Shown one piece after another: positions 1-64,000 of a DNA stretch of 64,000 nt. The notes under the pieces were generated by a model, which had not been told where the DNA came from, made no database searches, and saw nothing but the letters and a program-made list of their open reading frames with translations. This DNA is from Pyrinomonadaceae bacterium. GTDB lineage: Bacteria > Acidobacteriota > Blastocatellia > Pyrinomonadales > Pyrinomonadaceae. The stretch spans positions 1 to 64,000 of the forward strand of contig JABARP010000002.1 of the NCBI GenBank assembly GCA_019186825.1, in the 5' to 3' direction. A program made the translations under genes and the position numbers. Numbering within the stretch: position 1 is the stretch's first letter; every line of letters begins with the position of its first letter.

Positions 1-2858
1 CCTCTCCAGCCACGGAATGGGCGGATCTGGTCAAGGATCAGCTCGGAGCCGGACGATGTGAACGGGATCGGAAGTCCCGTGACGCCGTCTGTACCCTGAC
101 AAGGCACGGTCGGCGTCGTTGATGCTCCCGTCGCACACATCTGCGAATAAGCATAGCCGGGTTTCAGGTTATTGATATCCAGGATACCGATCAAGTTCGT
201 ACCGATCGAACCGTAATACCCGATAGAGAAGACCGTGCTCTTATCGATCTGCCGTTGGTAATCCAGCGACCAATGCTGCATATACGGCGTCTTGTAATCC
301 GTTTGAATACCACGGATCAATCCGGGCGGGCTTGCACTTGCAACGACCGCTGCCGAGCCAGGAACAGGATTGCTGATATCTACGCCCGAGACCGTGATCG
401 TTTCTTGATAAGGCGGGTTTGCACCCAGGAGCTGTTCGAACGTTCCGACGAGCGTCTGCTCGTGGTAGATGCCGTAGCCCGTACGGATAACATTCTTGCC
501 ATCTCCGAACGGATCCCAAGCGATACCGAATCGCGGAGCAAAGTTCCGCTTAGGTGCGTTCACTATGTACTTGCCCCAGGGAGAACTAATTGGCGAACAG
601 TTGTACGAGGCCGGGCCCGTCTGGTAATTCTGCGCATTGACGATGATACCGTTGCAATAGTTGCCGGTACCCGCAACGCGATTTCCAGCACCTGTAACAA
701 GCGGTGCCTGTGCCGGATCCCAAAGCTCGGGCACAAAGTTTGAAAGGTGTCCGTTCTTATCCCAAGGTGAGCCAAAGAACGAGTAGCGAACGCCAAAATA
801 AAGCGTTACGTTACGTCGGATCTTGAATTCATCCTGAGCGTATGCTTCCCAATTCTGCTGTCTGAAATCCGCCTTGAGGTCGAATTTCGATTGCGTGAAC
901 CCGGCGTTCGTTCCAAGAAGGAAATTCGCGAAAGCTTGTTCGATAGCTTGGTTACCAGAGCAGGTAATACCAGCCCCGGCTCCGTTCACGCAGACAGTTC
1001 CGCGGGTCGGACTTGCGGCGGTCGTATTGCTGAATGAACTGAATACACCTTGATTGGAACCGCCAAGGGCATTCTCCACTTTGCGGTATCTCGAGTAAGC
1101 TACACCAAACTTCATTGTATGGTTGCTCACGATCCAAGTCGCGCTACCCGACATCTCGTGTTTATCCGAGAAGTTGTCATAGGCACCGAAAGCCTGTAGA
1201 TTGCTGATGCCTGCTCCCGTAATATGGGCGACACGCTCATCATTATTCGGGAAAGGCATCGGGATGCTAATGCTCGGACTATTCTCTTTTGCGAGCGTGC
1301 CGATCGTTTTGCTCAAGATCGCACCGTAGGAATAGGTGTATCTGGCATCGAGAATGAAGTTCGGATTGACGACCCATGTGGTCGCAAGCGTATGAGCACG
1401 GCCGGGCGAATCGGTCCTTGAGGTTGAGACCCCGGGAATACCCGAACCGCCATTAAAGAGCGAGTTCGGATCGATCGTCGGGATCTTATCCCTCTGGTAG
1501 CGATAGTACGCCGTCCAGTTATTCGTGAACGCCGTATCGACCTTTACGATCTCTTGTCGGAAATCAAAAACACCCGAGGCCGGCGAGAGCAAGCCGTACG
1601 TGCCGTTGTTCGGCGACGGGATCGAGTTGATGATGCTCGTCAGGTACGCAGCCGACACGGGATTGATGGCTGCCATTGTTGAAAACGGCGTTCCTGCCGG
1701 AAGGATCTGAGTACAAGTTCGTGTCGAACCCGAGATCGTACCCGACAAGCAGATGGGATATGCAAAGACGCCGCTCTTCATACCCGCCGTAGGCACCGTT
1801 GAGCTCAATGTCGGGAAACGCCGATCCTTTCTTTGCTCTTCTGAGAAGAAGAAATAGGTCCTCGGCATCTTCGAGAAAACCGAGTCACCAGGCTTGGCAT
1901 TACCAAAACGGAGGAAGTAGATCGGGCCGCCGATCGTAAATCCATAGTTGTTATAACGGAACGGCGGACGGATCGCCTTGCCTTCGCTATCCCGTCCGAG
2001 CGGATGCGTCCTGTTGTTCAGGTATGAGCTCGCATTGAACTTCTCATTACGCACGAACTCGAAGAGCGAACCGTGGAACTGGTCCGTACCGCTTCGAGTA
2101 ACGACGTTGACCTGGCCGCCGCCGCTTCGACCGGATTCAGCCGGATAGAGCGAGCGAAGCACCTTGAATTCGCCGATCGCATCAACGCTCGGATAGGCCT
2201 GGATCGTCAAATTCGAACCACGGTCCGTGATATCCGCACCGTCAACCGTAAAGGTATTTTGGCTGCTGCGAGCACCGTTGACCGAGATCTGAACAATATT
2301 CGCCTGGCCGTCCGGGTTCGTCGTTCCGACGTAAACCTGATCGGAAAGATTCGATGAAACGCCGGGAGCGAGCGTTACAAGCTGGACGAAGTTTCGATTG
2401 TTGATCGAAAGTTCGCGAACCTGATTGCCGCTGATCGTCGTGCCGGCCGTCGGCGTCGTTGATTCGATCACGACATTTTCGGCATCAACGGTAACAACCT
2501 CATCTATCTGCCCGGCCGAGAGCGTAACGTCCAGCTGACGCCGCTGACCGACGTCCACCTTGACGTCATTGTTTACGACCTTTTTGAAATTCGGCGCCTC
2601 TACCCTTACGCGGTAAACCGCGACAGGCAGATTCGGTATTGAAAAGTTTCCGGCGCTCGTTGTCGTAACAGTTCGTACGACGCGGTCGCCCTGAGATGGA
2701 AGAGTTACGGTCACCGTCGCGTTCGGAACCGCGGCCCCATTGCTGTCAGAGACCGATCCCACGATCGACCCGGTGATCTCCTGGGCTGCAATTATTCCGC
2801 TGAGGCACAGAATGCCGATCGCAGTAAAAAGGCCCGAAATCAATGCTCTCTTAGTCAT
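1..2858 (-). CDS. TonB-dependent receptor, Oar-like, with carboxypeptidase regulatory-like domain (3' end outside window)
   Basis: About 952 codons are visible, reading from ATG at 2858 to the window edge without a stop, so the C-terminal part of the barrel is missing. A signal peptide (MTKRALISGLFTAIG... ending near IIAAQ) precedes a carboxypeptidase-regulatory-like Ig fold (residues about 28-110, GSIVGSVSDSNGAAVPNATV), then a plug domain (VDGADITDRG; GGQVNVVTRSGTDQFHGSLF) and long beta-barrel sequence. Such Oar-type proteins sit in the outer membrane and are numerous in Acidobacteriota; they are thought to import large or unknown ligands, and the substrate cannot be told here. A GAGGG Shine-Dalgarno lies about 10 bases before the ATG. 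The gene is downstream of, and on the same strand as, the AmiE-NamZ fusion, with a 210-base gap, so co-expression is uncertain. Confidence 0.93.
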   Translation of the reverse strand, partial: MTKRALISGLFTAIGILCLSGIIAAQEITGSIVGSVSDSNGAAVPNATVTVTLPSQGDRVVRTVTTTSAGNFSIPNLPVAVYRVRVEAPNFKKVVNNDVKVDVGQRRQLDVTLSAGQIDEVVTVDAENVVIESTTPTAGTTISGNQVRELSINNRNFVQLVTLAPGVSSNLSDQVYVGTTNPDGQANIVQISVNGARSSQNTFTVDGADITDRGSNLTIQAYPSVDAIGEFKVLRSLYPAESGRSGGGQVNVVTRSGTDQFHGSLFEFVRNEKFNASSYLNNRTHPLGRDSEGKAIRPPFRYNNYGFTIGGPIYFLRFGNAKPGDSVFSKMPRTYFFFSEEQRKDRRFPTLSSTVPTAGMKSGVFAYPICLSGTISGSTRTCTQILPAGTPFSTMAAINPVSAAYLTSIINSIPSPNNGTYGLLSPASGVFDFRQEIVKVDTAFTNNWTAYYRYQRDKIPTIDPNSLFNGGSGIPGVSTSRTDSPGRAHTLATTWVVNPNFILDARYTYSYGAILSKTIGTLAKENSPSISIPMPFPNNDERVAHITGAGISNLQAFGAYDNFSDKHEMSGSATWIVSNHTMKFGVAYSRYRKVENALGGSNQGVFSSFSNTTAASPTRGTVCVNGAGAGITCSGNQAIEQAFANFLLGTNAGFTQSKFDLKADFRQQNWEAYAQDEFKIRRNVTLYFGVRYSFFGSPWDKNGHLSNFVPELWDPAQAPLVTGAGNRVAGTGNYCNGIIVNAQNYQTGPASYNCSPISSPWGKYIVNAPKRNFAPRFGIAWDPFGDGKNVIRTGYGIYHEQTLVGTFEQLLGANPPYQETITVSGVDISNPVPGSAAVVASASPPGLIRGIQTDYKTPYMQHWSLDYQRQIDKSTVFSIGYYGSIGTNLIGILDINNLKPGYAYSQMCATGASTTPTVPCQGTDGVTGLPIPFTSSGSELILDQIRPFRGWR

Positions 2859-3068
2859 ATTTTTCTACCCTCAGTTTGTGTGAATGCGGTCATCTCCAGA
2901 GCATCAACCCATAAGCAACAGTTAAGCCTTCTTGGGTTTGCTCAAATTTTCGTTATCGTATCAATTACAGTGAAAAGCAGGTTTCTCTCACCATGCGAGA
3001 GATCCCAAAAGCTCAACAAATTGCCAATGCGAAAATGAGAAACTAAAGAGTTATAACTCTAAAGTGTT
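2859..3068 (-). promoter_or_regulatory. Leader of the TonB receptor gene with two dyads
   Basis: This 210-base gap holds a perfect 14-base palindrome (agagttataactct, 3047-3060), starting nine bases after the stop of the upstream gene. It also has a hairpin with six-base arms (tctctc at 2984-2989, gagaga at 2997-3002). The palindrome could be an operator or a weak AT-rich terminator; no convincing -35/-10 pair was found. Confidence 0.35.
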
Positions 3069-5651
3069 TCATTTGTAAAGCAAATAAGGCACTCTTCGCC
3101 GTAAAAATTCATCCGTCTCGGACTTTGCCGACGTCTCCAGCGAGTCTACACTCGCTCCTTGCTTCAATGCTTCAAGCGTTTTTACGTTAACAAGAAGGCG
3201 GCCGAATCTATCGATCTGCCAGTCGTTCGGATACAGTTTTCTCAAGGCAACGGCAACTGTCAGACCCGTTTGTACCGAGTTGAATGATGCTCGGTCAATG
3301 ACGACAATATTCACGCCGCCGCACATCTCACCCTTGAAGACCGAAGCATTCGGCGTGAATCTTATGGGTACGAATCGAACACCGGCTAAGCCTTTCGCGT
3401 TCAATTCTTTGGCCAAGGCACGCCCGTCGATCCACGGAGCACCAACGACCTCGAAAGGTGTGTCCGTTCCGCGGCCGACGCTAACATTTGTTGTTTCGAG
3501 AAGGCCGATACCAGGATAAAGCGTTGCCTCATTGAGCGAACGCATATTCGGCGAAGGATTCACCCAAGTCTGTCCGGTTCGGTCGAACCACATCGAACGC
3601 GTCCAGCCGTCCATCTTGATCACCTTGAGATCGGCACCGATCTTCCGCTCGACATTCATCATCGTCGCAAACTCACCGATCGTCATTCCATAGCGAACCG
3701 GAACAGTATGAGCCGCAATAAAAGACAGCTTGTCTTCATCCGCGATCGGGCCTTCAACGTCAACGCCATTTATCGGATTCGGACGATCAAGAACATATAT
3801 CGGCTTTCCGGCTTTCGCGGCCTCTTCCATAACGTTTCGAAGAGTCGCGGTGTAGGTGTAGAACCGCGTACCGATATCCTGAATGTCGTAAACGATCGCG
3901 TCGAGATCTTTAAGCTGTTCAGGCTTTGGCCGACGAGTCTCGCCATAAAGGGAATACACCGGCAGGCCTGTTTTAGTGTCGACCGAGTCTTTAATATTTT
4001 CCTGATCGAGTTCGCCGCGAATACCGTGTTCGGGTGAGAAGAGAGCGACCAGTTTCAGGTTCTTCGCTTCGTTCAGAACGTCGATCGTGGGCTTGCCATT
4101 AAGGTTACGGCCGGTTTGATTGGTGACGAGACCGACCCGCAGTCCCGCCAGTTGCATGAATCCATCACGCTCCAGAACGTCGATCCCATTGAGCACGGCC
4201 TTTGCCGGCGGCGGCTGAATGAGCTGGCTTGGAACGATCTCGAGCTTACTGAACGCCTTTGTCACTTCAGCGTTTCTATTAAAGATCGGGAGTTGGGCAG
4301 CCACTTGCGCGTCATACTCTGCCTCGGCGGCACGAACTCGCTCGATCGGCGTATCTTGGATCGCAGCCGCTGCAAGGGTCGCCACTTTTGCGCGTAACGG
4401 CGTCACATTTCCCTTTCCGTTCGGATGAACTCGATTCGAAAGGAAGATCACAAAAGTCTGCGAGACCCGATCGATCCAAATACTTGTGCCTGTAAAACCT
4501 GTGTGGCCGAATGACCCGAGCGGAAATAGCTCGCCGCGATTCGACGAGAACTGCGTATTGATATCCCAGCCAAGTCCGCGTGTTTCTCCCGTGTTTGAAA
4601 CAACGTTCGGTGCCGTCATCCTCGCGACCGTTGGCGCAGAAAGAATCCGCTTTCCATTCAAAGTGCCGCCATTCAAGAGCATCTGGCAGAATCGCGCAAG
4701 GTCATCTGCGGTAGAAAACAATCCTGCATGGCCGGCAACGCCGCCCATTCTGTACGCCGTCGGATCGTGCACTTCCCCGCGAAGGACGCGATCGCCGGTC
4801 TTGGCGTCTCCCTCGAACTTCGAGCCAAGATAGCTTTGCTGGCCGCGAACATTCTCGGTCGGGGCGATCCGCTCACGGATGGCCGGCGAGAGTTCATCTT
4901 GGGCAAAGACCGCATTAGCCTCCGCTTCCGGCGGCCGAAAGTTAATGAAAAACGTCGTATTCATCCCAAGAGTGCGAAAATTGTTTTCCGCAAACTCATC
5001 CAACGTCTTTCCCGAAAGAAGCTGAACGAGAGCTCCGAGGATTTCGAAATTGATATCCGAATATACGAACTGCGTGCCTCGTAAATCGCGCAATTTCTCT
5101 TTATAGAGAGCCTGCAGCATTCCTGAGCGTCCGCTCCATTTCTCCTTCAAGTCGAAATCAGGAGCGTATCCCGACGTGTGGGTCAGCAGCTCCCGGATCG
5201 TGACGTTCTTTGCCCGCGTGTCCTGGATCTCGGGAAAATATTTACCAACGGTGTCATTCAACCGAAGCTTACCGTCCTCGACGAGCTTCATAATGGACGT
5301 CGTGGTCGCAACAACCTTTGTCAGGCTTGCAAGGTCGAAGATCGTATCAACCGTCATCTTCTCGACAGAAGGAACGAGCGCACGATTCCCGAACGCCTGC
5401 CGGTAAACTATCTTGCCTTTGTGACCGATCAGAACGACGGCTCCCGGCAGATCCTTATCGGCGATCGCTTGCTCAACGACCGGTCCGATCTCCGCGAGCT
5501 TGGCGGGATCCATTCCGACCGAGCTCGGAGCCGCAACCGGCAATCCTTGCGAATACGATGCAACCGCAGAAACACAAATAAACAGCGCGATACACAAAGA
5601 GACAAAGGCTGGTCGCAAGTGGTCAAAACCTTTTCGCGTAGAAATTCTCAT
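3069..5651 (-). CDS. Secreted fusion of AmiE-like beta-lactamase-fold amidase and NamZ (DUF1343) exo-beta-N-acetylmuramidase
   Basis: 860 residues with an N-terminal signal sequence (hydrophobic residues about 14-35). Residues about 45-430 are a serine beta-lactamase/AmiE-type domain with S109-L-T-K112, Y197-S-D and H383-T-G in place of the usual SxxK, YxN and KTG motifs. Residues about 485-860 are a DUF1343 domain with the FSPEHGIRG and DIQDIGTRFYTY signatures. DUF1343 is now NamZ (family GH171), which removes MurNAc from non-reducing ends. In Bacillus subtilis the amidase AmiE, NagZ and NamZ are separate, clustered genes with murQ; here two activities are in one polypeptide. By inference it acts in the periplasm, cutting the peptide from MurNAc and releasing the sugar. 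The LysR gene lies 22 bases upstream on the same strand and the rest of the salvage genes are divergent. A plain serine hydrolase or esterase is the alternative for the N-terminal half. Confidence 0.9.
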   Translation of the reverse strand: MRISTRKGFDHLRPAFVSLCIALFICVSAVASYSQGLPVAAPSSVGMDPAKLAEIGPVVEQAIADKDLPGAVVLIGHKGKIVYRQAFGNRALVPSVEKMTVDTIFDLASLTKVVATTTSIMKLVEDGKLRLNDTVGKYFPEIQDTRAKNVTIRELLTHTSGYAPDFDLKEKWSGRSGMLQALYKEKLRDLRGTQFVYSDINFEILGALVQLLSGKTLDEFAENNFRTLGMNTTFFINFRPPEAEANAVFAQDELSPAIRERIAPTENVRGQQSYLGSKFEGDAKTGDRVLRGEVHDPTAYRMGGVAGHAGLFSTADDLARFCQMLLNGGTLNGKRILSAPTVARMTAPNVVSNTGETRGLGWDINTQFSSNRGELFPLGSFGHTGFTGTSIWIDRVSQTFVIFLSNRVHPNGKGNVTPLRAKVATLAAAAIQDTPIERVRAAEAEYDAQVAAQLPIFNRNAEVTKAFSKLEIVPSQLIQPPPAKAVLNGIDVLERDGFMQLAGLRVGLVTNQTGRNLNGKPTIDVLNEAKNLKLVALFSPEHGIRGELDQENIKDSVDTKTGLPVYSLYGETRRPKPEQLKDLDAIVYDIQDIGTRFYTYTATLRNVMEEAAKAGKPIYVLDRPNPINGVDVEGPIADEDKLSFIAAHTVPVRYGMTIGEFATMMNVERKIGADLKVIKMDGWTRSMWFDRTGQTWVNPSPNMRSLNEATLYPGIGLLETTNVSVGRGTDTPFEVVGAPWIDGRALAKELNAKGLAGVRFVPIRFTPNASVFKGEMCGGVNIVVIDRASFNSVQTGLTVAVALRKLYPNDWQIDRFGRLLVNVKTLEALKQGASVDSLETSAKSETDEFLRRRVPYLLYK

Positions 5652-5673
5652 TCAACTTATCCGGACCGTCGAT

Positions 5674-6591
5674 CTATTTTCGTGGTTTTGAAGTCTTTTC
5701 TTTCTCGGCAAAATTTGCTTTGCAGAGGGCAACGAACTCTTTCGCGATCGGCGAGTAATATCCGCCCCGCAACCTCGCAAGTCCAAGGTCCCAGTTTATC
5801 TCGGCCCCTTCGATCATCCAGGAAACGAGCTTCTTTTGACGGACGAGGTCTGCGATCGTTTTTGCACCGGCGGTACCAACGCCCATGTTCGCCTCGACCA
5901 TCTCGTTGATCGCCGCCTGCCGCGAAAGCTCCATAATGATATTCGGCCGGACGTTCGCCGCCGTAAAGAAATCATCGATCATTCGCCGCGTATTTCCGCC
6001 GCGTTCGCCTAAGATAAGCTTCTCGCCCGCGAGAGCCGCCGCCGAAATGTACCTGTCTTTCGCCAGCGGATGCGACGGATGTCCGATCGCGACGATCTCA
6101 TCGCTTAAAAGAAGGTCCGTCATAATCGAGGAATTGTCCACCGGCAAACTTACAAATGCGATGTCAACCTCGCCGTGCATTATCTTGTCAACGAGGAGCT
6201 GGCTCGTCCCCGACGTAACATGCAAATCCGCGTGGGGGAACTTTTGTCTCAGTTTGCTAAGTATCTTCGGAAGTTTGTTCGCTGCAAAATTCGACGACGA
6301 ACTGCCGATACGCAACCGGCCGTGCTCCGCACCCGCAACCTCTGCGATCTCGGCAATGGCAGAATCGTGCTCACGCAGGATCTTCCTCGCACGGTCGAGC
6401 AGATACTCGCCCGCCTCGGTCAGGATCACTCGACGCGGCGTTCGCGTAAAAACAGGCATCCCGACTTCTTCTTCCAGTTGGCGGATCTGCATCGAGATCG
6501 CCGCCTGCGTTACGTTCACGCGGCGTGCTCCCGCCGTAAAGGTTTTAGCCTCTGCGATCGCCAAAAACGCCTTTAGCTGTCGTATCTCCAT
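5674..6591 (-). CDS. LysR-type transcriptional regulator
   Basis: 305 residues. The N-terminal winged helix-turn-helix (residues 1-60, MEIRQLKAFLAIAEAKTFT... with VTQAAISMQIRQLEEEVG) is typical of the LysR family, followed by a periplasmic-binding-like effector domain (about 90-295). It lies between the AmiE-NamZ gene (same strand, 22 bases downstream) and the divergent kinase-murQ operon, the usual arrangement for a LysR protein controlling both sides. The inducer is not visible; a MurNAc or GlcNAc phosphate is a reasonable guess. In Bacillus and E. coli the murQ locus is governed instead by the RpiR-type MurR, so a LysR protein here would be a different solution. Confidence 0.93.
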   Translation of the reverse strand: MEIRQLKAFLAIAEAKTFTAGARRVNVTQAAISMQIRQLEEEVGMPVFTRTPRRVILTEAGEYLLDRARKILREHDSAIAEIAEVAGAEHGRLRIGSSSSNFAANKLPKILSKLRQKFPHADLHVTSGTSQLLVDKIMHGEVDIAFVSLPVDNSSIMTDLLLSDEIVAIGHPSHPLAKDRYISAAALAGEKLILGERGGNTRRMIDDFFTAANVRPNIIMELSRQAAINEMVEANMGVGTAGAKTIADLVRQKKLVSWMIEGAEINWDLGLARLRGGYYSPIAKEFVALCKANFAEKEKTSKPRK

Positions 6592-6725
6592 AGTAGTTTG
6601 TCGATATCAGAATTGCTTATTGACTACATAAAATCCTTTAAATTTGATTATATGTCAAGCCTAGCGAAGAATGTATTTGCTTTTTTACGTGTCTCAAATG
6701 CATCTGACCTGATGCCGAGAACAAG
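6592..6725. promoter_or_regulatory. Divergent control region between the LysR gene and the salvage operon, with two 15-base dyads
   Basis: The 134-base intergenic region contains two 4-7-4 inverted repeats: TTAT-N7-ATAA at 6617-6631 and TTGA-N7-TCAA at 6644-6658, with centres 27 bases apart. LysR proteins bind paired short dyads of about this size, so these are the best operator candidates. TTGACT at 6620-6625 and, on the minus strand, TTGACA at 6658-6653 could serve as -35 boxes, but no clear -10 box completes either. Confidence 0.45.
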
Positions 6726-7736
6726 ATGAAAAAGGAAACAAAAGCTCGCGCGTTCCAATTCTACCTCGGCGTTGACGGCGGCGGGACAAAATGCACGATC
6801 GCGATCATGAGCGACAAGGGGCGAGTCGTCGCGGAGGCGACCGGCGGCCCGGCGAATCCGTTGCGGGTCGGCGTTGAGACCGCCGTCTCGAATATCGCTT
6901 ACGCGATTGACAAAGCCTGCGACGACCATGATATCTCTCGCGGCGACATCGTTGCGGCGACGCTTGGGCTGGCCGGAGTTCGCAGGCACGACATTCGAGA
7001 ACGCGTACGCGAGAGTTTCCTCGCACGCTTTCGCGTGCAGCGCATAGTCGTTACGACCGACGCCGAGATCGCTCTTTATGGAACGACGCTCGGGAATGCA
7101 GGCCTGGTTGTGATCGCCGGAACCGGCTCGATATGCCTGGGCGTCGATGCAAGCGGAAGGCGGGCAATGGCCGGCGGTTGGGGACCGATCGCAGGCGACG
7201 AAGGCGGCGGACGCGGAATCGCCGGTGAAGCTCTTCATCGCATAGCGAAAGCTTCGGACGGACGAGGGCCCGCGACCGCATTGTCCGAGCAGGCCGCCGA
7301 ATACTTTCGTGCATCAAATGTCGAGAACCTTATCGGTGCGATCTATGCACCGACGATGGACAACAGCCGAATCGCGGGGTTTTCCCGCTTAGTGACCGAA
7401 ACCGCAAAGGCCGGCGACCCGGTCGCCATCGCGATCCTGCGGGATGCCGGCGCGGAACTCGGGAATGCGGCCGCGGCCGTGATAAGAAAGCTCAAGCTCC
7501 ACGATGTGAAATTCCCTGTGGGGTGCGTGGGGAGTGTGTTCTTGGCAGGCGATCTTCTCACCGGCACGATGACGGAGTTGATCCACGCGGAGGCACCGCG
7601 GGCATATTTGACGAAACCGAAGTTCACGCCGGCACATGCAGCGTGCCAGATCGCTCGAACGAATGGTAATGTTGTCGAACCAATGCCGGGCGATGATGGA
7701 CCATCTTTGACGAAAAAGGAGCGTCGGACAAAATAG
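6726..7736 (+). CDS. BadF/BadG/BcrA/BcrD-family sugar kinase, probable MurNAc/GlcNAc 6-kinase (MurK-like)
   Basis: 336 residues with the ASKHA phosphate-binding loop near the N-terminus (GVDGGGTKCTIAIM, residues 15-28), the central VIAGTGSI motif and a GDEGGG element typical of the BadF/N-acetylglucosamine kinase family. Clostridial MurK belongs to the same family and phosphorylates both MurNAc and GlcNAc at O6. Placement two bases before murQ strongly suggests the same job: it makes MurNAc-6P from sugar imported by the symporter encoded three genes on, replacing the phosphotransferase step of E. coli and Bacillus. First gene of the plus-strand operon; the Shine-Dalgarno is weak. A pure GlcNAc kinase is the main alternative. 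The last about 20 residues are charged and probably disordered. Confidence 0.88.
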   Translation: MKKETKARAFQFYLGVDGGGTKCTIAIMSDKGRVVAEATGGPANPLRVGVETAVSNIAYAIDKACDDHDISRGDIVAATLGLAGVRRHDIRERVRESFLARFRVQRIVVTTDAEIALYGTTLGNAGLVVIAGTGSICLGVDASGRRAMAGGWGPIAGDEGGGRGIAGEALHRIAKASDGRGPATALSEQAAEYFRASNVENLIGAIYAPTMDNSRIAGFSRLVTETAKAGDPVAIAILRDAGAELGNAAAAVIRKLKLHDVKFPVGCVGSVFLAGDLLTGTMTELIHAEAPRAYLTKPKFTPAHAACQIARTNGNVVEPMPGDDGPSLTKKERRTK

Positions 7737-7738
7737 CC

Positions 7739-8653
7739 GTGACCTCGATAACTGAATCTGAAAACAACGCGACACGCGATATCGATAAAGTCTCGACGCT
7801 CGATGCGCTTGTGTTGATCAACAACGAGGATAAGCAGGTCGCATTCGCGGTGGAGAAGGTTCTGCCGGAGATCGCCACGGTTGTCGATCAGGTCGCGTCG
7901 CGCCTTGAGAATGGCGGACGCCTTTTCTATGTCGGAACCGGCACGAGCGGCCGTCTCGGTGTTCTGGATGCAAGCGAGCTTCCGCCGACTTTCGGCGTCG
8001 AGCGAGAACTTGTCCAAGGCGTTATCGCGGGCGGCATCGACGCGCTTTACAAGGCGACCGAAGCGAGCGAGGATGACCGCGACGCGGGTGCGGCAGAACT
8101 CCGAACGCGCGGTTTAACGGCGAAAGACACTGTGATCGGAATTGCTGCGTCGGGGCGCACGCCTTACACGATCGGTGCCGTGGAGTATGCACGTTCGATC
8201 GGCTGCGTTACATCCTGCATCACGTGCAATCCGGGGTCGCCCATAACGCAGAGTGTCGACTATCCGATCGTCGCGGTCGTCGGCCCGGAGGCGATCGCCG
8301 GTTCAACGCGTATGAAAGCGGGCACGGCGCAGAAACTGATCCTAAATATGATCTCAACCGTTGCGATGATCCGTCTCGGTCTCGTAACCGGAAATCGTAT
8401 GACCGGCGTGAAGCCTACGAACGCAAAGCTCGTCGATCGATCTGTGCGGATCCTTCGGGAGGAGACGGGACTCGAAGAGACGAAAGCAACGGAGTTACTA
8501 TCCGTTGCCGGTGATCTATCTACGGCTATTGTGATGGCGCGCACCGGAGCAAGCGTGGCTGACGCCAAAGAAGCGCTGGCAGCGAATGGCCGCATGATCG
8601 AGCGGACTGTTAGAATGTTGACCAATGCGGAGAAGGATGCCGATGACAACTAA
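7739..8653 (+). CDS. murQ: N-acetylmuramic acid 6-phosphate etherase MurQ
   Basis: 304 residues, cytoplasmic. MurQ splits the lactyl ether of MurNAc-6P to give GlcNAc-6P and D-lactate. The SIS-domain signature YVGTGTSGRLGVLDASELPP is intact. E80 and E111 are spaced 31 residues apart like the catalytic Glu83/Glu114 of the E. coli enzyme. GSTRMKAGTAQK and the RNRMTG-like region (GNRMTGVKPTNAKL) are also family hallmarks. Translation starts at GTG two bases after the kinase stop, so translational coupling is likely. The neighbouring kinase, symporter, NagZ and NamZ complete the salvage route. Confidence 0.97.
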   Translation: MTSITESENNATRDIDKVSTLDALVLINNEDKQVAFAVEKVLPEIATVVDQVASRLENGGRLFYVGTGTSGRLGVLDASELPPTFGVERELVQGVIAGGIDALYKATEASEDDRDAGAAELRTRGLTAKDTVIGIAASGRTPYTIGAVEYARSIGCVTSCITCNPGSPITQSVDYPIVAVVGPEAIAGSTRMKAGTAQKLILNMISTVAMIRLGLVTGNRMTGVKPTNAKLVDRSVRILREETGLEETKATELLSVAGDLSTAIVMARTGASVADAKEALAANGRMIERTVRMLTNAEKDADDN

Positions 8654-9110
8654 ACGTCTCTTCGTGTGCTTAGTCGCGGCGGCGCAGTTTCTGCTTGTCT
8701 CGTGTTCTCTTTCGAATACGAACAACGCGGCGGCGGCGATCGGCAAGGATGTTGATTGCGGCCTATTGGCGACGTTCGCCAGACCGGACGATACGAAAAA
8801 AGTTGCAATTCGCTTTTGGCTCGTTACCGCCGAGGTACTCAATGGCCACGCGAATTGTGGGTTTGGCCGCGTACCAAAGCGCGTTCAGAAGGCTCAGGTC
8901 AATGGAACCGACCTCACGGAACGCGAAGAAGGCTCTGATCATTATTATGACGCACCTGCTGGCTTCGATTGGAAGAACGACATCTTGAAGGTCGAGCTTG
9001 ACGGCAAGACATACGTCTCGAACCCGGCCATCGAGCCGAAGGGGACAGATACGATAACGGTTCCGCTCCGTCCGGAAGCCGAGAAGAAGGAGACCGAAAG
9101 CAGCCACTGA
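8643..9110 (+). CDS. Small lipoprotein of unknown function in the salvage operon
   Basis: 155 residues from the ATG at 8643. Of three in-frame ATGs (8625, 8637, 8643), only this one has a properly spaced Shine-Dalgarno (ggagaagg at 8629-8636, six bases away). A lipoprotein signal peptide ends in the lipobox LLVSC, so the mature protein probably starts at that Cys and is membrane-anchored. The mature part is small and mostly beta-like with no motif I recognise; it ends in a charged tail. It overlaps the end of murQ by 11 bases and is followed three bases later by the HAD gene, so it is firmly in the operon. A role in muropeptide capture or sensing would fit, but nothing in the sequence shows it. 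Confidence 0.8.
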   Translation: MTTKRLFVCLVAAAQFLLVSCSLSNTNNAAAAIGKDVDCGLLATFARPDDTKKVAIRFWLVTAEVLNGHANCGFGRVPKRVQKAQVNGTDLTEREEGSDHYYDAPAGFDWKNDILKVELDGKTYVSNPAIEPKGTDTITVPLRPEAEKKETESSH

Positions 9111-9113
9111 CCT

Positions 9114-9764
9114 ATGGCCTACGAGAAAGTTTTTTTCTTTGATGTGGATAATACGCTGCTCGATAACGATCGCGTATCGGCGGCTCTCCGCGATTTTCTA
9201 AAGATCGAGGTCGGCGAACAGAGAACGGCGACGTATTGGAAGATCTTTGAAGAACTACGTCGCGAACTCGGCTATGCGGATTATCTCGGGGCACTGCAGC
9301 GTTATCGTGAACAGTTTCCGTACGAATCGCATGTCCTTGCATTGTCGAATTATCTGATCAATTATCCGTTCGCGAACCGCCTTTTTCCGAACTCGCTTGA
9401 TGTTATCGATAAGTTCAAAAAGATGGGGCCCGTCGTGATCCTTACGGATGGTGACGCTGTCTTCCAACCGCGAAAGATCGAGCGTTCTGGCCTTGGCGAG
9501 ACAGTCGAGAACAACGTGCTCATCTACATTCATAAGGAGCACGAACTCGCAGACATCGAGCGTCGCTATCCTGCGGAACACTATTACCTTTTTGACGATA
9601 AGCTTCGGATCCTGACCGCGATCAAACAGCAGTGGCACGAGCGGATCACGACCGTCTTCGTCAAACAAGGGCATTATGCCGCCGACACGGCAGAGATCGC
9701 TCAATATCCCGACGCCGATATCTCGATCGATCGGATCGGCGACGCTCTTAATTTAAACATTTAG
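9114..9764 (+). CDS. HAD-superfamily hydrolase
   Basis: 216 residues, cytoplasmic. All four HAD motifs are visible: DVDNT near residue 10 (nucleophile Asp and general acid Asp), TDGD in motif II, the Lys in PRKIERSGL (motif III) and FDDK (motif IV). The helical cap sits between motifs I and II (C1 type). The substrate is unknown. In Pseudomonas the HAD phosphatase MupP dephosphorylates MurNAc-6P in an alternative recycling route, so a sugar-phosphate phosphatase would suit this operon. But with MurQ present, such an activity would compete, and another substrate is equally possible. Confidence 0.85.
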   Translation: MAYEKVFFFDVDNTLLDNDRVSAALRDFLKIEVGEQRTATYWKIFEELRRELGYADYLGALQRYREQFPYESHVLALSNYLINYPFANRLFPNSLDVIDKFKKMGPVVILTDGDAVFQPRKIERSGLGETVENNVLIYIHKEHELADIERRYPAEHYYLFDDKLRILTAIKQQWHERITTVFVKQGHYAADTAEIAQYPDADISIDRIGDALNLNI

Positions 9765-9776
9765 CGAATACGGCCA

Positions 9777-11294
9777 ATGGGAATACTCGACCTTGTAATC
9801 ATCTTCGGCTATCTGATCGGCATCACGGCCTTTGGAGTTCTCTTTTCGGGAAAGCAGGAGACGACTGAGGATTATTTTGTCGGCGACCGGAGTGTGCCCT
9901 GGTGGGCGATCGCGATGTCGATCGTCGCGACCGAGACCAGCACGATCACATTCGTCTCCGTGCCCGGCATTGCGTTCGCGAAGGGCGGAAATTTTCAATT
10001 CCTGCAACTCGTCTTCGGCTATCTGCTTGGCCGCATCGTCATCTCTCTACTCTTTATTCCGCTCTATTTTAAGGGCGAGCTACTGACGGTCTATGAACTC
10101 CTCGGCGACAGGTTCGGGCGACGCGTAAAGATGCTCGCATCGGCGCTCTTCGTCGTAATGCGGAATATTGCTGACGGTATTCGACTCCTGCTTACGGCGA
10201 TCGTACTTGCGGCCGTCTGGACGTCGTTCTATCCGAATACGGATCCTGCGACCGTGATCGTTGCATCGATCGTTCTGCTCGGACTCGTAATGATCGTTTT
10301 CACATTCTACGGCGGAATGGAAGCGGTCATTTGGGTAGAGGTCGTGCAGCTCGTGATCTATATCGGCGGTGCCGCGGCGGCCGCTGTCGTACTCATCCAG
10401 AACATCGACGGAGGGCTTTCGGGAACCATTGCTCTTGGTGAGCAGTTCAACAAATTCAGTGTTTTTGACTTCGGCTGGGACATCACAAAAACTTACACAT
10501 TTTGGTCAGGGCTTTTGGGCGGTTGCTTCCTCACGATGTCAACACACGGAACTGACCAATACCTCGTCCAACGTTATCTGTGCACGAGCAAGCCATTTTC
10601 GGCAGCGGCAGCCTTGCTCTCGTCCGGACTCGTCGTGCTCGGACAGTTTATCGGTTTCCTGTTCATCGGCGTTCTGCTCTTCGCGTTCTACGCACCGTAT
10701 AAGGCCGCGGAATACGTGCAGGCCGGAGTTGCAGGTTCGGGCATTGCCGCAACTTTCCCATTCCTAAAAGGCGATCAGGTCTTCCCGAATTTCATTACGG
10801 AACATATGCCCGCGGGCTTGTCAGGACTCGTCGTTGCCGCGATCTTTGCCGCTGCATTGTCCTCTTCGCTAAACTCAATTGCGGCAACCGCGGTGAACGA
10901 TCTATACAAACCCTTCGCCCCAGAAGCGAGCGATCGAAAGATCGTTAAGATAGCCGGCTGGCTGACGGTTATCGTTGGAATTGTGCAGATCGTGATCGCG
11001 GTTGGTTTTATGAGTTCAGGAGAATCGGCTTTGGCCCTTGCTCTCTCCGTCGCCTCGTTGATAAACGGTCCGATTCTCGGCGTATTTCTCGTCGGGACGC
11101 TTATCAAGCGTGCGAAGGAGGTTCATGCCCTTTTCGGCATGATCGCAAGCATCTGCGTAATGGTCTATATTCTGCTCGCGACGAAGATCGCGTGGACCTG
11201 GTACGCATTTATCGGCAGCCTCGTCACGCTCATCGTCGCCTGGCTCGCGTCAATTATTTTTACACAACGATCAAATGATGAAGTCATTAGTTAG
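9777..11294 (+). CDS. Sodium:solute symporter (SSS family), probable amino-sugar importer
   Basis: 505 residues with about 13 hydrophobic segments. The N-terminus (GLxxxTTEDYFVGDRSVPWW-like, residues about 25-45) and the following ATETSTITFVSVPG segment are classic SSS/SglT features. It starts 12 bases after the HAD gene and its last 20 bases overlap nagZ. A sodium-driven importer between murQ and nagZ is best explained as the uptake system for MurNAc and/or GlcNAc freed by the secreted enzymes; an SSS-type MurNAc transporter next to MurK and MurQ has been described in Tannerella forsythia (murTKQ). Sialic acid or glucose relatives belong to the same family, so the substrate is an inference. 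Confidence 0.9.
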   Translation: MGILDLVIIFGYLIGITAFGVLFSGKQETTEDYFVGDRSVPWWAIAMSIVATETSTITFVSVPGIAFAKGGNFQFLQLVFGYLLGRIVISLLFIPLYFKGELLTVYELLGDRFGRRVKMLASALFVVMRNIADGIRLLLTAIVLAAVWTSFYPNTDPATVIVASIVLLGLVMIVFTFYGGMEAVIWVEVVQLVIYIGGAAAAAVVLIQNIDGGLSGTIALGEQFNKFSVFDFGWDITKTYTFWSGLLGGCFLTMSTHGTDQYLVQRYLCTSKPFSAAAALLSSGLVVLGQFIGFLFIGVLLFAFYAPYKAAEYVQAGVAGSGIAATFPFLKGDQVFPNFITEHMPAGLSGLVVAAIFAAALSSSLNSIAATAVNDLYKPFAPEASDRKIVKIAGWLTVIVGIVQIVIAVGFMSSGESALALALSVASLINGPILGVFLVGTLIKRAKEVHALFGMIASICVMVYILLATKIAWTWYAFIGSLVTLIVAWLASIIFTQRSNDEVIS

Positions 11295-13107
11295 CTCCGT
11301 CCTTGTTTTAGCTTTTCTTTTGAATGGAGCTCTTTTTGCTGCGGGCGTCCAGGCGAAGCCGTCGCCGAACAAGTTCGCACCGGCAGCAAAAGACTGGAAA
11401 AAAGCGGAGAAGCTTCTCAAGAAGATGTCGGTCGAGGAGAAGGTCGGCCAGCTGATACAGATCGGCGTGAATGCCCGATTTGCGAACCGCGACAGCGCCT
11501 ATTATAAGGAGCTAAAACGCCAGGTCGTCGACAACAAGATCGGCGGCATCATCTTTTTTGGTGCTCCGATCTACGAAACCTCGATCCTGATCAACCGAAT
11601 GCAGGCGGAAGCAAAGCTCCCCCTGCTGATGGCATTGGACGCTGAGACCGGCGTTGGGATGCGTTTTGCCGACGCGGTGAATTTTCCGTGGGCGATGGCC
11701 GTGGCCGCGACCGGTGAACCCGATTACGCACGGCGGATCGGCGTGATCACGGGCCGTGAAGCTCGTGCGATGGGCTTTCAGCACGTTTACGCGCCTGTGC
11801 TCGACGTAAACAATAACGCGGCGAATCCGGTAATAAACGTCCGAAGCTTCGGCGAAGATCCGCAGGACGTTGCACGCTTCGGCACGGCGTTTATCGACGG
11901 CGTTCAGAGCGAAAAGGCTATCGCCACGGCGAAACATTTTCCCGGACACGGCGACACCGCGGTCGATTCGCATCGCGGCTTGCCGATCATCGATCACTCG
12001 CTCGCTTCGCTCGAAAAGACGGAACTCGTACCGTTTCGTGCAGCGGTCAAAGACGGCGTCGCATCCGTTATGATCGCGCACATCGCACTCCCGCAGATCG
12101 ACAACGAAGTTGTAACTCCGCTCAAAAATTATCGCGGCGGCGATGCCGAAGCCGGGGCCGAGATCGTCGATCAAAAAGCGTACATTCCTGCAACGCTATC
12201 GAAAAAGGTACAGACAGATCTCTTGAGAAACGATATGGGCTTTAAGGGCCTTATCGTAACCGACGCAATGTCGATGAGCGGATTGACGTTATATTTTGAA
12301 CAGGGCGAGGCCGGTGTTCGAGCTTTTCTTGCCGGCTCCGACCTGCTCGAAAAACCTTCCGATCCGGACGCGATGATCGCCGGAATTCTCGCCGCAGTTA
12401 GGAGCGGACGCATCACACAGGAGCGGCTTGATGATTCGGTTCGGCGAATTCTTGCATGGAAATTTGCTGTCGGCCTTTTTGACAACAAGATCACGAATAT
12501 AGATGCGATGGACGAGATCATTTCGGGCCCGGAATCCCTCGCGCTCTCGGACGAAGTGGCAACAAAGGCCATCACGCTTGTCCGCAACGATGCAAAGGCG
12601 TTGCCGCTCGACCGCTCGAAGAAGATCGTTGTTCTCGGGCTTTCGAACGGATTCGATGGACCTGAAACGATGGGCTCTTTCGTCTCGACCCTTCGATCAA
12701 GCGGAGCGAAATTTTCGCCGTATTATCTTCAGGAGAATTCACTCGCCGAACAGACGGCGGCCGCTCGTCTCGCTGCCCTTGATGCTGATATCATTGTCGT
12801 CGGGCTTTACGGACGGGTCCGCTCCGGTGCGAAGAATAGCGTCGGAGTGCCCGAGAACGGTGCAGCGATCATTCGCGAGCTTCTCGCAAGCGGCAAGCAG
12901 GTTGTCGGCATCAGCTTTGGAAATCCTTATGTACTTGGCAGCTTTCCCGAAATGAAAACTTACGTTGTTGCTTACGGCGATATGTCCAGCCTGCAGCGCG
13001 CGTCCGCACGCTCGATCCTCGGCCTTCAGCCGATAACCGGCCGCCTGCCGATATCACTTCCGGGCCTCTATCCTCGGGGCACGGGCATCCAGGTATCTGC
13101 CCGATGA
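11275..13107 (+). CDS. nagZ: Exported GH3 beta-N-acetylglucosaminidase NagZ, two-domain type
   Basis: 610 residues with a signal peptide (MMKSLVSSVLVLAFLLNGALFAAG). The GH3 domain carries KHFPGHGDTAVDSHRGLP, with the Asp231-His233 acid/base dyad specific to NagZ, and the nucleophile Asp330 in GLIVTDAMSMSGL; these positions nearly coincide with the B. subtilis enzyme. The extra C-terminal domain (about 400-610) also matches the Bacillus two-domain form rather than the short cytoplasmic proteobacterial one. It removes GlcNAc from muropeptides outside the cytoplasm, creating non-reducing MurNAc ends for NamZ. It overlaps the symporter gene by 20 bases, and its stop overlaps the lysA start (ATGA). 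Start at 11275 or 11278 cannot be separated. Confidence 0.95.
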   Translation: MMKSLVSSVLVLAFLLNGALFAAGVQAKPSPNKFAPAAKDWKKAEKLLKKMSVEEKVGQLIQIGVNARFANRDSAYYKELKRQVVDNKIGGIIFFGAPIYETSILINRMQAEAKLPLLMALDAETGVGMRFADAVNFPWAMAVAATGEPDYARRIGVITGREARAMGFQHVYAPVLDVNNNAANPVINVRSFGEDPQDVARFGTAFIDGVQSEKAIATAKHFPGHGDTAVDSHRGLPIIDHSLASLEKTELVPFRAAVKDGVASVMIAHIALPQIDNEVVTPLKNYRGGDAEAGAEIVDQKAYIPATLSKKVQTDLLRNDMGFKGLIVTDAMSMSGLTLYFEQGEAGVRAFLAGSDLLEKPSDPDAMIAGILAAVRSGRITQERLDDSVRRILAWKFAVGLFDNKITNIDAMDEIISGPESLALSDEVATKAITLVRNDAKALPLDRSKKIVVLGLSNGFDGPETMGSFVSTLRSSGAKFSPYYLQENSLAEQTAAARLAALDADIIVVGLYGRVRSGAKNSVGVPENGAAIIRELLASGKQVVGISFGNPYVLGSFPEMKTYVVAYGDMSSLQRASARSILGLQPITGRLPISLPGLYPRGTGIQVSAR

Positions 13108-14492
13108 GCTGGCAGATCGAGGGATTTCTCGAAACTAGAAATGGCCATTTAACGATCGACGGCACCGATGTCGTTGAGTTGGCGCGCCAATTCGGGTCAC
13201 CGCTTTTCGTCTTTAGCGAGAAGCGTATCCGTCATAACATCGACCGCCTCAATCGGGTCGAGGATGTCATCGGCTGTCCCCTAAAACTTTGTTACGCCGC
13301 AAAGGCAATGTCCACGCTCGGTATTTTGCGCGCAGTAAAAGATGCGCAATGTGATATCGAGGTAAATTCCGGCGGCGAACTCTGGAAGGCCTTAAAGGCC
13401 GGATTTACCGGAGATCAGATCACCTTTAACGGGACGAGCAAGGAAGCCTGGGAGATCGAGCTCGCGATCGAGAATGATATTTACGCGATCCAGGTCGATT
13501 CTCTTTTCGAATTGTCCCTTATCGAGCAAGCTGCAAAACGCCTAGGAAAATGTGCGAACGCAAGCTTGCGTCTCGTCCCGGAGATCGAGTCCGATACGCA
13601 CTCTGGGCTGCAGACCGCGCTTCTTACTTCGAAGTTCGGAATGATGCCCGACGAGGCTTACGCGGCAGTTGCAGCACACGCCGATTCTCCGCACATAAAT
13701 ATCTGCGGCGTTCATCTGCATATCGGCTCGCAAAATCCCGACCCGACGGTTTATACGGCGGCATTTGAAACGCTCTTTTCAAGCTTGGTCCGCGTGTTCA
13801 GTGAAACGGGGCAGAAGCTTCAGCATATTAATTTGGGAGGCGGCTTCCCCGTAAGATATCTCGACGGTGAGATGGCCGACCTTGACCCGAAGCAGCGCGC
13901 TATGCTCGCCGCGGTTTACGAACCTGCCGATGCGATCCGTCCTGCGTGGGAAGCCGTTCGGCGCGCTGCAGAGACGGCAGGTGCGGAGCATCTTCTCGAC
14001 GGGCTTACGCTTCTTCTCGAACCGGGCCGTAGCATCATCGCAGACACGGGAATTTGCTTGACCACAGTTCGAAATGTAAAGTCACGCCCGAACGCGGAGC
14101 GAGGCGAAGACCGCTGGCTTCTTACCGATGCAGGATTCAACATTCTGCTCTCGATGGAAACCTACAAGTGGTACTACGAATTGATCTCCGCAGAGCGTGC
14201 TAATGCCGCTCACGATACGCTGTATAAGGTCGCAGGGCCTTTGTGCGACGGTGGTGATGTCTATTTTGATATCGAGGGTGAAGATCGCCTGCCCGAGTTC
14301 CGCAAACTCCCTTCGAATATCCAGCCGGGCGAAATTCTCGCGCTCTTGAATTGCGGTGCGTACTCGCTATCGCAAGCCTCACAATACAACGCACGGTTTC
14401 TTCCCGCTGTTGTGCTGATAAAGGCCGACGGTAACCCAACGCTCATTCGGCGGCGCGACAATTTCGAGGATCTGGTGGCTGCTGACCTTTAG
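13104..14492 (+). CDS. lysA: Diaminopimelate decarboxylase
   Basis: 462 residues, PLP-dependent fold III. Lys67 in KLCYAAKAMS is the expected Schiff-base lysine; HLHIGSQ, the glycine loop NLGGGFPV, EPGRSII and the GPLCDGGDV motif (catalytic Cys from the partner subunit) follow in the standard order. It converts meso-DAP to L-lysine. It is the last gene of the salvage operon and overlaps nagZ by four bases (ATGA), so it is translated with cell-wall recycling enzymes. That suggests that it handles DAP recovered from stem peptides, or simply that biosynthesis and recycling are linked. At 462 residues it is somewhat longer than the usual 420. Related decarboxylases cannot be excluded fully, but the SKFGM and HIGSQ motifs favour LysA. 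Confidence 0.88.
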   Translation: MSWQIEGFLETRNGHLTIDGTDVVELARQFGSPLFVFSEKRIRHNIDRLNRVEDVIGCPLKLCYAAKAMSTLGILRAVKDAQCDIEVNSGGELWKALKAGFTGDQITFNGTSKEAWEIELAIENDIYAIQVDSLFELSLIEQAAKRLGKCANASLRLVPEIESDTHSGLQTALLTSKFGMMPDEAYAAVAAHADSPHINICGVHLHIGSQNPDPTVYTAAFETLFSSLVRVFSETGQKLQHINLGGGFPVRYLDGEMADLDPKQRAMLAAVYEPADAIRPAWEAVRRAAETAGAEHLLDGLTLLLEPGRSIIADTGICLTTVRNVKSRPNAERGEDRWLLTDAGFNILLSMETYKWYYELISAERANAAHDTLYKVAGPLCDGGDVYFDIEGEDRLPEFRKLPSNIQPGEILALLNCGAYSLSQASQYNARFLPAVVLIKADGNPTLIRRRDNFEDLVAADL

Positions 14493-14494
14493 CC

Positions 14495-15991
14495 TTACAC
14501 TTCCGCTGCCGCGATCAGGTGAATGAGTCCGTTTCGGGCCGATTCCGAGAGAGTCGAAAGATCGGTAACGGCAGAGCTCAAGTTTGCGAGCGACGTTACC
14601 CGTCGGCTTTCGTCTCGAATTTCAACTATCGCAGTGATCGCTTTTTCGGCGGTCGTGGTCGCGATGGCGGTCTCACCAAGGTCGTTGTGCCTCTTCGCGA
14701 CCTCGATCAGCAAATCAGCCTTTGCCGAGATCTGCGGCACAGTGTCGGTTATCGTCTCGGCTTCGTCAAGGACCTCCGGAACCTTTGAAGTCTCGCCCTT
14801 CAATGCCAACGTATCGACGATCGAGATAAGTGTCTCGGCCTGGTCGTAAGCTTCTTCCTGCAGCAACGCGGTTTCACGGGCCTTTTCGACATTGCCCGTT
14901 GTGGCAAGTATCTGGGCGATCTCGCTGATTCCCTTTGCGGCTTCGCGTTCGTCGATATTCCTCTTCGCGGTCTCGATCCCGCGATCTGCATAGCCGAATC
15001 CCGCGAACTGCACGGCGATCGCCGTCCAGATCGAGTTACGCGCACGACTGTCGCGCGTCTCCTTTTCCTGTTGGCCTTCCAATATCTCGAACGCCTCTTC
15101 AAGATCGTTCAGAGCGTCATCGGCATGGCCTGTATTAGAAAGATGGCGTGCAAAAGCGAGCAGCGTTCCGGCAAACTGCGTCTTGTCCGTTATCTCGCCT
15201 AGAGCCTTTTCTGCAAGGTCATTGCTGCCCGACTGAAGCAGGCCGAGTGCAGAACTGCCCAGATAAAAATCTTTGTGCGAGCTTTCGATCTTCGCCGCAA
15301 AATCGTGAGCTTTCTGAAAAGTCTTGACTGCGAGGTCACGCCGCTCGGCGGCAATAAACAGATTTCCCGTCTCGCAAACGCCACGCACTTGCTCTTCCGG
15401 ATGCTCGACCTCGTCGGCTGCATCGACGCTTGCCTCAAGCAGCGAAACCGCATCATCCGCACGCTTCTGTTCGATCCATTTCGCGGCGATCTGCTGATAC
15501 GCTTGGATCCGAGCAGATGAGAATTCGACCGCGCCGACTGCCGTTTTTGCGTCCTCAACGCTTCCGTTCTCTGCTTCCGCGGAGGCGATCGCGGCATCAA
15601 CAAAATCGGGCTGGGTCATTTGCGACGCGATGTCGCGCGCAAGTTCAAGATCGCCCGACGCCGCCTTCGCCATGCCGAACCGCTCAAGGGCGAGCAGACG
15701 CATGCCGTCATCCTCGATCGCGTCAACAAGCTGAAGAGCATATTCGTTATCGTCCGTTTCGACACATTTTTGTGCGACCGAAGCGATCAATTTGTCGCGC
15801 GTGAATGGGTCATCGACCGTGTTCGCCAATTCCGCAGCCAGATCGACCTCGCCTCGCGACAAGTATAGCGGGACGACGGCCGACATCGATTCCGCCTGGC
15901 CGTCGGCGGTATGAATGCGTTCGCCGATGAATGCCGCCGCCGCCAGCAGATCACGCTCGGCATCGTCGCGAGAGATAAAGGTTGAACTCAT
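14495..15991 (-). CDS. Acidic alpha-solenoid repeat protein of unknown function
   Basis: 498 residues with no signal peptide or membrane segment. It is almost entirely helical, Ala/Glu/Asp-rich, and built of roughly 33-40-residue TPR-like helix pairs (for example DLELARDIASQM, RRDLAVKTFQKAHDF, HADDALNDLEEAFEIL, NVEKARETALLQEEAYDQ). Such solenoids are protein-interaction scaffolds. It starts four bases after the HAD gene (15995-16693) and probably shares its transcript; its stop is two bases from the converging lysA stop. No catalytic motif was seen and I do not recognise a named family. Confidence 0.8.
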   Translation of the reverse strand: MSSTFISRDDAERDLLAAAAFIGERIHTADGQAESMSAVVPLYLSRGEVDLAAELANTVDDPFTRDKLIASVAQKCVETDDNEYALQLVDAIEDDGMRLLALERFGMAKAASGDLELARDIASQMTQPDFVDAAIASAEAENGSVEDAKTAVGAVEFSSARIQAYQQIAAKWIEQKRADDAVSLLEASVDAADEVEHPEEQVRGVCETGNLFIAAERRDLAVKTFQKAHDFAAKIESSHKDFYLGSSALGLLQSGSNDLAEKALGEITDKTQFAGTLLAFARHLSNTGHADDALNDLEEAFEILEGQQEKETRDSRARNSIWTAIAVQFAGFGYADRGIETAKRNIDEREAAKGISEIAQILATTGNVEKARETALLQEEAYDQAETLISIVDTLALKGETSKVPEVLDEAETITDTVPQISAKADLLIEVAKRHNDLGETAIATTTAEKAITAIVEIRDESRRVTSLANLSSAVTDLSTLSESARNGLIHLIAAAEV

Positions 15992-15994
15992 ATT

Positions 15995-16693
15995 CTACTC
16001 GGTAGCAAAAACGAGACGGATCGATTCCGGAAACCAATCACGAAGGTCGTTCGAAGTTGCTCTGGCTCCCGCGGCACGCATCTTGTCCGCAGGAACAGTA
16101 TTCGTCACACCCAACGCCTGAAGGTCCGCTTTGACCGCCGCGGCAACTCCCGGCGGGCTGTCCTCGATCACGACGCACTCCTCGCGCGTCATCGGCAAAT
16201 GGCCAGCAGATGTCCGCACGGCGTCGATCATTCGAAATCCGAGATCGTAACATTCAGGATCAGGTTTGCATTTCGAGACATCTGCAGCAGACACGATCGT
16301 TGAGAAATATCGCCTCAGATTGGCCGTTTCAAGAACGTGCTCGATCTCGCTCAGGTTCGCCATGCTAACGATGCCGAGCGTGTAAACTCGCGCCATCTTC
16401 TCGATAAAACCCTCGATGCCATCAAAGAGCGGAAGCTTCTCCGAAACCTCACGACGCCACACAGCCGTCTTCGCCGAGACGATCTCCGCGCATTCATCAT
16501 CCGAAACGGTTTTTGCGACCCGCTCGAACGCCGCACGGACGAACGTCTTGTCGTCCATACCGAGCGAATCGTAGTAATCCTCTTCCGTGAGATCGACACC
16601 GCGCTCCTTTAGCACGGACTGATATGCACGCATTTGTATCGGCTCATCATCGATGATCACGCCGTTAAAATCCATCAGAATCGCTTTGATCAT
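15995..16693 (-). CDS. HAD hydrolase, beta-phosphoglucomutase/phosphoglycolate phosphatase-like, with altered motif I
   Basis: 232 residues. Motif I reads DFNGVIID (nucleophile Asp8 kept, but the second Asp, normally the general acid/base, is Asn). A helical cap follows (about 15-85), then SMAN in motif II, KCKPDPECY (Lys, motif III) and EDSPPGV (acidic motif IV). The Asp-to-Asn change should weaken classical phosphatase or mutase chemistry unless another residue compensates. It lies between a GlcD-like oxidase (19 bases upstream) and the solenoid gene (three bases downstream). A phosphoglycolate phosphatase feeding a glycolate oxidase would make sense of that pairing, but the motif change makes this uncertain. 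Confidence 0.83.
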   Translation of the reverse strand: MIKAILMDFNGVIIDDEPIQMRAYQSVLKERGVDLTEEDYYDSLGMDDKTFVRAAFERVAKTVSDDECAEIVSAKTAVWRREVSEKLPLFDGIEGFIEKMARVYTLGIVSMANLSEIEHVLETANLRRYFSTIVSAADVSKCKPDPECYDLGFRMIDAVRTSAGHLPMTREECVVIEDSPPGVAAAVKADLQALGVTNTVPADKMRAAGARATSNDLRDWFPESIRLVFATE

Positions 16694-16712
16694 AAGGCCT
16701 CTTCTTGAAACG

Positions 16713-18188
16713 TTATGCGGTCAAAAATCCTTCACCGAACATATTCCCGCGGCCGAGTATCCCTCGCGGATCGAGGGCACGCTTCACCTCGGCCATTTCA
16801 TTCAAATAACGCTCGCCCATCATCGCGGCGAGGTATTTCCGCTTCAACTTTCCGATGCCGTGCTCAGCAGAGACACATCCGCCAAGCATTATCGCCTGTG
16901 CAATGCATCGTCCGTAAATATGCCGCGAACGCGTCGCCTCGTCTTCTGTTTTTGGAAGGAGATTTGCGTGAAGATGAGCGTCGCCAATATGTCCGAAGAT
17001 CACGTATTCGATTCCGCTCGCGTCAAGAGTTTCTTTATAAAACCTCAGAAATCCCTCGAACTTATCATCCGGCACGGCCATATCCGTGCCGATCTTTTTC
17101 TGCTTATTCTTTACGACACGCTCATTTACCGAAACCGGCAGCGAATGGCGAAACTCGCGCATCTTCGCAAGATCCTGCTCGTTGGTCGTAAACCACGATG
17201 CATCCTGTGCGGCGTTATGCTTTTCGAGCAGCTCATTCCACGCCGAAAGGAGTGCGTCCTCATTCTCGGACGTCGTTTCCTGTTCAAAGAAAATCGCGCC
17301 GGCCATTCCCGAAGGGGTCTCGGGGAATTTCTCCCCGATGAACGCAAGCGAATTCGCATCAAAATATTCGAGAAGCACCGCTTCAATATCGGAGCCCGGC
17401 GTCCGCGAACGTTCTCGTGCCTCATCGACAAACGCAAGCAGATCTTTCGCCTTTTCAAAAAAGACGATGCCGCTAAAGAACCCTTTCGGTTTTTCAAGCA
17501 GCGACAATGTCGCCTCAACAACGACACCGAGTGTGCCTTCGCTTCCGATAAAAAGGTCGATCGCGTCCAAATTGTCAGAGTTGAAATAGCCGCTGACATT
17601 CTTCCTGACATTCGGCCGTTGGTATGTCGGAACTCGTATATCGATCGCACGGCCATTCTCTGTTACGACACGCAGCACTGAATCAACCGCGATCGCTTCA
17701 CCTCGCCGGATCGAAAGAAAGTCGCCGTCCGCAAGGGCGATACGAAGTCCCCGCACGTATTCCCGCGTAGCACCGTACTTGAAGCTCCTCGCACCCGAAG
17801 CATTCGTCGCAACGGTGCCTCCGATCTGGCAGCTCCATTCCGTCGGATCAGGCGGATAGAAACGCCCGACCCGCTCGACCTCTTTCTGAAAATCACCAAG
17901 AACAACTCCGGGACCAACCGTAGCGGTTCGATTCTCCGGGTCAATCGCAATGGCATTCAGCTTTTCGAGGGATACGACCGTCCCGCCGAACGGGATCGCA
18001 CCGCCGACCGTTCCGGTTCGTGCTCCGGAGACGGTCACGGGTGTGCCATTCGCATTCGCCTCACGCAAGATCTCGGCGACCTGCTCGCTCGTTTCCGGCA
18101 CGAAAAGCCTCTCGGCCGAGCCGCCGGGCATATTGCTCGCATCGGTCAGGTAGTTCTGGAGATCCTCGGTTTGCGTCTTGGCGTGCAT
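16713..18188 (-). CDS. FAD-linked oxidase, D-lactate dehydrogenase/glycolate oxidase GlcD family
   Basis: 491 residues. The N-terminal PCMH-type FAD domain (about 25-205) has VSGARTGTVGGAIP and GGTVATNASGARSFKYGA; the C-terminal FAD-oxidase domain carries the metal/substrate motif HIGDAHLHANL and the end motif EHGIGKLKRKYL. Family members oxidise D-2-hydroxy acids (D-lactate, glycolate, D-2-hydroxyglutarate) and pass electrons to the respiratory chain. MurQ releases D-lactate, and this gene lies only about 2 kb beyond that operon, so using that product is an attractive but unproven link. It appears to be first in a three-gene minus-strand operon (oxidase, HAD, solenoid). Starts at the ATG next to the intergenic gap 18189-18304. 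Confidence 0.9.
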   Translation of the reverse strand: MHAKTQTEDLQNYLTDASNMPGGSAERLFVPETSEQVAEILREANANGTPVTVSGARTGTVGGAIPFGGTVVSLEKLNAIAIDPENRTATVGPGVVLGDFQKEVERVGRFYPPDPTEWSCQIGGTVATNASGARSFKYGATREYVRGLRIALADGDFLSIRRGEAIAVDSVLRVVTENGRAIDIRVPTYQRPNVRKNVSGYFNSDNLDAIDLFIGSEGTLGVVVEATLSLLEKPKGFFSGIVFFEKAKDLLAFVDEARERSRTPGSDIEAVLLEYFDANSLAFIGEKFPETPSGMAGAIFFEQETTSENEDALLSAWNELLEKHNAAQDASWFTTNEQDLAKMREFRHSLPVSVNERVVKNKQKKIGTDMAVPDDKFEGFLRFYKETLDASGIEYVIFGHIGDAHLHANLLPKTEDEATRSRHIYGRCIAQAIMLGGCVSAEHGIGKLKRKYLAAMMGERYLNEMAEVKRALDPRGILGRGNMFGEGFLTA

Positions 18189-18304
18189 AATGAATCTGGC
18201 GGATTTCTCTTGTAAATTCTAACGAAGACGCGGCCTACTTCATAACGGGAAACACAACTCCGAACCATGGGCAGATCACCCACCCACGTTATGCGGCCAA
18301 ACCG

Positions 18305-19141
18305 CTATTCGATCTTCTTCGAGCGTATTTTTGTCGGAAGGTGTTTGAGATTTTCTGAAGTTACAACCTTTCTGCCGGTTTTTTCTTCAATTTCTTTTCG
18401 GGTATTTCCGGCGATCTGTCCGCCTTCGGCAGCAACAAGTTGATTTTGTCTCAATCCTTTTGGTTTTTTCTTTTTCGAGATCTCCGTTGTCGTCGCCTCG
18501 GCTAGCATGTTCAGAACCAATTCGAGATTCGTCATATTATCCCGGAGGTTCTCGGTTTTCAGACCCTTTAGCTTTTTGTACTCGCGCGTGGTCAGCCCCG
18601 ACCAGCCTTTTGTGATCACATCGGTCAGGATCGCATATTCCTGACCTTTCTTAACGCCCCGTTCATCCCATTCGTCGGTCAATTCCTTTCTAACTTCGAT
18701 GCTTTTTAATCGCTGATTTATCCACTCTTTGGTATAGCCTTTCTTCAGATAGGCTTCCATTAAGCGGTCGATGCCTTTTTCGGGATCGTCGATCTCATCG
18801 ATACGCTCGCGTCCGACTTGAGCAAGCCACAACTTGAACGGCTCGGCTTTTGGCGACGGTATGGACTGAATAAGGCGAAACAGTTGCTCCGTGTCTGCAA
18901 CATCGGTAAGCCGCATTTTCCCGTCCGCCGCAAGCATTTTCAAACCGTGACATTTTGTCACGGTTTCATTACCTTCCTTCTTCAAGCGCTCCTTCAGCTT
19001 GCGCCAATATGCGTTTGGATCAACACTGCCCGTCAAAACCGCAACCGCATCAACGATGGAGAAATACCACTTTTCCTTCTCTTCATCCCAAGCGGTTCGA
19101 ACCCGAGCCCCTTGAAAGAGTTTTATCGCATCCGATTTCAT
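18305..19141 (-). CDS. Bro-N (BRO/antirepressor-like) domain protein
   Basis: 278 residues. The N-terminal Bro-N-like domain (about 1-110, WYFSIVDAVAVLTGSVDPNAYW and RLTDVADTEQLFRLIQSIPS) is followed by a conserved middle (AEPFKLWLAQVGRERIDEI, WINQRLKSIEVRKELTDEWD) and a basic C-terminal part ending in KIRSKKIE. Closely similar full-length proteins are widespread as single genes in many phyla and in phages, with a distant resemblance to E. coli DinD. The N-terminal domain is DNA-binding in phage antirepressors. It starts seven bases from the uvrB stop on the same strand, which could mean co-transcription with a DNA-repair gene, but patchy distribution points to horizontal acquisition. No integrase or phage gene is nearby. 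Confidence 0.85.
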   Translation of the reverse strand: MKSDAIKLFQGARVRTAWDEEKEKWYFSIVDAVAVLTGSVDPNAYWRKLKERLKKEGNETVTKCHGLKMLAADGKMRLTDVADTEQLFRLIQSIPSPKAEPFKLWLAQVGRERIDEIDDPEKGIDRLMEAYLKKGYTKEWINQRLKSIEVRKELTDEWDERGVKKGQEYAILTDVITKGWSGLTTREYKKLKGLKTENLRDNMTNLELVLNMLAEATTTEISKKKKPKGLRQNQLVAAEGGQIAGNTRKEIEEKTGRKVVTSENLKHLPTKIRSKKIE

Positions 19142-19148
19142 GATCGTT

Positions 19149-21137
<1,989 letters not shown>

Positions 21138-21166
21138 ACTTTCATCATACAACAAACGACAGGCGC

Positions 21167-21204
21167 AAAAAAGCCGCCCATTCGTTGATCGAAAAAGCGG
21201 CCTT
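21167..21204 (-). terminator. Probable rho-independent terminator of the HEAT-repeat gene
   Basis: On the minus strand a GGCCGC arm and a GGCGGC arm can pair over a loop of about 20 bases, followed by TTTTTTG. It lies about 25 bases after the stop at 21230 and just before uvrB. Confidence 0.55.
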
Positions 21205-21229
21205 TTGGTCCCTATCCGTCGTCGTCGAG

Positions 21230-22456
21230 CTACGCAGCGACGGCCTCGCCGATCTCCTCAAGATCCTTGAGCCTTTCCTTTATCTCGTCCGAATAGCACT
21301 CTTCACCGAGCGCTTTGAACGCCTCGATGGAATCCGGTTCGGCAACGACCGCAGCGACGTGAATAAGTGCAAGCCGGACGCGATCGTCCTTTGTTGCCTT
21401 GAAAACATCGATTATCGGCTGAACTTCGCCGGCCTTAAGAACAAGAGCGACAAGAGCAAATGTCTCGTACGCGATCTTCATATCCTGATGGATCAAACGA
21501 TCTATCGACTTCCGCAGAATATCGGATTCGATCGCAGCCTTGGCCGCCATGCTGATCCGGAACTTATCGTCAGTATTGATGATGCGCTTCCATGCTTCCG
21601 CTCGGTCGAAACTAAGTCGGAAAAGGCCGCGTGCGGCCGCCGCCCGAACCTCGCGGGTCGGGTCGGCACAAGCAAGCAGTATCGTCTCAAAGACAGATTC
21701 GTGGTCGAATTCGGCAAGCGCCGTAACGGCCTTTGAGCGAATGTTGGCCGAAAGGTCGTAAAGTGCCATTTGCGAGAGTCCTTCGACCGCGTTTCGGGTT
21801 TTGAATTTCGCGAGGATCTTTACTGCCAGCTCGCGAAATGCCTCTTCTTCTTCATTTTCATCATGCGCCTGATCGACAGCACTGAGCAGGTCCGGATCGT
21901 ACCCGACCGGAAGCTTGTCGAAAGGCCTTGCTTCTGTGATCTGAATAAAAGAATGTACAGGGAGCTGAGAATATTGATATTTGCGGAGCTTCTCCTGATA
22001 AGCTCGCGCCGCCGTTAGCGTATCAACGCTGGCAAGAGACGGCCGGGGTTTGCTCGCCCTGCTCGGCCGTGTTTTTGCCCGACGGTCATCCCCACTACGC
22101 CTTTCGGCTTTCGGGCCGACGACCTTTTTCTGTTTTTTCGGCTTCTTGGATCCTCTGAACCAAGCGATCTCTTCATCGCCATCGACGTCGTGATGGGCCG
22201 CCGTCCAGGGCTGTCCGTCCTCTACATCAGTTTGCTCGCCGTCGGGCTGAGCTTGTTTACTGCGCTGCCACAGAAAATATGAGAGTCCGATAAGGCCAGC
22301 CGCAAGCAGCAAATAGCTGATCCAGGTCCAAAGACCGCCGCCTTCGTCGGCCGCCGGTGCGGGCTTTGCTGCTTGAAATGCAAATACGTTGCCGGCAAGC
22401 ATACAGCCGGCAGTTAAAGCTGGAAGTAACTTTTTAATAATAGAAGAATTGGTCAT
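21230..22456 (-). CDS. Membrane-anchored HEAT-repeat protein
   Basis: 408 residues from ATG at 22456; a longer reading from a TTG at 22483 is less likely because the signal peptide begins at this ATG ([20 protein letters not shown]). After the signal peptide comes one transmembrane helix ([20 protein letters not shown], about 50-70), a basic, low-complexity linker ([21 protein letters not shown], shortened) and a C-terminal array of HEAT-like helical repeats (about 200-400: [49 protein letters not shown]). HEAT arrays mediate protein contacts; the function is unknown. A single gene followed by a terminator and then uvrB. Confidence 0.82.
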
Positions 22457-22714
22457 CTCAAAAATGCGGGAAGAAGGTTCCAATTAGCGAAGCAAACTGT
22501 CAGTTCAAAAAGGGGTGTGAAGGTAGCGCGCCCTAGTGGGGACTCCCCAAAATCATCGTTTTGGGGCCGTTTTTTATTATGCACTATATCTTCCTGTTTG
22601 TCATCAAAAATCTTCAACCGTGTTAATAGATGTATAACCTCGTGAGAATTCCAGAGCTTTTTTCGTGACTTTGCGTTTAGAGTTAAAGAGAGCATAATAT
22701 TGGTTTGTTCGGAT
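22457..22714 (+). promoter_or_regulatory. purC upstream region with candidate sigma-70-type promoter
   Basis: The 258-base gap between the divergent HEAT-repeat gene and purC holds a possible promoter for purC: TTGCGT at 22671-22676 and CATAAT at 22693-22698 with a 16-base spacer, which would give a leader of about 10 bases. It also contains the strong terminator-like hairpin listed separately. I see no recognisable purine riboswitch core. Confidence 0.35.
22545..22575 (+). terminator. Strong intrinsic-terminator hairpin upstream of purC
   Basis: CCCCAAAA (22545-22552) and TTTTGGGG (22559-22566) form a perfect eight-base stem around a six-base loop, followed by CCG and six T residues. It has plus orientation, but no plus-strand gene lies upstream, since the neighbouring gene reads away. 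It could end an unannotated small RNA, attenuate purC from a far-upstream promoter, or stop antisense transcription. Confidence 0.6.
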
Positions 22715-23611
22715 ATGACCGCAACCGCAACACTCTCAACCAGCGAGATCCCAGGCTTAAAATTGGTCCATCGAGGCAAGGTCCGAGATGTATACGAGGT
22801 CGATGAGGAGCGCCTGCTTCTTGTCGCCACCGACCGTCTCTCAGCATTTGACTGTGTTCTGCCGACGCCGATCGAAAAGAAAGGCGCGGTTCTAACACAA
22901 CTCTCTGCCTTTTGGTTCAAGAAGTTCGCCAACATTGTCCCGAACCATCTGATCACTGCCGACACGGCAGAGATGCCGGAGCCGATCGCCAGCGACCCGA
23001 AACTCGCCGGTCGCTGCAGCTTGGTGCGGAGGACCGAGGTGATCCCATTTGAGTGCGTAGTTCGCGGCTACCTCGAAGGCTCTGGCTGGAAGGATTACAA
23101 GGCAACCGGAAGCGTTTCGGGACACAGCCTGCCGAAAGGCCTTATGCAATGCGATCGCCTTCTCGAACCGATCTTTACACCTGCGACCAAAGCCGCCGCC
23201 GGCCATGACGAGAATATCACTGGACTCGAATTCAAAGCCGCCGTCGGGGCGGAAACGGCCGCAACACTAAAGGCCGCATCGAAAAAACTCTACATCGCGG
23301 CCGCTGAATACGCACTCGAGAAAGGCATTATCATCGCCGACACAAAGTTCGAGTTCGGTATTGACGCAGAGGGCAATATTCTGCTCATTGATGAGATCTT
23401 GACGCCCGATTCATCAAGATTTTGGGATGCCGGAAAATACGAGGCCGGGCACGCTCAGCCTTCGTTCGACAAGCAGTTCGTCCGCGAGTATCTCGAAACC
23501 CTCGACTGGGACAAAACTCCGCCCGCACCGCCTCTGCCGCCCGAGATCGCCGAAGCCACAAGCCAGCGATACCTCGACGCCTATTACATACTCACAGGCA
23601 AGGCTTTGTAG
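22715..23611 (+). CDS. purC: Phosphoribosylaminoimidazole-succinocarboxamide synthase (SAICAR synthetase)
   Basis: 298 residues from ATG at 22715; an upstream TTG at 22700 is disfavoured. It is the long, about 300-residue form, like yeast Ade1. Signatures: HRGKVRDVYEV (phosphate-binding loop), VATDRLSAFD, ECVVRGYLEGSGWKDY and LIDEILTPDSSRFW. It joins aspartate to CAIR with ATP in step 8 of purine synthesis. It stands alone, with no other pur gene near. It converges on the MOSC gene, 55 bases apart. Confidence 0.97.
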   Translation: MTATATLSTSEIPGLKLVHRGKVRDVYEVDEERLLLVATDRLSAFDCVLPTPIEKKGAVLTQLSAFWFKKFANIVPNHLITADTAEMPEPIASDPKLAGRCSLVRRTEVIPFECVVRGYLEGSGWKDYKATGSVSGHSLPKGLMQCDRLLEPIFTPATKAAAGHDENITGLEFKAAVGAETAATLKAASKKLYIAAAEYALEKGIIIADTKFEFGIDAEGNILLIDEILTPDSSRFWDAGKYEAGHAQPSFDKQFVREYLETLDWDKTPPAPPLPPEIAEATSQRYLDAYYILTGKAL

Positions 23612-23666
23612 TTAACGACTGGATCGCCGATCTTCCATCGTCGCACGGGAATAAGGATTTCCGCGC

Positions 23667-24509
23667 CTACTTTCGGTCCATCTCGACCGGCGGATCGTGA
23701 TAGATATCGACCTCAACACTATCGCCGACGCTGACAGTACCCGCCGCAGCCTCTGCGATCAGATTTTGCCCGAAGAATGCACCGCGTTTTCCGTCCAGTA
23801 CGCCGCCGCGGTATTTGGAAAGAGTAAGCAGCGGATCTTTGCCGGCGACCGTACCCGTAGCGGGATCGATCGTCGTAACGACGCATCGGCCTTTTAGCTT
23901 CACGCCGTAAAACGTATTCGCACCGATCCGAAACTGCCTCCAACGGTCTTCTTCGTAAGGCTCGCTTCCCTTTACAACAAAATTCGGCCGAAAGCGTTTC
24001 ATCCCGACGGGCTCGGCAAGCTGCGCGTTGAGGTCCGTAAGCGATGCCTCGCCTATCAGCAAGAAAGGATATCCGTCCGCGAAACTCACGATATCGCTGT
24101 CTCTGAGGCGATATTTTTCGCTCACTTCCCTTCGCGAACTCGCAGGCATACGCACAAGCCGGAGACGCCTACCCAAAACGTCGCTGAACCATTCGTTGAT
24201 CGCGTCGCCGTAGAATTCACCCGGAACTGTGCTCGAAAAGACCGTCACCGGCCGCGAAACCGCGCCTTCCGGTTCGAGTTCGAACATTTGAGAGCCGAAG
24301 CCGTCGCAACTCACCATCAGACCGCGAGCATCGATCGCAACGTCGATCAAAGACATCCGCGGCAAAACACGCTGCGTAACGAAGCTGTCGTTCTCATCAA
24401 CCAGCATCCAGCGTCGGTCGTTTTTAAGGCCGCGGTCATCGATCTCCGCAGTTTGAAGGGAGATCCCGCGAAGGGATTTGATCGGGTAAATGTTAATTTC
24501 GGAAAGGAT
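23667..24509 (-). CDS. MOSC domain protein (YcbX-like)
   Basis: 280 residues from ATG at 24509, where the family N-terminus (LSEINIYPIKSLRGISLQ) begins; the frame stays open upstream for 25 codons without a better start. The N-terminal MOSC_N beta-barrel (about 1-120) is followed by the MOSC domain (about 125-270) with RFRPNFVVKG, RCVVTTIDPATG and GQNLIAEAAAGTVSVGD. MOSC proteins handle sulfur or molybdenum-cofactor-dependent reduction of N-hydroxylated compounds (YcbX, mARC). The conserved Cys of RCVVTT is present. No ferredoxin domain follows, unlike E. coli YcbX. It is divergent from groES; its start lies about 50 bases from the groES promoter. Confidence 0.88.
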   Translation of the reverse strand: MLSEINIYPIKSLRGISLQTAEIDDRGLKNDRRWMLVDENDSFVTQRVLPRMSLIDVAIDARGLMVSCDGFGSQMFELEPEGAVSRPVTVFSSTVPGEFYGDAINEWFSDVLGRRLRLVRMPASSRREVSEKYRLRDSDIVSFADGYPFLLIGEASLTDLNAQLAEPVGMKRFRPNFVVKGSEPYEEDRWRQFRIGANTFYGVKLKGRCVVTTIDPATGTVAGKDPLLTLSKYRGGVLDGKRGAFFGQNLIAEAAAGTVSVGDSVEVDIYHDPPVEMDRK

Positions 24510-24560
24510 CATAATCTTGACAATACCATTATCAAGTTTTCTAAATATCTCGCCACCAAG

Positions 24561-24614
24561 TTGACACCGCGAGGTGGAATTCATATACTAGCACTCTTGA
24601 GCCACGACTGCTAA
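24561..24614 (+). promoter_or_regulatory. groESL promoter overlapped by a CIRCE (HrcA) operator
   Basis: A near-consensus promoter is visible: TTGACA (24561-24566), a 17-base spacer and TATACT (24584-24589). The operator follows immediately: CTAGCACTC (24588-24596), exactly nine spacer bases, and GACTGCTAA (24606-24614). The CIRCE consensus is TTAGCACTC-N9-GAGTGCTAA, so the left arm has one change and the right arm one. HrcA binding here would cover the -10 box and start site, giving heat-inducible control. Confidence 0.9.
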
Positions 24615-24690
24615 AACCTCGAGTTTTGCTCTGTAGAAGCTCAGGACAGCTATTTTATTAAATTATTAAGATAGAAGGAGTTAACGACCT

Positions 24691-25005
24691 ATGGCAACAA
24701 ACATCACACCGCTCCACGATCGCGTTATCATCAAGCGCATCGAGGACAGCGTAAACCAGACGGCCGGCGGACTTTTCATCCCCGACACCGCAAAGGAAAA
24801 ACCGCAAGAAGGCGAAGTTATCGCCGCCGGTGCAGGCAAGTATAAAGAAGACGGCACGCGTCAGGCCCTCGACGTCAAGGCGGGCGACCGTGTACTTTTC
24901 GGCAAATATTCGGGCAGCGAGATCAAACTCGACGGCGAAGAATTCATCATTATGCGTGAGGACGAGATCCTCGGCATCATCAACCGCGCAGGAGCTGCTG
25001 CGTAA
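24691..25005 (+). CDS. groES: Co-chaperonin GroES
   Basis: 104 residues. The N-terminus [15 protein letters not shown] and the mobile loop [19 protein letters not shown] are diagnostic. It forms the seven-membered lid on the GroEL folding chamber in the cytoplasm. The Shine-Dalgarno AAGGAG lies about nine bases before the ATG. It is transcribed from the CIRCE-controlled promoter with groEL. Confidence 0.98.
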
Positions 25006-26745
<1,740 letters not shown>

Positions 26746-26817
26746 CCCTGTACCGCACGCCTCTCACGTGCCTCAGTGTCCGTAGCCCACACGTGAATAA
26801 GGGCTCGACCCAAATAC

Positions 26818-26850
26818 AAAAGGCCTCGTCACCCGACGGGGCCTTTTCTT
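26818..26850 (+). terminator. Rho-independent terminator of groESL
   Basis: AAAAGGCCTCGTC-ACCC-GACGGGGCCTTTTCTTT: a nine-base stem (one G-U pair) with a four-base loop and a T-rich tail, 73 bases after the groEL stop. Confidence 0.9.
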
Positions 26851-26885
26851 TACCACCGCTTTTTTGAAGATGCGGTTTTAGCTTA

Positions 26886-27016
26886 GCCACGTCGTTTACG
26901 GCGTGGTAAACCCGCCGAAACATAGACCGAGGGCGTTCACGCCCTTCCGCATCGCATAAGCCCGTGAACGGGCTCGATCGATCGTCGCCAACGGTACCAC
27001 GCCATAAATGGCGTGG
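26886..27016. repeat. Cluster of four REP-like palindromes
   Basis: The gap between groEL and the next gene (26746-27332) carries no gene I can support. Besides the terminator it holds four hairpins: 26886-26906 (ccacgtc ... ggcgtgg), 26931-26944 (gggcg ttca cgccc), 26959-26974 (agcccg tgaa cgggct) and 26997-27016 (ccacgcca taaa tggcgtgg). The first and last share the ccacg...cgtgg core and are flanked by ttag/ggcta, and the two middle ones share ttca/tgaa loops, so the set looks like two related pairs. This resembles bacterial REP elements mobilised by RAYT transposases; no transposase is present. Confidence 0.6.
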
Positions 27017-27091
27017 CTATGCGAAGCCGATCGCTTCGGATCAAGGGCCGTGGCAATTCTAAAGACCGCAAGGAGCACTTCGCCCGTGCAA

Positions 27092-27134
27092 TTCTCTGCG
27101 TTCTTTGCGGTCTTCCCTTTGCGCTCTTTGCGTT
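27092..27134 (+). repeat. Degenerate tandem ctttgcg-type heptamer tract
   Basis: Units like ctctgcg, ctttgcg, tttgcgc, ctttgcg recur about every 8-13 bases. Similar tracts are scattered between genes in many bacterial genomes; no function is evident. Confidence 0.4.
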
Positions 27135-27332
27135 TAACTTGTAGGGTCAACGCATTGGCCCCGAAGCGAAACGAGCAAAGCCCGCTGGGCGGAACGAAAA
27201 CCTGAGTCCGGCAATGGCCGGAAAACTTACGTGGTTCGCAAGAATTTTTCGGGAAGATGTATTTTATACGGCAAAAGCGTGATATTATGCGCACGAGTTG
27301 CAGGCCGCGGATCGCGGCTTTTGACGCAAAAG

Positions 27333-27749
27333 ATGGGTTCCGGTTCAAGTCCCTACGAGCTTATCCTCGAATCGCGGGGCGATTATCTCTACGCTCGAGT
27401 TACGGCTGAGAAGATCGATCCGCGAAGCGCAACAGAATATCTTCAGCGGATAGCCGCCGCTTGTTCAAAGGAAAATATCGGCAAGGTGCTGATCGACCGC
27501 AGGATCCCGATGATGATGTCGGACGCGGACAATTATCTACTGATCCTGGATATGACGCGATTCCTCGGACACAAGAAGATCGCATTCGTAAATCCTTTTG
27601 ACGAGATCAACGCGAAAATGGACCTAAGCGAGGTGATGAGTCGCAACCGCAACGCCCCATACCGCGTGTTCAAGACCGAAGAGGCTGCTGTGCGTTGGCT
27701 CGAAGACGACGATTCGATCGACCACGACCTTCACTCAAGCGACGCCTAG
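27333..27749 (+). CDS. Small STAS/SpoIIAA-like protein
   Basis: 138 residues from ATG at 27333; the frame is open from a GTG at 27231, but the upstream part is Cys/Arg-rich and unlike a domain. The alternating beta/alpha pattern (YELILESRGDYLYARV, GKVLIDRRIPMMM, KIAFVNPFDEI, APYRVFKTEEAAVRWLED) matches the SpoIIAA-like/STAS fold found in many small stand-alone proteins. No obvious phosphorylatable Ser of anti-sigma antagonists was identified. It overlaps the converging CAP gene by four bases. Function unknown. Confidence 0.72.
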   Translation: MGSGSSPYELILESRGDYLYARVTAEKIDPRSATEYLQRIAAACSKENIGKVLIDRRIPMMMSDADNYLLILDMTRFLGHKKIAFVNPFDEINAKMDLSEVMSRNRNAPYRVFKTEEAAVRWLEDDDSIDHDLHSSDA

Positions 27750-28342
27750 TATGCCGGTCCGCCCGTATTTCCGGCAGGCGAGTAGTTACAAACGACAAAT
27801 ACGAGCCACTTGTCGGTAAGGTGGCGGTTGATCCCGCAACCGACACTCGTCGTCTCACGCCACATTATCTGCGAATAGTGCGTGCAGACGGTGTCGGGCA
27901 GGCAGTCGCCGCTCTTGGCGTCGTAGTTCGGCTTTTCGTCAAGCCAATCAGGAACGACGGTGCTGATCGGTTCCGAGGCATTGTTCGAAACGAAAAGATT
28001 CTCGCCAACCGACGGATCATCGCGATGGCGGAACTTCCCGGCATTTGCCCATGACTGTGCCATGCTTGCGAGGCCGCAATCCCATTTGAGCGGAGGCAGC
28101 TTCAACGCCATCCGAGCTTTATTGTGATCGGCAAGGATCGCCGCCTGCTCGGTACTTGTCAGCTCACTCTCAACCGAACAATCGCGAGTCCGCATTGCTG
28201 CTTTTGGCTCTCGCTCTTTGACAACCTTCACACGCTTCGCCTTTCCGCGGCTCTGTCCCAAGGCGGTCGCGCTGATCAGCATCATCGCCGCAATGATCAC
28301 GGCAAAGCACGCAGCGTACCGTTGAAATGAAGTTGATGTCAT
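27746..28342 (-). CDS. Secreted CAP-domain (SCP/PR-1-like) protein
   Basis: 198 residues with a signal peptide (hydrophobic residues about 10-29, ending SATALGQ). The CAP domain (about 65-195) shows HNKARMALKLPPLKW, ASMAQSWA, GENLF, the CAP1 motif CTHYSQIMWRETTSVGCG and CAP2 FVVCNYSPAGN. The conserved His and Glu of the CAP cavity are present (H in HNKAR; E in GENLF; H in THYSQ). Four or more cysteines suggest disulfides after export. Bacterial CAP proteins are poorly characterised extracellular proteins. It is a single-gene unit converging on the STAS-like gene. Confidence 0.92.
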   Translation of the reverse strand: MTSTSFQRYAACFAVIIAAMMLISATALGQSRGKAKRVKVVKEREPKAAMRTRDCSVESELTSTEQAAILADHNKARMALKLPPLKWDCGLASMAQSWANAGKFRHRDDPSVGENLFVSNNASEPISTVVPDWLDEKPNYDAKSGDCLPDTVCTHYSQIMWRETTSVGCGINRHLTDKWLVFVVCNYSPAGNTGGPAY

Positions 28343-28470
28343 TTCTCAGTCTCCGGAGCAACCACAGTGGGTGTGTGTTTCGCTCATTCTAGCACACCAA
28401 TGACTCGCAAAGACCTTGACGTTGCCGAAAATGCGATAACGGTGATATTGTCTCGGTTTAGGTGGCAACG

Positions 28471-28938
28471 ATGGGACTACTGGACCAAGCAGACAATGCG
28501 GGCGATGCTCCGCCATTGGATCCGAACGACAAGAGCCGTTTGTTCCAGACGCTGGGCCGCGAATCTTCGAGCTCGCGCGGCTATCTGAAGGTCTTTCTGC
28601 CGATCGCAGGTCTGGTCGTGCTCGTAGGCATCGCCTTCTTCTATCTGACGATACCGGGCGTTGGCGATACCTTTCATCCGCAGACGGAACTCGACCTTGC
28701 CGTTCGTTACCATTTGCTCGAAGTTCAAAAACGGACAGCGACCGACATTACATTCTACAAATGTGATGGATTTGCCTGGGCAAAAGCGGACGTCGAAAAG
28801 AGGCCGGATATCCCTGACCCGGTGCTTCAACTCGGTTCGTATGCAGTAAAGGCCGTCCCGAACGGAACGAACCATTGGGAGCTCACCTCCAAGCCGATAC
28901 AGAATGGCGAGAAGCCCACGCCGTGCTCCGGGCTTTGA
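28471..28938 (+). CDS. Single-pass membrane protein of unknown function
   Basis: 155 residues. The ATG at 28471 is preceded by AGGTGG at a five-base distance, better than the in-frame GTG at 28462. A hydrophilic N-terminus of about 40 residues leads to one transmembrane helix (YLKVFLPIAGLVVLVGIAFF) and a C-terminal extracytoplasmic domain of about 90 residues with two cysteines (YKCDGF, TPCSGL) that could pair. No known family is recognised. It is isolated between the CAP gene (divergent) and the GlsB-like gene (convergent). Confidence 0.7.
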   Translation: MGLLDQADNAGDAPPLDPNDKSRLFQTLGRESSSSRGYLKVFLPIAGLVVLVGIAFFYLTIPGVGDTFHPQTELDLAVRYHLLEVQKRTATDITFYKCDGFAWAKADVEKRPDIPDPVLQLGSYAVKAVPNGTNHWELTSKPIQNGEKPTPCSGL

Positions 28939-28969
28939 GAGGCTGCTGCGGCGTGAACAAAGTGCAGAC

Positions 28970-29008
28970 AAGACAAAGGGCCGATCCCTCGAACTGAGAA
29001 ACCGACCC
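28970..29008 (-). terminator. Possible terminator after the GlsB-like gene
   Basis: On the minus strand GGGTCGGT and ATCGGCCC can pair over eight bases (two wobble pairs), followed by TTTGTCTT. It is about 25 bases after the stop at 29033. The T-tract is poor. Confidence 0.35.
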
Positions 29009-29032
29009 GAAATCCTGCGTTAGCCTGCAGAC

Positions 29033-29299
29033 CTACGACATCGTGTTCTTCGTGCCGAAGATCATCCTGACGATCACGAGAAGTACGATCGCCCCAACAA
29101 TGGACATTATCCATCCGGCTGTATAGTTCTCGCCGGCCCACAGTGCCCTTGCGATGAAGCCGCCGATAACGGCGCCGACGATGCCGAGGATCGCCGTAAG
29201 TATCCAGCCGACAATGCCGGCCGGAAAGACTTCCTTGCCCGGCATAATAAGCCTCGCGATAACGCCGACGATAAGACCACCAATAATTTGTCCGATCAT
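29033..29299 (-). CDS. GlsB/YeaQ/YmgE-family (transglycosylase-associated) membrane protein
   Basis: 88 residues from ATG at 29299, which has a good GGAGG Shine-Dalgarno seven bases upstream. Three closely packed hydrophobic helices rich in glycine (IIGGLIVGVIARLIMPG, GWILTAILGIVGAVIGGF, GWIMSIVGAIVLLVIV) are typical of this family; E. coli members are stress-induced inner-membrane proteins of unclear function. It begins 13 bases after the ABC permease stop, so it may be the last gene of that operon. Confidence 0.9.
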   Translation of the reverse strand: MIGQIIGGLIVGVIARLIMPGKEVFPAGIVGWILTAILGIVGAVIGGFIARALWAGENYTAGWIMSIVGAIVLLVIVRMIFGTKNTMS

Positions 29300-29312
29300 A
29301 AATTTGCCTCCG

Positions 29313-30653
29313 TTAAGATTCGCGTATCCATTTCCACACTTCGGGTAGCGTTGCACGTTTGCCGTACATCAGCATCCCGACCCGATAAACCCTTGCACAT
29401 AACCAAACCATACCACAGATCGCAAGTACATTGACAGATATTGATAGCGCGATCTGCCAAAACGGCGGCGTCTCGGCGAGGATGCGTACCGGCATCGTGA
29501 TCGGTGCCCAGAATGGTGCGATCGACACCCAGAAGGAGAGCGGCGAACTTGGATCGCGAATTACGGCAAAGCTGAAATAGAATCCGATGAGCATTACCAT
29601 TATCGGCGGAAATGCGAACTGCCCGCCTTCCTGCACGGTCGTTACCATCGAACCGATAAGAGCGAAGATCGACGCGAAGAGGAAATACCCAAGCAGGAAG
29701 AAGAGCAGAAAATAGACGACCATCAACGGCGTGATGTGGGGCGCACCGGCAAGGAATGGCGCGATGTCCGTCTGCAGCATCAGGAAGCCTACGAGAAGAG
29801 CGAGCGAGGTGACCCAAATGCCAAGTTGCGTCAGGCCCGCGAGCCCTACGCCCACAAGCTTGCCGAGCATCAGTTCGAATGGCTTCGCACTCGAAAAGAG
29901 GATCTCTGCGATGCGGGTTTCCTTCTCCTCTACGACAGCACCGAGAATGACCTGGCCATAGATCGTAAGCGAAATGTAGATCATCAGCCCGATCACGAAC
30001 GACGCGGCAAGCAACGCATCGGAATTCTTCTCGCGTCCGTGCTCATCGATCGCCTTTGTATCGATCTCGACCTTCTGATTTATCTGCCGAAGCGTGCTTT
30101 CGCTGATGTTCGCCGCGGTCAAACGCTCGGCACGGACCGCATCATTTACGGCATCGTCGATGGCTCCCGTTGCAATAAAATCACCTGCCTTTCGCGACAG
30201 AAATTCAAACTTTCCGTCCGGCTGCTGCGGCACCAAAAGGTAAGCGTCGATCTCCTTTTCGGCGGCAAGTGCGTTCAGCTCCGAGCGGATCTGCTCATCG
30301 GTCTTGCCGTTCGTATCAAAGGGCACAAAAACAAAACCCTCGGAGAGGCCTTTGAGCGAATCGGCCGAATCCTTCGGGCCGACCGTCGGTTCGAACGACT
30401 GGTTCTTGAAAGCCTCAGCCTGCTTTTCGGCGAGCTTCTCGGGCGAAAGATTTGCTCGGATCCGCGGCCCGATCTTGCCAGCCTGGTCAACGATGACGAT
30501 ACGCGTCGGTTCGCCTTTGAGCGAAAAGATCAGAGCCGGAACGAAAGCGAAACCCGCACCGAGAACCGGAAATAGAAGTGTGCCGATAAGGAACGACCAT
30601 CTGAGGACGACCTTTCGATATTCGTGTTTGACGACCGCGAGGAACTTTCTCAT
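29313..30653 (-). CDS. ABC transporter permease, NatB-like (ABC-2 type)
   Basis: 446 residues. One N-terminal transmembrane helix (about 18-45) precedes a large extracytoplasmic domain (about 50-215), then five or six helices with the conserved block GAVVEEKETRIAEILFSSAKPFELMLGKL, which marks the NatB/ABC-2 export family. In Bacillus NatAB exports sodium; other members export drugs or unknown solutes. It overlaps the ATPase gene by four bases (ATGA), so the two form one transporter. Confidence 0.9.
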   Translation of the reverse strand: MRKFLAVVKHEYRKVVLRWSFLIGTLLFPVLGAGFAFVPALIFSLKGEPTRIVIVDQAGKIGPRIRANLSPEKLAEKQAEAFKNQSFEPTVGPKDSADSLKGLSEGFVFVPFDTNGKTDEQIRSELNALAAEKEIDAYLLVPQQPDGKFEFLSRKAGDFIATGAIDDAVNDAVRAERLTAANISESTLRQINQKVEIDTKAIDEHGREKNSDALLAASFVIGLMIYISLTIYGQVILGAVVEEKETRIAEILFSSAKPFELMLGKLVGVGLAGLTQLGIWVTSLALLVGFLMLQTDIAPFLAGAPHITPLMVVYFLLFFLLGYFLFASIFALIGSMVTTVQEGGQFAFPPIMVMLIGFYFSFAVIRDPSSPLSFWVSIAPFWAPITMPVRILAETPPFWQIALSISVNVLAICGMVWLCARVYRVGMLMYGKRATLPEVWKWIRES

Positions 30654-31564
30654 TTTGCACCTCCGATCTGCTCGATAAAGATGTCGTTTAGCGTCGGCTC
30701 GACATACTCGAACTTCGTAACCCTTACGCCCGCAGTGACAAGCCGCTGCAAAAGCTCTTGCGGATCGGCGTCAGGTCTAAGATTCAGTATCTTTTCGTCT
30801 GCCTTTTCAAAGACACTTTCGATGCCGGGGAAATCATCGAGTACCTGCGAACCGCCATCGATCCGGATCGCGAGACGGTCGCGGCCGAAGCTCTCTTTCA
30901 CCTCCCGTAGACTGCCGGCGACGACCTTTCGGCCCTTGTTGACAAGCAAGATATCATGGCAAAGCCGCTCGGCCGTTTCCATCAAATGCGTCGAGAATAT
31001 TACGGTCTTGCTGCTCTGGCGAAACTCCGAGAGTACGTTGATCATAAACTCCACATTGACAGGGTCGAGGCCCGAAAACGGTTCGTCCAGAATTAGCAGA
31101 TCAGGGTCATGCAGAACCGTCGCAATGAACTGAACCTTTTGCTGCATGCCCTTTGACAGATCGGTCGTCTTCTTATTCTTCCATTCGGAAAGCTGCATTC
31201 GGTCGAGCCAACGATCGATCCGCCTGTCAGCCTCTTTCTGCGGCAAGTTCTTAAGAGCAGCAAAGTACCGAAGCTGATCCACGATCTTCGTCTTTTTATA
31301 AAGGCCGCGCTCTTCCGGCAGGTAACCGATATGATCTTGGGTAAGGCCGTTGATGCGTCTGCCGAAGAGTTCGATCGAACCCGAATCCGGAACCGTGATC
31401 CCGACGATCATGCGGATGGTCGTCGTCTTGCCAGCACCGTTCGGCCCAAGAAAGCCGAAAATTCTCCCTGCCCGGACGCTGAATGAAAGGTCGTCGACGG
31501 CGCGAAAATCCCCGAAGGATTTCGTAATTCCATCAACGCGCAAAGTAACCTCTTCTTCGTTCAT
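30650..31564 (-). CDS. ABC transporter ATP-binding protein, NatA-like
   Basis: 304 residues. Walker A GPNGAGKTTTIRM, Q-loop (YLPEERGLYKK), signature LSKGMQQKVQFIAT, Walker B LLILDEPFSGLDP and the switch His (IFSTHLMETAE) are all present. A C-terminal DUF4162-type extension (about 220-304) is usual for the NatA-like exporters. It energises the permease encoded immediately downstream. It is divergent from corA, with about 100 bases between the starts. Confidence 0.94.
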   Translation of the reverse strand: MNEEEVTLRVDGITKSFGDFRAVDDLSFSVRAGRIFGFLGPNGAGKTTTIRMIVGITVPDSGSIELFGRRINGLTQDHIGYLPEERGLYKKTKIVDQLRYFAALKNLPQKEADRRIDRWLDRMQLSEWKNKKTTDLSKGMQQKVQFIATVLHDPDLLILDEPFSGLDPVNVEFMINVLSEFRQSSKTVIFSTHLMETAERLCHDILLVNKGRKVVAGSLREVKESFGRDRLAIRIDGGSQVLDDFPGIESVFEKADEKILNLRPDADPQELLQRLVTAGVRVTKFEYVEPTLNDIFIEQIGGAK

Positions 31565-31665
31565 ACTTTATTTTTACTACGGCAATTGTCGCAGTTAGTT
31601 CCTAAAAACTATAATAACCTCGATTGCTGAACGGCCTCATTGGCCCACCAGCCCGCGTGATAAAG

Positions 31666-32724
31666 ATGCAGATATTTGTACTTAAGAACGGTGCCGAATG
31701 CGTCGAGCAAGGTTTCAGCCGCAAGGAACTCCCGGGCTTACTGGCCGACCCGACGAATGTCATTTGGGTCGATCTACACGGTGAAACCCCGGATCAGATC
31801 GAGGAAGCAAAGGAGGTGCTCGAGAACGTATTCAAGTTCCACTACCTAACGATCGAGGATTGCATCGAAACACGAAATCAGCCGAAGGTTGAAGCCTTCC
31901 CCGACTATCTCTATTTCATCGTTCACGGAATTCGACCCGGAGAAACGGGACCAACGAACTTCACCACAAAAGAACTCGACGGCTACCTTGGGCCGAATTA
32001 CGTGGTCACCTTTCATACCGAACGCTTCCGAAGCATCAAAACCGTCAAGCAGAAGGTCCTTAGCAGTCCATTTACTTTCAGACGCGGGGCCGCATACATC
32101 CTGCACAACATTCTCGATGAACTCGTCGATCTCTATATGCCGGTCGTCGATGCGTATGATCAGACGATCCACGACCTGAGCGAACGCGTCCTGGAAATGA
32201 AAAAAGGCCAGAACGAGATGCTGCTCGACATAATGAGCTTACGACGAAGCGTAGTTCGGCTTCGACGAATCTCCGTGCGACAGCTTGAGGCGTTATATAG
32301 GCTTTCGCATGGCGAGTTTCCACAGATACCGGATCAGATACTTCCCTTTTATCGCGATGTTCACGACCACTTGGTCCGGATCACAGATCTCGCGGAGAAT
32401 TATCGCGACCTCGTTTCGAGTCTTTTTGAGATCCACTTCTCGGTGATCTCGACGCGCACGAACGAGGTGATGAAAACGCTTGCCGTTATCTCGGCAATAA
32501 TTCTGCCATTGAGTCTCATTGCAGGCATCTACGGAATGAACTTCGACTTTATGCCGGAACTGAAAACGCGATACGGATATTTCGCGACTTTGGGCGGAAT
32601 GGCACTGCTCGCGTTGGGACTGGTCGCGTATTTTTGGAAGATCGGTTGGATATTTGTAAAGGACTACGAGCCGCCGACAGATCTATCGTCCGCACCCGAT
32701 CATAAGGGTGAGAACGACACTTAA
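31666..32724 (+). CDS. corA: CorA-family Mg2+/Co2+ transporter
   Basis: 352 residues from ATG at 31666 (an upstream TTG at 31624 lacks support). A large acidic cytoplasmic N-terminal domain (about 1-285) ends in two C-terminal transmembrane helices; the pore signature YGMNFDFMPE with the GMN motif follows the first helix. CorA forms a pentameric inner-membrane channel for magnesium. It is monocistronic and convergent with pgpA, four bases apart. Confidence 0.95.
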   Translation: MQIFVLKNGAECVEQGFSRKELPGLLADPTNVIWVDLHGETPDQIEEAKEVLENVFKFHYLTIEDCIETRNQPKVEAFPDYLYFIVHGIRPGETGPTNFTTKELDGYLGPNYVVTFHTERFRSIKTVKQKVLSSPFTFRRGAAYILHNILDELVDLYMPVVDAYDQTIHDLSERVLEMKKGQNEMLLDIMSLRRSVVRLRRISVRQLEALYRLSHGEFPQIPDQILPFYRDVHDHLVRITDLAENYRDLVSSLFEIHFSVISTRTNEVMKTLAVISAIILPLSLIAGIYGMNFDFMPELKTRYGYFATLGGMALLALGLVAYFWKIGWIFVKDYEPPTDLSSAPDHKGENDT

Positions 32725-32728
32725 GGCA

Positions 32729-33292
32729 CTATTGAAGGATCACGGCGATATAAGAAAAGATCGCGAGACAGAGTCCCGCATAGACGCCTGCCACCAAATC
32801 GTCGGCGCAAATACCGAGTCCGCCCTTCAAGTACTGAAGGTCATTGACCGGATAGGGCTTCCAGATATCAAATAGCCGGAAGAGAAGAAAGCCGGCAAGC
32901 AGCATTGGCCAAGAGAGCGTGAATGGCACGAATGCGAAGGTAACGAGCTGGCCCATCACTTCGTCAACAACGGCTTCGGATGCATCTTCATCTCCCAGAA
33001 GGTCGATCGCCCGTGTGCTCGCAGCGATCCCCAGAAGGCAAAAGCCGAACAAAAGCACTACATTCGCAATGAACAAGATCCCGTCCGCTGATGCCGCCGA
33101 AAGACCGTGGCCGCGCAAATGTACCGCGAACTGCGGTTCGAAGACGGCGAGTGCAACGTAGATCGCAACACCGACCGCTGAACCGTAAGTCCCCGACGGG
33201 CCCGGAAAGTAGCCCACGCCGAACGTCGTCAACGCGAGCGAGAGGCGATCCTTCAAGCCCTTTGCCGGCCGCTTTTCTACAGGACGTTTCAT
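32729..33292 (-). CDS. pgpA: Phosphatidylglycerophosphatase A
   Basis: 187 residues, with about four hydrophobic segments. The family motifs GYFPGPSGTYGS near the N-terminus, DEVMGQL and the C-terminal ICADDLVAGVYAGL (the acidic metal site) are clear. It removes phosphate from phosphatidylglycerol phosphate in phospholipid synthesis at the inner membrane. Its start codon shares one base with the stop of the cobalamin adenosyltransferase gene, so translation is coupled. Confidence 0.93.
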   Translation of the reverse strand: MKRPVEKRPAKGLKDRLSLALTTFGVGYFPGPSGTYGSAVGVAIYVALAVFEPQFAVHLRGHGLSAASADGILFIANVVLLFGFCLLGIAASTRAIDLLGDEDASEAVVDEVMGQLVTFAFVPFTLSWPMLLAGFLLFRLFDIWKPYPVNDLQYLKGGLGICADDLVAGVYAGLCLAIFSYIAVILQ

Positions 33293-33882
33293 TAGAATTC
33301 GATACCTTGCTGGGCGTAAATGCCGATGTGAAAAGGATGTTTGATCTCACGCATCTCGGTTACAAGCTCGGCAGCATCGATGATCTTTTCGAGTATATTA
33401 TCGACGTTCCTGCCTGTCAGAATAAGATGAAGGTGCGGCTGAGCCGCTCGCACTTCGCTGATCGTTTCGAGGACCTTATCAATATCGAGGAACTCGTAGC
33501 TCAGCACATAAAGCAGTTCATCGAATACGAGCAGGTCGTAATCGCCGCTTCGCATTTTCTCAACGCACAATGCCCACGTCTCTTCGCTCGTCTTTATGTC
33601 CTGCGACTTATCCTTCGTATCCCAGGTAAATCCGTCGCCCATCGTGTGTACCTCGATGCCGAGTTTGTCGAAGGATTCGTGTTCGCCGTATCTGTCGTGC
33701 TTCGACTTCATGAATTGGACCATACAGCAGTTCAGACCGCGTCCCGCCGCTCGAACCATCGTCCCGATCGCGGCGGTCGTCTTACCCTTGCCGTCGCCGG
33801 TGTTCAGCATTAAAAGGCCCTTGGTCTTTTCGCGGTAGTCCTCACGCCGCCACTTATATCGCTTTTCTTTCTTCTCAGCCAT
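33292..33882 (-). CDS. cobO: Cob(I)yrinic acid a,c-diamide adenosyltransferase
   Basis: 196 residues from ATG at 33882 (an upstream in-frame start at 33918 lies inside the previous gene). The P-loop NTGDGKGKTTAAIGT, the block VQFMKSK and LLVFDEL identify the BtuR/CobO/CobP family, which adds the adenosyl group to cobalt in B12 synthesis or salvage, using ATP. No other cobalamin gene is near. It starts two bases after the FkbM stop and overlaps pgpA by one base, an unusual but tight trio. Confidence 0.95.
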   Translation of the reverse strand: MAEKKEKRYKWRREDYREKTKGLLMLNTGDGKGKTTAAIGTMVRAAGRGLNCCMVQFMKSKHDRYGEHESFDKLGIEVHTMGDGFTWDTKDKSQDIKTSEETWALCVEKMRSGDYDLLVFDELLYVLSYEFLDIDKVLETISEVRAAQPHLHLILTGRNVDNILEKIIDAAELVTEMREIKHPFHIGIYAQQGIEF

Positions 33883-33884
33883 TT

Positions 33885-34832
33885 CTATAAATATTCCGCG
33901 AGTATCGCACCGGCCCACTCAGCGCCGGTTTGCGGAACGCAAAATACATTCGCACCAATATCATCGGGTGCAAAGCCCTCGATCACCGAAAGCCTTCTTT
34001 GCACTTCGTCGATCCTATAGAAGATATATGGACCCCGTTCCGCAATGAATGCGATCAGATCGTTCGGAGAATATCCGAAGCGTTCGGTCTGGGCGAGCGC
34101 CATTTCCATCAAAAAGATCGGCTTGTTCTCCTGTGCAAATAATCGCTCCGCACCTCGGAGGAACATCATCTCTGCTCCTTCAATATCAACCTTTACAAAC
34201 GAAACCTCATCAGCCATTTTACTCGACAAGTAGCGATCAAGCGTTGTCATCTCGCACTCAAAACTTGCCGATGAATGGCCTTCGTAGGTCGCAAACGATG
34301 CGTGCCCCGAGGTTAGCCCTTCGAACAGATTGATGGTGAGTACATCATCGCGGTCTCCGAGGGCCAAATTGTTGATCGAGACGCGGGCGGCACCCGACAG
34401 CAACTCAGTATTACGCTTCAACTGGGCGAAGGTCTTAGGGACAGGCTCGAACGAATGGACCTCACCATCGCTGCCGGCGAGAACCGCCATCATCGTCGTG
34501 TACCAACCAAAATTGGCTCCGACATCAAGGCAGATGTCGGCATTGCGGATCAATCGCCTTGCGATCATCGAGATCGCGGGCTCGTATTCACCCAAGAAAA
34601 AGAGCATCTCTTCCATTCCCGTCGTCAGATCGGCAATGAAGCGGCGGCCATCCTTTGATCGCGCATATATCGCTGTCGGCTTTTCTTTCAAAAGCCCGAG
34701 AGAGGTCTGGAAAAGACGATACTTCCCTTTTGCGATCGGCGTGTTGTACGTGTAAAGGCGAACGGCTTTAAGGAAAGCATCGCGGAAGAAATGCTCACTC
34801 GACGGATCGGGTCGCGCATTCTCTGCTGTCAT
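33885..34832 (-). CDS. FkbM-family methyltransferase
   Basis: 315 residues from ATG at 34832, which has AAGGAG nine bases upstream; the frame is open for 78 more codons, but that part is Cys/His/Trp-rich and not protein-like. The SAM-binding motif CLDVGANFGWYTTMMA (about 115-130), the following EVHSFEPVP and the FkbM end motif FVKVDIEGAEMMFLRGAE are clear. Such enzymes often O-methylate sugars or other groups in surface polysaccharides, which agrees with the flippase gene about 100 bases upstream on the same strand. Confidence 0.92.
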   Translation of the reverse strand: MTAENARPDPSSEHFFRDAFLKAVRLYTYNTPIAKGKYRLFQTSLGLLKEKPTAIYARSKDGRRFIADLTTGMEEMLFFLGEYEPAISMIARRLIRNADICLDVGANFGWYTTMMAVLAGSDGEVHSFEPVPKTFAQLKRNTELLSGAARVSINNLALGDRDDVLTINLFEGLTSGHASFATYEGHSSASFECEMTTLDRYLSSKMADEVSFVKVDIEGAEMMFLRGAERLFAQENKPIFLMEMALAQTERFGYSPNDLIAFIAERGPYIFYRIDEVQRRLSVIEGFAPDDIGANVFCVPQTGAEWAGAILAEYL

Positions 34833-34930
34833 TAGGCACATCTCCTTTGTGTTTCCATTTCCTTGTTGGTAGCCATTGCACAAGATTTGAAACTTCGCTA
34901 CAGGTTGTATTGAACGGCAGCGAAGATCAC

Positions 34931-36439
34931 CTAAGCCGCGGTCCCCTTCAGTTTTAGAAATCTCGAAATAATGACCTTCTCGTCGGCCGTTATGAACCTT
35001 GTTATGAAAAGCATTGCCCCATACGCAAGAGTACAAACTAACGTGCCAACGATAAAGGTCACCCAACTGGGCGGAACGAATCTAAACAGAGCGTATTCCA
35101 TCAATATCAATACAACGGCGGACGGCAAGACCCTCAAAAATACTCCAAGCCAACCGTTGCCCCTGAGGTCCGGAAGGAAACGTTTTTCTGAATAAAGGAT
35201 CATTGGCAACATCATCGCGACACCTAACATCCGCGAGAGAGCGACGCCTTCAGCCCGCCAACGATCGGCCAAAAGAAGCATTAGCACGATCGCTGTCGCT
35301 GACGAAAGGACCGTAACCCATGCATTGAGACTCGGCTTATTGAAAGTCTCGTTCAGTTGCCACGTCGCAAGAGTAAGTACCATCATGCCGAATGTTGCCG
35401 CGTGAAGAAAGAATAGCCAGCTTGCCTTTATCGCAAATTCTTGGTCGATCCAAAGCGTCAGAAAGACGCGCCCACCGAAAAAGATCGTTACAAGGAACGG
35501 CACCGTCAAGACGATGACCACTTTGGTTGATTTTTCATAAAGTATCGTCAAGCGTCCCTCGTCTCCGAGCAACTCATTCATCACAGGAAACGCCGCAGCA
35601 AGAACGCTGACGACAAACCCGTGAAAATAAATGGCAAGCGTCATCGGAACGAAGTAGAATGAGGCAACCTCGCCGCCAAATTTGCGCATAACAAGTGCAC
35701 GCTCAAAAAGAAGGAGGATACCGCCGCAGGCCTGGTAAACAAAAAGGCTCGCCCCATAGCTCAACACAGGGCGCATCATATCGGTCGAGGCCTTCAGTTT
35801 CACCCCGATATCCGGCGCAAGACGTGCCGATGCGATATAGGAAAGGCCGGCAGTAATTGCCACCACCACCAGCGTCCAGAGGAGCAGAGCGTCAACGCCG
35901 AACCCCATCGCAGCGAGCCCGACATTGCCGCCATTGATAAGCAGCGAACTCAGATTTGTAATGACCGACAGTGCCCCAAAGCCCTGTTCACCTTGCAAGA
36001 TGCTCTGAAAGACTTGCCCAATGAGCGTAACAGGGATGCTGATGCCGCCGACGATCAGCGCAAACGTTGCTGCTTCCCGATACTGCGGAGAGATCTGCAG
36101 AACGTCGCCAACGACCCATTTTGCAGAGACGCCGACAACGATCGCACCGAAGAGCCCGATCGAGCAATTAAGCCAGAACGCCGACGCGATGACGGAGTTT
36201 ATCTTCTCGACGTCTCCTGATGTGCGGTATTCGGCAACGAATTTTGCGACCGAACGGGATAGATTAAATGCAAACGAATAGCCGACGAACCCAAGAATGA
36301 CAATGTAAACGCCGTAGGATTCAACGCCAATGTGTTTTAGAACGAACGGAGTGGCAAAGAGACCTAAAAGTATTGGAGCTAGCCAGCCGGTCAGGCTGTA
36401 TAGCGAGTTTAGCAACAGCTTTCCGGACCGAGTTCTCAT
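34931..36439 (-). CDS. Polysaccharide flippase (Wzx-like, MOP superfamily)
   Basis: 502 residues from ATG at 36439, with 12-14 hydrophobic helices. The N-terminus (GKLLLNSLYSLTGWLAPILLG, shortened) and IGVESYGVYIVILGFVGY resemble O-antigen/teichoic-acid flippases. These move lipid-linked oligosaccharides across the inner membrane. Only the FkbM methyltransferase accompanies it: no glycosyltransferases are adjacent, so this is a detached piece of a polysaccharide locus; ugd and an epimerase lie 11 kb away at 47174-49453. Nothing was seen in the 118 bases upstream. Confidence 0.9.
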   Translation of the reverse strand: MRTRSGKLLLNSLYSLTGWLAPILLGLFATPFVLKHIGVESYGVYIVILGFVGYSFAFNLSRSVAKFVAEYRTSGDVEKINSVIASAFWLNCSIGLFGAIVVGVSAKWVVGDVLQISPQYREAATFALIVGGISIPVTLIGQVFQSILQGEQGFGALSVITNLSSLLINGGNVGLAAMGFGVDALLLWTLVVVAITAGLSYIASARLAPDIGVKLKASTDMMRPVLSYGASLFVYQACGGILLLFERALVMRKFGGEVASFYFVPMTLAIYFHGFVVSVLAAAFPVMNELLGDEGRLTILYEKSTKVVIVLTVPFLVTIFFGGRVFLTLWIDQEFAIKASWLFFLHAATFGMMVLTLATWQLNETFNKPSLNAWVTVLSSATAIVLMLLLADRWRAEGVALSRMLGVAMMLPMILYSEKRFLPDLRGNGWLGVFLRVLPSAVVLILMEYALFRFVPPSWVTFIVGTLVCTLAYGAMLFITRFITADEKVIISRFLKLKGTAA

Positions 36440-36557
36440 ATCCAATAGCGGGAGCCGTCTGCGGCCGACACAAAACTGCCGCGGCCATCGCTCATGGGAT
36501 CCAGCAAAAAAGCTTTACGCTCCCTTTCTGTGGATAGATGAAGGCAAGGCAGGGCCT

Positions 36558-37517
36558 CTAGTCGTCAGACATTTCCAGAACTTCTCGTATCGCCCTGACG
36601 AGAGTTTGCTCAGCATCTTCCCAATTGCCGTCTATCTGCAGGCCGGCGGCATTTCGGTGTCCGCCGCCGCCAAATTTTTCGGCGATCTTTGCGACATTCA
36701 GATCGCCCTTTGAGCGAAGGCTGACGCGGTAGCTGTTCGCGCCGATCTCACGCATATAGATAACAGCCTCAACCTCACGCGCCGTCAGCGGGATATTCAC
36801 GAAGCCATTGTTATCGCCGTCTATCGCGTCGGATTCAGCACGCATTGCAAGCGTCTGCCGCATAAAAGCGATCTTGCCCGTTTCGTCTCGTTTTACCGTG
36901 TCGAGAACGCGACGCATCAATTCGATGCGCGACCACGGATAGTTGTTATAGACCGCACTGGAAATCAATGCGGGTCTGGCACCAGCTTTTACAAGTTCGG
37001 AGGCCACCTTCAATGTGCGATCCGTCGTATTCGAATAATGAAATGAACCCGTGTCGGTTACGAGCGCCATGTAAACGCATTCGGCGATCTCCTTCGTAAT
37101 GCGTCCGCCGATCGCCTTGCATAGATTGTAGATCATCTCACCGACCGCAGAAGCCGTTGGATCGATCCAGTTGATGGTCCCGAACGGATCGCCAGTCGAA
37201 TGATGGTCGATATTGACCGTAACAGCCGCATCGAGTCCGCGGATACCGGGCCTCTCAAGATCGGAGCACTCGATCACAAAGACAGCATCGTAACTTCCAT
37301 TGAGATACTCAACATCGCGAATCAGGTCTACGCCCGGAAGGGCGTGGTACGCAGGCGGAACTTCGCCGCGGACAATAACGTCCGCCGTCTTGCCCAGGCT
37401 CTTCAGCAGCCAGCAAAGCCCAAGCGAGGAACCGAGGCCATCGCCATCCGGTTTTATGTGCGTTGTGATGGCAAACGCCTTTTTCTTTTCAATTAATTCA
37501 ACTACTTGACTTAACAC
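36558..37517 (-). CDS. nrnA: DHH-family phosphoesterase NrnA (oligoribonuclease/pAp phosphatase)
   Basis: 319 residues from GTG at 37517. Metal-binding motifs of the DHH domain are intact: THIKPDGDGLGSS, the DHH triad in VNIDHHSTGDPFG and the Asp in VTDTGSFHYSNT. The C-terminal DHHA1 domain ends with GGGGHRNAAG. NrnA degrades nanoRNA and 3'-phosphoadenosine 5'-phosphate. It is the last gene of the rimP-nusA-infB-rbfA cluster, 53 bases after rbfA, an arrangement common in Firmicutes and other phyla. Confidence 0.95.
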   Translation of the reverse strand: MLSQVVELIEKKKAFAITTHIKPDGDGLGSSLGLCWLLKSLGKTADVIVRGEVPPAYHALPGVDLIRDVEYLNGSYDAVFVIECSDLERPGIRGLDAAVTVNIDHHSTGDPFGTINWIDPTASAVGEMIYNLCKAIGGRITKEIAECVYMALVTDTGSFHYSNTTDRTLKVASELVKAGARPALISSAVYNNYPWSRIELMRRVLDTVKRDETGKIAFMRQTLAMRAESDAIDGDNNGFVNIPLTAREVEAVIYMREIGANSYRVSLRSKGDLNVAKIAEKFGGGGHRNAAGLQIDGNWEDAEQTLVRAIREVLEMSDD

Positions 37518-37570
37518 TGATAAAGCGGGACGGACAACGTTTTACGAAGGAGGCTGGCTTAAATCGCCGG

Positions 37571-37930
37571 TCAACCGTCCGTCTCTCCTTCTTCTGGAAT
37601 GTCGAGACCTGTGAGGATCTCGCTCACGCGGGCGGCATTTTCCTCTGCCGAGTCGCGTACAAAATGCAGTTGCGGCACGTGTCTCACATTGAGGCTGCGG
37701 GCAATCCGCCGATGTACGAAAGATGAGGCATGCCGCAATGCAGCAAGGGCCGCCTTCTTCTCGTTCTCATCACCATCAATGATGACGTAAACCTTTGCGT
37801 CACCCTTATCGGCAGACACATCTACGTCCGTCACTGTTACGTTTTCAAGCCGCGGGTCCTCGAGTTCAAATCCGACGATCTCCGCTATCTCTTCCCGAAG
37901 CGTCTCACCAAATCTCTCCGGTCGCCGCAT
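37571..37930 (-). CDS. rbfA: Ribosome-binding factor A
   Basis: 119 residues, a single KH-like domain: RPERFGETLREEIAEIV at the N-terminus, VTVTDVDVSADKGDAKVYV and the conserved VPQLHFVRDSAEENAARVSEIL near the end. It binds the 30S subunit during 16S rRNA 5'-end maturation and cold adaptation. Located eight bases after infB in the same operon. Confidence 0.97.
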   Translation of the reverse strand: MRRPERFGETLREEIAEIVGFELEDPRLENVTVTDVDVSADKGDAKVYVIIDGDENEKKAALAALRHASSFVHRRIARSLNVRHVPQLHFVRDSAEENAARVSEILTGLDIPEEGETDG

Positions 37931-37938
37931 CTTCCTAC

Positions 37939-40644
37939 CTACAACTCCGTGGCCGCGATCTTCTCGATCGTATAAGCCTCGATCTCGTCCTCAACCTTGA
38001 TATCGTTGAAGTTCACGAGGCTGATACCGCATTCGAAACCATTCTTAACCTCGTTCACGTCTTCCTTGAACCTCTTGAGGGACGCGATATCACCGTCCCA
38101 GATCACAACACCGTCTCGGATCAATCGTGCCTTTGCCTGACGACGGACAACACCGTCGATCACGCGGCATCCGGCAATTGTGCCAAGACGCGATACCTTG
38201 AACGTTTCCTGAACAACGGCCTTACCGAGAATGACCTCTTTCTCGATAGCGTCGAGCATTCCGATCATCGCGGCCCTGATCTCTTCTTCTACCTTATAAA
38301 TGATCGAATGGAGTCGGATATCGACGTCCTCGTGTTTTGCAACATCCGAGGCTCGTGATTCGGGCCGGACGTTGAAACCAATGATGACAACGGCGGTCGA
38401 AGCATTGTCTGCCTGAGTGGCCGAAGCAAGAAGCACGTCGGATTCCGCGATGGCTCCAACGCCTGCGCGAATAACGCGAACCTTCACCTTCTCGGTCGAG
38501 AGTTTTTCGAGCGTCGCACGCAAGACTTCGACAGAGCCTTGGACGTCGGCCTTCAGAATGACAAGAAGTTCCTTGATCTCTGCCTGGCCGAGAGATTCGA
38601 TACCGCGGCTCGAACTCTTCACCATCGCGGCCTGCCGAGCGTGCATTTGACGCTGACCGGCTATCGCCTGTGCCCGATCGATATCGGCAACAACCTGGAA
38701 TGTATCACCTGCCTGGGGCACGCCTTGAAGGCCAAGGACCTCGACCGGCGTCGCCGGCGGGGCCTCGGTGACGTTTTCTCCGCGATCCGAGAACATTGCC
38801 CGAACCTTGCCGGAAAACTGCCCGACGATGAACGGATCGCCAACCCGCAGCGTTCCCTGCTGGACAAGTGCTGTTGCGACGGCACCTCGGCCTTTGTCGA
38901 GCTTAGCTTCAAGAACAACGCCTGAAGCACGTCGAGTTGGGCTTGCCTTCAGGTCGAGAATATCTGCCTGAAGCAGCACGGTCTCAAGAAGTGTATCCAG
39001 ATTCTGATGCTTCTTTGCGGAGACCGGGATCATCTCTATATCGCCGCCCCAATCAGATGGCTGAAGGCCTAATCCCGCAAGCCCTTGCTTGACCTTGTCA
39101 GGATTCGCATCGGGTTTGTCGATCTTGTTGATCGCGACGATGATCGGCACGCCGGCAGCTTTCGAGTGCTCGACGGCTTCGACCGTCTGCGGCATGACGC
39201 CGTCATCTGCAGCAACGACAAGGATCACGATGTCGGTCGCCTTCGCACCTCGCGCACGCATCATTGTGAAGGCTTCGTGACCCGGAGTGTCGAGAAACAC
39301 AACGCGCCGATCTTCACCGGGTTTATCCGGATTCGGAACAAAGACGCTGTATGCACCAATGTGCTGCGTGATACCGCCTGCTTCGCCCTCCGCAACATTT
39401 CCTGAGCGGATCGCATCGAGCAGCGATGTCTTGCCATGGTCAACGTGTCCCATCACGGTGATGACCGGAGCACGCGGCAATTCGATGTCATCCGCATCGG
39501 CAGCGATCAGCTCCTCGAACTCCTGCTCGATCACCATCTCTTCGAAAGGAACGAAGGTCAGGTCAAAGCCGTATTCGAGTGCCATTTCGATCGCCATCTT
39601 CTCGCCGATCGCCTGATTGAGCGTCGCGAAGACCCCGCGTTTGATCAGAAGCTGAACGATATCCCTCGGCGTAATTCCGAGTGCCTCAGCAAATTCGCGT
39701 ACCGTTGCGCCGTCAACCAATCGTATCGATCGAAGCTCGCCGGTTGGTGTACCGACCTGATCGAGAATACGCTCTTCGATCGAGCGCTTTTGCGGCACAT
39801 CAATATCGCGTTCTGCGTTTTTGGCATTTCGATCATTCGTCTTCCGACCACCTGAACGTCCGGGCCTTCGCCGGTTATCGGCAGGCGGTGTATAGACCAA
39901 TTTCGGGTCGGCGGTCTCGCCGCTTGTACCGCGAAACTGCCTTTCGCCTGAAAGGCGGCCCGTACGCGTCGGGCCTTCGGTTACAACGCGTTCGCCTGGC
40001 TTGATACCTTTCTGGATAGCACCGGGCGTCAAAGTAAGTCGCTTTACGGTCGTTCCAGACGGTTTTACCGGCTTTTCAACGACCTCTACCGGGGCCTCAA
40101 CGTTCTCTTCAGCCGAAGCTTCTTCAACGACCGGTTCAGCGACTGTTTCGGCATCCGCCTTGGGGGCCTCAGTCTCAGCCTTTAGCCTCGAGGCCTTTAC
40201 GATACGTTTTTTCGCAGCCGGTTTCTCTTCTTCGACCGGCTCTTCTGCCTTCTCGGCCGCCTTTGCCTTAGCCGCAAGGGTCTTTACCTTGACGGCTGTT
40301 GCCTTCTTCGCAGGTGCCTTCGCCTTCTCCGCGGCTGGAGCCTCTGCTACCGGTTCGACATCAGTTTTGGGAGCTTCAACAGCTTCGCCCTCGTGAGCGT
40401 CTTCCTCGACGGGGCCACTGGCCTTTTTGACCGTAGCCTTTATGACCTTGATCTGGCGCTTTGGAGCGGGTTCGGCCTTCGGAAAGTACTTCGCCTTGAC
40501 CTTTTCGGCAAACTCTACGCTGACCGAGTTTGATGCAACACTCACATCAGCGCCGAGCCGGCGCAGGTCTTCCATTACGCGCTTGGTGTCTTGTTTCACC
40601 TCACGCGCAAGATCGTAAATTCGAACGGATTTTCGAACCGCCAT
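37939..40644 (-). CDS. infB: Translation initiation factor IF-2
   Basis: 901 residues. The IF2-N domain at the start ([21 protein letters not shown], shortened) is followed by a long Ala/Lys/Glu-rich linker (about 75-250), a second IF2-N domain ([20 protein letters not shown]), then the GTPase domain from about residue 390 with [22 protein letters not shown] and NKID, and the C-terminal beta-barrels that bind fMet-tRNA. It lies 76 bases after nusA. Confidence 0.99.
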
Positions 40645-40720
40645 AAATTACCTAAAAGAACTCGACCCAACTTGACCGCGGGTCCCATCAATTCGCCCAA
40701 AGAGCGAAAGCTAAAGGCTG

Positions 40721-42205
40721 CTACGCTGCATTGCCACCTTCCGCAGCTTCGTCCGGCCCCTCAGAACCAACCGCCTCTCCGTCCGAACTAGCTTCAGTAC
40801 CAACTGTCTCAGCGGCTACTTCTTCCACGACGCCTTCGCTAGCTTCGGCCTCTTCCAATGCCTCGGTCTCAGCTTCGCCTTCCGCTGCACCACCTTCGGT
40901 CATCCCCTCGACCTCTTGATTTCGCGCGTCGACGATCTGCTTGGCGGAGGCAAGAATGGCCTCGGCCTCATCCAAGCTGATATCAAGGAACTCGACGAGG
41001 TCATCGACCGATGTGGAAGCCAATGTCTCAACATCGGTGATCCCGTTCTCCGCAAGAAGTTCTGCCTGGCCGGAGTTAACACCCTCAAGTGCAGAGACCG
41101 GCACTGCCTCGCCCGATGCCATCATACGGCCCATTTCAAGAGCGACCGCCTTCTTGATGACGTCCTCGCTCACGATCTTGATATCCCAACCCACGAGACG
41201 GGCAGCCAGCCGAACGTTCTGGCCCTTCTTACCGATAGCGAGACTTAGCTGGTCCTCGCCGACGATAACGTCCATCTTACGTTCGTTGATATCCGTGATA
41301 CGGACTTGCGACACCTTCGCAGGTGAGAGAGCGTTTGCCGCAAAAACGGAAGGTTCATCCGACCACTCGATGATATCGATCTTTTCACCACGCAGTTCCT
41401 TGATGATGTTCTGAACGCGAGAGCCTTTCATACCAACACAGGCTCCGACCGGATCGACATCCTTTTCGTTCGAAGTGACAGCGATCTTCGCTCGATCGCC
41501 CGGTTCGCGAACTGCGGATTTGATCACGACCGTCTCGTCATAGATCTCCGGAACCTCCATTTCGAAAAGCTTCTTGAGCAACTCGGCAGAAGCACGGGAG
41601 GCCCGTATTTGCTGGCCGCGAGGCTCCTTTGATACCTCGATAATGACAGCACGGATGCGTTCGCCTTGATTCCAGCTCTCTCCGCGCGAAAGTTCCTTGC
41701 GTTCGATAATGGCCTCAAGGTTATTGCCGAGGTCCATAATGAGATCGCCGCGTTCGAAACGCTTTACAACCCCGTTGATCAGCGTCCCGATACGATCGAC
41801 ATATTCGTCGTAGACCTTCTCGCGGATCGCCTCGCGAACTTTCTGCACGAGGATCTGCTTTGCGGTCTGAGCCGCGATACGGCCCATTTCCTCCTGCGGA
41901 AGTGGGATAAGCAGAGCATCACCGACCTCAATCTCGTCGCCTGCCAGTTCCTGCGCCTCTGCCAAAGAAAGTTCTGCGGAAGGGTTCTCAACCTCTTCGA
42001 CAACGGTCTTTTGAACGGCGATCTCGATCTGGCTTTCTTCGTTGTTCCATTCGACCTGGATGCTGTCACCGAACTTGTCATGAGCTTTGAATTGCTTCCT
42101 GGCAGCTGCCTTTACAGCCTCCTTCATCGCCTCGATCACGAGATCGCGGTCAATGCCTTGTTCGTTGCACAGTACTTCTATGCTTTGTCCGATTGATGAT
42201 GTCAT
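40721..42205 (-). CDS. nusA: Transcription termination/antitermination factor NusA
   Basis: 494 residues: an N-terminal RNA-polymerase-binding domain (about 1-125), S1 domain (INGVVKRFERGDLIMDLG), two KH domains (VGACVGMKGSRVQNIIKEL; LSLAIGKKGQNVRLAARL) and one helix-hairpin-helix-like acidic repeat, then a disordered tail of about 50 residues made largely of Glu, Ala, Gly and Ser. The tail is longer than in most NusA. It modulates pausing and termination; a hairpin before rimP may be its own target. Confidence 0.98.
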   Translation of the reverse strand: MTSSIGQSIEVLCNEQGIDRDLVIEAMKEAVKAAARKQFKAHDKFGDSIQVEWNNEESQIEIAVQKTVVEEVENPSAELSLAEAQELAGDEIEVGDALLIPLPQEEMGRIAAQTAKQILVQKVREAIREKVYDEYVDRIGTLINGVVKRFERGDLIMDLGNNLEAIIERKELSRGESWNQGERIRAVIIEVSKEPRGQQIRASRASAELLKKLFEMEVPEIYDETVVIKSAVREPGDRAKIAVTSNEKDVDPVGACVGMKGSRVQNIIKELRGEKIDIIEWSDEPSVFAANALSPAKVSQVRITDINERKMDVIVGEDQLSLAIGKKGQNVRLAARLVGWDIKIVSEDVIKKAVALEMGRMMASGEAVPVSALEGVNSGQAELLAENGITDVETLASTSVDDLVEFLDISLDEAEAILASAKQIVDARNQEVEGMTEGGAAEGEAETEALEEAEASEGVVEEVAAETVGTEASSDGEAVGSEGPDEAAEGGNAA

Positions 42206-42251
42206 ACAAAGTTCACGCTAATAAAACTTACGCGCTCCCTGCGATTGCTGC

Positions 42252-42761
42252 TTATTTTTTCTTGGCTTTTCCGCCCTTCAATTCTTTACCGAGATCGATC
42301 TTCAGGTTCGCTTTCTTGACCTGCGAATAATCGAACTCCACAATTCCCTTACTCCGATCCTCGAACGATATCGTGGATCCATTCACGCCGCGAATGTGTC
42401 CGACAAAATTTTTCTGGCCGTCTTGCTCGTCAATCAACGCGACCTTTGCAAGCTCTCCGGTGAATCGATCGAAATCGGCAATGCTGTAAAGCTGCCTCTC
42501 GATCCCCGGCGAGGATATCTCCAGCGTATATGTCCCGGGAACGACATCGCGGGCATCCAGGACGGCCTCGATCTTGTGCGAGAAATTTGTGCAGTCGTCC
42601 AAGGTTACGCCCTCCGGCTTATCGATAAAGATCCTGAGCACAGAGTCACGCTTTGACCCTAAGATCTCGACATGGACAAGTTCGACCCTATTGTCCTCGG
42701 CAATTCCTTTTGCGATAGCCGAAATCTCTTCAACAAGCGATTCCAATTTCTCTTTCAACAC
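42252..42761 (-). CDS. rimP: Ribosome maturation factor RimP
   Basis: 169 residues from GTG at 42761. The N-terminal alpha/beta domain (VELVHVEILGSKRDSVLRIF, CTNFSHKIEAVLD, LEISSPGIERQL) is followed by an SH3-like C-terminal domain and a Lys/Gly tail. RimP assists 30S assembly. First gene of the rimP-nusA-infB-rbfA-nrnA operon. Confidence 0.95.
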   Translation of the reverse strand: MLKEKLESLVEEISAIAKGIAEDNRVELVHVEILGSKRDSVLRIFIDKPEGVTLDDCTNFSHKIEAVLDARDVVPGTYTLEISSPGIERQLYSIADFDRFTGELAKVALIDEQDGQKNFVGHIRGVNGSTISFEDRSKGIVEFDYSQVKKANLKIDLGKELKGGKAKKK

Positions 42762-42782
42762 CAGCCTTTACAATCTTCCGCT

Positions 42783-42816
42783 AAAAAAACAAAAAGTGGG
42801 CTCAAACGACCCACTT
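42783..42816 (-). terminator. Intrinsic terminator or attenuator in the rimP leader
   Basis: On the minus strand a perfect seven-base stem (AAGTGGG/CCCACTT, loop of nine) is followed by TTTTTGTTTTTTT. It lies 22 bases before the rimP start and 171 bases after the stop of the gene at 42987. Confidence 0.75.
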
Positions 42817-42853
42817 GATACGTCCGGAAATTTACGCATCGCGGCAAACGATA

Positions 42854-42883
42854 ATATTACATTAGTTTGCAGACAGTTTGCAA
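42854..42883 (-). promoter_or_regulatory. Candidate promoter of the rimP operon
   Basis: On the minus strand TTGCAA (42883-42878), an 18-base spacer and TAATAT (42859-42854). If used, transcription would begin near 42847 and cross the hairpin at 42816-42783 before reaching rimP. Confidence 0.4.
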
Positions 42884-42986
42884 GCGAATTTAGGTTTCAG
42901 TACAAATTCCGCTATCTTGCCCATTTCACAGCCGGCGAGCTCGATGTCCACACAAAAAAGCGGCTTCCAACCGGAGAAAAGGGGTT

Positions 42987-43385
42987 CTAGGCCTTCTTGA
43001 CGGCCTCCAGGGCTTTTGAGACGGCAGAGAATTTTGACGAAAGCTCAGCTAGACGTGTTTCGCTTTGCTCGGCAATAAACTCCTCCAAAAGCACGGCGAA
43101 CTCGCGTGTCTCAGCCAAAAGGCGCTTCGCCTCCTTCTCGACCTGGCCGGTAGAATTCTTGCCGGCAGCGGTCTTTTTGGCTTCGGCGACGCCCCAGTGC
43201 GTGATCCGCAGGACGTTCACACGCGATTCGGTCACCCATCCTTCCTTTTTCATTTGAGAGACGATGCTGTCAATGCTAGGAAAGTATCCTGCTTTCTTCG
43301 TAAGGTCAACGAAATCAACATCGACGTTCTCACGTCCCTTGGTGACCTCGTAAAGCTTTTGCAGCATCTTGTGATAAGGATCCAT
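42987..43385 (-). CDS. Small helical protein of unknown function
   Basis: 132 residues. The first about 70 residues look like a winged-helix-type fold (SIDSIVSQMKKEGWVTESRV, VLRITHWGVAEAKK); the rest is a predicted long amphipathic helix or coiled coil (EKEAKRLLAETREFAVLLEE, LAELSSKFSAVSKALEAVKK). No signal peptide or membrane segment. It begins 16 bases after the ROK kinase stop and may be co-transcribed with it. No name recognised; a small DNA-binding protein is possible. Confidence 0.72.
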   Translation of the reverse strand: MDPYHKMLQKLYEVTKGRENVDVDFVDLTKKAGYFPSIDSIVSQMKKEGWVTESRVNVLRITHWGVAEAKKTAAGKNSTGQVEKEAKRLLAETREFAVLLEEFIAEQSETRLAELSSKFSAVSKALEAVKKA

Positions 43386-43400
43386 AGCGATCTTTTAAGT

Positions 43401-44312
43401 CTAAAGCTGTTGAAATGTGTATTTTGCAGCCCCGAGAACTCCGGCGTCATCACCCAACAAGGCGCGAACTATTTTAACACGACTTCCCCGGTCCGGCAGC
43501 GAGTTTTCGATGAGAGCAGCCGTAACGGGCTCAAAAAACTGAGCCCAACCGTTCGCGACGCCGCCGCCAACCACAAAAATATCCGGGGAAAGCAGATTAT
43601 TTATGATCGCGAGTCCAAACCCGAGGGAACTGCCCATTTGAGCAAAGATGGCTTTCGCCTCCGGATCACCGGCTTCCGCTAGATCAAAGACGGCCTCCGA
43701 CGTTGTGACCTGTAACCCGCGCTCTTTCGCTTGCCGGACGATGGCCGTTGCCGAGCAATATTGTTCGAGACAGCCTCTTCGTCCACAGCCGCACGCCTCG
43801 CCTCCACTAACGATCGTTATATGGCCGATCTCGCCCGCTCCGCCGGCGACTCCGACGTAAAGCCTGCTATCTACTATTAGCCCGCCGCCGACACCTGTAC
43901 CCAGCGTGATCCCTACCACGTTACGCGTGCCCTTAGAAGCTCCAAGCCAATATTCGCCAAGCGTCGCGGCAGATGCATCGTTTACCGGCACCACTTCAAG
44001 GTTCAAGCGTCGCCCTAGCTCTTCCTTGATGTTCGTCCCGGCAAGTTGCGGGATGTTGGGTAAACTTCCGAGCACTCCGCCATCATCAAGCTCGGTTGTA
44101 GGTATCGCAGCGCCGAAGGCTGCGAACTCGACATCTCCGGCCTCTTCACGACAAGCCTTTGCAAGGCGAGCGATCTCATCGTAGACCTCGCCCGAAGTTC
44201 GTCGACCAGTCGATGAATGCTGACGAGCGAGTATGTCACCACTCTCTGTGACCGCAACCACTCTTACGTTCGTCCCGCCGAGATCCAGGGCAAGGGCGGC
44301 TCTTTCAGTCAT
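43401..44312 (-). CDS. ROK-family sugar kinase (glucokinase-like)
   Basis: 303 residues. The phosphate loop ALDLGGTNVRVVAV, catalytic region NDASAATLGEYWLGAS, ROK signature and the zinc-binding loop CGCGRRGCLEQYCSA are all present. There is no helix-turn-helix, so it is an enzyme rather than a NagC/XylR-type repressor. It phosphorylates glucose or a related hexose with ATP in the cytoplasm. It lies seven bases after a XylF-like sugar-binding lipoprotein gene, so the two probably handle one imported sugar. Confidence 0.92.
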   Translation of the reverse strand: MTERAALALDLGGTNVRVVAVTESGDILARQHSSTGRRTSGEVYDEIARLAKACREEAGDVEFAAFGAAIPTTELDDGGVLGSLPNIPQLAGTNIKEELGRRLNLEVVPVNDASAATLGEYWLGASKGTRNVVGITLGTGVGGGLIVDSRLYVGVAGGAGEIGHITIVSGGEACGCGRRGCLEQYCSATAIVRQAKERGLQVTTSEAVFDLAEAGDPEAKAIFAQMGSSLGFGLAIINNLLSPDIFVVGGGVANGWAQFFEPVTAALIENSLPDRGSRVKIVRALLGDDAGVLGAAKYTFQQL

Positions 44313-44319
44313 TCGGAGA

Positions 44320-45363
44320 TCAGGGCTTCTTGGGCCGGTCGGCTACGGGCACATTTTTATAAACATCGTCGTATTTCGCATAGCCATCCTTAATCACTGT
44401 GTCCATGAGATTGCCCTTATCCACAGAGATCACGTCAAGAAGGATCGCCGGAACCTCTTTCTTGATCGCGTCATTCATAAAAGGCTTGGTCTCGGTCAAA
44501 GGCTCTTTTTTTGCAAGTTTTACTGCAGCTTCAAGGGCCGTCGTTGCAAGCGGAATTATCGGCTTGTAAACCGTCATCGATTGCTTGCCTTCCGCGATAT
44601 TCTGCAGTGCGGCAAGGCCGGCATCCTGCCCGGTCACGATCACCTTTCCGGCCAAATTGCGGTTCGAGAGTGCCTCGATCACACCGCCCGCCATGCCGTC
44701 GTTCGAAACGACGAATGCCTGGACGTTGTCGCTGTTCGAAGTAAGTGCATTCTCCGCGAATTTCAATGCCTCGTCCGGTGCCCAGTTGTTGATGAATTGA
44801 TCAGCAACGATCTTGATATCGCCTTTGTCGATGGCAGGCTGCAGCACAGCCAGCTCGGACTTCTTCATTATGTGGGCATTATTATCGGTATTCGCACCAT
44901 AGACCATCACATAATTCCCCTTTGGCGCGTGCTCAAGCGCATATTCGGCGATCTTCTGCCCAATGACCGGAACTTGATGCGAAATGTAGGCATCGATCTT
45001 GTCGGAGTTAATAAGTCTGTCATAGCTAATGACCGGGACTCCCTGAGCCTTAGCCTTATCGACCATCATTGCCGCCTGTGTTGCGTCGTGCGGGGCAATG
45101 ACAAGGGCGTTGACACCCTGGGTCAAAAGATTATCAACATCATTCGCCTGCTTTTCGGCACTTGTGTCCGCAACCGTGATGATGCAGTTTACGTTCATCT
45201 TCTCGCAGGCAGCCTTGAATGCATCGTGATCCCGCTGCCAACGTTCCTCGCGGAGCGTATCCATAGCGAAACCTATCTTTAGTCGATTGTCCTGGACTCC
45301 GCTCCCGCACGAAACAGAAAGGCCCGCAAAGACCGCGAGAATCACAAATATTGTTTTCTTCAT
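44320..45363 (-). CDS. Sugar-binding lipoprotein of an ABC importer (XylF-like)
   Basis: 347 residues from ATG at 45363, where the lipoprotein signal begins (MKKTIFVILAVFAGLSVSC, lipobox LSVSC). The type I periplasmic-binding fold (Peripla_BP_4) has NRLKIGFAMDTLREERWQRD, VNALVIAPHDATQA, PVISYDRLI and VTGQDAGLAALQNIAEG, closest to D-xylose-binding proteins. The usual ATPase and permease (XylG/XylH) are not in the window, so the rest of the importer must be elsewhere. The lipid anchor is unusual for a Gram-negative and suggests tethering to the inner or outer membrane. Confidence 0.9.
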   Translation of the reverse strand: MKKTIFVILAVFAGLSVSCGSGVQDNRLKIGFAMDTLREERWQRDHDAFKAACEKMNVNCIITVADTSAEKQANDVDNLLTQGVNALVIAPHDATQAAMMVDKAKAQGVPVISYDRLINSDKIDAYISHQVPVIGQKIAEYALEHAPKGNYVMVYGANTDNNAHIMKKSELAVLQPAIDKGDIKIVADQFINNWAPDEALKFAENALTSNSDNVQAFVVSNDGMAGGVIEALSNRNLAGKVIVTGQDAGLAALQNIAEGKQSMTVYKPIIPLATTALEAAVKLAKKEPLTETKPFMNDAIKKEVPAILLDVISVDKGNLMDTVIKDGYAKYDDVYKNVPVADRPKKP

Positions 45364-45729
45364 CCGATATTGAAACCTCAGAAAAGTCTGATCTTTTGTT
45401 TGATGAGGCAATTAGAGCAAATTGTGCGGATTTGGGCAACAAAGCATGGTAGAATAGGTTGTTTTGGCCGCTCGCGAACCTGCCGATACGCCCTTTCCCC
45501 GCGGTCGCGGAAAATTTTCTTTTTTCTTGTTTGAATGATCGCGGATATGTGGTATAAATGATTATCAAATCTCAGCTTAGAAGTTTTTTGTTGAGCACCA
45601 TGCACGCGGTTTTCTAACTTTCGGCGTTTACGGGGGTTTTCATTGACATCCCCTCGTACTTCGTGTAAAAGATTGAATGGCTTGATTTTTTTGAACTTTA
45701 CTGACTTGGGCGATACAAAGAGGAGAAAT
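45364..45729 (+). promoter_or_regulatory. Divergent intergenic region with candidate promoters for the FecR-like pair
   Basis: No gene is supported in these 366 bases. Two plus-strand promoter candidates are visible: TTGACA (45643-45648)-17 bases-TAAAAG (45666-45671), giving a leader of about 50 bases, and farther up TTGAAT (45531-45536)-16 bases-TATAAA (45553-45558). The Shine-Dalgarno AAGAGGAG lies just before the ATG at 45730. Confidence 0.5.
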
Positions 45730-46323
45730 ATGAACAGCAAACTGTGGATTCGTAGAGCACTCTCAACGTGCTCGATGGTCGCAATATTCGCGACTTACTC
45801 AATGGTTGCTTTGGCGGCGACGCCAAAAGCTTCCGGGGAGCTTTTGGTGTCTGGATCGGATGACGCCGTTGTGACGGTGGATGGACAGTCGGCTCTCTCG
45901 GGCCGCACGATCTTCTCGGGCAGCACGATCGTTACGTCCGAAAATGCCTCGGCAATTCTAAGCTGTGCGGCGGCTGGGAGCATTAAACTCGCCCCGAACT
46001 CTACTGCCGTTGTTACCTTTGATGGTTCAACCCTTACCGCAAATTTGAACTCCGGCTCGCTGACCGTTGTCAGCTCTGCTCAACCGGTCGCGGTCACGAC
46101 CCCTTACGGTGTCGTCAGCATCAATGCGGGAGAGACCGCTGCCGCAAGTCAGGACTCCAATACGACCAAGAAAAAAGGCGGTTCCGCCTGGATCGTATGG
46201 GGTGTAATTTTCGGAGCGGCCGCAGTCGCCCTTATCGGCACGGCCGTTCTGGGCAGCGACTCTAACTTTGGCAGCGGCGGCACGGTCGTCCCCGGTCCTC
46301 CGACAACGAGTTCTGGAACATAG
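45730..46323 (+). CDS. Exported FecR-like domain protein, copy 1
   Basis: 197 residues from ATG at 45730, with a strong Shine-Dalgarno (AGAGGAG, six bases upstream). Signal peptide (MNSKLWIRRALSTCSMVAIF..., cleavage near ALAA), then a beta-rich FecR-like fold (about 40-140: VTVDGQSALSGRTIFSGSTI, GSIKLAPNSTAVVTFDG, GVVSINAGETAAA), a C-terminal transmembrane helix (SAWIVWGVIFGAAAVALIG) and a Gly/Pro/Ser/Thr tail. It shares the SGSTIVT core and the layout with the next gene, so the two are paralogues. There is no FecI-type sigma gene beside it. It precedes the polysaccharide precursor genes ugd and epimerase. Function unknown. Confidence 0.8.
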   Translation: MNSKLWIRRALSTCSMVAIFATYSMVALAATPKASGELLVSGSDDAVVTVDGQSALSGRTIFSGSTIVTSENASAILSCAAAGSIKLAPNSTAVVTFDGSTLTANLNSGSLTVVSSAQPVAVTTPYGVVSINAGETAAASQDSNTTKKKGGSAWIVWGVIFGAAAVALIGTAVLGSDSNFGSGGTVVPGPPTTSSGT

Positions 46324-46336
46324 GAGGATCTTATCA

Positions 46337-47044
46337 ATGATCGGCAAAAATAATTTTAAGAAACTAACTACAGCATTTACTCTCGCAGCCGTTTGGTGCG
46401 TTTATTCCATGGTCGCCTATGCAATGCCTGCGGGCACTGCCGCTGAGATCACCGTCTCAGGACAGGTTACGGTTAATGGACAAACGGCAGTATCAAATTC
46501 GACCATCGTCTCGGGCAGCACGATCGTGACTGGCCCGGCATCTAGTGCGACGATCAATCTTGGCAAAACGGGCCGCATCGAACTGCAGGCCGACACAACG
46601 CTTACCCTTACCTTCAGCGACGGCACGATCGTCGGCACGGTTTCGGCTGGTAAAGTACGCGTTGCGGATGCAGCCGGTGTTTCGACCACGATGGCGACAA
46701 AGAACGCGACTTTCATCGCAGATTCCAGCCAGGCTAATAACTTCGCACTCGAGGTTGAATGCTCACACGTTCACATTGACACGACTTCAGGTATGGTTAC
46801 CATGCGCGAAGGCACGGTTGACAAGCAGGTTGCTGCCGGCTCGTCCGCTGTTGCAGGCAATCTCGAACAGGCTGGCTGCAAGCCCTGCCTGCGTCCCGGC
46901 TCGGCTCCGCCGACCGCGATCGCTGGATGGCCGTGGCTCCTCGTTGTAGCCGGCGGCGTTGCCGGTGCAGCGATTTTCTTTGGTTCGCGCAATGGTGACA
47001 CAGAGATCGGCGGCGGCACCGTGATCGTCAGCCCGACCGCTTAG
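46337..47044 (+). CDS. Exported FecR-like domain protein, copy 2
   Basis: 235 residues from ATG at 46337 (AGGAGG nine bases upstream). Signal peptide (KKLTTAFTLAAVWCVYSMVAYA), FecR-like beta domain (about 30-170: VTVNGQTAVSNSTIVSGSTI, GRIELQADTTLTLTFSDG, KNATFIADSS), an added region with a possible disulfide pair (ECSHVHID; AGCKPCLRPG), a C-terminal transmembrane helix (WPWLLVVAGGVAGAAIFFG) and a short glycine-rich tail. Fourteen bases after copy 1 and ended by a terminator, so the pair is one transcript. It differs from copy 1 by about 40 extra residues. Function unknown. Confidence 0.8.
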   Translation: MIGKNNFKKLTTAFTLAAVWCVYSMVAYAMPAGTAAEITVSGQVTVNGQTAVSNSTIVSGSTIVTGPASSATINLGKTGRIELQADTTLTLTFSDGTIVGTVSAGKVRVADAAGVSTTMATKNATFIADSSQANNFALEVECSHVHIDTTSGMVTMREGTVDKQVAAGSSAVAGNLEQAGCKPCLRPGSAPPTAIAGWPWLLVVAGGVAGAAIFFGSRNGDTEIGGGTVIVSPTA

Positions 47045-47073
47045 TCGCATCAAGCGAGTTTGCTTCTTCCGAA

Positions 47074-47111
47074 TGCGGGTCATGTCCAGTCGACGTGACC
47101 CGCAAACTTTT
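47074..47111 (+). terminator. Terminator of the FecR-like pair
   Basis: TGCGGGTCA and TGACCCGCA form a perfect nine-base stem (47074-47104) over a 13-base loop, followed by AACTTTT, 30 bases after the stop at 47044. Confidence 0.7.
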
Positions 47112-47120
47112 GCCCTGAAT

Positions 47121-47148
47121 TTGATTATTGATTTTCAGTTTTTATATT
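47121..47148 (+). promoter_or_regulatory. Candidate ugd promoter
   Basis: TTGATT (47121-47126), 16-base spacer, TATATT (47143-47148), in an AT-rich stretch. Leader of about 20 bases; no Shine-Dalgarno precedes the ATG at 47174. Confidence 0.45.
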
Positions 47149-47173
47149 CTTAAGCCTTATATTTTCCCTTCAT

Positions 47174-48472
47174 ATGCAGATCGCAGTAATTGGTACCGGA
47201 TACGTTGGACTTGTTTCAGGAGCGTGCTTTGCCGAGTTCGGCATCGACGTTACTTGTGTTGATGTTGACGCCGCAAAGATCGACGGCCTCAATAACGGCA
47301 TCATCCCGATCTATGAACCGGGCCTCGATATCCTTGTAAAAGAAAACGTTGCAGCAGGCCGGCTTCATTTCACGACCGACATCAAGGCGGCCGTTGAACG
47401 TTCCCTAGTGGTTTTCCTGGCCGTTGGTACTCCTCCACAAGCGGACGGTACGCCCGACATGAGCTATTACCGCGCGGCCGCAAAGAGCGTCGCCGAAGCT
47501 CTGAACGGTTACAAGGTCCTTGTTACCAAGTCCACGGTCCCGGTCGGGACCGGCGAATGGCTTCGAAAGTTCGTGATCGAAAACTCGGCTGAAGGGACTG
47601 AGTTCGGCGTCGCGTCGAATCCCGAGTTCCTACGCGAAGGAGCCGCGATCGAAGACTTTATGCGGCCGGACCGCGTTGTCATCGGGAGCAATCAGGAACG
47701 CGCTATTGAGGTGATGAAGGAGCTTTATCGCCCGCTTTTCCTTATCGAGACCCCGATCGTCGTGACCTCGCTGGAAGCGGCGGAATTGACCAAGTACGCC
47801 GCAAACGCCTTCCTGGCGACGAAGATCACGTTCATAAATGAGATCGCAAACCTTTGTGATGCAATCGGCTGCGACGTTCATGATGTCGCTCGCGGGATGG
47901 GAATGGACAACCGGATCGGCCGCAAATTCCTGCATCCCGGACCGGGATACGGCGGTTCGTGCTTCCCGAAAGACACGCGAGCACTCACTACGGTCGCTGA
48001 CGACTTTGGAGTTGAAACGCGTATCGTCGACGCCGTTATCGAAGCGAATGAGCGTCAGCGGGATGCGATGCTCGCAAAGATCGAGAAACTCGTCGGTGAA
48101 CTTAACGGCAAGCGTATCGCAGTTCTCGGCCTTTCTTTCAAGCCAGAGACGGACGATATGCGTGAATCACCTGCGACAGATATCATCAAGAAAATGGTCG
48201 AAAAGGGTGCCTCGGTTCAGGCATTTGATCCGGTGGCGATGGACGAGGCAAAGCATGTATTGCCGGAGATCGAATACACTGCGGATGAATACTCTGCGAT
48301 CGATGGTGCTGACGCACTCGTCATCATTACCGAGTGGAATCAATTCCGTGCGCTGAACCTGCAAAAGGTAAAGTCACTGCTCCGGTCGCCAAAGATCGCA
48401 GACCTTCGCAATATCTACGAGCCGGCTACGATGCGGGCCGCAGGATTCGAATACGTTGGCGTCGGCCGCTAG
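47174..48472 (+). CDS. ugd: UDP-glucose 6-dehydrogenase
   Basis: 432 residues. The Rossmann motif IAVIGTGYVGLVSGACFAEF, the region TKSTVPVGTG, the catalytic Cys in GPGYGGSCFPKDTRAL and the C-terminal UDP-binding domain (LGLSFKPETDDMRESPA) are all present. It oxidises UDP-glucose to UDP-glucuronate with two NAD+, a precursor of acidic exopolysaccharides and of UDP-galacturonate. It is followed 24 bases later by an epimerase, so the two probably make one sugar donor. Confidence 0.97.
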   Translation: MQIAVIGTGYVGLVSGACFAEFGIDVTCVDVDAAKIDGLNNGIIPIYEPGLDILVKENVAAGRLHFTTDIKAAVERSLVVFLAVGTPPQADGTPDMSYYRAAAKSVAEALNGYKVLVTKSTVPVGTGEWLRKFVIENSAEGTEFGVASNPEFLREGAAIEDFMRPDRVVIGSNQERAIEVMKELYRPLFLIETPIVVTSLEAAELTKYAANAFLATKITFINEIANLCDAIGCDVHDVARGMGMDNRIGRKFLHPGPGYGGSCFPKDTRALTTVADDFGVETRIVDAVIEANERQRDAMLAKIEKLVGELNGKRIAVLGLSFKPETDDMRESPATDIIKKMVEKGASVQAFDPVAMDEAKHVLPEIEYTADEYSAIDGADALVIITEWNQFRALNLQKVKSLLRSPKIADLRNIYEPATMRAAGFEYVGVGR

Positions 48473-48496
48473 CGGCGTCCTCGCAATAAAATATCT

Positions 48497-49453
48497 ATGC
48501 CAATCGATTCCCCGACAGTTTTGGTCACGGGCGGAGCCGGATTCATCGGCTCCAATCTGGCTGACCGCTTGATCCAGGAAGGAGCCCGCGTACGCATCCT
48601 CGATAATTTTTCGACAGGATTTCGCGAGAATTTAGAAGAGATCTCGGGCAGCTTTGAGTTTATTGAAGGCGATGTTGCCGACGGGACCGTTGTCGCCTCT
48701 GCGATCAAAGATGTAGAGATCGTCTTCCATGAAGCCGCTCTTCCGAGCGTACCGCGTTCGGTCGAAGACCCGGTCTCAACCCATCAGGCATGTGTCGAAG
48801 GTACATTTAATTTGCTGCTCGCAGCAAAGGACGCGGGCGTGCGGCGATTTGTTTACGCAGCTTCGAGTTCGGCGTATGGCGACCAACCAACGCTCCCGAA
48901 ATCTGAGACGATGGCTCCCGCTCCGATGTCCCCTTACGCAGTGGCAAAGCTTACCGGCGAGTACTACGCGTCGGCCTTCTATCGCGTTTATGGGCTCGAA
49001 ACGGTGTCTTTGAGGTACTTCAACGTCTTCGGTCCTAGGCAGAACCCTTCGTCGCCGTACTCAGGCGTCATATCGCGTTTCATTGACGCCCTGATGACCA
49101 ACACACGTCCCGTGATCTATGGTGACGGCGAACAATCGCGTGACTTCACGTTTATCGATAACGTCGTCGACGCGAATTTAAAGGCCGCAAGTTCTGCGAC
49201 CGCTCCCGGCCTTGTGATGAATGCGGCCAACGGCGAACGAATCTCGCTCAATTCTCTTTTATCTACGCTGAAGGAGATAACCGGGAAAGACATTGACGCC
49301 GAATATTTAGATCCACGTACGGGCGACGTGAAGCACTCACAGGCCGACAATTCGCTCGCTGTCCAAACACTTGGCTATAAGAACCTCGTCGGCCTCGAAG
49401 AGGGCCTTCGCAAAACGCTTGCCTGGTGGCAAAATAGCCGCTTCGCTCGATAG
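48497..49453 (+). CDS. NAD-dependent nucleotide-sugar 4-epimerase (SDR family)
   Basis: 318 residues. Extended SDR: NAD motif VTGGAGFIGSNLADRL, active-site SSSAYGD and the catalytic SPYAVAK (YxxxK), then RYFNVFGPRQNP and IYGDGEQSRDFTFIDNVV. The sequence is closest to the WbpP/TviC branch of UDP-sugar 4-epimerases, which act on UDP-GlcNAc, UDP-Glc or uronates. Next to ugd, a UDP-glucuronate 4-epimerase role is also plausible. The exact substrate cannot be read from the sequence. Confidence 0.9.
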   Translation: MPIDSPTVLVTGGAGFIGSNLADRLIQEGARVRILDNFSTGFRENLEEISGSFEFIEGDVADGTVVASAIKDVEIVFHEAALPSVPRSVEDPVSTHQACVEGTFNLLLAAKDAGVRRFVYAASSSAYGDQPTLPKSETMAPAPMSPYAVAKLTGEYYASAFYRVYGLETVSLRYFNVFGPRQNPSSPYSGVISRFIDALMTNTRPVIYGDGEQSRDFTFIDNVVDANLKAASSATAPGLVMNAANGERISLNSLLSTLKEITGKDIDAEYLDPRTGDVKHSQADNSLAVQTLGYKNLVGLEEGLRKTLAWWQNSRFAR

Positions 49454-49514
49454 AGCACTCATCCTTTTGGTGATCTGCGACGCTGGCCGATCTATTCCTA
49501 CTGAAAAAGTTCTA

Positions 49515-49552
49515 AACAAAAAACGGGCGGGACCTAAAGAAGGTACCCGCCC
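49515..49552 (-). terminator. Terminator of the DUF5666/TonB receptor operon
   Basis: On the minus strand GGGCGGGTACC and GGTCCCGCCC pair (one bulge) over a seven-base loop, followed by GTTTTTTG. It lies about 40 bases after the receptor stop; the stem may also stop plus-strand transcripts from the epimerase. Confidence 0.75.
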
Positions 49553-49592
49553 TAGTTTCGGCTCGCTAACCGAGGAGATCTGTCCGCTTTGC

Positions 49593-52541
49593 TTAGAAGC
49601 TAAAGCGGACCTGGAGCTCGATTCGGCGGTTTGCTGATCCACCAGAACCGCCGAATCTACCGAATCCGCCCGACGTGCTGGTCGATTGGCCGAATCGGCT
49701 TGAGCTGAGACTTGAAACCGGGTTTCCAAGATTCACGGTATTCAAGAGATTTGAAAAATTGACCGAGAGGTTAAGGTTGTACGGCTTGCGTCCGCTGCCC
49801 ATACCACCGAAGAATCCGCCGCGGCGCATCATCATTCCACCGCCTGCACCGGAATCTTGTGCATTCTCGTTGGTCTTTCCGAATCCGAAATTCTTCCCTA
49901 CGCGTAGGTTGACCGAGAAGCTTCCCGGGCCCTCGCCGAAGTTACGCGGAATGATCGCATTCGGGTCCTTGCCCGAAACATCGCAGAAAGCATAGTGCAA
50001 TCCCAGCTCTGCACAGCGGGCAGCCAAGGCTCCGTAAGTCGGACGCTCCGTTAGGTATCCATCGCCGTTAGAGTCAAAGCCGGTCGTGATATTGAACGGG
50101 CTTCCCGACGATGCGAAGATGAACGGATTGAGCGATACTCCCCACGGAAGCCCGATGTTTCCGCCGATCACGAAGCGATGTCGAACGTCGTCGCCCGCTC
50201 GTCCCCATTCACCCGCAAAACTATAGCTGTACGCCGGAGCACTGCCTGCACCGTCCGTGTCGCTTTTCTCGAAGCTGAGCGAATAGTTTCCAAAGAACGA
50301 GAACTTTCTCGAGTAATTGTTCCTAAACCCAATGCGGATCTGATTCGACGATGATCTGCCGGTTGCCTCGTATTGCTGGATGTTTCCAAGCGTCGGGTCA
50401 GGCCTCGGGGCAAGCGAGCAGTCAAGCTCGGTCGGGCAGATCGGAGCATTGATGTTCCGCGAACGAAGCTGATTGTACGACTTCGAGATAATGTAGAACG
50501 CCGAGAGCGTCGTCTTGAAAGGCAACTGCCGTTCGACGCCGACCGTCGCCTGCGCGGTATAGGGCGTCTTAAGATCAGGAGCAATGAGCCGCGTCGTGCT
50601 AGAACCCGGAAGAACCGCTAGGATCTGCGAGGGCGTAAGAACGTTCGACACCGAGCCGTCTGGATTAAAGATCGGCTGTGCAAGCAATGCGATGGCTGCG
50701 GCTTGACGCCCCGGATCGGTTTCGTTCGCACTTACGAGAAGGTTCAACTGCGTGATCCCGTCATATCGATGCGCCTGCAGCGTGTAGTTCTCGCTGAAGC
50801 GGTTATAGAAGATGCCCGCGCCGCCGCGAAACACGGTCTTCGCCTGCTTCGAACCGCCAGCTCCCGGCGACCAAGCAAATCCGAATCTCGGCGCAAAGTT
50901 ATAGTCGCTCGAGATGTTCGTCTGATTTTCGTATCGAAGGCCAAAGCTAAGTAGAAGCTGGGGCGAGACACGCCAGTCGTCCGAAACGAAAAGTCCAAGG
51001 TCCTGTTGCGAAACGCTTGCGAGCGGATCGCCGGTTGTCATCGTGAACTGCGTCGGATCGTACTGTGTACCGACCGCACCCAGGAGTTTTGCACGGTACT
51101 GTTCTATAGGCGAGACAAACCCGTCCCCGTTCAGGTCATACGGGCTAGCCCCGACGAATCCCAGGAAGCTAAAGGTCCCGCCATAGTTGTTCTCTGACCG
51201 ATTGTCGATCTTTGTACCGCGGAGCCTGACACCAAACTTGACCGAGTGCTCCATATTCTTGCCCAGAGCGGTCGTCGTATTGTTCGAGATCTCGTATCTC
51301 TGGCTTTCATTGTAGCTATCGCCGATCTGTGCTCCGCCGCCCGTAAAGGCAGACGAGACATTGATCGTCGGGATCGAGTTATCACCCTTCTGGCCGCTCT
51401 TGTCGAACGAATAGCTGAATCGCGTTTCATTCACGGTCTTCGCATTCAAGATCGCCGTCTCAGTGACACGGAGGTCATGTCCAAAGCTTGTCGAATCATA
51501 CTGACGCGAAGCAAGCGACGTCCCGCCAATTCCCTGGTTCTTGCTCGATGAACGGTCGTAGTCGTATCGAACAATAAGGGTGTTCTTATCGTTGATCGAA
51601 TAATCGAGTCGCGGGCCGATCGAGAACCGACGTGTCGGGACTTTATAGTCCTGCGAAAAATTAACGATGTTCAATGAAGGGTCGAGCACGACCGCGTTCA
51701 CGATCGTATTGTTGTCGATATCGCGATTCGAAATATCTACGAAGAAAGATGCCTTCTTCTTGATGATCGGACCCGAAATATTGCCGCCGAAGAAACGCGT
51801 CTGGCTCGGTGCACGGTTCGCAGCGAACGGATTGCGCGAGTTCAACCTTGCATCGTTGAAGTTAAAGAACGCGCTTCCGCGGAAACGGTCGGTTCCCGGC
51901 CGCGTCAGGATCTCGATCCTGCCCCAGCCCAAACGATCGAATTCGGCCGAAAATGGATTCTGATTGATCCGTATCTCACGGATCGATTCTTTTGGCGGAA
52001 GATTACCACCTGTAAAACCATCAATATAGATCTGGCCGCCATCCGGGCCCGATCCCGGACCGGCTAAGGCCTGAAGAGCCGATTGAAGCTCATCCGGATC
52101 GTCCGGCAGAGCATCGAGGTCCTTGCCCTTGAGGACGGTGGCACTCGCGTTGCTGTCTGGTTCGGTCGATACGCCCTGGTCAGTAGTGACGTTAACGGTT
52201 TCCGTCACGCCCGCGACCGTCATCGATACGACCAACTCTTGCTTCTCACCAGCCGCAAGTACGACATCCGGGTTCTCATACGGGGCAAAGTTCGGTGCCT
52301 CCGCTGTAACTGTATAGGTGCCGGCCTGAAGGTTCGCGATCGAAAATTCGCCGCGAGAGTTCGTAACCGCCTTTACTTCTTTGCCTTCTGCATTTACCGC
52401 TTTGACGGTCGCACCCACGACGACCGCTCCAAGACTGTCAACAACTTGACCGGTTATGCTCGCCGCCTTTTGCGCAAAGGCTCCGCCCGCAGAGAAAAGC
52501 AGCAAGGCGCCAAGCAGAGTTATCTTCTTTATGTAGTCCAT
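49593..52541 (-). CDS. TonB-dependent receptor with carboxypeptidase regulatory-like domain
   Basis: 982 residues. Signal peptide (MDYIKKITLLGALLLFSAGG), regulatory-like domain (about 27-110: SITGQVVDSLGAVVVGATVK), plug (about 125-235: LKGKDLDALPDDPDELQ, IYIDGFTGGNLPPKESIREI, GRIEILTRPGTDRFRGSAFF) and barrel to a terminal aromatic (RRIELQVRFSF), typical for outer-membrane insertion. An unusual Met/Gly/Arg-rich stretch (GGGMMMRRGGFFGGMGSGRK) lies near residue 930. The DUF5666 gene is 32 bases upstream and a terminator follows, so the two form an operon. Ligand unknown. It is shorter than the receptor at 1-2858. Confidence 0.94.
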   Translation of the reverse strand: MDYIKKITLLGALLLFSAGGAFAQKAASITGQVVDSLGAVVVGATVKAVNAEGKEVKAVTNSRGEFSIANLQAGTYTVTAEAPNFAPYENPDVVLAAGEKQELVVSMTVAGVTETVNVTTDQGVSTEPDSNASATVLKGKDLDALPDDPDELQSALQALAGPGSGPDGGQIYIDGFTGGNLPPKESIREIRINQNPFSAEFDRLGWGRIEILTRPGTDRFRGSAFFNFNDARLNSRNPFAANRAPSQTRFFGGNISGPIIKKKASFFVDISNRDIDNNTIVNAVVLDPSLNIVNFSQDYKVPTRRFSIGPRLDYSINDKNTLIVRYDYDRSSSKNQGIGGTSLASRQYDSTSFGHDLRVTETAILNAKTVNETRFSYSFDKSGQKGDNSIPTINVSSAFTGGGAQIGDSYNESQRYEISNNTTTALGKNMEHSVKFGVRLRGTKIDNRSENNYGGTFSFLGFVGASPYDLNGDGFVSPIEQYRAKLLGAVGTQYDPTQFTMTTGDPLASVSQQDLGLFVSDDWRVSPQLLLSFGLRYENQTNISSDYNFAPRFGFAWSPGAGGSKQAKTVFRGGAGIFYNRFSENYTLQAHRYDGITQLNLLVSANETDPGRQAAAIALLAQPIFNPDGSVSNVLTPSQILAVLPGSSTTRLIAPDLKTPYTAQATVGVERQLPFKTTLSAFYIISKSYNQLRSRNINAPICPTELDCSLAPRPDPTLGNIQQYEATGRSSSNQIRIGFRNNYSRKFSFFGNYSLSFEKSDTDGAGSAPAYSYSFAGEWGRAGDDVRHRFVIGGNIGLPWGVSLNPFIFASSGSPFNITTGFDSNGDGYLTERPTYGALAARCAELGLHYAFCDVSGKDPNAIIPRNFGEGPGSFSVNLRVGKNFGFGKTNENAQDSGAGGGMMMRRGGFFGGMGSGRKPYNLNLSVNFSNLLNTVNLGNPVSSLSSSRFGQSTSTSGGFGRFGGSGGSANRRIELQVRFSF

Positions 52542-52573
52542 ATGAATCGTATGAATGAAAGTCGCTGAAAATA

Positions 52574-53779
52574 TTAGAAGCCGCTTCCGTCGAGGCCGGG
52601 AATCGTAAATGAACCTTCCAGGCCGCCGCGATTGCCACGTCCCTTACCCGAACCCATCTGAGCGAGGCGAAGGAACGGCTCAACGCCTGCGAGAAGCTTG
52701 AATGCCGTAACATGGCCCGAAGCATCTTCCTTTGTGCTCGAAACCGCGATCGAGTCGCCGGGTTTGAGATCAGCCGTCGTTATGGTCGGAAAGCGGTCCA
52801 ACTTCTCGTCAACGCCGCCGCGCGGCCCGCCATTCATCCCACCGGGACGCTGCCCGCCGGCCCAACCACCGGGACGCTGTCCGCCACCTTGGCGAGGTGA
52901 CTCGGCACCCGAAGGCCTGCCTTGCCCTCCGCCGGCACCTTGGCCGCCGTTGAGCATCGCTGCCTGCATACCTGCGAGGCGTTCGGCATCCTCTGCCGGA
53001 AATCGCTTGAATGTGGTCACCTTGCTGGTTGAGATCGTAACGTCCTTGCCGGTTGCAAAATCTGAAATAACGACCTCGTTCTTCCCTGCATCAACGGACT
53101 TAACTGTCCCTGCGATGGTCCTAAACGACCCGACAAGCACTTTTTCGGCCGTGAATGTGGTGTTATCGGCTCCGCGGTCACCGACCGCCTTCAACATATC
53201 GCCGATACCAATACCCAGAAAATCGGTCGGCTTTGCGTCCTCAAACTGAACGGAATCGTCTGCATAATGCAAGAACTGCGCATTCGGCTTGAATGAGATA
53301 ACGACCGATTGAGAACTCATCAGCCCGCTCACCTTGATCGTTACCGTCCGGTTGATCGCATCGATAGACTCGACCTTTCCGGAGATTCCGCGGGTCTTCC
53401 ATTCGGAAGCTTCTTTTGCTTCTTTTGCCGAAAGTTCAGCACTGCTGACGAGATAGCTGCGAATTGCGTTGCATCCGCCGTCCGCCTTGATCAGACAGGA
53501 GACAATGAGTTTATCGCCGACCTTGATGTCAGCAATGCTCGAAGGGGTAGCCGACCGAAGATTCAGATCCGGAGAGATCTTTTTGTATTCGGTCTTCTCG
53601 GAGAACTCTGCTTTGACCGTCTTCCCGTTCGCATTCAGCGTAGCTGAATCGCTGGAAACCGCCGTTACATCACCGCGCACCAGGACCGGTTTCATGGGGT
53701 CAACGGTCTGTCCGAAGATCTGCGAAACCAAGGCGCTTATAAAAAGTATAAAAATGGATATGATAGCGTTCTGCGTCAT
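52574..53779 (-). CDS. Exported protein with repeated DUF5666-like domains
   Basis: 401 residues with a signal peptide (MTQNAIISIFILFISALVSQ, cleavage near IFGQ). Three related beta-barrel units of about 70-80 residues (PVLVRGDVTAVSSDSATLNA; TRGISGKVESIDAINRTVTI; IAGTVKSVDAGKNEVVISDF) have the DUF5666 pattern. A low-complexity Gly/Gln/Pro/Arg segment (about 280-325) interrupts the third unit, which finishes with KPGDSIAVSSTKEDASGHV. The C-terminus (GLEGSFTIPGLDGSGF) is also Gly-rich. The fold suggests ligand or metal binding outside the cytoplasm, but the function is unknown. It is the first gene of a two-gene operon with the TonB receptor. Confidence 0.82.
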   Translation of the reverse strand: MTQNAIISIFILFISALVSQIFGQTVDPMKPVLVRGDVTAVSSDSATLNANGKTVKAEFSEKTEYKKISPDLNLRSATPSSIADIKVGDKLIVSCLIKADGGCNAIRSYLVSSAELSAKEAKEASEWKTRGISGKVESIDAINRTVTIKVSGLMSSQSVVISFKPNAQFLHYADDSVQFEDAKPTDFLGIGIGDMLKAVGDRGADNTTFTAEKVLVGSFRTIAGTVKSVDAGKNEVVISDFATGKDVTISTSKVTTFKRFPAEDAERLAGMQAAMLNGGQGAGGGQGRPSGAESPRQGGGQRPGGWAGGQRPGGMNGGPRGGVDEKLDRFPTITTADLKPGDSIAVSSTKEDASGHVTAFKLLAGVEPFLRLAQMGSGKGRGNRGGLEGSFTIPGLDGSGF

Positions 53780-53895
53780 ATAGAGTCGTTCCCCCGGTAA
53801 AAGGGTATGACGTAAATACTAGCAGTTAGGTTCGACTTATAATGTAAAGTTGTGTCAACCTTGCGCAAAGATTGCAAAAGAAACGGGAAATTTGC

Positions 53896-54858
53896 CTAGT
53901 TCCGGCCCAATTCCACCTTTGAAGCAGCCATCACGATCAGGCCTATACCGAACGCAAATGTTGCAAACAAAGCGATTGGCCAGATGAGCGGCAGTGAGAG
54001 CACGAGCGTCCAGACAAGGACGCCGGTCAAGGTCGCAAGCGTTTCGGAGCGGTTATTGTCAGGGAATGCGGTCCTTTGGATCCATTTGCCGAGGGAAACA
54101 TGAAGTGCGATCCGGCCAAAAACATACCCAAAGAGCAATAAAAGCAGACAAAGGCCGATAGCGGCCGCTGAGAGAAAATTCGGCAACATCATTGCACTCG
54201 CGACAACAACAACGCCGGTAAACATAAATACACCAGCCCCGATCGCTCCGATCTTGACAGGTGTTAGGTTAAGCTTCGCCGCAGCTCGCCCGACCGCTCC
54301 CGGAGCTATCGTTGCAAAAACTATGGAGATTATGAACCAGATGAGAGCGAGTACAAGCCTCTGTGCGAAAAAAGCCAGTGAAACCGAAGGCGAAAGCAGG
54401 CTAGACGGATTCTGAGCGATACCCTTCAACTGTTCTTCAAGCATTCCGAAGACGACGGTCTGCTTCCCTTCTTCACGGGCAGGCTTCTCAGCCTCCGACT
54501 TATACGAGCCGCCGATCACGATAACGTCTCCGCCGACGTATCCGTCCCGCTTTTGAACCACGTTTCCGCCGATCGTCGCGACATCGCCTTCGATGCGGCC
54601 CTCGACGACAACGTCGCCGCCGACCGCAAGGACTCCCTTCGCACATTTTCGAACGGTAACGGATTTCCCGAACGCGTACACCTCCTGCTCAGGAGCGTCG
54701 CCCACGGTGATCATCTTTTGGTCCTCAGAAACGGATATCTCGGGGTGTGCAAAAACGGACTGCGAAAGGGCCGCGACGCCTATCAGTAGCAATAGAAAAC
54801 TGAATATCGTCCTTCGGCGCTTCGCACCAGGAGTTTGGGGGCTAAGTTCACGTTTCAC
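53896..54858 (-). CDS. Membrane protein with bactofilin-like N-terminal beta-repeat domain
   Basis: 320 residues. A leader helix (about 15-37) precedes a region (about 65-125) of short beta-repeats resembling the polymer-forming bactofilin/DUF8173 type (GVLAVGGDVVVEGRIEGDVA, TIGGNVVQKRDGYVGGDVIV). After a linker, about four to five transmembrane helices follow (about 170-320). Its start lies three bases after the anti-sigma stop, so it is the last gene of the sigma operon and a likely effector or partner of that regulatory pair. Similar proteins are common beside ECF sigma/anti-sigma pairs in Acidobacteriota and neighbours; the function is unproven. Confidence 0.8.
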   Translation of the reverse strand: MKRELSPQTPGAKRRRTIFSFLLLLIGVAALSQSVFAHPEISVSEDQKMITVGDAPEQEVYAFGKSVTVRKCAKGVLAVGGDVVVEGRIEGDVATIGGNVVQKRDGYVGGDVIVIGGSYKSEAEKPAREEGKQTVVFGMLEEQLKGIAQNPSSLLSPSVSLAFFAQRLVLALIWFIISIVFATIAPGAVGRAAAKLNLTPVKIGAIGAGVFMFTGVVVVASAMMLPNFLSAAAIGLCLLLLLFGYVFGRIALHVSLGKWIQRTAFPDNNRSETLATLTGVLVWTLVLSLPLIWPIALFATFAFGIGLIVMAASKVELGRN

Positions 54859-54861
54859 GGA

Positions 54862-55437
54862 TCAGAAAAGGGGACGCAAGATCTTGCGGAAAGGTATCAG
54901 CCTTACCGCAAGGAAGAGCATACCGGCTGCTCCAACGACCCCGAACATCGCCATAATCTCGCCGGTAGGTGCCAGAATACGTACAAACGACCGTACAAGG
55001 ACGACAACTCCGATCAGGAAGGAATATGCCATCTGCGTAGCAAATGCCCCGATCGCCGCGATCTTCTGCAAGAGTGACCCTGCGGCACCAAAAAGCTCCA
55101 TACCTTCAGCACCAAGTATGAAGAGCGAGAAAAGGAGAAGCGAACTAATAATAAAGACGGCGTTAAAACGTTCTTTCCAGGGACGAAGCCCGACAACGTG
55201 ATTCTCGGCCGTCGTTACGATCTTTTTCGTAAAGTCATGCGGGAGCTCAAGATCCTTGTCCGGGCCGCGAAGGCCGGTCTCCAGCAATCGCAAGAACTGT
55301 TTCTGGGCATTCAATTCACCACGACAAGCCGAACACACAGCAACATGGCTCTCGACCGCCTGATCAGCGTGCGCGTCCAGCTCGCCGTCAACATAACCGG
55401 CAAGGTCGAATTTTTCGCAATCAGCTGCGCCCATCAT
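54862..55437 (-). CDS. Anti-sigma factor with zinc-finger (ZAS) domain
   Basis: 191 residues. The ZAS motif H31-x3-C35-x2-C38 (SHVAVCSACRG) with Cys7 lies in the cytoplasmic N-terminal part, followed by about three hydrophobic helices (about 90-190). Such proteins hold their cognate ECF sigma at the membrane until a signal frees it. The start overlaps the stop of the sigma gene by one base (TGATG), and the bactofilin-like gene follows three bases after its stop. Confidence 0.9.
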   Translation of the reverse strand: MMGAADCEKFDLAGYVDGELDAHADQAVESHVAVCSACRGELNAQKQFLRLLETGLRGPDKDLELPHDFTKKIVTTAENHVVGLRPWKERFNAVFIISSLLLFSLFILGAEGMELFGAAGSLLQKIAAIGAFATQMAYSFLIGVVVLVRSFVRILAPTGEIMAMFGVVGAAGMLFLAVRLIPFRKILRPLF

Positions 55438-56042
55438 CAGATCCCGTCAAACCCTCGCTTAACAAAAAGTTCGCGCATCATTTCGCGTGCGCGGAATAGC
55501 CTGTTCTTCACCGTACCAAGCGGAAGTCCGGTAATGTCCTTGATCTCGTCGTAGCTAAGATCGTGCGAATGCCTCAGAACGATCAGATCACGGTAAGCCG
55601 GCGGCAAACAACGCACTACGGATTCGATCTCTTTCCGCCATTCATTTCGCTCCCGCTCTTGCTCCGGATTCGGTGCTTTCGATTCAAGCTGCAGTTCGAA
55701 CGCGCCTTCGTCATTCTCTGTCTCAATACTTTGGGTCGAGATGGCATTCCGACGGATATGATCGATCGCCGCATTATGGGCAATGCGATAAAGCCAGGTC
55801 GAGAATTTGTAATCCGAGCTATATTTGTTTAGCGAGTTGTAAACCTTTATGAAGACTTCCTGCGTGACGTCGAGCGAAGATTCAAAATCGCCGAGCATCC
55901 TGTAGATGTAGCCGGTGATCGGCCGCTGATACCTTCGCACCAGTTCTTCGAAATGATCGTTCCCGCCGCGCAGCGACGTCGCAATAAGCTCCGTATCAGA
56001 GAGCTCGGCGACCTGAACAAGGCTGATCGAGGCAGAGGTCAT
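55437..56042 (-). CDS. ECF sigma factor (RpoE-like)
   Basis: 201 residues. Sigma region 2 (about 25-95: FEELVRRYQRPITGYIYRML, SSLDVTQEVFIKVYNSLNKY, FSTWLYRIAHNAAIDHIRR) and region 4 (about 140-192: LPPAYRDLIVLRHSHDLSYD, LPLGTVKNRLFRAREMMREL) are complete, with no region 3, as in ECF sigmas. An acidic linker separates them. It is translationally coupled to its anti-sigma factor. The PilM-like gene ends 37 bases upstream on the same strand, so read-through from the secretin operon is possible. A conserved ECF-type promoter upstream could not be identified by eye. Confidence 0.95.
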   Translation of the reverse strand: MTSASISLVQVAELSDTELIATSLRGGNDHFEELVRRYQRPITGYIYRMLGDFESSLDVTQEVFIKVYNSLNKYSSDYKFSTWLYRIAHNAAIDHIRRNAISTQSIETENDEGAFELQLESKAPNPEQERERNEWRKEIESVVRCLPPAYRDLIVLRHSHDLSYDEIKDITGLPLGTVKNRLFRAREMMRELFVKRGFDGI

Positions 56043-56079
56043 ATTCAGAGAGTACTACGGTATTTTGCGAAAAAAGGTT

Positions 56080-57018
56080 TCAGGCCGCAACTTTCGCCGC
56101 CTGTGAACCGAAATGCAGCGATGCAAGTCCTGCGGGTGCGGCCAACACGTCAAAAGCGAGTCCCGTTCCCGATAGGTCAAGACCAACGTCAGCTGCATCC
56201 ATGACATCGACCTCGCGCCCGAATGCCTCCGCGGCCGCGGAAAGGACGTCATTGCGTGCGATCTCCTCGCCAATAAGCAGGATATTCTCGAGGACGCCGC
56301 CGTACCTGTCGTGATAGAACATCAGGAGCCGATAGATCTCATTTCCGGCCTCGGCCGGCGTGCATGTTACCGACCGGACGACGGCCGGTTCACCACCACG
56401 GAGAAGAAGGCCCGAAAATCCGCCGGGCTGAGCACTCAACAAAAGTGCGTCTCCGGCAAACGCATGGTAAAGCCAGGCTGCCTCGCTGATCACACGCGGC
56501 AGAACCAATCCCGCACGGCGTCCGAACCGCTCAAATATATTCTCGTATTCGTCGATCACCGCAAGGCGGATCGCCGTCGTAAAATATCGCGATCTTCCCT
56601 CAACGTCGTTCGAGATCTTCCTTCGCGACATTCTCAGTTCCGACGCGGCGATGCCAAAGGTCTGCTCTGCCTTCCAGTCGAATATCTCCTGCCATTCCTG
56701 CTTCGACGATGGTTCGGTCTCTAGCGTAACGATCGCTGTTCGGGCCGAACTCCCGGGCAGCGAGACCGACCAACGCTTTTGATTCAAGAGTCCTGCAGCC
56801 GCCAGAACGTCTTCAAGGCAGCGTATGAATGCCGATTCGTCCAGAATATTCTGTTCGAAAAAATCGCCCTTGATCGAACCGGACGGTGTCGCATTGGAGG
56901 CACATTGCCTCACCCGAAGGCCGCCGCGACCGCCCTCAAGAGCGACCGCAGTTATCGAACGTTCTTCAATTCCCAGGCCTGCATTGGGATAATTTGGCGA
57001 AGTAAGAAATTCGAACAT
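56080..57018 (-). CDS. PilM-like actin-fold protein of a type IV pilus/type II secretion-like system
   Basis: 312 residues. The N-terminus GLGIEERSITAVALEGGRGG resembles the first strands of PilM/GspL cytoplasmic domains (ASKHA fold); WSVSLPGSSARTAIVTLETE and the GEEIARNDVLSAAAEAFGRE segment fit the same fold. It would sit at the inner membrane and connect cytoplasmic and periplasmic parts of a pilus-like machine. The start overlaps the stop of the pseudopilin gene by one base. No separate PilN/PilO genes follow; the sigma gene comes next. Confidence 0.8.
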   Translation of the reverse strand: MFEFLTSPNYPNAGLGIEERSITAVALEGGRGGLRVRQCASNATPSGSIKGDFFEQNILDESAFIRCLEDVLAAAGLLNQKRWSVSLPGSSARTAIVTLETEPSSKQEWQEIFDWKAEQTFGIAASELRMSRRKISNDVEGRSRYFTTAIRLAVIDEYENIFERFGRRAGLVLPRVISEAAWLYHAFAGDALLLSAQPGGFSGLLLRGGEPAVVRSVTCTPAEAGNEIYRLLMFYHDRYGGVLENILLIGEEIARNDVLSAAAEAFGREVDVMDAADVGLDLSGTGLAFDVLAAPAGLASLHFGSQAAKVAA

Positions 57019-57422
57019 CAGTATTTTGAATACTCCTTGCCGTTGCTGTCGGTGCCTTCCGCCGTGCTCTTTACATCCTTGAGCCCGGTCTCACCTTCCT
57101 TTGCGGCCGGGTCGTCGCCCTGAATTTCGTTCCAGTCGGTCGATTCCGTTACCGGATCCATCGGTCGGTCGCGAAGATACTTCTCAGTAACGAGGTCATC
57201 GATGCTCTTGGGAAGGTGGCCTTTGTCGGCGTAGAACTGGTCGATCGCGCGTCGCATCTGCCAAAGATTCTCGCTAAGTACGGTTTCCTTCGCGTGCTGA
57301 ACGCTCCTCTGGTATGTCGGTATCGCAACCGAGATCAAGATGATCAGGATGAACATCGCGATCATTAGTTCGAGCAGCGAGAAGCCGCCCATTCGCTTTT
57401 GACCGCACAATCTTTTAAGCAT
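57018..57422 (-). CDS. Type II secretion pseudopilin, GspG-like
   Basis: 134 residues from ATG at 57422 (an upstream TTG at 57428 is less likely, since the ATG overlaps the previous stop as TAATG). Prepilin signature GGFSLLELMIAMFILIILIS with cleavage after the second Gly and Glu at +5; the N-terminal helix is followed by a GspG-like body (MRRAIDQFYADKGHLPKSID, DPVTESTDWNEI). Such proteins build the periplasmic pseudopilus. The processing peptidase (PilD/GspO) is not in the window. Confidence 0.92.
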   Translation of the reverse strand: MLKRLCGQKRMGGFSLLELMIAMFILIILISVAIPTYQRSVQHAKETVLSENLWQMRRAIDQFYADKGHLPKSIDDLVTEKYLRDRPMDPVTESTDWNEIQGDDPAAKEGETGLKDVKSTAEGTDSNGKEYSKY

Positions 57423-58045
57423 TACCAATCAGAGTATTTCTCGCCGTTGAGCGCCTCCTGATCGGAGGTCGATCTAATATCGAAAACATTGATATTGTCC
57501 CAGGTATCAGCGTCCTTTTCCTGATATGAGGACCGGATCTTCCACTCGGTCTTGCCCGTCATTGGATCGACCGGCAACTCACGTAAGTAAACCTTCTTTC
57601 GCTCTTTGTTCTGGTTAATGTCAGTGGCCTGTTCATCGTCGTCACCGAGGCCGCGTCCGCCGCGGACGTCTGCACCTCGTGGACGCACCTTTACTCCATC
57701 GACAAGCACCTGCAGGCTCGGCGGAAATCGGTCGATATTATCGGTCGTAAAGATCGTACAGTCGTCTATTACGACACGGCTACGCGGATCGACGGGAATA
57801 TTTCCGCCGGGAAGCGTCCGATTTCCCGATGAGACCGCACCTTGCGGACACGCTCCGAGCGAATCACGTTTGAATTCATCGATCGCACGCCGCACGTCTC
57901 GAAGAGTTTCGCGAAGGCGCGTTTCCTTCTCGCGTTTTGCAGCGTTCTGAGCAAGCGGTATCGCCCCCATCACGAGTATCGCGAGCACACTAAGCGTCGC
58001 GACGAGCTCAAGAAGGCTATACCCTTTTTGCTGCGAAAACCTCAC
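57422..58045 (-). CDS. Type II secretion pseudopilin, larger GspG-like
   Basis: 207 residues. A short leader and prepilin motif QQKGYSLLELVATLSVLAIL (cleavage after Gly8, Glu at +5) precede a helical stem with many charged residues and a larger, Arg/Asp-rich C-terminal body (about 70-207) containing a possible disulfide (GACPQGAV, DDCTIF). The C-terminal LRELPVDPMTGKTEWKIR is the GspG-type calcium/fold motif. It overlaps the secretin gene by four bases and the next pseudopilin by one, so this is a translationally coupled set. Confidence 0.92.
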   Translation of the reverse strand: MRFSQQKGYSLLELVATLSVLAILVMGAIPLAQNAAKREKETRLRETLRDVRRAIDEFKRDSLGACPQGAVSSGNRTLPGGNIPVDPRSRVVIDDCTIFTTDNIDRFPPSLQVLVDGVKVRPRGADVRGGRGLGDDDEQATDINQNKERKKVYLRELPVDPMTGKTEWKIRSSYQEKDADTWDNINVFDIRSTSDQEALNGEKYSDW

Positions 58046-60525
58046 TTCCCTTCCGTCGAGACCGCTACCGGAATATTCCGTCCATCCGCCGTCATTAAAT
58101 TCAAAATATCGCTATCAAGGGCTATCTGCGGCACACCGTCGGCAAGCGCTTCCACCTCGATATATGCAATGACACCGGTCGTGGCAACCGGCTTGCCATC
58201 GGCAGCGATCATCGAAAAATATGTCTTTCCGTCGGTGTTCAAGAACGGCATCACAGCCGAATTGGCCTTCTCGCCGAATGCGTCACCCAGGGTAATCCCG
58301 CGAACTGCAAGTTTTGTCGGGTCGTACTTTATTCCCATCACAGCCGAACGAAATGCCTCCGGGCTCGAAAACGCGACCGCAATACGCGTCTTCTCCCCAC
58401 TCTTTAGCTCAGCGGCCGAAGCAAGGTTAATAGACGCCGTTGAAGCAGCCGCACTAAGAGGTTTGAAGGCTACGGCCGAGGGCGAGTTGTCCGGACGATC
58501 CGCTGTCTCGGTCAGCTTCAGCGTACGCACCGAACTGTCGATGGGTTTGACCGTCGGAGTTTCAGGGATTTCCGCAACAGCCGCTACATTCGGTTTTGGA
58601 TCCGTCGAAGCGGTCGCATCGGCAGGAGGCGTCGCCGTCGGTGTTTGGGATTCCGCGGTCGCGTCCGTTCGAACATACTGCGGCGACTTTTGATCCGGCA
58701 GGTCGATCACGACATTCGTCGGCTTTCGGCGTGCAGCAGCGAGCATTTCTTCGCGTTGCTCCTCGATCAGCATTGCCTCGAGCTGGCCGCTGGTCGGCGT
58801 CGCAAGGCTTCCGGTGTCTTGTTCAACAAGGTCTTCAGGAAGAATGGCCGGAGCTCGTATCACCCTCGGTGTCACCGCGATCACGATATCGACCTGAGTA
58901 TTCTGCTTCTTCGGCGCAGTAAAAAGCCGTCCGAGGATCGGGATCAGACCCAACAGCGGCAAACCCGTCCTTCCGTTCGATTCGTTATTTTGTGCGACAC
59001 TCGCAAGAAGAAGCGTCTTGTTATTCTGCACGCGGGCGGTGCCCTTGATCGTGCGTTCAGTAAAGATCGGTGTGAATGGATCAGGCCCGGAGCCGATATC
59101 TTTCGATTCGATCTCCATCGCGACCTGCACATCCTGATTCGGGAACACGATCGGCTTGAATTTTAGCGACAGGCCAACCTTTTCGTAATTGATCACATTC
59201 GAAACAACACCGCCGTTTCCCTGCGTTGTTCCGGTCACGAACTGAGCACTTTGCACAGGCACTCGCTGACCTATCGTGGCAGACGAATCTTCATTGTTGA
59301 ATGCGTGGATCTGCGTCGAGGCTACAAGCTTAGTATTCGTTTTGCTCTGAAGAGCAGCGATCGAGCTAATCGGGAGTCCGATCGCGATGCTCAAAAGGTC
59401 CGTACCCTTGAACGGCAAACCGTCCGTGATCGGGCCTGTCGAACCTTGGTGAACTGTCGGAAAACCGACGCCGCCAATATTGAGGAGCGTTCCTTTGTCG
59501 CCGCCCGTTCCGAGCTGATTGCCGAATTGGAGCAGGTCACCGCGATTGACCTCGTAGATCGCGACGTCCATTACGACCTCTGCTCTGTCCTTATCAAGGG
59601 CTTTGATCAGCCTGCCAATGATCCGCACGTTTTCCGTAGTGTCGCGAACCGTAACGCTGTTCGTTGCGTCGTCCGTCAGGATGATCGTCTGAGAGCGACC
59701 GCCCTGCGCTGGAATGGCACCCTGAATGACCTTTTGAACGTCTTTGGGACTGGCGTTTGCAAGATAGAACGTCTTGAGGACAAGCTGTTGGAGAATGTTT
59801 CGCCGAGAGTTATTAGCTACGAGTATCGTCCGCGGCCCGACCTTCTGAAAGAACAGGCCCTCCTGCAGAAAGATGTAATCGAGTGCGCGAGCGGCGGTAA
59901 CGTTGTGAAGCTCGATCTTGACCTTCTTCGAGTCAAGCCTTGAATCCGCGTCAAAAAGGACGTTCAGATCGAGATCTTTCGCAAGCTTCTTGATAATGAA
60001 CGTCAGGTCGATGCCGGCCGGAAATGGGACATCACCGAGCACCTCTAGTTGCTGCGGCAGCTGTACGTCGTCCGCTTTGTAAGCTGCGGGCTTTACCGGG
60101 AGGCCCGACGCGGTCGTTTTTGAACCATCGGCCGAGTTCGCATCTTTCTGGAGCCGCACCATCCGCTCCATCTCGCTCTTGGCGAGTTCATTCGTTGGAT
60201 CGAACCCATACGCACGCCGAAATGCGTTGTACGCACCGGCAAAATCCCTTTCCTCGGCCGCAGCAGTCCCGCGCTTCATATACATCTGCGAAGCGTTGAA
60301 CAGGGCACGCCGCAGGTGAAGACGATACTCCGGATTCTTCGGGTTTTCGTTGACCGCGAGGGCAAATTCCTCACAAGCCTTGTCCCACTCTTCAGAGACC
60401 TCGTATTTCAGGCCCTGCTTGAAATGCTTTTTGCCGTCGCCGATGCCAAGGGCAAACGTCGGCGAGAGTAGTCCAAAAAGCAGGACAAACGTCAAGGTCA
60501 TACGGAATACCGCTGTTCTTTTCAT
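58042..60525 (-). CDS. GspD-type secretin with N-terminal TPR and C-terminal cohesin-like domains
   Basis: 827 residues from ATG at 60525, where a signal peptide starts (MKRTAVFRMTLTFVLLFGLL). A TPR-like region (about 30-125: KHFKQGLKYEVSEEWDKACE, AGAYNAFRRAYGFDPTNELA) precedes STN/N0 (about 155-230), N1 (about 235-320) and the secretin core (about 400-590) with VPVQSAQFVTG and the closing LPLLGLIPILGRLF, DIVIAVTPRVI. After a Thr/Ala/Pro-rich linker (about 600-690) the last about 120 residues look like a cohesin domain (SGEKTRIAVAFSSPEAFRSA, VIAYIEVEALADGVP). It forms the outer-membrane gate. Related T2SS/T4P ATPase and platform genes are missing here. Confidence 0.9.
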   Translation of the reverse strand: MKRTAVFRMTLTFVLLFGLLSPTFALGIGDGKKHFKQGLKYEVSEEWDKACEEFALAVNENPKNPEYRLHLRRALFNASQMYMKRGTAAAEERDFAGAYNAFRRAYGFDPTNELAKSEMERMVRLQKDANSADGSKTTASGLPVKPAAYKADDVQLPQQLEVLGDVPFPAGIDLTFIIKKLAKDLDLNVLFDADSRLDSKKVKIELHNVTAARALDYIFLQEGLFFQKVGPRTILVANNSRRNILQQLVLKTFYLANASPKDVQKVIQGAIPAQGGRSQTIILTDDATNSVTVRDTTENVRIIGRLIKALDKDRAEVVMDVAIYEVNRGDLLQFGNQLGTGGDKGTLLNIGGVGFPTVHQGSTGPITDGLPFKGTDLLSIAIGLPISSIAALQSKTNTKLVASTQIHAFNNEDSSATIGQRVPVQSAQFVTGTTQGNGGVVSNVINYEKVGLSLKFKPIVFPNQDVQVAMEIESKDIGSGPDPFTPIFTERTIKGTARVQNNKTLLLASVAQNNESNGRTGLPLLGLIPILGRLFTAPKKQNTQVDIVIAVTPRVIRAPAILPEDLVEQDTGSLATPTSGQLEAMLIEEQREEMLAAARRKPTNVVIDLPDQKSPQYVRTDATAESQTPTATPPADATASTDPKPNVAAVAEIPETPTVKPIDSSVRTLKLTETADRPDNSPSAVAFKPLSAAASTASINLASAAELKSGEKTRIAVAFSSPEAFRSAVMGIKYDPTKLAVRGITLGDAFGEKANSAVMPFLNTDGKTYFSMIAADGKPVATTGVIAYIEVEALADGVPQIALDSDILNLMTADGRNIPVAVSTEGK

Positions 60526-60732
60526 ATAGTTCGGTGCGTGTGTAAAAATTCGAGGCTCTTCGCCCGAAGAATAGACACGATAAATACAAGCCGAAGTTGC
60601 AAAAATCGCGTCTTGGGCATCGCCCTTGCAAGGAAGCGATTGGCCTATTTTCCGTGTATTGGATGCAAAAATCAACTACTTGGCTGTAATTGTCGGTCGT
60701 AACTCGTGGTTGACTGCGGTAGCCGCGTCGGG

Positions 60733-61980
60733 TCACTGGCCGCGTCTTAAAAGCGAACGCCTCAAAAGGTCCAAGGCGGCCTGGCTTGATCGCCAGCGTA
60801 TGAGGTATCGGTCGCCCGGCAGGAAAAGCTTGATCGCACGCGTACCCATAGGGCCGGCATAGGCGAAATAGACCGTTCCAACCGGCTTATCCTCGGTGCC
60901 GCCGCCGGGGCCGGCGATACCGGTGATGGAGACTGCATGCGTCGCGCCGGAAACCCTTACGGCGCCTTCTGCCATCTCTTTCGCACATTCGGCCGAAACA
61001 GCCCCAAATTCGTTCAGAGTCTCTTGGCGCACGCCCAGCATCCGAACTTTTGCGGGATAAGAATAGGCGACGAGGCCCTCGAGAAAATATTCGGAAGAAC
61101 CCGGAACTTCCGTTATTCGCCGCGAAACAAGACCGCCCGTGCAGCTTTCGGCAAACGCAACCGTCTCACCACGCTCACTTAAGAGACGGCCGACGACCGC
61201 CTCCATGGTCTCGCCTGAGGTCGTGAACATCGCTATCCCAAATGCCGCCGAAAGCTTCGCGGTCAAATCGTCCGCGATCGCCTCGGCCTCCGCTTTCGAA
61301 TCACGCCTCACGGCGATCTGCAGCTCGACTTCCGTCTTGTTGAAAAGGATCGAGGTTTGCACACCTTCGAATGCGGTATATATCGGTGCCGCGATCTCAT
61401 CGACCGCGGATTCGCCCATTCCGACGATCTTCATCTCTCGACGAACTACAAATACATCTCCAACAAGCTCCCTAAGCCTTGGAAGGACATAATTTGTGAA
61501 CATCGGCTGATTCTCGCGTGGCGGGCCGGGGAGGTTGATCACACGCTTCTCTCCGATCTCAAGCAGCATCCCGACAGCAGACCCGTGCGGATTATCAAGG
61601 ATATCGGCACCAGCGATGACGTATGCCTGCCGCTTGTTTATCTCCGGCATTTCGCGGCCCCAGGCACGAAACCTCTCACGTAAATTCGCCTCCAGTTCGT
61701 CGTGATATGCAAGCTCCCGACCCACGGCATTTGCCGTACAGGTCCGCGTTATATCATCTTCTGTTGGTCCGAGGCCGCCCGTCGTAATTATTACGTCAGC
61801 ACGTTTTACAGCATCAGCAACAGCTTCCTCGAGCCGAGCTTTATCGTCGCCGACGACCGTCTTAAGCTGAACCTCGACTCCAATATCGCCGAGCTTTTCG
61901 GTGAGCCAAAGGCTGTTCGTATCGACGCGGCTCGCCCCCAAAAGCTCTGAACCGATCGCAATGATCTCCGCAGACTTCAT
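60733..61980 (-). CDS. cinA: CinA-family protein (nicotinamide-nucleotide amidase/ADP-ribose pyrophosphatase type)
   Basis: 415 residues from ATG at 61980 (GGGGAG five bases upstream; an in-frame ATG at 62001 is less likely). An N-terminal MoCF/COG1058 domain (about 1-170: AEIIAIGSELLGASRVDTNS, TTGGLGPTEDDITR, NLPGPPRENQPMF) is joined to a C-terminal CinA/PncC domain (about 255-415: FAESCTGGLVSRRITEVPGS, VSITGIAGPGGG). It recycles NMN or pyridine by-products in NAD metabolism and in some bacteria is competence-associated. A separate unit on the same strand as its neighbours. Confidence 0.94.
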   Translation of the reverse strand: MKSAEIIAIGSELLGASRVDTNSLWLTEKLGDIGVEVQLKTVVGDDKARLEEAVADAVKRADVIITTGGLGPTEDDITRTCTANAVGRELAYHDELEANLRERFRAWGREMPEINKRQAYVIAGADILDNPHGSAVGMLLEIGEKRVINLPGPPRENQPMFTNYVLPRLRELVGDVFVVRREMKIVGMGESAVDEIAAPIYTAFEGVQTSILFNKTEVELQIAVRRDSKAEAEAIADDLTAKLSAAFGIAMFTTSGETMEAVVGRLLSERGETVAFAESCTGGLVSRRITEVPGSSEYFLEGLVAYSYPAKVRMLGVRQETLNEFGAVSAECAKEMAEGAVRVSGATHAVSITGIAGPGGGTEDKPVGTVYFAYAGPMGTRAIKLFLPGDRYLIRWRSSQAALDLLRRSLLRRGQ

Positions 61981-62076
61981 AAATCTCCCCACAATGGGCA
62001 CAAAGCAATCGAAACGCGAAGCTTCATTTCGTATCCTAGTTCGCGCTTATTCGTACTATTCGCGGACGACTTACTT

Positions 62077-63168
62077 TTACTTGTAGATCTCGACGACGGG
62101 TTTGCCGTCTTTGTCGATATAGGCGCGGTACATTCCCTCGCTATTGAACGAGATCGCCATATTGCCGAACTTGTCCATAGCAATGACGCCGCCATCGCCG
62201 CCCGCATTTTGAAGTTTTGTGTGAATGACGAGATTCGCCGCGGCCTGGATAGGCATTGCCCGATATTCCATCAACGACGAAATATCCCGCGCGACACCCA
62301 ACCTAATGAAGTATTCGCCCCAACCCGTTCCCGAAACGCCGCACGTCGCGTTGTTAGCATAAGTGCCGGCACCGATGATCGGCGTATCACCGACGCGGCC
62401 GTACATCTTGTTCGTCATCCCGCCCGTAGATGTTCCGGCCGCGATGTTGCCGTATTTATCAAGCGCAACGGCACCGACCGTGCCGAATCGATTTTGAGGT
62501 TCGCGTGAAGCGGGCACTTCAGCATAAGACGGCTTCGGCGCGTCCTTTTTCTTCTTCGCTTCTTCCTCTTTCTTTACACGCTGGAGGGCATCCCAACGCG
62601 ATTGTGTGAAGAAGTACTTCTCATCCACAAGTTCGATGCCCTGCTCCTTTGCGAACTTCTCGGCGCCGTCGCCAACCATCATTACGTGCGGCGACTTTTC
62701 CATTACAGCCCGTGCGAGCGTTATTGGATTCTTAACGTGGTGGAGTCCGGCGACCGCACCGGCGGAAAGGTCCTTGCCGTTCATTATCGACGCGTCGAGT
62801 TCGTTCTTGCCATCGGCCGTAAATACCGCACCCTTTCCCGCGTTAAAGAGCGGATCGTCTTCCATAATGCGGATCGCGATCTCAACAGCGTCAAGACTCG
62901 ACTTTCCGTCCTGCAGCGCTTTGTAACCTGCGGTTACAACTTCGGTGAGTTTGTCTCGATATGCTTTTTCCCTTTCCGGGGAAAGGCTGCCCTTTCGGAT
63001 CACGCCGGCACCGCCGTGGATGATGAAACCGATCCGCGGATTCTGCGGAGATTGGAGCTGTATTATTTCCGGTTTTGGTGCCTTTTGGCCAAAGCTACCT
63101 ATCGGAAAGACAACGAAAGCGGCGATCAACAGACCAACCACGATATCCCGAAAACAACGCATTCTCAT
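62077..63168 (-). CDS. Exported isoaspartyl peptidase/L-asparaginase (Ntn hydrolase)
   Basis: 363 residues with a signal peptide (IVVGLLIAAFVVFPIGSFGQ). The plant-type asparaginase (T2 peptidase) fold is clear: FIIHGGAGVI at the start, NAGKGAVFTADG, and the autocleavage site before Thr230 in FGTVGAVALDKYGNIAAG, followed by TSTGGMTNK. A Lys/Glu-rich insert (about 195-215) just before the nucleophile marks the end of the alpha subunit. It removes isoaspartyl residues or hydrolyses asparagine in the periplasm. Its start overlaps the UDG stop by four bases (ATGA), although the functions are unrelated. Confidence 0.94.
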   Translation of the reverse strand: MRMRCFRDIVVGLLIAAFVVFPIGSFGQKAPKPEIIQLQSPQNPRIGFIIHGGAGVIRKGSLSPEREKAYRDKLTEVVTAGYKALQDGKSSLDAVEIAIRIMEDDPLFNAGKGAVFTADGKNELDASIMNGKDLSAGAVAGLHHVKNPITLARAVMEKSPHVMMVGDGAEKFAKEQGIELVDEKYFFTQSRWDALQRVKKEEEAKKKKDAPKPSYAEVPASREPQNRFGTVGAVALDKYGNIAAGTSTGGMTNKMYGRVGDTPIIGAGTYANNATCGVSGTGWGEYFIRLGVARDISSLMEYRAMPIQAAANLVIHTKLQNAGGDGGVIAMDKFGNMAISFNSEGMYRAYIDKDGKPVVEIYK

Positions 63169-64000
63169 TTACCTTTCTCCATTGCCGAGATCGAATTCAA
63201 ATGATCCCTGACTATCTTCATATCTTCCCAAACCTCGCGCTTTTTGTTCGGGTCGCGAAGCAAATACGCCGGATGGAAGGTCGGCATCACCTTGACGCCG
63301 TAATAGTCATGAAACCGTCCGCGAAGCTTGCCGATCGGCACATTCGTTTCGAGCAAATTCTGTGCAGCAGTCGCACCAAGGACGACGATCACGTTCGGCC
63401 GCACAACCGATATTTCGCGCAAAAGGAACGGCTTGCACGCAGCAGTCTCGTCCGGTTCCGGTGCCCGATTCTTCGGCGGTCGACAACGATTGATATTCCC
63501 GATAAAGACATCTTTTCGCTCAAGGCCGATGCTTTCGATGATCTTTGTTAACAGCTGCCCGGCACGCCCGACGAAAGGTTCGCCCTGCTCGTCCTCATCC
63601 GCACCCGGAGCTTCGCCTACGAACATCAGCCTCGCGTTCGGGTTCCCCGTAGAATTCACTACCTGCTTGCGTCCAAGCCTTGAGAGTTTGCATCGCGTGC
63701 AATCCGGTCCGATCTCGGCACGAATATCTTCGAGCGTTTCCGTTGAACTAGGGATTTCCTGCACCTTGACGACTGACGATGCCTCACTAATGTTTTCTGA
63801 TTTTATCGGTTGCCTTTCCGTTTCAACTTTCATTTTTCGTTGGGGCGAGAGCGAACCCAATGATGGCAGATCTTTTAGACGAGATCCGGGCTTGGGCTTT
63901 TCAGCCGGCACAACACCGACCGGTGCCGACCTTGACAGCGGAATATCACGTCGCGGATCGACAACTTTTGTCGGCTGCGAAACTATCTGTTCCCGGATGG
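63165..64000 (-). CDS. Uracil-DNA glycosylase, type 4-like with Fe-S cluster (5' end outside window)
   Basis: 278 codons are visible; the frame stays open to the window edge, so the start at GTG 63911 is probably internal and the gene is cut. The glycosylase domain (last about 170 residues) has GEAPGADEDEQGEPFVGRAG and the active-site HPAYLL. CTRCKLSRLGR and the Cys in INRCRPPKN are candidate Fe-S cluster ligands. It excises uracil from DNA in base-excision repair. The visible N-terminal extension (at least about 95 residues, Ser/Pro/Lys-rich) has no recognised domain and is longer than in typical type 4 enzymes. Confidence 0.92.
   Translation of the reverse strand, partial: IREQIVSQPTKVVDPRRDIPLSRSAPVGVVPAEKPKPGSRLKDLPSLGSLSPQRKMKVETERQPIKSENISEASSVVKVQEIPSSTETLEDIRAEIGPDCTRCKLSRLGRKQVVNSTGNPNARLMFVGEAPGADEDEQGEPFVGRAGQLLTKIIESIGLERKDVFIGNINRCRPPKNRAPEPDETAACKPFLLREISVVRPNVIVVLGATAAQNLLETNVPIGKLRGRFHDYYGVKVMPTFHPAYLLRDPNKKREVWEDMKIVRDHLNSISAMEKGK

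What the first reader, a model, noticed from the sequence alone, without database searches (positions are those of the whole stretch)
56080..60525. Mini secretion operon: cohesin-tipped secretin, two pseudopilins, PilM
The four genes overlap by 1-4 bases, or 'TGATG/TAATG' junctions, yet lack GspE/F ATPase and platform. The secretin adds TPR at its N-terminus and a cohesin-like domain after a Thr/Pro linker, which could bind dockerin-like partners at the outer membrane. This might be a lineage-specific type II secretion variant.
Basis: partly seen in the sequence, partly recalled or inferred. Interest (0 to 1): 0.55.

Follow-up and report, generated by a model that had tools for sequence, protein, structure and literature searches.

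The report
One fragment of a scattered secretion machine
These four overlapping genes look like one third of a protein-export machine found widely in the Acidobacteriota, whose outer-membrane gate carries an unusual cohesin-fold domain; the parts that seem to be missing sit elsewhere in the same genome.

Summary
Secretin D, pseudopilins G1 and G2, and PilM-like M overlap as GTGA, TAATG and TGATG. D's C-terminal ~130 residues are predicted to fold as a cohesin (pLDDT 89.8; best match Z 14.6), and M as PilM (Z 24.1).

It is not a stand-alone mini system. The same genome carries a detached F-E pair (platform, ATPase; contig C13) and a detached N-O-P-G3 block (contig C2). All ten genes lie together in another family of the class (L129). 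D, F and N lie within 12 kb of one another in 63 of 95 genomes outside the class for which all three were printed, but are apart in all 10 genomes of this genus. On a D tree, loci without F-E form one clade.

So this is one third of a type II secretion-like machine, widespread in the phylum, with GspL split into M plus N, and a secretin with an N-terminal TPR and a C-terminal cohesin.

Dockerin partners are not supported: Pfam finds none in this genome, and dockerins do not associate with D (59 of 157 genomes with D, 16 of 41 without). By analogy the cohesin should face the periplasm. Its partner and the cargo are unknown.

The parts
58042..60525 (-). D: GspD-like secretin, 827 aa, with signal peptide, N-terminal TPR and C-terminal cohesin
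   Evidence: 73 related loci
60175..60426 (-). TPR region of D (residues about 34-117)
   Evidence: TPR_2 at 34-64 and TPR_19 at 90-117, both below cut-off; TPR_2 matched in 52 of 57 relatives
59818..59967 (-). STN / N0-like domain of D (residues 187-236)
   Evidence: STN E 0.007, below cut-off; matched in 45 of 57 relatives
59581..59775 (-). Secretin_N domain of D (residues 251-315)
   Evidence: over cut-off
58855..59355 (-). Secretin barrel domain of D (residues 391-557)
   Evidence: over cut-off
58441..58692 (-). poorly conserved Thr/Pro/Ala-rich linker of D (residues about 612-695)
   Evidence: read from the sequence; low conservation in the 64-protein alignment
58048..58440 (-). cohesin-fold domain of D (residues about 696-826)
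   Evidence: PF00963 38.6 bits; AlphaFold2 pLDDT 89.8; cohesins as best matches
57422..58045 (-). G1: pseudopilin, 207 aa, GTG start overlapping the stop of D
   Evidence: N_methyl 23.5 bits, cut-off 21.2
57018..57422 (-). G2: GspG-like pseudopilin (ATG at 57422; possible TTG at 57428)
   Evidence: N_methyl over cut-off; best NCBIfam GspG 37.3 bits, below its 88.85 cut-off
56080..57018 (-). M: PilM-like cytoplasmic protein, 312 aa
   Evidence: AlphaFold2 pLDDT 90.0; 2ych_A PilM-PilN Z 24.1

Best explanation
The four genes are one block (outer-membrane secretin D, pseudopilins G1 and G2, PilM-like M) of a type II secretion-like machine that is widespread in Acidobacteriota and whose locus has broken into three in this genus. 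The other blocks in the same genome are F-E (platform and assembly ATPase, C13:103.7-106.7 kb) and N-O-P-G3 (PilN-like, GspM-like, GspC/PilP-like with an IPT/TIG domain, third pseudopilin; C2:167.6-170.9 kb). Inferred working: the ATPase E, held by M-N-O at the platform F, builds a short pseudopilus from G1, G2 and G3, which pushes folded periplasmic proteins through D; P links the inner-membrane part to D; the one prepilin peptidase found (C8) would be shared with the type IV pilus. D's cohesin, on a flexible linker after the barrel, most likely hangs on the periplasmic side as a ring of docking domains that anchors the pore or holds a client; its partner is unknown and probably not a classical dockerin. 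Shown: gene content, predicted folds, orthology of the detached blocks, conserved order. Inferred: that it secretes proteins, and the place and role of the cohesin.
For: Own E is 58-80% identical to the E beside D in the other loci read, own PilB 35-47%. E lies directly upstream of D in 33 of 73 related loci; 32 with room have none, 8 are too short. A profile made without own N scores own N 5.6e-17 against 1.1e-4 for the pilus PilN, and one made without own O scores own O 1.3e-14. In L129 the run N-O-P-G3-F-E-D-G1-G2-M spans 11 kb, and its N, O, P and G3 each hit own N, O, P and G3 best (E 4.3e-15, 3.7e-10, 6.3e-22, 4.3e-17). Linkage: D, F and N within 12 kb of one another in 63 of 95 genomes outside the class; D-F near in 12 of 12 other class genomes, apart in 10 of 10 of this genus. 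Best-ranked NCBIfam families: D GspD, F GspF, G2 GspG, O GspM; the O of L129 passes the T2SSM_b cut-off.
Against: D, E, F, G2 and O all score below the curated cut-offs of their best NCBIfam families, and E is tied between GspE (545.1 bits) and PilB (544.6). Own P was not recovered by the profile made from other classes (E 0.26). Own N and O are below Pfam's cut-offs. In L133 and L136 the F beside D is slightly closer to own PilC than to own F. Separate M and N genes are the type IV pilus arrangement. No cargo was identified and nothing here shows secretion. Outside the class, some 'apart' calls may be contig breaks.
Confidence: 0.75

Rival explanations
1. The three blocks form a second type IV pilus-like filament (adhesion or DNA uptake) rather than a protein secretion machine.
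For: M, N and O are separate genes as in type IV pili; M's best fold match is pilus PilM; E scores alike for GspE and PilB; F of L133 and L136 is slightly closer to PilC.
Against: The genome already has a pilus set with PilB and PilQ over their cut-offs; no PilT-like gene was seen beside F-E, D or N-O-P-G3 in this genome, and in the 20 loci only L138 has a PilT-like neighbour; best-ranked families of D, F, G2 and O are type II.
Confidence: 0.15
2. The four genes are a stand-alone system that borrows the motor (PilB, PilC, PilN, PilO) of the type IV pilus.
For: No E, F, N or O lies beside them in this genus; T4P genes are present.
Against: Detached orthologues of the E, F, N, O, P and G3 that accompany D elsewhere are kept in the genome; N was found in 22 of 22 and F in 22 of 22 class genomes (F counted by the high-scoring rows).
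Confidence: 0.05
3. One reading: the cohesin of D binds dockerin-bearing proteins and displays or holds them at the outer membrane.
For: The domain is a cohesin by sequence and predicted fold. One protein of the genome (C12, 2931-residue open frame with two cohesin matches) has a duplicated dockerin-like motif, seen by eye only.
Against: No PF00404 match at E<=1 in this genome; dockerins in 4 of 22 class genomes while D is in 22 of 22; across 198 genomes 59 of 157 with D and 16 of 41 without D have dockerins, Fisher p 0.86; Pfam reports no dockerin family in the C12 segment, which matched only itself in the genome.
Confidence: 0.1

Closest known systems
Type II secretion system (Gsp)
   Same: GspD-, GspE-, GspF-, GspG- and GspM-like parts rank best in those families; pseudopilins; a GspC/PilP-like protein; a prepilin peptidase in the genome. 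A relative, Pyrinomonas methylaliphatogenes, is annotated with a five-gene type II system (PMC4644332, passage).
   Different: Below the curated cut-offs; GspL is split into M and N; secretin has an N-terminal TPR and a C-terminal cohesin; P carries an IPT/TIG domain; locus in three pieces; three pseudopilins found in all.
Type IVa pilus (PilB-C-M-N-O-P-Q)
   Same: Separate PilM- and PilN-like genes; M is a PilM fold.
   Different: The genome has a distinct pilus set with its own PilQ and PilB over cut-off; D scores 96.1 bits for PilQ, cut-off 284.35; own E is far closer to the E beside D than PilB is.
Cellulosomal and non-cellulosomal cohesins
   Same: Fold over nearly the whole domain: best Z 14.6, rmsd 2.5 over 126 residues; Pfam cohesin over cut-off.
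   Different: About 11-22% identity in the listed matches; fused to a secretin; no dockerin partner found.

Membership tests
Type II secretion system | GspD-type secretin | tested here: inconclusive
   GspD is the best-ranked family of D, but 139.5 bits against a cut-off of 351.35; Pfam Secretin over cut-off
Type II secretion system | GspE-type assembly ATPase | tested here: inconclusive
   C13 E: GspE 545.1 bits (cut-off 630.25), PilB 544.6; 58-80% identical to the E beside D in the other loci
Type II secretion system | GspF platform protein | tested here: inconclusive
   GspF best, 299.2 bits (cut-off 424); T2SSF over cut-off
Type II secretion system | Major pseudopilin GspG and minor pseudopilins | tested here: inconclusive
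   G2 best GspG, 37.3 bits (cut-off 88.85); G1, G2 and G3 carry N_methyl over cut-off; full H-I-J-K set not searched for
Type II secretion system | GspL and GspM | tested here: inconclusive
   O: GspM_XpsM 34.1 bits (cut-off 60), T2SSM_b over cut-off for L129 O only; no fused GspL, but PilM-fold M and PilN-like N
Type II secretion system | GspC | tested here: inconclusive
   P has a transmembrane start, Pro-rich linker, TIG domain and a GspC/PilP-like tail by eye; no GspC family reported
Type II secretion system | Prepilin peptidase in the genome | tested here: met
   Peptidase_A24 at C8:69255-69662, over cut-off
Type II secretion system | Secretion of folded proteins from the periplasm | not testable with these tools
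   needs an experiment
Type IVa pilus | Secretin PilQ at curated cut-off | tested here: not met
   D 96.1 bits, cut-off 284.35; the genome's pilus PilQ scores 327.2
Cohesin (PF00963) | Cohesin sequence profile and fold | tested here: met
   38.6 bits, cut-off 24.1; predicted fold, Z 14.6 to 5nrm_A
Cohesin-dockerin system | Dockerin partner in the same genome | tested here: not met
   No PF00404 match at E<=1; one dockerin-like motif by eye on C12, not seen by Pfam
Cohesin-dockerin system | Dockerin-binding surface residues | not tested
   no residue-level comparison of the binding face was made

The most novel reading that the evidence does not exclude
Across much of a phylum the type II secretin carries a ring of flexible cohesin domains on its periplasmic side that bind a non-classical, dockerin-like signal on exported proteins or on the envelope, so that a cohesin-type lock takes part in substrate selection or pore anchoring in protein secretion.
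Probability: 0.15. Interest if true: 0.75.

Novelty: new variant of a known kind. Interest (0 to 1): 0.42.

Why it matters
It turns an apparent minimal four-gene secretion operon into a complete but scattered machine, which matters for annotating secretion in an abundant and little-cultured phylum: tools that look for one locus would call this genome incomplete. It also shows a widespread fusion of a cohesin fold to a secretin without matching dockerins, a concrete lead on what cohesin-like domains do outside cellulosomes, and a readable order of locus breakage (N-O-P-G3 away from D in most of the class, F-E away from D only in this genus's clade).

Tried and rejected
Dockerin partner: PF00404 gave nothing in this genome and no association with D over 198 genomes. 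A dockerin-like segment seen by eye in a 2931-residue open frame on C12 was followed with Pfam (no dockerin family reported) and a search of the own genome (only itself).

Stand-alone operon: rejected after finding orthologous E, F, N, O, P and G3 in the genome. PilM by sequence: Pfam gave only E 0.25, so the predicted fold was used. P by a profile from other classes failed (E 0.26); it was recognised only by direct comparison with L129.

vWA-protein genes beside the F-E block and the N-O-P-G3 block (and by eye; the latter TIGR03436 64.4 bits, below its 81.25 cut-off) were noted but their conservation was not tested. An Oar/TonB-type barrel downstream (49593-52541) was considered because a TonB-dependent transporter is needed for PopC secretion in Myxococcus (PMC6434023, search listing and start of abstract only); a functional link was not tested.

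Papers: searches returned 0 papers each for their term sets. One search returned 13 papers on non-cellulosomal cohesin with dockerin; passages of one, on Planctomycetes (PMC6461901), were read and concern other proteins. One search returned two; passages of both were read. Denise et al. 2019 (PMC6668835) was read in passages only; its main text has 0 occurrences of 'Acidobacteria'. The review of non-cellulosomal cohesins (PMC3035643) is not held, so it may already list such secretins.

Rows left out: the D alignment holds 64 proteins (window plus 63 of 73 loci; incomplete or ambiguous ones dropped); A3 holds 57 of those 64; A2 holds 50 (window plus 49 of 57 M); A1 holds all 64. The linkage count outside the class uses only the 95 genomes whose D, F and N rows were all printed; unprinted rows were not counted, and contig breaks can look like separation. 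In the tree 29 leaves are 'no E' (window included), 28 'E', 7 too short to judge, of which 5 fall in the 34-leaf no-E clade and 2 among the E loci; the root was set on one sequence (L082) and the no-E node shows no support value after rooting (its two halves 1.0 and 0.965). Proteins of L127-L146 are longest open frames from a simple caller, so starts may be off and some genes were missed by it (for example G2 in L131). Pilus genes in this genome other than PilB, PilC, PilN and PilQ were named by eye.
Full report
What is there. On the minus strand, 56080-60525 holds four genes: D (secretin), G1 and G2 (pseudopilins) and M (PilM-like), with overlaps GTGA, TAATG and TGATG. The coordinates given are exact. 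Pfam sees Secretin, Secretin_N and Cohesin over cut-off in D, TPR_2 and STN weakly, and the pilin leader in G1 and G2. M is nearly invisible to Pfam (PilM_2 E 0.25).

Folds. The last 143 residues of D, predicted from 64 aligned sequences, give pLDDT 89.8. Foldseek ranks cohesins first (6kgf_C, E 1.4e-8), and the second aligner gives 5nrm_A Z 14.6, rmsd 2.5 over 126 residues, with cohesins or cohesin-like modules filling the printed rows. M, predicted from 50 sequences, gives pLDDT 90.0 and is a PilM fold: 2ych_A Z 24.1, ahead of FtsA at 20.5 and the cytoplasmic domain of EpsL at 13.4.

Conservation. A scan of genome contigs gave 73 loci, whose record titles name Acidobacteria, Blastocatellia, Pyrinomonadaceae or Chloracidobacterium (one says only 'bacterium'). 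Where contigs reach, the neighbours D-G1, G1-G2 and G2-M are kept in 58/58, 55/55 and 50/50; an ECF sigma factor follows M within 1.5 kb in 42/47. The upstream side comes in two states: E lies upstream of D in 33 loci, 32 have room but no E, 8 are too short. The 29 loci with CinA are not among those 33. On a tree of 64 D proteins the no-E loci form one clade that includes the window, so F-E was most simply separated once in this sample; the node itself carries no support value, its two halves 1.0 and 0.965.

The missing parts. The window's genome (3.2 Mb, 28 contigs, 95.4% complete) has three secretins, an F-E pair on C13 without other parts of the machine within the 17.9 kb read, and a type IV pilus in two other places: PilM-N-O-P-Q on C3 and PilB-T-C on C2 (several of these named by eye). 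A weak PilN hit led to C2:167.6-170.9 kb, with N, O, P and a third pseudopilin G3 in a row. One prepilin peptidase was found, on C8. The detached genes belong with D, not with the pilus: own E is 58-80% identical to the E beside D in the other loci read, and own PilB only 35-47%; F is clear in the class (44-59% against 30-34% for PilC, L127-L131) but not outside it, where two of the F beside D (L133, L136) are slightly closer to own PilC. An N profile made without own N scores own N 5.6e-17 and the pilus PilN 1.1e-4; own O scores 1.3e-14; own P was not recovered this way (0.26). In L129 (genome G121, another family of the class) N-O-P-G3-F-E-D-G1-G2-M lie in one 11-kb run, and its N, O, P and G3 each hit own N, O, P and G3 best.

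Distribution. In 198 genomes of the window's phylum (Acidobacteriota by the titles) D is found in 157, N in 166, and F-like proteins, PilC included, in 197. In the class (22 genomes) F is apart from D in 10 of 10 of this genus and near D in 12 of 12 others; N is apart from D in 21 of 22. In the window's genome the separation is real and no contig break: D, F-E and N all lie well inside their contigs. Outside the class, of 95 genomes with all three rows printed, 63 have D, F and N within 12 kb of one another, 26 have F-N together and D apart, 4 have all apart, and 2 have D-N only; some of the last three groups may be contig breaks, but in G034 and G056 D lies hundreds of kilobases from F-N on one contig, so breakage has happened more than once. 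Pfam detects cohesin in 15 of 21 D sampled over the phylum (window included) and in 23 of 57 close relatives; the C-terminal domains of all 64 close relatives align with 22-76% identity to the window's, so the others most likely keep a diverged copy.

Dockerins. None in this genome at E<=1. In the 198 genomes 59 of 157 with D and 16 of 41 without D have one; Fisher p 0.86. This argues against classical dockerins as the partner. A single dockerin-like duplicated motif, seen by eye on C12 inside a giant protein with two cohesin matches, is a lead only.

What it is and how it works. The best-ranked families (GspD, GspF, GspG, GspM for O; E level between GspE and PilB) fit a type II secretion-like machine with a split GspL. 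D, E, F, G2 and O are below the curated cut-offs, so I call it type II-like rather than a certified member. By established knowledge of solved GspD structures, the chain after the barrel lies on the periplasmic side, so the cohesin is more likely a periplasmic docking or anchoring ring than a surface tip; this is inference.

Comparison with print. A paper on Pyrinomonas methylaliphatogenes names a five-gene type II secretion system (PMC4644332, passage), and one on the GAL08 group names type II secretion genes (PMC8787282, passages). The survey of type IV filaments describes type II systems outside Proteobacteria and sets gspD as a loner in its model (PMC6668835, passages). My searches found no held paper with their terms together; the review of non-cellulosomal cohesins was not available. 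The system is thus known in outline; the cohesin-bearing secretin and the stepwise scattering are the parts for which I found no description.

Noticed in passing
window 52574-56042: Downstream of M lie an ECF sigma factor, a zf-HC2 anti-sigma protein, a 320-aa protein with no Pfam family (53896-54858) and a DUF5666 protein. Where contigs reach, sigma follows M in 42/47, anti-sigma follows sigma in 40/41 and the 320-aa gene follows it in 36/36 of the related loci; not seen in L127-L130 from other families of the class.
   Followed up: partly
window 49593-52541: A CarboxypepD_reg plus outer-membrane barrel protein of the Oar/TonB type lies after the DUF5666 gene and matches 18 of the 73 related loci, mostly cut by the locus end.
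   Followed up: no
L094:504-9299 (own genome, contig C12): A 2931-residue open frame with two cohesin matches and, between them, a duplicated dockerin-like motif that Pfam does not report.
   Followed up: partly
L093:5425-7540 and L150:9021-10208 (own genome): vWA-type proteins sit beside both detached blocks, F-E and N-O-P-G3; chance adjacency was not excluded.
   Followed up: no
L091:7933-9618 (own genome, contig C2): A third secretin (561 aa) with no recognisable pilus or secretion genes in the 18 kb read around it.
   Followed up: no
genomes G034 and G056 (family f11): Here D is far from F and N on the same contig while F and N stay together, an independent breakage of the same locus.
   Followed up: no
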